Positions 1 to 33,860 of a stretch of 33,860 bases of DNA are shown in pieces. Under the pieces are notes generated by a model. That model was given only the letters and a program-made list of their open reading frames with translations. It did not search any database and was not told the DNA's origin. Made by a program: the position numbers and the translations under genes. Where the stretch lies: positions 1-33,860 of the forward strand of contig PKUE01000015.1 of NCBI GenBank assembly GCA_002869685.1, given 5' to 3'. The stretch is from Desulfuromonas sp. (lineage in GTDB: Bacteria; Desulfobacterota; Desulfuromonadia; Desulfuromonadales; Desulfuromonadaceae). The stretch's first letter is position 1; each line of letters starts with the position of its first letter.

Positions 1-423
1 ACCAGCGAAACCTACAAAGACCGCGACGGCAACCGCCAGACCAAAACCGAATGGCACAACATTGTTGCCTGGCGACAACTCGCCGAAATTTGTGGCAAAT
101 ATCTGCACAAAGGCAAACAGGTCTACATCGAAGGCTCCCTGCAGACGCGTAAGTGGCAGGACCGCGACGGCAATGACCGCTACACCACTGAAATCCTCGC
201 CAACCAGATGCAGATGCTTGGCCGCTCCGATGAGAATGGCGGCGGTTATCAAGGCGGTGGACAGGGCAGTTACGAGAGTGCCCCCAGCCAGCAGTACGGT
301 AGCCAACCACAGCAGGCAGCACCTCAGCAACGCCCGCAACAGCAACCGCAGCCGCAACAGCAGCGTCCGGCACCGGTCTACGAAGAACCCGTATTCAACC
401 CGGACGACGAGATCCCCTTCTAA
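1..423 (+). CDS. ssb: Single-stranded DNA-binding protein SSB (5' end outside window)
   Basis: SSB coats single-stranded DNA during replication, recombination and repair and recruits partner proteins through its C-terminal tip. The reading frame is open from base 1, so the N-terminal part of the OB fold is missing. What remains contains the OB-fold strands typical of SSB ([20 protein letters not shown], then [11 protein letters not shown] and [16 protein letters not shown]). A Gly-rich and then strongly Gln/Pro-rich linker follows, and the protein ends in the acidic tip DDEIPF, the partner-binding motif of bacterial SSBs. A strong intrinsic terminator follows directly, so this gene ends its transcription unit. 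The family assignment is secure. Confidence 0.95.
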
Positions 424-450
424 AGGAGGGGGATTCAGAAACCTCCGCTA

Positions 451-484
451 AAAAAGGCCTTGTTAAAACAAGGCCTTTTTTTAT
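451..484 (+). terminator. Rho-independent terminator after ssb
   Basis: The stem AAGGCCTTG (454-462) pairs with CAAGGCCTT (469-477) around a TTAAAA loop. It is flanked by an A-run on the left and a run of seven or more T on the right, so it could also work in the opposite direction. It lies 30 bases after the ssb stop codon. Confidence 0.9.
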
Positions 485-555
485 TAATATAGTAAGACAT
501 TAAATAATAGCCCGACAGCAAAACACTATTTACACAGCCCAAGGATCATCGCACG

Positions 556-1494
556 ATGAAAAAAACATTCTCTTGCGTCTGCTTCATTCTTCTCTCCCTG
601 CTATTTTTGGCCCATCTTGCCGCGGCTTCCGGCAACTTTCTCGCCCAAGGCTATTACTATGAGGCCAAAGACCAATACAAAAACGGCCACTACGAGAAGG
701 CGCTGTCTTACGCCAACAAATCCCGCGAGGCTCTTCAGGGCACCAATGATGAACTTCAATATCTGATCATCAAAATTCTGGTTGGTTCGAATCGTTTGAT
801 TGAGGCCGAAGAGGCAATCAAAGAGTTCGCCAAGCTGGACAGTCGCGATCCGAGCCTGACCCGGGTGAATTTTGACGATAGCGTCGAAAAACTCACCTCA
901 GATGAAAAGCGCGACGTCGCCAAGCTGATGATCCGCACCCTGGAAGGATCACAGGAACAGAAAAAGCAGGCCGCCGAGCGTGAACTGGCAAAAGAATTCC
1001 AGCGCGCCTTCAGCTCATCAGGCATGGATACCCTGCTCTACCCCCAACAACGACAATCACACGGAAAGACCGCCTCTTTTGACGGAGAATTCCAGGTTAC
1101 TGTTTCCGATTCGGGCATTGTCACCATGAAAATCACCGAAGAATATTATTTCGATGATGATTATCCTGACCGCGATCTGGGTGAAACAGTCCTTCAATTC
1201 AGGATCTCCGAAATCACCCACCTGACGTTACGGCCTAAAGGTTCTGAAATGGAAGAAATCCTAATCGGCCCGGCGGGCTATTATGTCCAGGCTTCTGAAC
1301 CCTATGTTGCGGATATCGACATTCAGAGTAATCAGACCTTCACGTACAGCCACAGCTCAATTGACGACAAGCATCATGGCAGCTCCTCGGCACCGCTCAA
1401 CCATGTCATCCTCCCCGTTCAACGCACCTATGCAGAAGATAGTGACTGGCGCCAGAGCTTTATCGAAAAATTGAACACAATGTTGACCATTTAA
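556..1494 (+). CDS. Secreted TPR-like protein of unknown function
   Basis: 312 residues, with no family recognised with confidence. Residues 1-24 form a classical signal peptide: Lys-Lys, a long Leu/Phe-rich core, then LAAAS. The Cys residues in it do not form a lipobox, so a soluble periplasmic or exported protein is likely. Residues 27-95 look like two helical TPR-type repeats (GYYYEAKDQYKNGHYEKALSY, then a helix pair ending in EEAIKEFAKLD). Residues 110-150 are charged and helical. The C-terminal half, about 175-312, is beta-rich and acidic, with a run of acidic and aromatic residues (EEYYFDDDYPDRD). The start follows AAGGA at 541-545. The gene stands alone between the ssb terminator and the DUF1499 gene. 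Confidence 0.7.
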   Translation: MKKTFSCVCFILLSLLFLAHLAAASGNFLAQGYYYEAKDQYKNGHYEKALSYANKSREALQGTNDELQYLIIKILVGSNRLIEAEEAIKEFAKLDSRDPSLTRVNFDDSVEKLTSDEKRDVAKLMIRTLEGSQEQKKQAAERELAKEFQRAFSSSGMDTLLYPQQRQSHGKTASFDGEFQVTVSDSGIVTMKITEEYYFDDDYPDRDLGETVLQFRISEITHLTLRPKGSEMEEILIGPAGYYVQASEPYVADIDIQSNQTFTYSHSSIDDKHHGSSSAPLNHVILPVQRTYAEDSDWRQSFIEKLNTMLTI

Positions 1495-1603
1495 ACCTAC
1501 TCGCAAAAAAGGGGCCCGCAAGAGCACAACACCCTTTCGTCAGGTATACTGTCAACAGTGGTATCGGCACTAAACAATCACAGTCGATCTTTGAGGTAAA
1601 AAA

Positions 1604-2065
1604 ATGCGCACACAGCGACTCTTTTTCATCGTAGCGGGGATCATCATGTCTGTTTTTTTCAGCGGCTGCGCCGGAACACCTCCCCAAGACCTGGGCATCC
1701 ACGAAGGACAGCTCAAAAGCTGCCCCAACTCCCCCAACTGCGTGAACAGTCAGGGTCCGACCAACGACACGGAACACGCCATTGCGCCATTGAGTTACGC
1801 AATCTCCCGCCAACAGGCCCATGACGCTCTTATCGCCCTGCTACAGGACTGGCCACGTGTCACAATAATTGACCAACAGGATGACTACATTCGCTGCGAG
1901 TTCGCCAGTGCGGTGATGGGCTTCATTGACGATGTGGAATTTTATTTCTCGTCCCCGGGCCGTATCGACGTGCGTTCAGCTTCACGGTTGGGGCACAGCG
2001 ACCTGGGAGTGAATCGCAAGCGGATCGAAGCCATCCGCGAACAATTCGCCGCTGCCGCACACTGA
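1604..2065 (+). CDS. DUF1499 family lipoprotein
   Basis: 153 residues. Residues 1-22 are a lipoprotein signal ending in the lipobox-like FSGC (Cys22), with Phe rather than the usual Leu at -3. The mature part matches the DUF1499 pattern: a CPNSPNCVNSQ segment near the N-terminus, a helix resembling QAHDALIALLQDWPR, an IRCEFASAVMGFIDDVEFYF strand pair, and a final IDVRSASRLGHSDLGVNRKRIEAIR block. DUF1499 proteins are envelope proteins without an established reaction. A TATACT hexamer lies at 1545-1550, about 50 bases upstream, but no good -35 goes with it. The start ATG follows TTGAGGTAAAAAA. The gene appears monocistronic. Confidence 0.85.
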   Translation: MRTQRLFFIVAGIIMSVFFSGCAGTPPQDLGIHEGQLKSCPNSPNCVNSQGPTNDTEHAIAPLSYAISRQQAHDALIALLQDWPRVTIIDQQDDYIRCEFASAVMGFIDDVEFYFSSPGRIDVRSASRLGHSDLGVNRKRIEAIREQFAAAAH

Positions 2066-2150
2066 ACAATAACCCTCTAACGTTATTTTCTCGTGCCGAC
2101 ATGGCGCCACAAATATCTTTTCAATTTCAGACGTGTTCACTTTTTCTCCC

Positions 2151-2179
2151 TGTACATAACATCGTGGACAGTTTAAAAT
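2151..2179 (+). promoter_or_regulatory. Possible sigma70-type promoter before the AbiEi-like gene
   Basis: TGTACA at 2151-2156 (4 of 6 matches to -35) is followed after exactly 17 bases by TAAAAT at 2174-2179 (5 of 6 matches to -10). Transcription would start near 2186. That leaves only nine bases before the GTG at 2195, so it favours the downstream ATG at 2231 as the translation start. The call rests on hexamer matching only. Confidence 0.35.
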
Positions 2180-2230
2180 CCCGAACAGAAAACTGTGACG
2201 ACGCCCTATTCTTTTGTGAGCCTTCTAGCC

Positions 2231-3313
2231 ATGAGCCAACCAACCTCCCGTGAAAAAAAACTGATCCAGGCGATCCTCGATATCGTCAAAAAAAGGCCGG
2301 GTCTGGATGCCGAATTTCTGGATACCGACACCGCGCCCCCCTTCAGCGGAACACTGCGGTTGTTTGGCGACTGGGGCAGCGTGACACGTCCCATCCGGCT
2401 GGCGTGGCGCATCACCCCCCAGCAGGGACAACTGTTGGCATTCCAACTCGACACCCTCAAAGAGCATCAGCCGCTGCTGTTGGCGGACTATGTCCCGGAA
2501 AGCCTGGCCACCCTGCTACAACAGCACCAGATTGACTTTCTCGACACCATCGGCAATGGCCTGATCTGCGCCCCGCCGTTGTTTTACGAAGTCAGCGGTC
2601 GCCGCAAAAAAACGCCCAAGTTACCGCCGAACCGAAGTCAACAGAATACCGGCGCCAAAGTGATCTACCAGATGCTGCGCGACCCTTTTTTATGTCAGCA
2701 ACCCTATCGGATCATTGCCGAGCGTGCTCAGGTGGCACTAGGCGCCGTCGGACCGGTCCTCAACGAACTCAAAGCCAAACAGTTGCTGGTCACCACTGTC
2801 GATCGGCAGGTGATCATCAGCGACTTGACGGCGTTGCGGCAGTTGTGGGAAACCGCGTACATCAGTCGGTTGCGGCCAAAACTTGAAGTGGACCGTTGCA
2901 CCCTGAGCCCACCGTGGAAACTGGACAGCCTGCCATTGCTGATCCGCGAACAACGTCTTGAAGACCAGATCTTGATCGGCGGTGAGCTGGCCGCCTCGTT
3001 TTACTGTGAAAACGTGATCCCCCAGCGTGCCACCCTGCATCTTCCCGCCCAGAGCGCCCTCAAGCAGATGTTGCAATTGCGCCTGACCCCATGTGAAGAT
3101 GGACCGATCACCGTGGTACGTCAATTTGCCGACAATCTGAGCTTTGAACAACGTTCTCCGGAAGGGCTGCAACTGGCCGATCCGCGACTGGTTCGTTGCG
3201 AACTGCTTTATTCCGAGCAGACGACCATGGCCAAAACAGCGGCAGATCTGGAATCGCTCTATCTGCTGAACTCTGAACGGCATGGCGGTTTACCCGCGAC
3301 GCCCCACGCATAA
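2231..3313 (+). CDS. AbiEi_2-like winged-helix protein (orphan type IV antitoxin family)
   Basis: 360 residues from ATG 2231; a GTG at 2195 would add 12 residues, and neither start has a strong Shine-Dalgarno. The sequence follows the layout of the AbiEi_2-type family (transcriptional regulators related to type IV antitoxins). It has an N-terminal helical region, a block near 81-110 of the form LLLADYVPESLATLL then IDFLDTIGNG, and a winged helix at about 143-195 (NTGAKVIYQML; IAERAQVALGAVGPVLNEL). A GGELAASFY block follows further on, and a C-terminal RCELLYSEQTTMAKTAADLESLYLL helix. In type IV systems such proteins repress their operon and neutralise an AbiEii nucleotidyltransferase. No such toxin is nearby, so here it is more likely a stand-alone regulator. 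The assignment rests on remembered motif patterns. Confidence 0.6.
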   Translation: MSQPTSREKKLIQAILDIVKKRPGLDAEFLDTDTAPPFSGTLRLFGDWGSVTRPIRLAWRITPQQGQLLAFQLDTLKEHQPLLLADYVPESLATLLQQHQIDFLDTIGNGLICAPPLFYEVSGRRKKTPKLPPNRSQQNTGAKVIYQMLRDPFLCQQPYRIIAERAQVALGAVGPVLNELKAKQLLVTTVDRQVIISDLTALRQLWETAYISRLRPKLEVDRCTLSPPWKLDSLPLLIREQRLEDQILIGGELAASFYCENVIPQRATLHLPAQSALKQMLQLRLTPCEDGPITVVRQFADNLSFEQRSPEGLQLADPRLVRCELLYSEQTTMAKTAADLESLYLLNSERHGGLPATPHA

Positions 3314-3330
3314 ACACACATGGACCCGTT

Positions 3331-3792
3331 ATGAAATTTGTCATCCTGTTTCTCGCCTCCAACGCCGGACTGGGCTACGCCCCGATTGCTTCCGGCACCG
3401 TTGGCACCCTGTTGGGTATCCCGCTGTTCTATTTGCTGGCACCGTTGACACCACAGGAATATGTCCTCGGCTGGCTGTTTGTTCTGTTCGTCTCATTTTG
3501 GAGTGCCCACCGCGCCGGTGAGATCTACGGCGTCACCGACGACGGCCGCATTGTCATTGATGAGCTGATCGGCTACCTCACCGCCGTGGCGTTTGTGCCA
3601 TTTTCCTGGAACACGGCCCTGGCGGCCTTTCTGCTGTTTCGCCTGTTCGACATCGTCAAACTGTGGCCGGCATGCTGGTTCGACCAGAAGGTCAAAAACG
3701 GCATCGGCGTCGTTATGGATGATGTGGTGGCCGGGGTGTATGCCTGGTTAAGCCTCTACGCCCTGATGAGTCTGTTTCCGCAGTTGTTTTAA
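3331..3792 (+). CDS. pgpA: Phosphatidylglycerophosphatase A
   Basis: 153 residues, the usual size for PgpA, an inner-membrane enzyme that dephosphorylates phosphatidylglycerol phosphate in phospholipid synthesis. Characteristic segments are present in order: GLGYAPIASGTVGTLLG near residues 14-30, then GRIVIDELIGYLTAVAF near 72-88, then FDIVKLWPACWFDQ and GIGVVMDDVVAGVYAWL near 130-147. The acidic residues of DELIG and MDDVVAG are the expected metal and active-site positions. Several hydrophobic helices span the protein. It starts 17 bases after the preceding stop and ends 14 bases before cinA, so it probably shares a transcript with cinA. Confidence 0.93.
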   Translation: MKFVILFLASNAGLGYAPIASGTVGTLLGIPLFYLLAPLTPQEYVLGWLFVLFVSFWSAHRAGEIYGVTDDGRIVIDELIGYLTAVAFVPFSWNTALAAFLLFRLFDIVKLWPACWFDQKVKNGIGVVMDDVVAGVYAWLSLYALMSLFPQLF

Positions 3793-3806
3793 GGGATGAA
3801 ACAATC

Positions 3807-5033
3807 ATGAAAATTGCTGTCGTTACCATCGGCGATGAATTGCTTAACGGCGAAGTGGTTGATACCAATACCGCGCTTATCGCCCGTGCTCTGCGCTGTG
3901 AAGGCTACGTGATCGATCAGGCCATCACGCTGCCCGACCAGCCTCAGGAGATTGCGACAACCCTGCAGGTCCTCAACAAACAAGGTAGCGCCGTTCTGGT
4001 CAGTGGCGGCCTCGGCCCCACCCGTGATGATCTTACGGCTCGTGCAGCAGCTCAAGCGTTCCACCTCACCCTGTCGCTGAATGAATTGGCCCTGCGCCAG
4101 ATCGAAGCGTTTTTCGACAAGGCGGGAAAACCCATGCCACCGGGCAACGAGAAACAGGCCCTCATTCCCCACAAGGCTCAGGTGATGGAGAATCGCTGCG
4201 GCACCGCCCCAGGCTTCATCATCACCCATAATCGCTGCCCGCTGTTCTTCATGCCCGGCGTACCTCATGAGATGGAAGCCATGCTGCACCAGCAGGTGAT
4301 TCCGGCCCTGCGTCGCCAGCTCGCCCCCACCCTGTTCTGTGGCGAGCGGGTCGTCAAAGTTTTCGGATTGCCGGAGAGCGATATCGAACGGCAACTGCCG
4401 GCGTCGCTGTTCCCGGACTCGGTGGCGTTGTCATTCCGCCTCGAATACCCGCTGGTCCTGGTCAAACTCAACACCTCGGGCAAGCAGGAAAGTGATCTCG
4501 ACGACGCCGAACGCCTGGTATGTGAACGCCTCAGGCACCATGTCGTCGCGCGCGGCAACCAAACACTGCCCCAGGTGGTCCATCAACTGCTGTGTAATGC
4601 AGAGGTCACGCTGTCACTGGCCGAGTCTTGTACTGGCGGCATGATTGCCACTCTGCTCACGGATCAGGCGGGCAGTTCCGCCTATCTGGAGCGGGGCGCG
4701 GTGACTTACGCCAATTCGGCTAAACACGACTGGCTGGGAATTCCCAACGAACTGCTGCTGAAAAAAGGCGCCGTCAGCGCCGAATGCGCCCGCGGCATGG
4801 CCAACGGCATCCGCCAGCGCGCCCGCACCGATTATGCTCTGGCAGTCACCGGCATTGCCGGCCCCGGCGGCGGCACGGCGGAAAAACCCTGTGGCACGGT
4901 GTTTATCGCCCTGGCTACCCCGCAGGGAACCGACATCCGCGAGTGCCATTTCAGCGGCGACCGTGCTCAGGTTCGCACCAAAACCGCCTACACGGCTCTC
5001 GACTGGCTGCGTCGCACCCTCAGTGGAGACTAG
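3807..5033 (+). CDS. cinA: CinA: MoaB-like domain fused to nicotinamide-nucleotide amidase
   Basis: 408 residues, full length for CinA. The N-terminal molybdopterin-binding-like (MoCF/COG1058) domain shows IGDELLNGEVVDTN (residues 8-21) and SGGLGPTRDD (66-75). The C-terminal PncC domain begins near residue 255 and contains the ESCTGG motif at about 273-278 and AVTGIAGPGGG near 345. The PncC domain deamidates nicotinamide mononucleotide in NAD recycling. The N-terminal domain of characterised homologues acts as an ADP-ribose pyrophosphatase. An AGGGA Shine-Dalgarno precedes the ATG. cinA followed by recA is a common gene order and underlies its old 'competence/damage-inducible' name. Confidence 0.95.
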   Translation: MKIAVVTIGDELLNGEVVDTNTALIARALRCEGYVIDQAITLPDQPQEIATTLQVLNKQGSAVLVSGGLGPTRDDLTARAAAQAFHLTLSLNELALRQIEAFFDKAGKPMPPGNEKQALIPHKAQVMENRCGTAPGFIITHNRCPLFFMPGVPHEMEAMLHQQVIPALRRQLAPTLFCGERVVKVFGLPESDIERQLPASLFPDSVALSFRLEYPLVLVKLNTSGKQESDLDDAERLVCERLRHHVVARGNQTLPQVVHQLLCNAEVTLSLAESCTGGMIATLLTDQAGSSAYLERGAVTYANSAKHDWLGIPNELLLKKGAVSAECARGMANGIRQRARTDYALAVTGIAGPGGGTAEKPCGTVFIALATPQGTDIRECHFSGDRAQVRTKTAYTALDWLRRTLSGD

Positions 5034-5095
5034 CGCCACAGTGAAAGTCCGGGCTAAACGCCAAGAAACGGTTGAAAAAAGTGCCTTTTCTATGC

Positions 5096-5161
5096 TATCG
5101 GTTACAGTTCAAATTTGACTAAAATATCTTCCGGCACGGCCTTTTTATTCAGGCTGGCCGG
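5096..5161 (+). promoter_or_regulatory. recA control region: palindrome, -10-like hexamer and leader hairpin
   Basis: The perfect 10-bp palindrome TCAAATTTGA lies at 5109-5118, directly before TAAAAT (5120-5125; 5 of 6 matches to a -10). No good -35 lies 16-18 bases upstream. A transcript starting near 5132 would open with a hairpin: CCGGC (5131-5135) pairs with GCCGG (5157-5161), with an inner GCC/GGC pairing. The palindrome is placed where an SOS repressor could block the promoter. It does not match the Geobacter-type LexA box as I recall it (GGTT...ACC), so the operator role is inference. Confidence 0.35.
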
Positions 5162-5196
5162 TTCCCCCACACCCTCCACAGGAGAACGGATTAAGT

Positions 5197-6219
5197 ATGG
5201 CGACCGACAACCGAAAACAGGCCATTGATCTCGCCATGGGGCAGATCGAAAAACAGTTTGGTAAAGGCAGCATCATGCGACTCGGCGGGGACAATGTCAT
5301 GCGTGACATCTCCACCATCCCGACCGGCTCCCTCGGTCTGGACGTTGCTCTGGGTATAGGCGGGGTTCCGCGCGGAAGAATTATCGAAGTGTACGGTCCG
5401 GAATCTTCAGGTAAAACGACACTGGCCCTGCACATTGTCGCCGAAGCGCAAAAAACCGGTGGCATTGCCGCGTTTGTCGATGCCGAACACGCCCTCGACA
5501 TCACCTACGCCCGCAAACTTGGAGTTAACGCCGATGATCTGCTGGTCTCCCAACCGGATACCGGTGAGCAAGCCCTGGAAATTGTCGAAGTGCTGGTGCG
5601 CAGCGGCGCCATTGACGTGCTGGTGATTGACTCGGTCGCCGCCCTGGTGCCCCGTGCCGAAATCGAAGGGGAGATGGGCGATTCCCACATGGGCCTGCAG
5701 GCCCGCCTCATGTCTCAAGCATTGCGGAAACTGACCGGCACCATCAGCAAATCCAACTGCTGTGTCATTTTCATCAACCAGATCCGTATGAAGATCGGCG
5801 TCATGTTCGGCAACCCCGAAACCACCACCGGTGGTAACGCCCTGAAATTCTACTCCTCGGTACGCATGGATATCCGCAAGATCGCCACCCTCAAACAGGG
5901 TCAGGATGTGATCGGCAGCCGCACCCGCGTCAAAGTGGTTAAAAACAAAACCGCTCCACCGTTCAAAGAGGCCGAATTCGACATCATGTACGGCGAAGGG
6001 ATCTCTAAAGTGGGCGAACTGGTTGATTTAGGCGTGGCAAATGATATCGTCAACAAGAGTGGCGCCTGGTTCTCCTATGGTGATGAGCGGATCGGCCAGG
6101 GCCGCGAAAATTCAAAACAATATCTCAAGGACAATCCGGAGGTGGCCCACGCCATCGAACAACAGATTCTTGAGTTGTACGGCCTGTCCAGCATTGACGA
6201 ACCCGCTGCGGAGGAATAA
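5197..6219 (+). CDS. recA: Recombinase RecA
   Basis: 340 residues. RecA forms ATP-dependent filaments on single-stranded DNA, pairs homologous strands and triggers LexA self-cleavage. Walker A GPESSGKT is at residues 67-74 and Walker B VLVIDS at 141-146. Loop L1 is around [12 protein letters not shown] (155-166). Loop L2 lies in the segment [22 protein letters not shown] (192-213). The C-terminal domain ends in the acidic tail DEPAAEE, which modulates filament assembly. AGGAG at 5180-5184 precedes the ATG. The next gene starts three bases after the stop, and recX lies just beyond it in the same operon. Confidence 0.99.
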
Positions 6220-6222
6220 GGC

Positions 6223-7359
6223 ATGGATCTGAACGAGATTCTCGGCATGGCGATCAAAGCCAACGCCTCGGACGTCCACATCAAGGTTGGCCTGCCCCCG
6301 GTCTACCGGATCGACGGCTCGCTGCGACCACTGCCCAAGGCACCACGCTTATCGCCGGAAGATATCCGTAAAATGGCCTATGCCATGATGACGGAAAAAC
6401 AGCGCGAACGCTTCGAAAAACACAACGAAGTCGACCTGGCCTACGGCGTGGCCGGCATGGGACGTTTCCGCGTCAACATGTTTACCCAGCGCAGTTCCAT
6501 CTCGATGATTCTGCGGACCATCCCGTTCAACGTTCAGACCCTCGAAGATCTTCAGCTTCCGGCCATCATCAAGAAGCTGACCAATGAAACCCGCGGCCTG
6601 ATTCTGGTTACCGGCACCACCGGTTCCGGTAAATCGACCACTCTGGCCAGTATGATCGACTCTATCAACTCGAACCGCACTTCGCACATCATCACCATTG
6701 AAGACCCGATCGAGTTTTTGCACCGCGACAAAAAGAGTATCATCAACCAGCGCGAGATCGGTGTGGACACCGAAAACTTCGCCAATGCGCTCAAGTCAGC
6801 CCTGCGTCAGGACCCCGATGTCATCCTCGTCGGTGAGATGCGTGACTTCGAAACCATTGAAACGGCATTGACCGCTGCAGAAACTGGTCACCTGGTGTTA
6901 TCCACCCTGCATACCATCGATGCCCAGGAGAGTATCAACCGGATCGTCGGCGCCTTCCCGCCGTTCCAACAACGGCAGATCCGGCTGCAACTTTCGTCCA
7001 TCCTTAAAGGGGTTATCTCCCAGCGACTGGTTCCCCGCGCTGATGGCAAAGGCCGGGTTCCGGCGGTGGAAGTCATGGTCTCCACCGCCCGTGTGCGTGA
7101 ATTGATTGACGATAAGGAAAAAACCAAGCTGTTGCGCGACACCATCCAGCAAGGCTTCGACACCTACGGCATGCAGACCTTTGATCAGTCGCTGATGAGC
7201 TTGCTCAACAAGAAACTCATTACTTTTGAAGAGGCACTGCGCCAGAGCTCCAACCCGGATGACTTCAAGCTCAAGCATTCCGGTATTTCTTCTTCGTCTG
7301 ACCTGACCTGGGATCAGTTCGGCAGCGACCAAGACGAAAACGACAACAACGCATCGTGA
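6223..7359 (+). CDS. pilT: PilT/PilU-family type IV pilus retraction ATPase
   Basis: 378 residues. This is a cytoplasmic hexameric ATPase of the type that depolymerises type IV pili. The N-terminal PAS-like part starts with the typical MDLNEILGMAIKANASDVHI. Walker A GTTGSGKS is at 131-138, the Asp box IITIEDPIEF at 156-165, Walker B DPDVILVGEMRD at 197-208, and the His box at 219-231 (TGHLVLSTLHT). The C-terminal part lacks the usual AIRNLIRE-type PilT motif and instead reads RVRELIDDKEKTKLL, with GMQTFDQSLMSLLNKKLITFEEAL after it. That resembles PilU or accessory PilT paralogues, so which pilus motor it serves is uncertain. GGAGG precedes the ATG. It overlaps recX by four bases (GTGA). Confidence 0.92.
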   Translation: MDLNEILGMAIKANASDVHIKVGLPPVYRIDGSLRPLPKAPRLSPEDIRKMAYAMMTEKQRERFEKHNEVDLAYGVAGMGRFRVNMFTQRSSISMILRTIPFNVQTLEDLQLPAIIKKLTNETRGLILVTGTTGSGKSTTLASMIDSINSNRTSHIITIEDPIEFLHRDKKSIINQREIGVDTENFANALKSALRQDPDVILVGEMRDFETIETALTAAETGHLVLSTLHTIDAQESINRIVGAFPPFQQRQIRLQLSSILKGVISQRLVPRADGKGRVPAVEVMVSTARVRELIDDKEKTKLLRDTIQQGFDTYGMQTFDQSLMSLLNKKLITFEEALRQSSNPDDFKLKHSGISSSSDLTWDQFGSDQDENDNNAS

Positions 7360-7826
7360 CGTCGCCTGACGCTTATGTCCTGTGCCTGCGCTGGCTGACC
7401 ACCCGCGCGCGCAGCGAAGCGGATTTACGCCGCCGCCTGAAACAGCGCGGCTGCGGCGACAAGGATAGTGAACAGGCATTGCAACGCTGCCGCGAACTCG
7501 GCTATATTGACGATCCCCGTTTTGCCACGGAACGGGCATCACAGCTCATGCGCCAGGGTCGGGCTGTCGGACCACGCCTGATTATGGAGTTAAAAAAAGA
7601 GGGTCTGTCCGAAGCACTCGCGACCCAGGCACAGCAACAGTGCCATGAGCAACATGACGAACGGGCTCTGCTCGCTGAATTGGTGGACCGCCGCTATGCC
7701 CGGCTGGACTTCAGCGCACTTGAGGATCGAGACAAACGCCGTATTGTCAACTATTTACAACGCCGGGGGTTTCCCCTTGCCATGATTCTGGATCATCTTA
7801 AGGATAAAGAAAGGCAGATCGACTGA
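7356..7826 (+). CDS. recX: Regulatory protein RecX
   Basis: 156 residues, typical for RecX, which binds RecA filaments and limits their growth and activity. The three-helix repeat modules are visible: [23 protein letters not shown] near residues 10-32, then [19 protein letters not shown] near 41-59, [15 protein letters not shown], and a final [23 protein letters not shown]. It starts at GTG 7356, overlapping the pilT-type stop codon in GTGA, which implies translational coupling. The stop is followed after one base by alaS. The recA, pilT-type, recX and alaS block therefore reads as one transcript. Confidence 0.93.
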
Positions 7827-7827
7827 C

Positions 7828-10470
7828 ATGTTAACCGCCAAGGAAATTCGCGCCCGTTTCATCGAGTATTTTGAAAAGCAGGGCCACCGCGCTGTCCCCT
7901 CCTCGTCCCTGATTCCGCACAACGACCCGACCCTGTTGTTTACCAACGCCGGGATGAACCAATTCAAGGACCTGTTTCTCGGTGCCGAAACACGCGATTA
8001 CGTGCGCGCCACCTCAGCGCAGAAGTGCGTTCGCGCCGGCGGCAAGCACAACGACCTTGAAAACGTCGGCCGCACCGCCCGCCACCACACCTTTTTTGAG
8101 ATGCTCGGCAACTTCTCGTTTGGCGACTATTTCAAGCAGGACGCCATCCGTTTCGGCTGGGAATTCCTGACACAGGAGATGAAGCTCCCCGTTGAGCACC
8201 TGTGGGTATCGGTCTTTGAGGACGACGATGAGGCGTACAACATCTGGCGTGATGAGATCGGGGTGCGCGAGGAGCGGATTCTGCGTCTGGGTGAAAAAGA
8301 CAATTTCTGGGCCATGGGCGACACCGGCCCCTGTGGGCCATGCAGTGAAATCCACATCGATCAGGGTGAAGAGATGACCTGCGGCCCCGACTGTGCTCTG
8401 GGCGTGTGTGATTGCGACCGCTTCCTCGAATTGTGGAACCTGGTGTTCATGCAATTCGAACGCAGTGCCGATGGCACCATGACACCGCTGCCGAAACCGT
8501 CCATCGATACCGGCATGGGACTGGAACGGATCACCGCAGTGGTCCAGGGGGTCAAGAGCAATTACGACACCGACCTGCTGCGCTCTATTATTACCCACAT
8601 TGAGAGCCTGGCAGGCAAGACCTATGGCGATGATGAGGAAGCCGATGTTTCCATGCGCGTCATTGCCGACCACAGCCGTGCCACAGCGTTCCTGATCGCT
8701 GACGGGATTCTGCCCAGCAACGAAGGTCGCGGTTATGTATTGCGCCGCATCATGCGCCGCGCCGCCCGCCACGCCAAGATGCTCGGTTTCGACGAACCGG
8801 TACTGTTTAAAACGGCCACGTTTGTGATGGAATCGATGAAAGAAGCCTATCCTGAACTGGAAGAACGTCTCGACTATGTCGCCAAAGTGGTCAAAAACGA
8901 GGAAGAACGTTTTATCCAGACCCTCGGTAATGGCCTGCGCATCCTCAACGACGAAATCGACAGCCTTAAAGCCCAAGGACAGGCCGTCATTCCCGGCGAT
9001 ACCGTGTTCAAGCTCTATGACACCTACGGCTTCCCGGTTGACCTGACCGCGGACATCGTCGAAGGGCAGAACTTTACCCTCGACGAAGCCGGTTTTGAAG
9101 CGTGCATGGAACAACAACGCCAGAAAGCACGCGAGAACTGGAAAGGCTCCGGCGAAGAGGGCATTGGCGCCGTGTACAAGCAACTGGCCGAGCAGGGAAT
9201 GGCGTGCGAGTTCACCGGGTACGACAAACTCGACGACTTCGGGACGGTTCTGGCTCTGGTTAAAGACGGCCAGCGGGTGGAAACGGCCCAGGCCGGTGAC
9301 AGCGTTGAAATCATCACCTCCACCACGCCGCTTTACGGCGAGTCCGGTGGTCAGAGTGGCGACAGCGGTTTGCTGACAGCAGAAGGTGTTCAGGCGACCA
9401 TCAGTAACACCCTCAAGCCGCTGCCCGGTTTGCACGTCCACGTCGCCACCATCGACCAGGGCACCCTGTCCGTCGGTCAGGCCGCGGAGTTGCATGTCGA
9501 TGTCGCCCAGCGCACCGCCTGTGCCCTTAACCACAGCGCGACCCATATCCTCCAGGCCGTGTTGTGTGACGTTCTCGGCGACCACGTCAAGCAGGCCGGT
9601 TCTCAAGTGACTCCCGACCGGTTGCGTTTCGACTTTATCCACTTCTCCGCCATGACGGATGAGGAGATCAAACAGGTGGAGGACCAGGTCAACCAGCGCA
9701 TTCGTGAAAATGCTGCGGTCATGACCGATGTCATGAACACCGACGAAGCGGTCAAAGCCGGAGCCACCGCCCTGTTTGGCGAAAAATACGGCGACAGCGT
9801 GCGCGTAGTACGCATGGGTGAATTCAGCATGGAACTGTGCGGCGGAACCCATGTAAACGCCACCGGCAACATTGGTCTGTTCAAAATCGTTCAGGAGTCG
9901 GGCATTGCTGCCGGCGTTCGCCGCATTGAAGCCACCACCGGAGCAGGAGCACTGAGCGCTGTACAACAGCAGGAGCAAATGATTGAAGACCTGGCCGCAC
10001 TGGTCAAGAGCGATCCCAGTCAACTGGCGACCCGGCTCAAGAAACTGATGGAACACCAAAAAGAGTTGGAACGGCAGGTTTCCTCCCTGGAAGACCGCCT
10101 TGGTGCCGACCGTGCCAGCAACCTGATGGAACAGGTCAAGACCATCGCCGACGTGAAACTGCTCGCCGTACGCATCGACAATCTCGACGGCAAACAACTG
10201 CGCGAACAAGCCGATAAGCTGCGCGATCAACTGCAATCGGGCATTATTGTGCTGGGCAGCGTCACCGACGGCAAAGTCGCTCTATTGGTCAGTGTCACCA
10301 AAGATCTGACCGATCGCGTCAAAGCCGGCAACCTGATTAAACCTCTGGCAGAGAAAGTTGGCGGCCGCGGCGGCGGACGTCCCGACATGGCTCAAGCGGG
10401 CGGCTCACAACCCGACCAGCTCAATGCTGCCCTGGAGTCCGCCGGTCAGGTTGTCGCGGAAGCTCTTTAA
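7828..10470 (+). CDS. alaS: Alanyl-tRNA synthetase
   Basis: 880 residues, full length for bacterial AlaRS. The class II catalytic core is at the N-terminus ([41 protein letters not shown]). The editing domain carries the zinc-binding set: H569 and H573 in NHSATHILQ, and C671 and H675 in ELCGGTHV. A coiled region ([15 protein letters not shown]) leads to the C-terminal DHHA1-type C-Ala domain, with the glycine-rich [15 protein letters not shown]. The enzyme charges tRNA-Ala and hydrolyses Ser- and Gly-tRNA-Ala. It starts one base after recX. The best Shine-Dalgarno, AAAGG, lies inside the end of recX. Confidence 0.99.
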
Positions 10471-10491
10471 CCTGAAGCCAAGGAGAAGCCC

Positions 10492-10833
10492 ATGGCGAAT
10501 CCTGTTATCCACACGGCCGAGCAACCCGAATACGACATTGCCGAACACCCGCTGTTCTTTGTCCGTGATGTTGTAGGCGCTGAGCAGAATCCGCACATGT
10601 CGCTGCACCGGGGACGGATCGAGCCGGGGGGAGAGATCACCCCCCACTGCCAGCCCCAGACGGAAACGATCTACATTCTGTCCGGAGACGTGGCCTGCAC
10701 CATGGATGATGAAACATGTGAGTTGGGTCCCGGCAGCTGTGTGGTGATCGGACCAACCACCACTCGGGGGTTTAAAAATACCGGAGAGCAACCGGTGGAA
10801 CTGCTGGTGGTTTTCACACCGCCACGGTGTTAA
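10492..10833 (+). CDS. Small cupin-domain protein with incomplete metal-binding motif
   Basis: 113 residues forming a single cupin beta-barrel. Motif 1 is PGGEITPHCQPQTETIYILSG (45-65) and motif 2 ELGPGSCVVIGPTTTRGFKN (77-96). In catalytic cupins the metal ligands are two His and a Glu in motif 1 and a His in motif 2. Here only His52 and Glu58 remain clear; the second His position is Gln54 and the motif 2 His position is Arg92. A binding role or altered metal site is therefore more likely than a standard metalloenzyme. The substrate is unknown. AAGGAG precedes the ATG, 21 bases after alaS, and a terminator follows. Confidence 0.85.
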   Translation: MANPVIHTAEQPEYDIAEHPLFFVRDVVGAEQNPHMSLHRGRIEPGGEITPHCQPQTETIYILSGDVACTMDDETCELGPGSCVVIGPTTTRGFKNTGEQPVELLVVFTPPRC

Positions 10834-10856
10834 TATCCTCTTTTGACAACATTCTG

Positions 10857-10893
10857 AAACAGCCTCCCTCCAGCAGTGGCGGCTGTTTTTTCT
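10857..10893 (+). terminator. Rho-independent terminator after the cupin gene
   Basis: AAACAGCC (10857-10864) pairs with GGCTGTTT (10881-10888) across a 16-base loop and runs into T-rich sequence (TTTTTTCTTTTT). It would end the recA-alaS-cupin transcription unit just before the hslVU promoter. Confidence 0.75.
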
Positions 10894-10895
10894 TT

Positions 10896-10924
10896 TTGCC
10901 TCCAGATAGGGCAAATGGTATAAG
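10896..10924 (+). promoter_or_regulatory. Sigma70-type promoter for hslVU
   Basis: TTGCCT (10896-10901) and TATAAG (10919-10924; 5 of 6 matches) are separated by exactly 17 bases, giving a start near 10931 and a leader of about 90 nt. The leader contains the direct repeat GTTTTCGG at 10967-10974 and 10977-10984, spaced ten bases apart. I see no clear heat-shock (sigma32) promoter, though hslVU is heat-induced in other bacteria. Confidence 0.55.
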
Positions 10925-11021
10925 TGAAATCTTTCCCTGAAGACAACAAAGCGCCGGTTTACAGGCGTTTTCGGCTGTTTTCGGACGGCTCCCCAGTCAA
11001 CGGGAGCAGACAGGATGCAAC

Positions 11022-11549
11022 ATGTTTCGAGGAACCACCATTGTCTGTGTGCGCCGCGACAACCATGTCACCCTGGCGGGTGATGGGCAGGTAACGTTGG
11101 GGCACACGGTGATGAAACACGGGGCGTGCAAAATCCGCCGCATGCACAACAACCAGATTGTCGCCGGGTTTGCCGGCAGCACGGCTGATGCGTTCACCCT
11201 GTTTGAAAAATTTGAAGCCAAACTGCAGGAGTTTCGTGGCCAGCTAGCCCGTTCCGCCGTCGCGCTGGCCAAAGACTGGCGCAGTGACCGGGTATTACGG
11301 CGCTTGGAAGCCCTGTTGATTGTTGCCGACCAGGAAAACACCCTGGTCATTTCCGGTGCCGGTGACGTGATTGAAACCGATGACGGCGTAGCCGCCATTG
11401 GCTCCGGTGGTGCTTATGCTCAGGCGGCGGCACGCGCCCTGCTGCGCAATACCGATATGCCCACTGAGCAGATTGCCCAGCAGGCGCTGACCATTGCCGC
11501 AGAAATTTGTATCTACACCAATGACCATATCAGTATGGAAACACTATAA
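11022..11549 (+). CDS. hslV: HslV, proteolytic subunit of the HslUV (ClpQY) protease
   Basis: 175 residues, the usual HslV size. It is a proteasome-beta-like threonine protease that forms a double hexamer capped by HslU. The N-terminus [13 protein letters not shown] contains the conserved TTIV; processing of the four-residue MFRG propeptide would expose Thr5 as the nucleophile. Further conserved blocks are [18 protein letters not shown], then [22 protein letters not shown], and [20 protein letters not shown] precedes the ATG. The stop overlaps the hslU start by one base (TAATG), so the two subunits are translationally coupled. Confidence 0.98.
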
Positions 11550-12883
11550 TGACCAATTTTACCCCTCGTGAAATTGTTTCGGAACTGGATCGCTACATCA
11601 TTGGCCAACGCGGAGCCAAGCGCGCCGTGGCTGTGGCCCTGCGCAACCGTTGGCGGCGACAGCAGGTCCCGGCGGAATTGCGTGACGAAATTTCACCGAA
11701 AAACATCATCATGATCGGAGCCACCGGCGTCGGCAAAACTGAAATCGCCCGTCGTCTGGCCAAACTGGCCCAAGCTCCGTTCATCAAGGTCGAAGCCAGT
11801 AAGTTCACCGAAGTGGGCTACGTGGGGCGCGATGTCGAAAGCATGGTGCGCGACCTGGTGGAACTGGCCATCATCATGGTGCGTGAAGAGGAAGCCAAGA
11901 AAGTGCGTCTCAAGGCGGAAGAACGCGCCGAAGAAAAACTGCTCGATCTGCTGTTGCCGGGGGAACGGAAAAATCTCGACGGCGACGACGAGCAGGGTGG
12001 CAGCAGCGCCACGCGCGATAAGCTCCGCCGTCTGCTGCGCATGGGAGAATTGGACAGCCGCTTTGTCGAACTGGAAACCGAGGAGAGCACTGTCCCGGCC
12101 ATGGAGGTCCTCACTCCACCGGGTGCCGAGGATATGGGGCTGAATATCAAAGAGATGTTCGGCAACATGTTTCCGAAAAAAACCAAGCGACGACGGATTG
12201 CCGTCAGCGAGGCACGCCAACTGCTCATCGATCAGGAAGCGGAGAAACTGGTGGATATGGACAATGTCCAGCAACTGGCCCGTGAACTGACCGAGCAAAG
12301 TGGTATCATCTTCATTGATGAAATCGACAAGGTCGCCAGCAAGGACGGCGGACAGGGACCTGAAGTCTCCCGCGAAGGGGTGCAACGCGACATTTTGCCC
12401 ATCGTTGAAGGCAGCACGGTCAATACCAAATATGGCCCGGTCAAAACCGACCATATTCTGTTCATTGCCGCCGGGGCCTTTCATGTGGCCAAACCGTCCG
12501 ACCTGATCCCGGAATTGCAGGGGCGTTTTCCGATTCGCGTCGAGCTGGATAATCTCGGCGAAGAGGAATTTGTCCGGATTCTGACCGAGCCGAAGAATTC
12601 GCTGGTCAACCAGTATCAGGCCCTGATGGCTACGGAGAAAATTACGCTGTCATTCAGCCCTGAAGCGATCAGCGAGATTGCCCGCACGGCGGCACAGGTC
12701 AATGAACAGACCGAAAATATCGGCGCCCGTCGCCTGCACACCATCATGGAGAAACTGCTTGAGGAGATCTCCTTTGATGCCCCGGAAATGAACGAGACCG
12801 CGCTGACCATCGGCGTGGAGCAGGTACGCAACAGTCTGCAGGACATCGTCAGCGATGAAGACCTGTCCCGCTTTATTTTATAG
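11549..12883 (+). CDS. hslU: HslU, ATPase subunit of the HslUV protease
   Basis: 444 residues. It is a AAA+ unfoldase that feeds substrates into HslV. It shows Walker A GATGVGKT (57-64), the pore-loop context [19 protein letters not shown], the long acidic intermediate (I) domain around residues 110-240, and Walker [11 protein letters not shown] near 251-260. A sensor region and arginine-finger segment ([12 protein letters not shown]) follow, and the conserved C-terminus EDLSRFIL that docks into HslV. ATG overlaps the hslV TAA. argB follows after 45 bases with no visible terminator, so the arginine genes may be partly read from the hslVU promoter. Confidence 0.98.
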
Positions 12884-12913
12884 GGTACGGCAATAATTCC
12901 CGGCCCCATTTAG

Positions 12914-15018
<2,105 letters not shown>

Positions 15019-15088
15019 GCATCCAGCGGACATGACAGTAACGACAACCGATAACCAAAGGACATGACCAACCTCGAGTGAGGAGACA

Positions 15089-15241
15089 ATGAAACCATCC
15101 AAAGAAGCGATCATTGGAAGTATTATTATTGGCATACTGATCATCGCCGCCCTGCTTTGGAATCATTTTTCCCCCAGCCGCGGCAAATATCATGCACCCT
15201 ATAAGTATTACGAGGGTGATCGCCCCAATTACAACCGTTAG
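15089..15241 (+). CDS. 50-residue single-pass membrane peptide between argD and argF
   Basis: A short frame with an excellent Shine-Dalgarno (GAGGAG at 15079-15084, five bases before ATG). It encodes 50 residues: a Lys/Glu-containing start, one hydrophobic helix at about residues 7-24 (AIIGSIIIGILIIAALLW), then a basic, Tyr-rich tail (KYHAPYKYYEGDRPNYNR). It is predicted to insert as a single-pass inner-membrane peptide. No family is recognised. It lies 70 bases after argD and 41 before argF, inside the arginine operon, and its ribosome site argues that it is translated. Confidence 0.65.
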   Translation: MKPSKEAIIGSIIIGILIIAALLWNHFSPSRGKYHAPYKYYEGDRPNYNR

Positions 15242-15282
15242 GCGATCACTCCGCGTACGCGCCTTAACACAGGAGTCTTATT

Positions 15283-16197
15283 GTGAATAAACATTTTCTC
15301 TGTCTGACCGACTGGACGGCCGCAGAGCTTGATGCCATTTTTACCCTGACCAAAGAGCTCAAGGAAAAACAGAAGCAGGGGATTGCCCATCCGCTGCTGG
15401 CAGGAAAAACCCTGGGGATGATTTTTGAGAAAAGCTCCACCCGCACCCGGATCTCTTTTGAGGTGGGGATGTTTCAACTCGGCGGCCACGCGCTGTTTCT
15501 CTCTTCAAGCAACACCCAGTTGGGTCGCGGTGAGCCGATCAAGGATACCGCACGCGTCATGTCCCGCTATGTTGACGGCATTATGATCCGGACCTTTTCC
15601 CAGCAAGGTGTTGAGGAACTGGCCCACTATGCCGACATTCCGGTGATCAACGCCCTGACCGACAGCTACCACCCCTGCCAGGTGATGGCCGACCTGTTCA
15701 CGGTGCTGGAACATAAAGGCAGCTACACCGATCAGGTCTACTGCTGGATTGGTGACGGCAACAATATGGCCAATTCGTGGATCAATGCTGCTGCCGTGTT
15801 CGGTTTCGAACTACGCATTGCCACCCCAAAAGGCTACGAGCCCGATGCCGAAGTTGTTGAACGCGCCGCAAAAATGGGGGCCAACATCCATTACGGCAAC
15901 GATCCCCTCCAGGCTGCCTGGGGCGCCGATGTCATCAACACCGATGTCTGGGCCAGCATGGGCCAGGAACAGGAACAGCTCAAACGGGAAAAAGACTTTG
16001 TCGGTTTCCAGGTGAACGAGGAAACCATTGACGCCGCTGCCGCCGACTGTCTGGTACTGCACTGCCTGCCGGCTCATCGCGGCGAAGAGATTACCGATGA
16101 CGTGATCGAAGGTTCCCATTCCGTTGTCTTCGATGAAGCGGAAAACCGTCTGCATGTCCAGAAAGCAATCATGGCCACCCTGATGAACAAGGAGTAA
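15283..16197 (+). CDS. argF: Ornithine carbamoyltransferase
   Basis: 304 residues. It transfers the carbamoyl group to ornithine to give citrulline. Carbamoyl-phosphate site SSTRTR is at residues 51-56, HPCQ at 130-133, and the ornithine/zinc-type motif HCLPAHRGEEI at about 258-268. Translation starts at GTG 15283 (VNKHFLCLTDW), eight bases after AGGAG at 15270-15274. The next gene begins three bases after the stop, and an AAGGAG at the end of argF serves as its Shine-Dalgarno. Confidence 0.98.
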   Translation: MNKHFLCLTDWTAAELDAIFTLTKELKEKQKQGIAHPLLAGKTLGMIFEKSSTRTRISFEVGMFQLGGHALFLSSSNTQLGRGEPIKDTARVMSRYVDGIMIRTFSQQGVEELAHYADIPVINALTDSYHPCQVMADLFTVLEHKGSYTDQVYCWIGDGNNMANSWINAAAVFGFELRIATPKGYEPDAEVVERAAKMGANIHYGNDPLQAAWGADVINTDVWASMGQEQEQLKREKDFVGFQVNEETIDAAAADCLVLHCLPAHRGEEITDDVIEGSHSVVFDEAENRLHVQKAIMATLMNKE

Positions 16198-16200
16198 GCA

Positions 16201-16851
16201 ATGAGGATTGAATGCCCCCACTGTCAGTACAGTAAAGAGGTTGCTAACGAGAGCCTGCCAGCATTGCCCGCCAACGTCACGTGCCCGCAATGTTCCCAGA
16301 GTTTCACTCTGGAAGCACAAGCCCCTGAGCCGGACTTCTCCGACGAACCTCTGCTGACAGAAGACCTGACTCCTGCGATGGCTCCCCCGGCAGCACCGAC
16401 ACCTCCCCCGGCCGCAGCGATGCCACAGAGCTCAGCGCAACCGGCAGGATTCTGGCTGCGGGTGTTGGCCTCGATTATCGACGGTGTGCTGTTGCAGATC
16501 CTCAGCTACGCCATGCTGTTCGGCCTGCAGGCGGTCATGGGCGGAATCAATTTCGAAACAGATCCAACCATCGCTCTGGTGCTGTTCGCCATGAGTATGG
16601 TGGTGTCAGTTGCCTACTATGTCTTTTTTACTGGCTACAATGGCCAGACTCCGGGCAAAATGGCCCTGCGGGTCAAAGTGATCGACAACGACGGTGGTCC
16701 CGTCGGTTACGGCCAGGCGTTTGTCCGTGAAGTGATCGGAAAATTCCTGTCCAGTCTGATTCTGTGCATCGGCTACCTGATGGTGGCTTTCCGTGCTGAC
16801 AAGCGCGGCCTGCACGATCTTGTTGCCCGGACACGGGTGATTAAACTGTAA
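16201..16851 (+). CDS. Zinc-ribbon (MJ0042-type) plus RDD-family membrane protein
   Basis: 216 residues. The N-terminus is a small zinc ribbon of the MJ0042 kind: CPHC at 5-8 and CPQC at 28-31, followed by SFTLE. A Pro/Ala-rich linker spans about 40-78. The rest is an RDD domain with the opening [15 protein letters not shown] (Arg and Asp of the family name). It has three hydrophobic helices, the segment [19 protein letters not shown], and a final [19 protein letters not shown] proteins are inner-membrane proteins; some have been linked to ion transport, but the function here is unknown. It lies between argF and argG in the operon. A short hairpin follows. Confidence 0.85.
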
Positions 16852-16859
16852 TTTCCGCT

Positions 16860-16878
16860 GACGGTGAAAGGCACCGTC
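16860..16878 (+). repeat. Short hairpin between the RDD gene and argG
   Basis: GACGGTG (16860-16866) and CACCGTC (16872-16878) form a seven-base-pair stem with a five-base loop. Only four T follow, a few bases on, so it is a poor terminator. It may instead stabilise or pause the transcript ahead of argG. Confidence 0.5.
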
Positions 16879-16907
16879 ACCGTTTTATGTGTCACAAGGA
16901 GACGCTC

Positions 16908-18125
16908 ATGCAAAAAAAAGGGACTGTAAAAAAGGCTGTCCTCGCCTACTCCGGGGGCCTGGATACCTCCATCATCCTTAAATGGCTGGTGGAAGAATAT
17001 GGATGTGAAGTCATTGCTTTCGCCGCTGACCTTGGCCAGGGTGAAGAACTCGATTTTATCCCTGAAAAAGCCAAGAACACCGGGGCGAGCAAATGTTTTG
17101 TCGAAGATCTGCGCGAAGAGTTTGTCCGCGACTTCGTCTTCCCCATGTTCCGTGCGAATGCCATTTACGAAGGTCGCTACTTCCTCGGCACCTCCATTGC
17201 CCGCCCGCTGATCGCTAAAAAGCAGATGGAAATCGCCCTGGCCGAAGGGGCTGATGCGGTCTCTCACGGTGCCACCGGCAAGGGCAACGACCAGGTCCGT
17301 TTTGAGCTGGGCTACTACCATTTTGACCCGAGCATCCATGTCATCGCACCCTGGCGCGAGTGGGATCTCAACAGCCGCTCGGCACTGGAAGCCTACGCCA
17401 AAAAGCACGGCATTCCGGTTCCGACCAGCAAAAAGTTCCCCTGGAGCAGTGACCGCAACCTGCTGCACATCTCTTTTGAAGGCGATATCCTCGAAAATCC
17501 CTGGGCAGAAGCTCCTGAAGAGATGTATGTACTGACCACCCGTCCTGAGGATGCTCCCGACGAAGCGGAATTCGTTGAGATCGAGTTCAAGAATGGTGAT
17601 CCCATCGCCATCAACGGTGAGCAACTGTCACCGGCCAATCTGCTGGCGAAACTCAATGAGCTGGGTGGCAAGCACGGCATCGGTCGCATCGACCTGATGG
17701 AAAACCGCTACGTCGGCATGAAGAGCCGTGGCGTCTATGAAACTCCCGGCGGCACCATCCTCGAAGAAGCCCACCGCGGCGTTGAATCGATCACCATGGA
17801 CCGCGAAGTCATGCACCTGCGTGATTCCCTGATCCCCCGCTATGCGGAAATGGTCTACAACGGCTACTGGTTTGCCCCGGAGCGCGAAGCGCTGCAGGCT
17901 TTGATCGACGACACCCAGAAAACCGTCAATGGCATGGCCCGGGTCAAACTATACAAAGGCCACTGCCGCGTCGTGGGTCGCAAGTCGGACACCGACAGCC
18001 TGTTCAACGTCGAGTTCGCCACGTTCGAAGCGGACGAAGTCTACAACCAGGCCGATGCCGAGGGCTTCATCAAGCTCAACGCTCTGCGCCTGCGCATCCG
18101 CAGCATGATGAACAAAAAGGGCTAA
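16908..18125 (+). CDS. argG: Argininosuccinate synthase
   Basis: 405 residues from ATG 16908, chosen because AAGGAG at 16896-16901 sits at the right distance and the product then begins [19 protein letters not shown], as in the family. An upstream in-frame ATG at 16887 would add seven residues. The enzyme joins citrulline and aspartate at the cost of ATP. The ATP pyrophosphatase motif AYSGGLDTS is at 13-21, and [27 protein letters not shown] and the [14 protein letters not shown] block are all present. A strong terminator follows, so argG closes this part of the arginine operon. Confidence 0.98.
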
Positions 18126-18139
18126 TTTCGCCTCTTTCG

Positions 18140-18176
18140 CAGCCGGGGCGTTTTTTGACGCCCCGGCTGTGTTTTT
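18140..18176 (+). terminator. Strong Rho-independent terminator after argG
   Basis: CAGCCGGGGCG (18140-18150) pairs perfectly with CGCCCCGGCTG (18159-18169) around TTTTTTGA and is followed by TGTTTTT. It separates argB-argG from the Nudix-argH group, which must have its own promoter or depend on read-through. Confidence 0.9.
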
Positions 18177-18210
18177 CCGCTCCCGTGCCCCTCTATCCGT
18201 CAATGAGCCC

Positions 18211-18708
18211 ATGGATTATCCTCTGCAAAAACAGATCAAAACCTCCGTTGTCGCCTGCATTGTCGACGACCGGCAGCGGATCCTGCTGACCCGACGCAGC
18301 ATTCCGCCATTCTTCGGCCAGTGGGTGATGCCGGGAGGAAAGATCGACCATGGCGAAGGGATTCATACCGCTCTGAAACGGGAAGTGTACGAAGAGGTGG
18401 GTATTGAGATCACTATCGATACCCTCGTCGATGTCTACGAGCATGTCGCCGTCGGCGAACGACGTGACCACTATATCATTCTGTATTACCAAGCAACCCC
18501 GCAGACCTTTGAGCTGGCAATCAATCCCGATGAGCTCAGTGAAGCGGTGTGGTTTCAACCTCAGCAACTACCACAACTGGATGTTCCGCCGGGATGTCGT
18601 CACATCCTCGCCATGCTGCACCCGGAGTTGCCCTGGGCGGATCTGGCCGCGCCGGGTGATCTGGCAGATTGCGAGATCCCAGGCAACTGCCACATCGGCA
18701 CCCCATAG
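18211..18708 (+). CDS. Nudix hydrolase
   Basis: 165 residues from ATG 18211. An earlier in-frame ATG at 18169 lies inside the terminator stem and is unlikely to be used. The Nudix box is complete: Gly43, five residues, Glu49, seven residues, then REVYEEVGI at 57-65. This gives the Mg2+-binding helix for cleaving a nucleoside diphosphate linked to another group. The segment LLTRRSIPPFFGQWVMPGGKIDHGE resembles MutT- and ADP-ribose-pyrophosphatase-like members, and the substrate cannot be read from sequence. The gene ends eight bases before the nitrilase-like gene, which suggests the two work or are expressed together. Confidence 0.88.
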   Translation: MDYPLQKQIKTSVVACIVDDRQRILLTRRSIPPFFGQWVMPGGKIDHGEGIHTALKREVYEEVGIEITIDTLVDVYEHVAVGERRDHYIILYYQATPQTFELAINPDELSEAVWFQPQQLPQLDVPPGCRHILAMLHPELPWADLAAPGDLADCEIPGNCHIGTP

Positions 18709-18716
18709 GACTGGCC

Positions 18717-19868
18717 ATGTTCACCATTGTTGAAAAGACCGTCCAACTTGATTTCCCCCTGGGCCATCATCTCCACTGCATGATCAGCCAGCTGCCAAAC
18801 CACATCCGCTTTGACGATGAGGTGCAGCCTGAGCAGATTACCGATGATAAGTGGCAACGGATCAAATCCGTTCTCGACCTGGTTGCCACGGGTCCGGGGA
18901 ATCTGAAAAAACTTCACTTCCTGCTGTTTCCGGAATCGACGCTGCCCGTGGCACACATTGATGATGCCCTGACCATGATTCAGGAGCGTTTCTGTGCCAA
19001 CACGGTGGTCATGCTCGGGATGGAGCACATCCCTCTCCACGCCTTTGCCGCACTGAGCGAGCGCTTTGCCGCGGATAATCAGGAGATGATCGACGCCATT
19101 GCCCGTGACCGCAACAGTGGCGACATTGAAAATTTACGGGTGAACTTTGCCGCTATCGTCATCAAAGAGGCCGATGGACAGACCCGCGTGTTTCTCCAAG
19201 CCAAGAGCCATCCCTTTGCCGGTGAGGAGAGCCTCGGCAATCGCGATCTTTATCACGGCAAAGTGTTCCCACTATTTCGCAGTAAACCCACGGGATTCAA
19301 TTTCATGGCGATGATCTGTTTCGACTACATCTACCGCACCATCTACCAGTCGAACATCAGTACGGTCATTCAACATGCCAACGAGTTGTTTTTCAGTACC
19401 CGCCAGCACCTCGACTTCCTGGCGATTCTTGAATGCAACCCGAAGCCGGAGCACGCCACCTTTCGCGACGTAGTCAACGGCTTTTACGGAGAATATCTGG
19501 CCGCCGCTCCCGGAGTGCGTGAAACCATTACCGTGTTCTGCAACAGCGCCGAAGCCACCCGCGACTCGCTGCCGATGGTGACGCCAAACGATACGTTTGG
19601 TCATTCCTCGGTGATCATCCATAAAAATCATAAAATGGCACCGCGCAAACTCCGGGATTTCACCGTCGATACGTTTGCCGGACTGCCGGTATGTCGATTA
19701 CGCTTTGGTCCACAGAGCCGTTTGTATTACTTTAACTTACCGGTCTTTCACGAGTTCGATCCGCGCAGCACACGAATGCCGCTGAAAGTCCACAGTATTT
19801 TTGAACCCACACCTTCCGGTGGCTGGCAACGGATGCCGTTGAGTCCCGAAGCCACCAGCAACGAATAA
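18717..19868 (+). CDS. Divergent nitrilase-superfamily (carbon-nitrogen hydrolase) protein
   Basis: 383 residues from ATG 18717, preceded by AGGA at 18707-18710. Overall similarity is not obvious, but the three catalytic residues of the nitrilase superfamily appear in order and in the right kind of context. Glu73 is in FLLFPEST, Lys163 in [10 protein letters not shown], and Cys201 in [11 protein letters not shown]. Each follows a hydrophobic strand, as in the family. Spacing from Glu to Lys (90) is longer than typical, because of an insertion around residues 110-140. Such enzymes hydrolyse nitriles, amides or carbamoyl groups. The substrate is unknown. It sits directly before argH (11 bases) and directly after a Nudix hydrolase gene. 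The superfamily call is inference from motifs. Confidence 0.6.
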
Positions 19869-19879
19869 AGGAGCACACC

Positions 19880-21262
19880 ATGAGCGAAAAACTCTGGGGA
19901 GGTCGTTTCACCCAGCCCACAGATAAATTTGTTGAGGAATTCACCGCCTCCATCGACTTTGACCAACGCATGTACCGTTACGATGTCCAGGGGTCCATGG
20001 CGCACGCCCGCATGCTCGGGCGGCAGGGCATTATTGCCGTCGAAGAGGCCGAGCAGATCTGCGCCGGATTGCAGGAGATCCTCGCCGACATCGAAGCGGG
20101 AAAAATTGAATTTTCTGTCGCGCTGGAAGATATCCACATGAACATCGAAGCGCGGCTGATTGAACGGATTGGCTCCGTCGGCGGCAAGCTCCACACCGGC
20201 CGCTCACGCAACGATCAGGTCGCTGTCGATATCCGTCTCTATCTGCGCGATGAGCTCAAAGAGATCCTGGTTTATCTGGACAAGCTGCAAGGTGCCCTGC
20301 TTGATCAGGCCGAGGCCAACCTCGCCACCATCATGCCCGGATACACCCATCTGCAAACCGCTCAGCCGGTGCTATTTGCCCACCATATGCTGGCCTATTA
20401 TGAGATGTTTATCCGCGACAGCAGCCGCATGGCTGATTGCCTGAAACGGATGAATGTGCTGCCGTTAGGTGCCGGAGCCCTGGCGGGCACCACCTTCCCC
20501 ATCGATCGCGAATCGGTGGCAGCCGATCTCGGTTTCGATGGCGTCACCCGCAACAGTCTCGACTCGGTTTCCGACCGTGACTTTGCTCTGGAATTCTGTG
20601 CGGCTTCGGCAACGCTGATGATGCACCTGTCGCGCCTGAGCGAAGAGTTGATCCTGTGGTCGAGCGCCGACTTTGACTTTATTGAACTGACCGATGCATT
20701 CTGCACCGGCAGCTCCATCATGCCGCAGAAGAAAAACCCGGACGTACCGGAACTGGTGCGCGGCAAAACCGGGCGCGTCTACGGCAACCTGATCAGCCTG
20801 CTCACCCTGATGAAATCCCTGCCCCTGGCCTACAACAAGGACATGCAAGAGGACAAAGAGCCGCTGTTCGACAGCATTGATACCGTCAAAGGCAGCCTGA
20901 AAATTTTCGCCGATATGATTGCCGAAATGAATGTCAAGGCCGAGAATATGCGCATTGCCGCAGCACGGGGATTTTCCACCGCCACCGACGTCGCCGACTA
21001 CTGTGTCACCAAGGGGGTTCCGTTCCGTAATGCTCACGAAATCGTCGGCAAAACGGTGCGCTACTGCATCGAAAACAACAAAGATATTCCCAAGCTGACT
21101 CTGGACGAATTCAAACAGTTCAGCGATGTGATCGGTGAGGATATCTACGACTTTGTCACCCTCGAAGCCTCGGTCAACGCACGCAGGGCTACCGGCGGGA
21201 CCGCCCGCAGTGCCGTTGAATCGGAGATTGCCCGGGCTCGCCAACAACGCCAGGAGAACTGA
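19880..21262 (+). CDS. argH: Argininosuccinate lyase
   Basis: 460 residues. It splits argininosuccinate into arginine and fumarate, the last arginine step. Conserved blocks are [10 protein letters not shown] at the start, [20 protein letters not shown] near 109-128, [11 protein letters not shown] near 194-204, and the superfamily signature [12 protein letters not shown] near 276-287 containing the catalytic serine loop. AAGGAG lies seven bases before ATG. The stop is followed after two bases by the lipoprotein gene. No promoter is visible in the 11-base gap before it, so it is probably read from upstream of the Nudix gene. Confidence 0.98.
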
Positions 21263-21264
21263 TT

Positions 21265-22023
21265 ATGAACCTGCTTCGCACTCTGTCTGTTGCGGTGTGC
21301 CTGCTGATCGTTGCCGGTTGCGGCAAGGTCGGACCGGTCAAACCGCTCCAGAAAGCGCTGCCCTCTGCGGTCAGTAACGCGACCCTTGATCAAAAAGGCA
21401 ATGCCCTGCTACTGGCGTGGGACATCCCTACCACCAATCAGGATGGCAGTCCCCTCGACAATCTGGCCGGTTTTTCCATTTACCGCTCCGATTACGATCT
21501 GGACAAAGGCTGCCCCGAGTGCCGCCCGCCCAAGAATCTACTGCGGCAAATCGACCTGGCATACTATCGCAGCAACAACCGCGACAGTCAGCGCATCTCC
21601 CTGTGGGACAGCGCCGTTGAAGAAGAGGTGGGCTATCGTTACCGTATTGTTCCCTACACCGACGACAATCACGAAGGCGGCGACCTGCTGATCCATCGTC
21701 CCTGTTTCACGGCACCCTACCCGCCCGCGGGTCTGCAGGGGGAGGCTCTGGACAAACAGGTTCGCTTAAACTGGCAGGCGGCAGAAGAGACCCGGCAAGG
21801 GATTGAGCTGGTGGGCTACAACATCTATCGCCGCAGTGGCGACAATTACTTTTCGGCGACCCCGCTCAACAGCAGCCCGGTGGCGGCCACGGCGTATGAA
21901 GATTTTCAGGTGGATAACGGCATTCTGTATACCTATGCCATCCGGACAATTGTCCGTCTTGACGATCAGCTGGTTGAGAGCCCGCTGTCAACAACAGCCA
22001 GCCTGCAGCCACAGCGGCCCTGA
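21265..22023 (+). CDS. Lipoprotein with two fibronectin type III-like domains
   Basis: 252 residues. Residues 1-19 form a lipoprotein signal ending in IVAGC (Cys19), followed by GKVGPVKPL, a sequence common in small outer-membrane lipoproteins. Two repeated beta-sandwich segments follow. One begins LLLAWDIP and has LAGFSIYRSDYDL, and the other begins QVRLNWQAAEE and has LVGYNIYRRSG; the Trp-then-Tyr pattern is that of fibronectin type III. A four-residue CPEC appears in the first. The gene is tied to argH (two-base gap, CAGGAG Shine-Dalgarno), although its role is presumably in the envelope. Function unknown. Confidence 0.75.
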   Translation: MNLLRTLSVAVCLLIVAGCGKVGPVKPLQKALPSAVSNATLDQKGNALLLAWDIPTTNQDGSPLDNLAGFSIYRSDYDLDKGCPECRPPKNLLRQIDLAYYRSNNRDSQRISLWDSAVEEEVGYRYRIVPYTDDNHEGGDLLIHRPCFTAPYPPAGLQGEALDKQVRLNWQAAEETRQGIELVGYNIYRRSGDNYFSATPLNSSPVAATAYEDFQVDNGILYTYAIRTIVRLDDQLVESPLSTTASLQPQRP

Positions 22024-22092
22024 TCCGTACAACAGCGGCTCACAACGTTGCGCCAGAGGACCTTTACTTTGGCGAGCAGTTATGTTATCAGG

Positions 22093-22121
22093 TTGTTTTT
22101 GCGTCAATTTATTTTCAAAAT
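22093..22121 (+). promoter_or_regulatory. Weak candidate promoter upstream of dapA
   Basis: TTGTTT (22093-22098) and CAAAAT (22116-22121) are spaced by 17 bases within an AT-rich stretch, just ahead of the strong Shine-Dalgarno GGAGGAGG (22133-22140). The hexamers match the consensus only in part, so this is a suggestion. Confidence 0.25.
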
Positions 22122-22145
22122 TCAGTTTGTCTGGAGGAGGACAAC

Positions 22146-23021
22146 ATGTTTAGAGGATCTATGGTCGCCATCATCACCCCGTTCAACAGTGATGGCAGCG
22201 TCAACGAAGACACGTTCCGTGAACTGGTCGAGTTTCAAATTGAAAACGGCACCGACGTCATCGTGCCCTGCGGCACCACCGGCGAATCGGCCACGCTCAA
22301 TTATGAAGAACACGATCTGGTGATCCGCGCCTGCATTGAGCAGGTTAATGGTCGGGTGCCCGTCATTGCCGGCACCGGTTCCAACTCGACCGCTGAAGCG
22401 ATCGAACTCAGTCGTCATGCCAAAGAGATGGGTGCTGACGGCCTGCTGCTGGTCAGCCCCTATTACAACAAACCTTCTCAGGAAGGTCTTTATCAGCATT
22501 ACAAAACCATTGCCGAGGAAGTGGCGCTGCCGCAGATCCTCTACAATGTTCCCGGCCGTACCGGCATGAATATGCTGGCGTCAACAACCATCCGTCTGGC
22601 TGAGATTGATAACATTGTTGCCATCAAGGAAGCTTCCGGCGATGTTACCCAGGCCAGCGAAATCATCAGCAAAGCCGGTGACAAGATCGATGTGCTTTCC
22701 GGTGATGACTTTCTCACCCTGCCATTGATGGCCTGTGGTGCCAAGGGGATCATCTCCGTCACCGCGAACATCATGCCCAAAGAGGTCAAAGCTATGGTGA
22801 CGGCCATTGAAGATGGTCGCTGGGACGACGCCCGTGCCATGCACCTGAACATGCTCGACATCCACAATGCCATGTTCATTGAGTCCAACCCGGTCCCGGT
22901 AAAAACTGCGGTTTCACTGCTGGGCAAGTGTGAGGCGGGTATCCGTCAACCGCTGTGCGATCTGCAACCGGCCAGCCTGGAAAAACTCAAGTCGGTGATG
23001 CAACGTTACAAGTTGATCTAA
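22146..23021 (+). CDS. dapA: 4-hydroxy-tetrahydrodipicolinate synthase
   Basis: 291 residues. It condenses pyruvate and aspartate semialdehyde, the first committed step to diaminopimelate and lysine. The active-site residues stand at the classical places: Thr44-Thr45 in CGTTGESATL, Tyr133 in ILYNVPGRTG, Arg138, and the Schiff-base lysine Lys161 in VAIKEASGD. YYNKPSQEGLYQHY is also conserved. The Shine-Dalgarno GGAGGAGG is very strong. A 10-bp hairpin in the gap follows before dapB. Confidence 0.98.
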   Translation: MFRGSMVAIITPFNSDGSVNEDTFRELVEFQIENGTDVIVPCGTTGESATLNYEEHDLVIRACIEQVNGRVPVIAGTGSNSTAEAIELSRHAKEMGADGLLLVSPYYNKPSQEGLYQHYKTIAEEVALPQILYNVPGRTGMNMLASTTIRLAEIDNIVAIKEASGDVTQASEIISKAGDKIDVLSGDDFLTLPLMACGAKGIISVTANIMPKEVKAMVTAIEDGRWDDARAMHLNMLDIHNAMFIESNPVPVKTAVSLLGKCEAGIRQPLCDLQPASLEKLKSVMQRYKLI

Positions 23022-23049
23022 ACCGTCACTCTGCTCGTTTGTCTTTATT

Positions 23050-23083
23050 GCATATCCGGAGTCGTTAGCGGCCCCGGATATGC
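23050..23083 (+). repeat. Perfect 10-bp hairpin between dapA and dapB
   Basis: GCATATCCGG (23050-23059) pairs perfectly with CCGGATATGC (23074-23083) around a 14-base loop. No T-run follows, so it is not a normal Rho-independent terminator. It may protect the dapA mRNA end or act as an operator. Confidence 0.6.
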
Positions 23084-23113
23084 TGTATTCACCCTGTTAA
23101 GAAAGAGATCGTT

Positions 23114-23917
23114 ATGTTGAAAATAGCTGTCACCGGCGCTGCCGGTCGCATGGGCGCGCACCTGATCAAAGCGGTTACCGAAGCCGAGGGAATCACCCTG
23201 GCTGCAGCCATTGAACGCCCTGGCCACCCGCTGGTGGGACAGGATGCCGGTCTACTGGCCGGTTGTGGTGCTCTGGATGTGCTGATCAGTGACCAACTGG
23301 AGCACTCTCTGCAGATCGCCGATGTTCTCATCGATTTCACCTTTCCCGAAGTCACCCTGGCCAATGCCGCGGTCTGCGCTAAGGTCGACACAAAGATGGT
23401 CATTGGTTCCACCGGCTTCACCCCTGAGCAGCGTGCTCAGCTGGCCGCGACAACCAAGAACATCGCCGTCATGCTGGCTCCCAACATGAGTGTTGGCGTT
23501 AACGCCTGTTTCAAACTGTTGAAAGAAGCGGCCAATATTCTCGGCGATGGTTTCGATGTTGAAATCGTCGAACTGCACCACAATAAGAAAAAGGATTCCC
23601 CGTCCGGAACGGCCGTGCGCATGGGCGAGGTGGTTGCCGACGCCTTGGGCCGCGATTACAACCAGGTGGCCAACTACCACCGGGAAGGGATGTGCGGCGA
23701 GCGCAGCAAAGAAGAGATCGGGATGCAGACCGTGCGTGGTGGCGATATCGTCGGAGAACACACCGTTTATTTTATCGGCATGGGTGAGCGGATTGAGATC
23801 ACGCACCGTGCGATGAGCCGCGAAATGTTTGCACGCGGCGCCGCCCGCGCCTGCCAATGGATCACCGATAAAACGGCAGGCATGTATGACATGCAGGACG
23901 TTCTCGATCTGAAATAA
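23114..23917 (+). CDS. dapB: 4-hydroxy-tetrahydrodipicolinate reductase
   Basis: 267 residues. It reduces the DapA product with NAD(P)H in the diaminopimelate pathway. The Rossmann motif VTGAAGRMG is at residues 6-14, then IGSTGFTPEQ, APNMSVGVN, and the signature ELHHNKKKDSPSGTA with the catalytic His pair and Lys. The C-terminus carries HTVYFIGMGERIEITHRA, typical of the family. The gene follows dapA after 92 bases. A tiny lipoprotein gene begins seven bases after its stop. Confidence 0.98.
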   Translation: MLKIAVTGAAGRMGAHLIKAVTEAEGITLAAAIERPGHPLVGQDAGLLAGCGALDVLISDQLEHSLQIADVLIDFTFPEVTLANAAVCAKVDTKMVIGSTGFTPEQRAQLAATTKNIAVMLAPNMSVGVNACFKLLKEAANILGDGFDVEIVELHHNKKKDSPSGTAVRMGEVVADALGRDYNQVANYHREGMCGERSKEEIGMQTVRGGDIVGEHTVYFIGMGERIEITHRAMSREMFARGAARACQWITDKTAGMYDMQDVLDLK

Positions 23918-23924
23918 CTTCGCC

Positions 23925-24059
23925 ATGAAACATTTGTTACCACTGCTGCTGATCGCCGCCATTCTGCTAACAGGATGTGAAGCGTCACGCGGCCTGTACC
24001 GCGATATGCAACAGGCCGGTCAGTGGATCACGGACAACGTTTCCGGCTCAAAACATTAA
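23925..24059 (+). CDS. Entericidin-like 44-residue lipoprotein
   Basis: A short frame of 44 residues. Residues 1-18 are a lipoprotein signal, [18 protein letters not shown], with a clean lipobox LTGC. The 26-residue mature part, starting [18 protein letters not shown], has the shape of EcnA/EcnB-type entericidins (Cys, then an RG, then a D-Q-amphipathic helix). In enterobacteria these are small envelope lipoproteins linked to stress or programmed lysis. It starts seven bases after dapB, and the end of dapB holds no strong Shine-Dalgarno. Family assignment is by pattern only. Confidence 0.7.
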
Positions 24060-24067
24060 TCAACTGG

Positions 24068-24098
24068 TCAGGGACGGGAGTTGAGCGACCATCCCTGA
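24068..24098 (+). repeat. Leader hairpin upstream of dapL
   Basis: TCAGGGA (24068-24074) and TCCCTGA (24092-24098) can pair over a 17-base loop. An alternative pairing GGTC (24066-24069) with GACC (24087-24090) would compete with it. It lies in the 77-base gap between the small lipoprotein and dapL and could affect dapL expression; this is inference. Confidence 0.35.
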
Positions 24099-24136
24099 AC
24101 GTCATCCTGAACCGCTCACAGGAGGAAGACTTTTCC

Positions 24137-25372
24137 ATGGCACGTTTAAACGACAATTATCTCAAGCTGCAAGCGGGCTACCTGTTCCCTGAAATCAGCC
24201 GTCGTGTTTCGACTTTTGCCGCTGCCCACCCCAACGATAAAATTATCCGTCTCGGTATCGGCGATGTCACCAAACCGCTGGTGCCTGCCGTTCTCAAGGC
24301 GTTTCATGAAGGTGTTGATGATCTGGCCAGCGGCGACTCGTTCCACGGCTACGGCCCCGAGCAAGGCTACGACTGGTTGTCCCAGATTATTATCGACAAA
24401 GCATATCAGCCTCTGGGCGTTGAACTGAGCACCTCGGAAGTCTTCATCTCCGATGGCTCCAAATGCGACAGTGCCAACATTCTCGATATTTTCGACCTCA
24501 GCTGCAAAGTCGCCATCGGCGACCCGGTTTATCCGGTCTACAACGACACTAACGTCATGGTGGGTCGCACCGGCAAGGCCAACGAAAAAGGCTATTACGA
24601 AGGTATCGTGTATATGCCGTGTACCGAGGAGAACGGTTTTGCTCCCGAATTCCCGACCGAAAAAGCCGACATTATCTACCTGTGCTTCCCCAACAACCCA
24701 ACCGGTGCTGTGGCAACCAAAGAGGTTCTCAAAAGCTGGGTCGACTATGCGCTGAAAAATGATGCGGTTATTCTGTTCGACGCCGCCTATGAAGCCTTTA
24801 TCACCGAGCCGGGTATTCCCCACTCCATCTACGAGATCGAAGGCGCCAAGCAATGCGCCATCGAATTCCGCAGCTTCTCCAAAACGGCTGGTTTCACCGG
24901 CGTCCGTTGCGGTCTGACAGTGGTTCCCGAGGCGCTGATGGCATCCACCGCCAATGGCGAAAAGGTTTCCCTCAACAAATTGTGGAACCGTCGCCAATGC
25001 ACCAAGTTCAATGGCGTTTCCTACCCGGTTCAGAAGGCTGCGGCCGCAGTATATTCGGATGAGGGTTGGGCTCAGGTCAAAGAGATCATCGACTTCTACA
25101 TGGAAAATGCCCGCATTATCCGTGAAGGTCTGCAGGAAGCCGGCATCACCTGCTACGGCGGCGTCAATGCCCCTTATATCTGGCTGAAAACACCTGAAGG
25201 GATGACCAGCTGGGATTTCTTCGACAAACTGCTCAATGAGTGTTTTGTCGTTGGGACACCGGGCAGCGGTTTCGGCCCCAGTGGCGAAGGCTACTTCCGT
25301 CTCAGCGCATTTGGCGAGCGCGCCAATGTTGAAGAAGCCGTTAAACGGATTCGCAACAAATGGGGTAAATAA
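24137..25372 (+). CDS. dapL: LL-diaminopimelate aminotransferase
   Basis: 411 residues from ATG 24137, the normal DapL length. The frame is open further upstream, but AGGAGGA at about 24120-24126 and the typical beginning [20 protein letters not shown] fix the start. This class I/II PLP enzyme converts tetrahydrodipicolinate directly to LL-diaminopimelate and so replaces the DapD-DapC-DapE steps. Family features are [12 protein letters not shown], the PNNPTGAV turn, and the PLP lysine Lys249 in [15 protein letters not shown]. The route is used by plants, chlamydiae, methanogens and Desulfuromonadales-type bacteria, supporting the taxonomic guess. A strong terminator follows. Confidence 0.97.
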
Positions 25373-25400
25373 TTTCCCCGACAACCAAGTAAGCCAATTG

Positions 25401-25437
25401 ACAACAGGACGGCCACCGGCCGTCCTGTTGTTGTGTT
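25401..25437 (+). terminator. Terminator with 14-bp perfect stem after dapL
   Basis: ACAACAGGACGGCC (25401-25414) pairs perfectly with GGCCGTCCTGTTGT (25418-25431) around a three-base ACC loop, followed by TGTGTTTT. The T-tract is modest but the stem is very stable. It ends the dap operon. Confidence 0.8.
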
Positions 25438-25473
25438 TTCCCCAGATAAAAACCATTAGCCACGAGGATCACC

Positions 25474-25917
25474 ATGGTATCGCGACAACTTGATTTTGAA
25501 CGGACAGTACGCTATTCCATTACCCGAAACGGCGAAGGAAACTTTCTGCTGAAAGCCCAACTTGAGGACCGCCTGCACGATATCGAGACGGTGTTGATCA
25601 CTACCGCCGACACTCTCGAGATTCAAAGCGCGACAGTGGCGTTCAAACGCAGCCCGTCCCCGTTCTGTGCCCAGGCGCAGCAGTGTTTTGCGCGGCTGGT
25701 TGGGGTTCGCATCGGCAAGGGCCTGAGCACCACACTGCGTGAACGCCTCGGTGGCGGTGAGGGATGCGGCAATCTGCGTACCATGATGCTCGGCCTGCTG
25801 CCCCTGGCCATCAACGCCAGAGTCAGCCAGGACTGTGAATCGGATGAGCACGCGCTGGAATTGATGCAACAACAGTTGGAAGGAACCTGTGCCGGGTTTC
25901 CGCCCCAAAGTAAATAG
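25474..25917 (+). CDS. DUF2889 family protein
   Basis: 147 residues, cytoplasmic, with no signal peptide or membrane segment. The pattern follows DUF2889: a beta-rich first half with RLHDIETVLITTADTLEIQSATVAF, a middle Cys in PSPFCAQAQQCFARLVGVRIGKGLSTTLRERLGGGEGC, and a final helix RTMMLGLLPLAINA. The family has no known reaction. GAGGA precedes the ATG. It lies alone after the dap terminator and converges with the c-di-GMP gene, with only 15 bases between the two stop codons. Confidence 0.75.
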   Translation: MVSRQLDFERTVRYSITRNGEGNFLLKAQLEDRLHDIETVLITTADTLEIQSATVAFKRSPSPFCAQAQQCFARLVGVRIGKGLSTTLRERLGGGEGCGNLRTMMLGLLPLAINARVSQDCESDEHALELMQQQLEGTCAGFPPQSK

Positions 25918-25932
25918 CGCTCGGCTTCGCCT

Positions 25933-28900
25933 CTAGTTGAGGCGCGACAGAGGAAACTGCTGCGGCGCCTTGAGCCAGCCGTCCACGCCCTCAGCACTAC
26001 AGGGTTTTCCGGTCAGATAACCCTGAATCGCATCACAATCCAGCAAGCGCAACTGTTCAAGCTGTTCGAAAGTTTCCACCCCTTCAGCCACAATGGTCAG
26101 ATCCAGATCATGCCCCAGCCGCACTACTGCATCGATAATCCGCTGTGCTGAACGTGTCTCTGCAATATTGACCACCAGTGAACGATCCAGTTTGATGATA
26201 TCCACATCAAATTGCTGCAGATAACTCAGCGACGAATACCCGGTGCCGAAATCGTCAATGGAGATGGCGATTCCCATCTCTTTAAGGGTACGGATACGTT
26301 GGATCGCCAGTTCCGGCTCTTCCATGAGACTGGTCTCGGTGATCTCGATGCACAAAATTTCCGGCGGCAACTGCCACTGTTCCAGGGCAGCCTTAATCTC
26401 TTCGATAAAACTTTCCGTCACAAACTGCTGCGGCGCCATGTTCACCGACAGGCGTATCTGCTGCTGTTGTACTGCCGGATACTGTTTCAGCCACTGCGCC
26501 AACGTCTCACAGGCACGTCTGAAGATGATCTGGCCGAGGGGAACGATCAAAGCACGTTTCTCTGCCAAGGGGATAAAGCGACTCGGCGCGATTTGGCCAA
26601 AGGTTGGATGTTGCCAGCGCACCAGCGCCTCAAATCCTTTCAACTGACGGGGGTTGAGCGACCAGATCGGTTGGAAATGGAGCTGAAACTGTTCCGGACT
26701 CTGCAATGCCAGACGCAGAGCCTTCTCCAGCAGTTCATTCTCCTGATAAATCTGGTCAAGATGTTCGTCGTAGCACAAAAATCCCTGGCGGATTCGCCCC
26801 TCTTTCACTTCACGTAGAGCAACGTCGGCCCGATGCAACAGTTCCGCCACATCCTGAGTTTGCTGACACTCCACGCCACTGATACGGGTGTCGATGACCA
26901 GACGGGTTTCACCGTACTGCAACGGTGCGCACAGTATTGCCCGAAAACGGGCAACCATCTCTTCAATCGTCTCCTGCTCCGCCAGATCGACAACGATAAT
27001 AAATTCGTTACTGCTCAGCCGTGCGGCGATCTGTGTCGCGGGTTGCAGAGCCTGGAGACGACGGGACAACTCTTTAAGGACAAAATCACCCACGGCATGA
27101 CCGTAGATTTCGTTGATCCGTTTAAATCGGTTGATGTCAAACATCAGCAACCACCGCTCAGGCGGCACGCTGTCAGCCAGTAATTGTTCCAACTGCACTT
27201 TGGCGTGATTGCGGTTGGATAAGCCGGTCAGAGCATCGTAATGGGCCAGCCAGGTCAACCGCTCTTCGGCCTGACGCCGCTCGGTAATATCGCGAGCCAT
27301 CACTAGAATGGTGTCCAGCTTGTCATTCGCCTGGTGAACTGCCGCCAGGGCCATGTCGTAATGGCGCGTTACGCCCTGTCGCGTTTTCAGAGTGATATCA
27401 AGACGCTCCTGCCCCAGACGCTTTGTATTCATCTGTTCCAGAGCGGTGTCAAACTTCAGCCATGACGCCCGACTGAACCAGTCGGGTTCGATACGCGCTG
27501 TCTCGCCATCCATGGGCAAAGCATCGTGCCACATGCCGTTGCTGAACAGGATCTGACGGTGCGAATCGATCAAAGCCACCAGCAGCGGCGCCTGCTCCAA
27601 CGCCGTGCGGAAACGCAGCCGGGTGTCGTTGAGTTCTTCCTGAGCGATACGCCGTTGCTCCAGCATCCGGTTGGCGGCCTGACCGATGGCGATAAATTCG
27701 TCGAATTTAACCTCATCCAGTTCAACTTCACAGCCATCTGCGGCCACCGCTTCCAGGGCCTCATTGAGGACGGTGACATTATCCTTGATGGATCGGGACA
27801 GGCGATGACCAATGGCCCACAGAATGACACCAAGGATAACGATGGACAACGCCCCTTGTGCCAGCTGCTGCCGCAGCGAAACCATCAGTTGCTGGCGGGA
27901 GTTGGCAATATTCTGTTCAACAAAGCCCAGATCGATTCCAGCACCAACGTAGCAATTCCACATATCCAGTGGCAGGCAGTAGCTGATTTTTTCGTAATGC
28001 CTCTCCCCCAGCGAATCGGGCATCTGATAACGGATAAATCCGCCCCCGTCTTGCGCAATCCGAATCAATTCACGCACGACAAAGACGCCATTGCGGTCCT
28101 GAACATTCAACACATTCTGGCCCTTGGCCGGCCCAAACAGAGAGACTCCTGCGTAACTGGCACCGAAAATACTCAACGGCCCATCCCCCACCAGACGATC
28201 CAGTTTGTCGATAATCCGTTGCCGCATCTCCTGCTCAAAACTCTCCAGATATTCTCCGGTGCCGATAAAGGCCTGCAACTCGGGAACATACTTGATATAG
28301 GCGATCTTTTTATGCCCCCACCCTGACTCACCCGGCTGACTGATCCGGTAGGCGACAAAGCCCTCCCCCTGCTGGCGGGACAGGCGGATCATCTCCCGGA
28401 CATAATAGACACCGTCCTGATCCTTCATATCGAGCATATTGCGCCCCTCGAATTCAGGATGGTCGGCGAACAGCAACTCCGTACCGTCAAGCCGGGTGGC
28501 AAACAGGTAGCCCCGCCCATTGCGATGACGCAGCGGACGCAACGCTTCCACCACCAGCCGGGACAACGCATCAGGAGCCAATTCATGCTGATAACGCTCG
28601 ACAAGGGTGTGTGCCAGATGAACCGCCTGGAGCACTGTCTGGCGCAGATCATCCTTCAACTGCTGTTCGCCACCTTGTTTTTCATCAAGGATCAGGTCAT
28701 GGACAAAGGAGGCGCGTTGACGGATCTGATCACGCGCCTGTTGCAGAAACTGCTGCTCGATTTGCTCGGTACGTCGGTAGAACTGCTGCTGGTAGGTCTG
28801 GAGCGTATAGAACGACAAAAACCCCAGGGCAGCAACAATAAACAACAGATTCCAGCGCCAGGTCAGATGACGCAGAGAGCCGTGGCGACGGCTGCCAAGA

Positions 28901-28971
28901 ACAACCGCGGCGGCCAGAAGAATTACGGCCGGAATCATCACCAACATCCATGTTGGGGAAAAAGAAATCAT
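25933..28971 (-). CDS. Cache-PAS-GGDEF-EAL protein, likely c-di-GMP phosphodiesterase
   Basis: 1012 residues from ATG 28971; a GTG nine bases upstream would be in frame but overlaps the AGGAG that serves this ATG. Two transmembrane helices (about 7-26 and 41-56) precede a periplasmic region with two Cache-like modules (about 150-245, with NGRGYLFATRLDGTELLF, and 260-350, with WNCYVGAGID). Then come a third helix (about 372-390), a HAMP-like linker, a PAS domain (about 450-562), GGDEF (575-735) and EAL (750-1000). The GGDEF site reads SSNEF (653-657), so cyclase activity is unlikely. The EAL domain keeps E781 of EAL, N844, E876, D906-D907, K928, E963 and Q983, so it should hydrolyse c-di-GMP. 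Cache modules bind small extracellular ligands. It is divergent from the sigma54-type operon. Confidence 0.93.
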   Translation of the reverse strand: MISFSPTWMLVMIPAVILLAAAVVLGSRRHGSLRHLTWRWNLLFIVAALGFLSFYTLQTYQQQFYRRTEQIEQQFLQQARDQIRQRASFVHDLILDEKQGGEQQLKDDLRQTVLQAVHLAHTLVERYQHELAPDALSRLVVEALRPLRHRNGRGYLFATRLDGTELLFADHPEFEGRNMLDMKDQDGVYYVREMIRLSRQQGEGFVAYRISQPGESGWGHKKIAYIKYVPELQAFIGTGEYLESFEQEMRQRIIDKLDRLVGDGPLSIFGASYAGVSLFGPAKGQNVLNVQDRNGVFVVRELIRIAQDGGGFIRYQMPDSLGERHYEKISYCLPLDMWNCYVGAGIDLGFVEQNIANSRQQLMVSLRQQLAQGALSIVILGVILWAIGHRLSRSIKDNVTVLNEALEAVAADGCEVELDEVKFDEFIAIGQAANRMLEQRRIAQEELNDTRLRFRTALEQAPLLVALIDSHRQILFSNGMWHDALPMDGETARIEPDWFSRASWLKFDTALEQMNTKRLGQERLDITLKTRQGVTRHYDMALAAVHQANDKLDTILVMARDITERRQAEERLTWLAHYDALTGLSNRNHAKVQLEQLLADSVPPERWLLMFDINRFKRINEIYGHAVGDFVLKELSRRLQALQPATQIAARLSSNEFIIVVDLAEQETIEEMVARFRAILCAPLQYGETRLVIDTRISGVECQQTQDVAELLHRADVALREVKEGRIRQGFLCYDEHLDQIYQENELLEKALRLALQSPEQFQLHFQPIWSLNPRQLKGFEALVRWQHPTFGQIAPSRFIPLAEKRALIVPLGQIIFRRACETLAQWLKQYPAVQQQQIRLSVNMAPQQFVTESFIEEIKAALEQWQLPPEILCIEITETSLMEEPELAIQRIRTLKEMGIAISIDDFGTGYSSLSYLQQFDVDIIKLDRSLVVNIAETRSAQRIIDAVVRLGHDLDLTIVAEGVETFEQLEQLRLLDCDAIQGYLTGKPCSAEGVDGWLKAPQQFPLSRLN

Positions 28972-29311
28972 CCAGATCACTCCTGAAAAATCAACCCGTC
29001 AAGCACTCATGAAAGCCGTTGACCCTTAACGAAAAATAGACAAATTGCCCTGCTCAGGCGATGTTTTTCTTGTTGTCAACGGCCACCCAGCAATCAGGCA
29101 AACGTCGAGTCCATCGACATCGGTTGATCATTATAACGGGTTTTACCCCATTGTGGCCAGTTCCGTTCCTTGGAAAAAAACACGATTATTTACATTAACT
29201 AATGATAGAATCAATATTATAGAAACTGTCTACAAAAACACTCTCCAATGCTCTAACCTGGTGCTTTTCTGAGCCTTTTCCCCCTTTATTTAAGAAAAAC
29301 TCACTAAAACA

Positions 29312-29340
29312 GGTGTTTTTTCGGGGCAAAACACCCGAAA
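29312..29340. promoter_or_regulatory. Interleaved inverted repeats, candidate enhancer-binding site
   Basis: GGTGTTTT (29312-29319) and AAAACACC (29328-29335) form an 8-bp inverted repeat with an 8-base spacer. A second one, TTTCGGG (29319-29325) and CCCGAAA (29334-29340), is interleaved with it. The centre lies about 125 bases upstream of the predicted sigma54 start, the usual range for NtrC-family activator sites. An AT-rich stretch lies between, suitable for bending. The role is inferred from position and symmetry. Confidence 0.4.
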
Positions 29341-29424
29341 GTTTTACTTATACCTTCAATAATTATTTTAATGGCTTAATAAAAGACCAGCGATCCAGAT
29401 CACTTATGGTGACATTTTAATTTA

Positions 29425-29440
29425 TGGCACACCCTCTGCA
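29425..29440 (+). promoter_or_regulatory. Sigma54 (RpoN) -24/-12 promoter
   Basis: TGGCACACCCTCTGCA has the invariant GG (29426-29427) and GC (29438-29439) separated by exactly ten bases and matches TGGCAC-N5-TTGCA at all but one of the fixed positions. Transcription would start near 29450-29451 toward the exported-protein gene at 29598. Such promoters need an ATP-driven enhancer-binding protein; none is encoded in this window. Confidence 0.7.
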
Positions 29441-29474
29441 GAAGTGTTTTATCGCAAAATGAACATTCGATTTC

Positions 29475-29543
29475 GGCTGGCCAGCCATCGTCGAAGGCAA
29501 ACTGCCACCATCTTTTAACGGAAAAGATGGCTGTCTTCGATGC
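29475..29543 (+). other. Structured 5' leader of the sigma54-type operon
   Basis: The predicted leader contains the perfect 12-bp palindrome GGCTGGCCAGCC (29475-29486). It also has a hairpin of nine perfect pairs, CCATCTTTT (29508-29516) with AAAAGATGG (29522-29530), around loop AACGG. Outer pairing of TCGAAG (29491-29496) with CTTCGA (29535-29540) encloses that hairpin. No T-run follows, so it is not a terminator. It matches no riboswitch class I can name. It could be an mRNA stabiliser or a protein- or ligand-binding leader. Confidence 0.45.
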
Positions 29544-29597
29544 GAACGACAAGGAGCAGAAACGTTCCCCCCCAACCAGCACGAAGAGGAGAGGTAA

Positions 29598-31034
29598 ATG
29601 AAACGAGCAAAAAGCATGATTTCAACCGCCATTGCCATTGGCGTCGCCGTCGGTACGCTGGCAACTTTCAATGCGGCCGAGGCATCCCAGGTCACCAGCT
29701 GGGATATGAGCAGTGTTGAAATCGGTCCACCCACAAATGTCACTGACCCCGGTTTTATCTTCGACCAGTACAACTACATCCCGGAAGGATCACTGGTTGA
29801 CCCTAACACAGGTGCAGTGGCCACAGGTGGATTCATGCCCAGTGGTTATGTCAAATACACCGTCGGCGCCAACTTCTTCACCAATGGTGCCATGACGTGG
29901 AAAGAGCGCGACACACAAGGCCCCGGCCTAAGCATCGTTAATAATGACGACGTCACCGGTGAAAACTGCATCATGTCAGCTGGTTGGAACCCTGACTCCA
30001 CCCCCGACGCCACCCAGATGAGCGACTGGTGGGGTGTTGACCTCAAGCAGTGTTCCGACCCCTGGCAGTCCAGTAAGCGCTTCAAAATGGTCAGCTATGT
30101 TCTCGACGGCCCGGTTGATCTGACCTTTCAGGTTAGCGATACCGGTACAGAAGATATTTATCGCATTCTTGAAAAATACGGCAACCACACCGGCGAACGC
30201 GTTACCGGCTACACCACCCAACTCGGTTTCCTCGATGCCAACGGCAACTTTACCGAGGCACTGCCGGGTCAGGGACTGTCCTTCTGTCTGCGTAACGGCA
30301 GTAAATTCTCCAACACCGCACCGACTCCGAGCAGCATGGCCAACCAGGGCGAACTGGATTCACTGATGGCTCATGGTCTGTTTGGCGCACCGGACAAGCA
30401 CCATACGTCTTCGGGTTACTTCAACCCGTATGTACGTGCCACCTTCGGCCTGCTGGCCGGTGAAACCCGCATCGAGACCACGGGCCTGAGCCAGGTACAC
30501 CGTGACCTGTTTGGTGAGTGGCTGCCTGCGGATCAGATGAAAGGCGGATATTTCTTTGATATGGACGGTATCGTTTATACCGACAATGCTCTGATGGCCA
30601 GCTGTGAAGGCGTGTTTGACGAAGCTGCCGCTCTGGCTGGCGCCCCCAATGCGGGTTGCGACGGCACCTGGGTCACCTATCGTGAGTCTGTCGATGTAGT
30701 CGATAATGGCGACGGCACCTGGACAATTCCACCTTCCGTGGGCACCGATATCCGTCAACCGATTCCTGTTGACGCTGCCACTCTGGAAGCCTGGGCGAAT
30801 GATCCGCTGTGGATTCCGGCAGACATCGATGACTTGGCAAATGTCAACGTCAACAGCTACATGACCGTTGGCAGCATTGCCTCCTGGCCGACAAATGATG
30901 GCAATGGCAATGCCAGCTTTACGATTCGTATCACCCCGACGTTTGATGCAACAGTTGCCCAGGCTGAGCCTGGCACGACTGATCCCCAGGATTTCGTCGT
31001 GTCGATCACTGCCCCGACAACCGTTACCCCTTAA
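29598..31034 (+). CDS. Large exported protein of unknown function
   Basis: 478 residues. Residues 1-29 form a Sec signal peptide with cleavage likely after AEA. The mature protein is rich in Gly, Thr, Asp and aromatic residues, with the look of an all-beta extracellular domain. It has blocks such as GANFFTNGAMTWKERD, WWGVDLKQCSDPWQSSKRFK and YVLDGPVDLTFQVSDTGTEDIYRI. Five Cys in the mature part could form disulphides. The C-terminus (FTIRITPTFDATVAQAEP then FVVSITAPTTVTP) carries no membrane anchor, PEP-CTERM or LPXTG motif. It vaguely recalls the 'choice-of-anchor' class of secreted proteins, but I cannot assign a family. GAGGAGAGG lies just before the ATG. It is the first gene after the sigma54-type promoter and is followed after 31 bases by the Asp-Ser-tail gene. 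Confidence 0.75.
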   Translation: MKRAKSMISTAIAIGVAVGTLATFNAAEASQVTSWDMSSVEIGPPTNVTDPGFIFDQYNYIPEGSLVDPNTGAVATGGFMPSGYVKYTVGANFFTNGAMTWKERDTQGPGLSIVNNDDVTGENCIMSAGWNPDSTPDATQMSDWWGVDLKQCSDPWQSSKRFKMVSYVLDGPVDLTFQVSDTGTEDIYRILEKYGNHTGERVTGYTTQLGFLDANGNFTEALPGQGLSFCLRNGSKFSNTAPTPSSMANQGELDSLMAHGLFGAPDKHHTSSGYFNPYVRATFGLLAGETRIETTGLSQVHRDLFGEWLPADQMKGGYFFDMDGIVYTDNALMASCEGVFDEAAALAGAPNAGCDGTWVTYRESVDVVDNGDGTWTIPPSVGTDIRQPIPVDAATLEAWANDPLWIPADIDDLANVNVNSYMTVGSIASWPTNDGNGNASFTIRITPTFDATVAQAEPGTTDPQDFVVSITAPTTVTP

Positions 31035-31065
31035 TTTCACTACGCATCAAATATTGGAGGAATCA

Positions 31066-31479
<414 letters not shown>

Positions 31480-31500
31480 ACTGCACCACCCACTGCCTTC

Positions 31501-31536
31501 CCTCCCCCGGCGTCCACCGCGGGGGAGGCTTTTTTT
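31501..31536 (+). terminator. Rho-independent terminator inside the sigma54-type gene group
   Basis: CCTCCCCCG (31501-31509) pairs with CGGGGGAGG (31520-31528) over a ten-base loop and is followed by C and seven T. It stands 21 bases after the Asp-Ser-tail gene and only 11 before the next start codon. The next gene must therefore rely on read-through or on a promoter within the preceding gene. Confidence 0.88.
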
Positions 31537-31547
31537 ACGGAGGGTCC

Positions 31548-32816
31548 ATGTTGCGCAACCAAGAAACACAAGCTGCCGTCGTATTGTACTGCCTGCTGAT
31601 GTTGCTGTTCATCACCATGGCGACCCTCAACCCCACCGCTTATATCTGGCTGACCTATGAAGACCTGCTGGGGGAATGGAGTCAGGTATTCCTGTTCCTG
31701 GCGGCATTGCTGCTCTCCCTGGTTTTGGCCGTGCGCCGCAAAAAATACAGCCCCTTTTTTACCCTGCTGACACTGGCCTGTCTTTACGTGGTCGGCGAAG
31801 AGATCTCCTGGGGGCAGCGCCTGCTCAACTTGAACACCCCGGTTTTCTTTCAGCAACACAACTTGCAGCAGGAAACCAACCTGCATAACTTCATCACCGG
31901 CCCGTTTGATACCGCACTCAAACAGGCCATTGAGATCGTTCTGGCCAGTGCACTGATCACTTTTAGCACCCTGTATGCCCATCCGATCAGCGACCGACTC
32001 CCGGTTTTGGGCGGCATGAAAAGATGGGTGCCACCGCCACCGGGCTATCTGTGGCCTTACTTCTGCACCGCCGCACTGTTTGAACTGCGTATTTTCCGCT
32101 TCAATGAAGCAGAACTGGCCGAAATTCTCATTGCGGCCGGGCTAGTTTTCTACACCTTCCATCATCTGTTCAAGCAGGAACACACCTTGGCTACACGGCC
32201 ACGAAGAAAAGCCCTGGCCGCCGTGTTCGCCTTTGCCGTGGTTGGCGCCATGGTCACCACCGGTCTCTGCTATAACACACCCCGCCTCCACGAAGAGATG
32301 AATGCCCGCATCGATAACGGTATGAGCAAGTTTGCCGATCGCTACGGGCGTTATGGACAATGGCAACACAGTCGCCACCTGTATATGAAGCTGCTGGAAA
32401 AACGTCCGAATTCCGTCGTATTACTGCAACGGTTGGCCTATGCGGAAAAAAAACTCGGCCACGACTTTCAGGCTACCCAAGCCCTGACCGAAGCCATTCG
32501 TCTCGATATGCGCCGCTACAGCCGCGAACCCGGCGATATTGCCGTCAATCTGTCACTGGCGAAATCTTTCATCATTTTAGGCAATGAAGAGCGCCAGTCC
32601 TTCCACCTGCAACAGGCCCTTGATTACGGCTTGCGCCGTGTTCGTCTCGAACCGGCTAACGCCAACGCCCTCTATTGGCTGGGAAGAGCCTATCTCTCCA
32701 GCGGAGACACCGACAAGGCCGTCGAGCAATTCCAACAGGCGACCCTGCTCGATCCCACGGTGTACCGTTTTCAACGGGCGCTCCACGAAGCCCGGCTCAA
32801 GGATCGCTCTGCATAG
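31548..32816 (+). CDS. Polytopic membrane protein with GEEISWGQ motif and C-terminal TPRs
   Basis: 422 residues. About seven hydrophobic helices are visible (near 9-28, 46-62, 70-83, 125-143, 168-181, 190-206 and 222-241). Between helices 3 and 4 lies GEEISWGQRLL (83-93), followed by TPVFFQQHNLQQETNLHN. I recall the same motif pair from a widespread uncharacterised membrane-protein family. After the last helix, residues 262-405 form TPR-like repeats (RHLYMKLLEKRPNSVVLLQRLAYAEKKLG; ALYWLGRAYLSSGDTDKAVEQFQQATLLDP). The TPRs probably bind a protein partner. GGAGGG (31539-31544) precedes the ATG and lies right behind a terminator. It may assist the two exported proteins encoded upstream; that is inference. 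Confidence 0.75.
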   Translation: MLRNQETQAAVVLYCLLMLLFITMATLNPTAYIWLTYEDLLGEWSQVFLFLAALLLSLVLAVRRKKYSPFFTLLTLACLYVVGEEISWGQRLLNLNTPVFFQQHNLQQETNLHNFITGPFDTALKQAIEIVLASALITFSTLYAHPISDRLPVLGGMKRWVPPPPGYLWPYFCTAALFELRIFRFNEAELAEILIAAGLVFYTFHHLFKQEHTLATRPRRKALAAVFAFAVVGAMVTTGLCYNTPRLHEEMNARIDNGMSKFADRYGRYGQWQHSRHLYMKLLEKRPNSVVLLQRLAYAEKKLGHDFQATQALTEAIRLDMRRYSREPGDIAVNLSLAKSFIILGNEERQSFHLQQALDYGLRRVRLEPANANALYWLGRAYLSSGDTDKAVEQFQQATLLDPTVYRFQRALHEARLKDRSA

Positions 32817-32831
32817 ACCACAGCGCATCAG

Positions 32832-33860
32832 TTACAGTCGTACCAGCACCGACGGCAGCCCATCTTCCAAGAGTTGAGGCGAATTGCACAACAGGATCTG
32901 CCCCGGTTGAACCTGACCAAGAGCGACCAGTTGCCGTTTTATATCTTCAGCCCGTTGCCGGGCCAGCAGCTGGATCCGTTCAGCCGTCAGTTGTTCGGTC
33001 AGCTCGGCGCGGGTGATCTCTTTGTCGGCAGCCAGACCAAGCATCGCGCGCGCATCGGCATCGGTTACCCGGCCGCAGACAGAGATTGTCAGTTCCGGTC
33101 GCGTCGACAGCAGTTGATGGATGCGCTTCAGGTAGTCGCGACTCTGCTCCGCCATCTCCAATCCCCCCGCAGCATACACCACAGGCTCGAAGGTTAACGC
33201 TCCGCCGATCCCAACCAGTTGGCCAGCTTTAGCCACAATTCCCAGCGGCGCCAACGTGACGGCGACACTGTTTTTCACCGCCCCGACGATGGCTTTGCGC
33301 ACCACATCACCCAGGCCGACATCCAGGCTGGCCAGATCACCACGAATCGGAACCGTCAGGGCAATATCCCCCTGGCGATCGCGCAACAGCGACAACGCCA
33401 GCGGCACCGGAAGACCGAGTCGCTGCCCAGTCCGTTCGGCGGCGGCAGTATCGAGAGGTTGCAGTTGCAAGCGTTTCAACTCTAGTTGGCTTACCATATC
33501 TGCCCGGCCCTGTTCCACCGGCGCCTCAATATGCAGATTGAGTTGCCCCTGTTCAAGACGGTAACCGATAGCATGTTCAACATAGGGCGACAGCTCCGGC
33601 AACTGATATTCCCGCACGTCCGCAACTGCGGACAACGACAAGGGCGTCATGAACAACGCGACGTCTCCGCGGAGGTCCAGTTCGGCATAGTCATCGAGCC
33701 GAGTCTGTAACACCACAGTGGAGCGCTGCTGCACTGCGCGACTGTCCACATGGCTAAGCGTCATGGCCAGCGGGGCGGCAACCACCTCGACCGTTGGCGT
33801 CACCTGTTCATCACGTAGCACAATGTGACTCGTACCATCGATGCGCAACTGATCCAGCAC
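32832..33860 (-). CDS. AsmA-like/DUF748 envelope protein (N-terminal part outside window)
   Basis: 342 C-terminal residues, and the frame stays open at the right edge of the window. It shows the DUF748 pattern: FMTPLSLSAVADVREYQLPELSPYVEHAIGYRLEQGQLNL, then a repeat of the same fold, and SLLRDRQGDIALTVPIRGDLASLDVGLGDVVRKAI. The C-terminal block begins LTFEPVVYAAGGLEMAEQSRDYLKRIHQLL and continues PELTISVCGRV, resembling the OmpA-like end of such proteins. AsmA/DUF748 proteins are large inner-membrane-anchored periplasmic proteins, some acting in lipid transport to the outer membrane. It converges on the TPR gene with 15 bases between stops and no terminator. Confidence 0.85.
   Translation of the reverse strand: MLDQLRIDGTSHIVLRDEQVTPTVEVVAAPLAMTLSHVDSRAVQQRSTVVLQTRLDDYAELDLRGDVALFMTPLSLSAVADVREYQLPELSPYVEHAIGYRLEQGQLNLHIEAPVEQGRADMVSQLELKRLQLQPLDTAAAERTGQRLGLPVPLALSLLRDRQGDIALTVPIRGDLASLDVGLGDVVRKAIVGAVKNSVAVTLAPLGIVAKAGQLVGIGGALTFEPVVYAAGGLEMAEQSRDYLKRIHQLLSTRPELTISVCGRVTDADARAMLGLAADKEITRAELTEQLTAERIQLLARQRAEDIKRQLVALGQVQPGQILLCNSPQLLEDGLPSVLVRL

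Follow-up and report, generated by a model that had tools for sequence, protein, structure and literature searches.

Between argG and argH, the genome of Desulfuromonas sp. carries two closely spaced genes that we read, with a probability of about one half, as an accessory cassette combining a cysteine amidase of the LmuA branch of the nitrilase superfamily with a Nudix hydrolase of the MutT type, the pair not being part of arginine synthesis. The 383-residue amidase candidate represents a new subfamily, and the two genes form a conserved pair of known enzyme kinds. The pair is no peculiarity of this genome, being conserved through the class Desulfuromonadia. The window, that is, the whole stretch of DNA that was analysed, comprises positions 1 to 33,860 (33,860 nucleotides) of contig PKUE01000015.1, forward strand (GCA_002869685.1; class Desulfuromonadia, order Desulfuromonadales). 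All window features given below lie on the forward strand.

The argG–argH locus and its variants

The argininosuccinate synthase gene argG (16,887–18,125) is followed by a hairpin resembling an intrinsic terminator (18,138–18,171), with 15 base pairs, 11 of them G–C, a loop of 4 bases and a TTTTT tract. The Nudix hydrolase gene (18,211–18,708; 165 residues) and the gene for the 383-residue protein (18,717–19,868) both begin with ATG and are separated by 8 bases, and a further 11 bases lead to the ATG of argH, the argininosuccinate lyase gene (19,880–21,262). The original prediction had described this layout, from argG through the terminator and two close genes to argH, and all of its coordinates are correct. 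The name of argG is also taken from it; this open reading frame is homologous and syntenic in the compared loci, argH is an open reading frame in a syntenic position, and the two serve as upstream and downstream context. The region holds 8 terminator-like matches against 6.8 in shuffled sequences, so that the hairpin stands out by its strength alone. Such matches are present in the argG–Nudix spacer of 16 of 52 loci and are strong within the genus.

The conserved order is argB–argD–argF–(RDD)–argG–Nudix–nitrilase–argH. The element in brackets, which most loci of the order carry between argF and argG, is a gene for a zinc-ribbon and RDD membrane protein (16,201–16,851 in the window). In six loci taken from other orders within the class, the arg, Nudix and nitrilase genes follow in the same succession, and no match to the RDD gene is found. 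In total, argG, Nudix, nitrilase and argH follow each other in 52 of 79 loci, with outer spacers below 600 bases; the other loci are contig ends or copies elsewhere. Further along the window, a 478-codon open reading frame (29,598–31,031) has no Pfam match at E ≤ 1e-5.

Within the order (136 genomes), the nitrilase family is present in 73 genomes and the Nudix gene in 77; both occur in 68, the nitrilase alone in 5 and the Nudix gene alone in 9. Across the 277 genomes of the class, the corresponding numbers are 161 and 165, with both genes in 155, the nitrilase alone in 6, the Nudix gene alone in 10 and neither in 106. Fisher's test of co-occurrence in the class gives 2e-56 when common descent is ignored, and part of this co-occurrence is shared descent. 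In 61 of the 62 genomes of other orders with both places listed, the two genes are neighbours on the same strand, a median of 28 bases apart; in the exception (G570) they lie on different contigs. One genome of the same genus rated 98% complete (G032) has no match to argH, the Nudix gene or the nitrilase gene, which reflects either missing contigs or a true loss.

A sample of 395 genomes of the phylum contains 12 with a nitrilase-family match, all from the class. A scan of genome contigs for close relatives retrieved eight loci, all from metagenome-assembled genomes labelled Desulfuromonadales, Desulfuromonas, Desulfuromonadaceae, Desulfuromusa, Desulfobacteraceae or Deltaproteobacteria, while a search of plasmids, phages and viral contigs retrieved no relative of the 383-residue protein. 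In Geobacter sulfurreducens, we take GSU0154/0155 to be the Nudix–nitrilase pair and GSU0156 to be argH. GSU0153 is named argininosuccinate synthase in a passage of PMC2825233. A literature search at record level found no publication on the Nudix–nitrilase pair.

Two derived arrangements bear on the relation of the pair to its neighbours. The order argG–Nudix–argH is seen in all 16 loci fetched for that purpose (L140–L155), seven of them in genomes with a nitrilase elsewhere and nine in genomes without any. In all 20 loci from genomes without an arg-linked pair (L156–L175), argG and argH are directly adjacent. One genome (G020) combines adjacent argG and argH (L175) with a Nudix–nitrilase pair located apart from the arg genes (L075), and another (G017) combines argG–Nudix–argH (L152) with a partial Nudix gene and a nitrilase on a different contig (L070). 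The derived arrangements and the relocated pair thus indicate that the pair is accessory to arginine synthesis and able to move as a unit; each of its genes can also persist alone. The original prediction had called the pair unrelated to arginine synthesis; as a pair, the two genes have moved away from the arg genes at least once (L075), and the co-occurrence elsewhere that it proposed to look for is what the class genomes display, usually with the two genes side by side.

The genome of the window has a second nitrilase copy (G000:C4:327-1478; L040), 55% identical to the first; its 4.5-kb contig carries no neighbouring Nudix or arg gene. In a 74-row tree, the 19 copies outside the arg cluster need four changes of place. 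This tree leaves out the truncated loci L107–L113 and the named loci L032–L039, which are copies of genomes already present, and labels one row (L070) as arg although no arg gene lies on its 3.3-kb contig. Three copies from the same genus (L040, L091 and L093) encode proteins that are 98–99% identical. A copy from another family (L096) is 88% identical to L040 in a DNA alignment of 1172 bases whose limits match those of the gene, and the confinement of this identity to the gene suggests a recent transfer of a single gene. Judging from these sequences, the nitrilase apparently also spreads alone by horizontal transfer. In L107 (genome G029), and also in L039, the nitrilase gene is split over two frames, through decay or sequencing error in a metagenome assembly.

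In a sample of 10 of the 47 flanking open reading frames, transposase genes flank three of the mobile copies (L088, L096 and L106). A further copy (L100) adjoins a DpnII-type nuclease/nucleotidyltransferase and a DUF2779 protein. PADLOC gave three matches in this sample, two of them in L100. A reading of the mobile copies as members of defence islands was rejected, as clear defence-like neighbours were found in this sample only at L100. At that locus (L100:1406-3899), a nucleotidyltransferase is fused to a DpnII/MboI nuclease domain beside the DUF2779 protein, and the neighbourhood may be an undescribed defence cluster.

Fold and catalytic residues of the two proteins

Apart from PADLOC, sequence libraries do not identify the 383-residue protein. 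Pfam and NCBIfam gave no significant match, and the best hit, PhiKZ_gp119, was dismissed as an identity at E 0.057. Pfam CN_hydrolase, a model that is diagnostic of the superfamily and not its defining feature, does not match even at E ≤ 10, and neither single-sequence nor profile searches of the PDB returned a match. An hhalign comparison of the family with four housekeeping nitrilases yielded 0.3% from a shallow and uneven alignment that included Lnt. This failure counts against an easy assignment to the nitrilases at the level of sequence comparison.

The predicted structure points to the superfamily. The AlphaFold2 model, computed with 56 sequences, has a pLDDT of 86.7 and a pTM of 0.91 and adopts the alpha-beta-beta-alpha nitrilase fold in both Foldseek and VIA-align comparisons. 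All 34 Foldseek rows at E ≤ 0.001 are amidases, formamidases, carbamoylase, nitrilases, vanin or Lnt, the best being formamidases, aliphatic amidases, carbamoylase, Nit3, vanin and Lnt. The best 50 VIA-align rows listed all belong to the nitrilase superfamily, with Z scores from 18.3 to 16.1, led by 2e11_A (Z 18.3, 236 aligned residues, 3.2 Å). The viral structure library gave no match to the model at E ≤ 0.001.

The residues Glu73 (18,933–18,935), Lys163 (19,203–19,205) and Cys201 (19,317–19,319) follow within a few residues the model strands 68–70, 156–162 and 195–199, respectively. Such strand ends are their usual places in the nitrilase fold. In a 75-row alignment, these residues are invariant in every row that has a residue at the position (72/72, 73/73 and 74/74), the counts falling below 75 where partial rows have gaps, and the six loci from elsewhere in the class retain them as well. 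Glu73 is the predicted catalytic base, Lys163 lies in a K-S-H-P motif, and Cys201, the predicted nucleophile, lies in I-C-x-D-Y. The order E...K...C of the superfamily recurs in the housekeeping nitrilases of the same genome, which read E...K-x-H...C where the 383-residue protein has E73...K163-S-H...C201. The original prediction had placed this Glu–Lys–Cys pattern correctly, and its assignment of the protein to the nitrilase superfamily is borne out by the fold matches together with the invariance of the three residues. Of the two outcomes that it had named as refuting, a lack of conservation in homologues did not occur, nor did a wide separation of the three residues, as far as their strand-end positions in the model tell.

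Two further glutamates, Glu170 and Glu171 (19,224–19,229), stand 7 and 8 residues past Lys163 and are invariant in 73 of 73 rows each. One of them is likely the fourth catalytic residue, the second Glu of a tetrad found in amidases such as the Geobacillus enzyme, whose PDB titles mention E142. Alignment A1 of the family contains 63 invariant columns. The invariant arginines in it number eight (positions 157, 207, 229, 327, 329, 335, 350 and 353) and suggest an anionic substrate. The family also has a characteristic stretch, ECNPKPEH (residues 239–246; 19,431–19,454), whose first residue (239) is replaced by Gln in those six loci outside the order.

The nearest named relative of the 383-residue protein is the N-terminal part of LmuA, a kinship that the original prediction had missed. 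Its residues 37–304 match positions 41–305 of the PADLOC model PDLC03850 with E 1.9e-25, and thus it has an N-terminal effector domain of the LmuA type; the next model is the UG5 RT-nitrilase, at E 8.5e-4. The LmuA model does not match three housekeeping nitrilases of the window genome. Within the class it matches 159 of 271 genomes, and the places compared among the matches listed are those of the 383-residue family. Of 148 phylum genomes, four have a match, three through this family and one (G177) through a solitary LmuA-like protein of 586 residues (L139:2539-4296). No SMC gene lies in the 12 kb fetched around the latter, and a plasmid search with it found no match.

An hhalign comparison of the family with this 586-residue protein gives 96.6% and E 4.8e-10. 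Glu73, Lys163 and Cys201 are in register between the two, as are the motifs FPE, K-[ST]-HP, IC and ECNxxPxHxxF, so that the ECNPKPEH stretch is in part common to both. The N-terminal effector domains of LmuA include C–N hydrolases, according to a passage of a review (PMC10586767), and PDLC03850 presumably represents the C–N hydrolase kind of LmuA. The best reading of these alignments is that the 383-residue protein would belong to an LmuA-type branch and not among the common housekeeping nitrilases.

The 165-residue partner matches Pfam NUDIX (PF00293) with E 9.1e-23. The translation contains a complete Nudix box of the form GX5EX7REUXEEXGU, G43-x5-E49-x7-R57-E58-V59-x-E61-E62-x-G64-I65 (18,337–18,405), in which G43, E49, R57, E58, E61, E62 and G64 are invariant in the 42 rows of alignment A3. 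The predicted structure (pLDDT 84.5) has the Nudix fold, with MutT-type enzymes as nearest neighbours. The best VIA match is 4dyw_A (Z 19.4, 1.7 Å, 128 aligned residues), and NudI, MutT2 and an Ap6A hydrolase score about one Z unit below it. NCBIfam equivalogs score far under their cut-offs. MutT proper, the 8-oxo-dGTPase, was rejected as an identity, TIGR00586 reaching 48.2 bits against a cut-off of 97.9.

Role of the pair

The cassette reading would date the arrival of the pair between argG and argH to roughly the common ancestor of the class, and would make the 383-residue protein a functional enzyme of the nitrilase superfamily. By analogy with the superfamily mechanism, Glu73 would activate Cys201, which would attack an amide-type carbon to form a thioester with the acyl group and release an amine or ammonia; Lys163 would stabilise the intermediate, and the thioester would then be hydrolysed. 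The Nudix enzyme, as a member of the MutT type, would cleave a nucleoside-diphosphate-linked compound, and its presence next door suggests a nucleotide-derived substrate for the nitrilase. Jointly, the two enzymes may act in house-cleaning and dispose of a small, anionic amide derived from a nucleotide: the Nudix enzyme would open the pyrophosphate and the nitrilase would remove the amide. Sequential action, which the original prediction had suggested for a nucleotide-linked or damaged metabolite, is plausible. The genomic data do not require it, since the genes are separable.

A possible, though rather unlikely, alternative is that the two enzymes have no functional connection: both genes would have joined the arg cluster at an early stage and stayed together by inheritance, with each enzyme acting alone. 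Consistent with this, each gene occurs without the other in some genomes of the class (Nudix in 10/277, nitrilase in 6/277), 22 of the 74 loci L040–L113 lack a Nudix match (a few of them being contig ends), and the nitrilase has been transferred as a single gene. Mere inheritance fits less well with the tight spacing kept over the class, the strong co-occurrence and the movement of the pair as a unit (L075).

The kinship with LmuA also allows a bolder proposal, which we regard as doubtful. Here the 383-residue gene would be the housekeeping twin of the Lamassu C–N hydrolase killer domain. Both would convert an anionic nucleotide-linked metabolite in the same way; the reaction would do no harm at a tonic level beside its Nudix partner and would turn lethal once LmuA unleashes it. 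We hypothesize that the protein acts on the same substrate as LmuA-type effectors. If so, the Nudix–nitrilase pair would lead directly to the substrate on which antiphage nitrilase effectors act. Nitrilase-type domains act as antiphage effectors; in a passage of PMC13275509, DRT1 immunity needs the nitrilase cysteine, and the substrate is called open, with ATP, GTP or NAD+ suggested. With its operon partner and its class-wide conservation, the standalone relative gives the search for a substrate both a simple protein and a genetic setting. It also turns a conserved gene of an amino-acid cluster that has no Pfam or NCBIfam match into a defined enzyme candidate.

It is improbable that the nitrilase is itself a stress or antiphage effector of the LmuA or DRT kind turned chromosomal, with a Nudix partner that protects or resets the nucleotide pool. 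LmuA and then the UG5 DRT nitrilase as closest named models, the dependence of DRT1 on its nitrilase cysteine, the mobile single-gene copies beside transposases and the surroundings of the L100 copy all lean towards such a role. However, the protein is without a sensor, SMC, RT or docking domain, it is stably inherited within an amino-acid cluster, no homologue was found in plasmids or phages, and the sampled mobile copies other than L100 show no defence pattern with PADLOC. A direct service of the pair to arginine synthesis, such as the removal of a by-product made by argininosuccinate synthase (cyclised argininosuccinate or a misadenylated product), could explain why the argG–argH position is kept across the class, but is very improbable given the direct adjacency of argG and argH in 20/20 loci from genomes without an arg-linked pair, the pair away from arg genes in L075 and the second nitrilase copy without arg neighbours.

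Comparison with known systems

The Nudix partner resembles MutT-type hydrolases such as 4dyw, NudI, MutT2 and RppH-like enzymes in its intact Nudix box and in structural scores of Z 17–19. It differs from them in NCBIfam scores far under the cut-offs, and enzymes for NTP, Ap4A/Ap6A and 8-oxo-dGTP are tied as comparisons. The 383-residue protein shares its fold and Glu–Lys–Cys set with nitrilase-superfamily amidases, including formamidase AmiF, aliphatic amidase, Nit2 and the NadE glutaminase domain (VIA Z 16–18, 219–257 residues aligned, 3.0–4.0 Å). In contrast to these enzymes, to which it is 11–18% identical, it is missed by Pfam CN_hydrolase, and its family has its own invariant arginine set and ECNPKPEH stretch.

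The coupling of a nitrilase with a nucleotide-acting enzyme is reminiscent of NitFhit of worm and fly, whose partner enzyme acts on nucleoside polyphosphates. The resemblance is one of analogy: NitFhit is a single fused gene, its nitrilase comes from another branch, and its partner has a HIT domain, whereas Pfam finds Nudix and no HIT domain in the partner described here. The DRT1/UG5 RT-nitrilases are related through the nitrilase fold and weak profile matches (E 8.5e-4 and 0.016). Unlike them, the 383-residue protein has no reverse transcriptase domain; membership was rejected, as only the nitrilase part of the model matched and Pfam and NCBIfam gave no RT match.

The closest comparison is with LmuA of Lamassu systems. 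The match stops at position 305 of the 604-position model and the protein ends at residue 383, so that it stands alone without the C-terminal half of LmuA. Its gene has no SMC-like LmuB beside it and is inherited next to the arg genes, the neighbours being argG, Nudix and argH. With the second half of LmuA and the SMC neighbour both missing, the gene was rejected as a Lamassu system and the protein as a Lamassu effector. LmuA models accordingly fire on this family without any Lamassu system, a warning for their use. What the 383-residue protein has in common with LmuA is the effector-domain match, the catalytic set and, by way of the 586-residue LmuA-like protein, the K-[ST]-H-P and ECNxxPxHxxF motifs.
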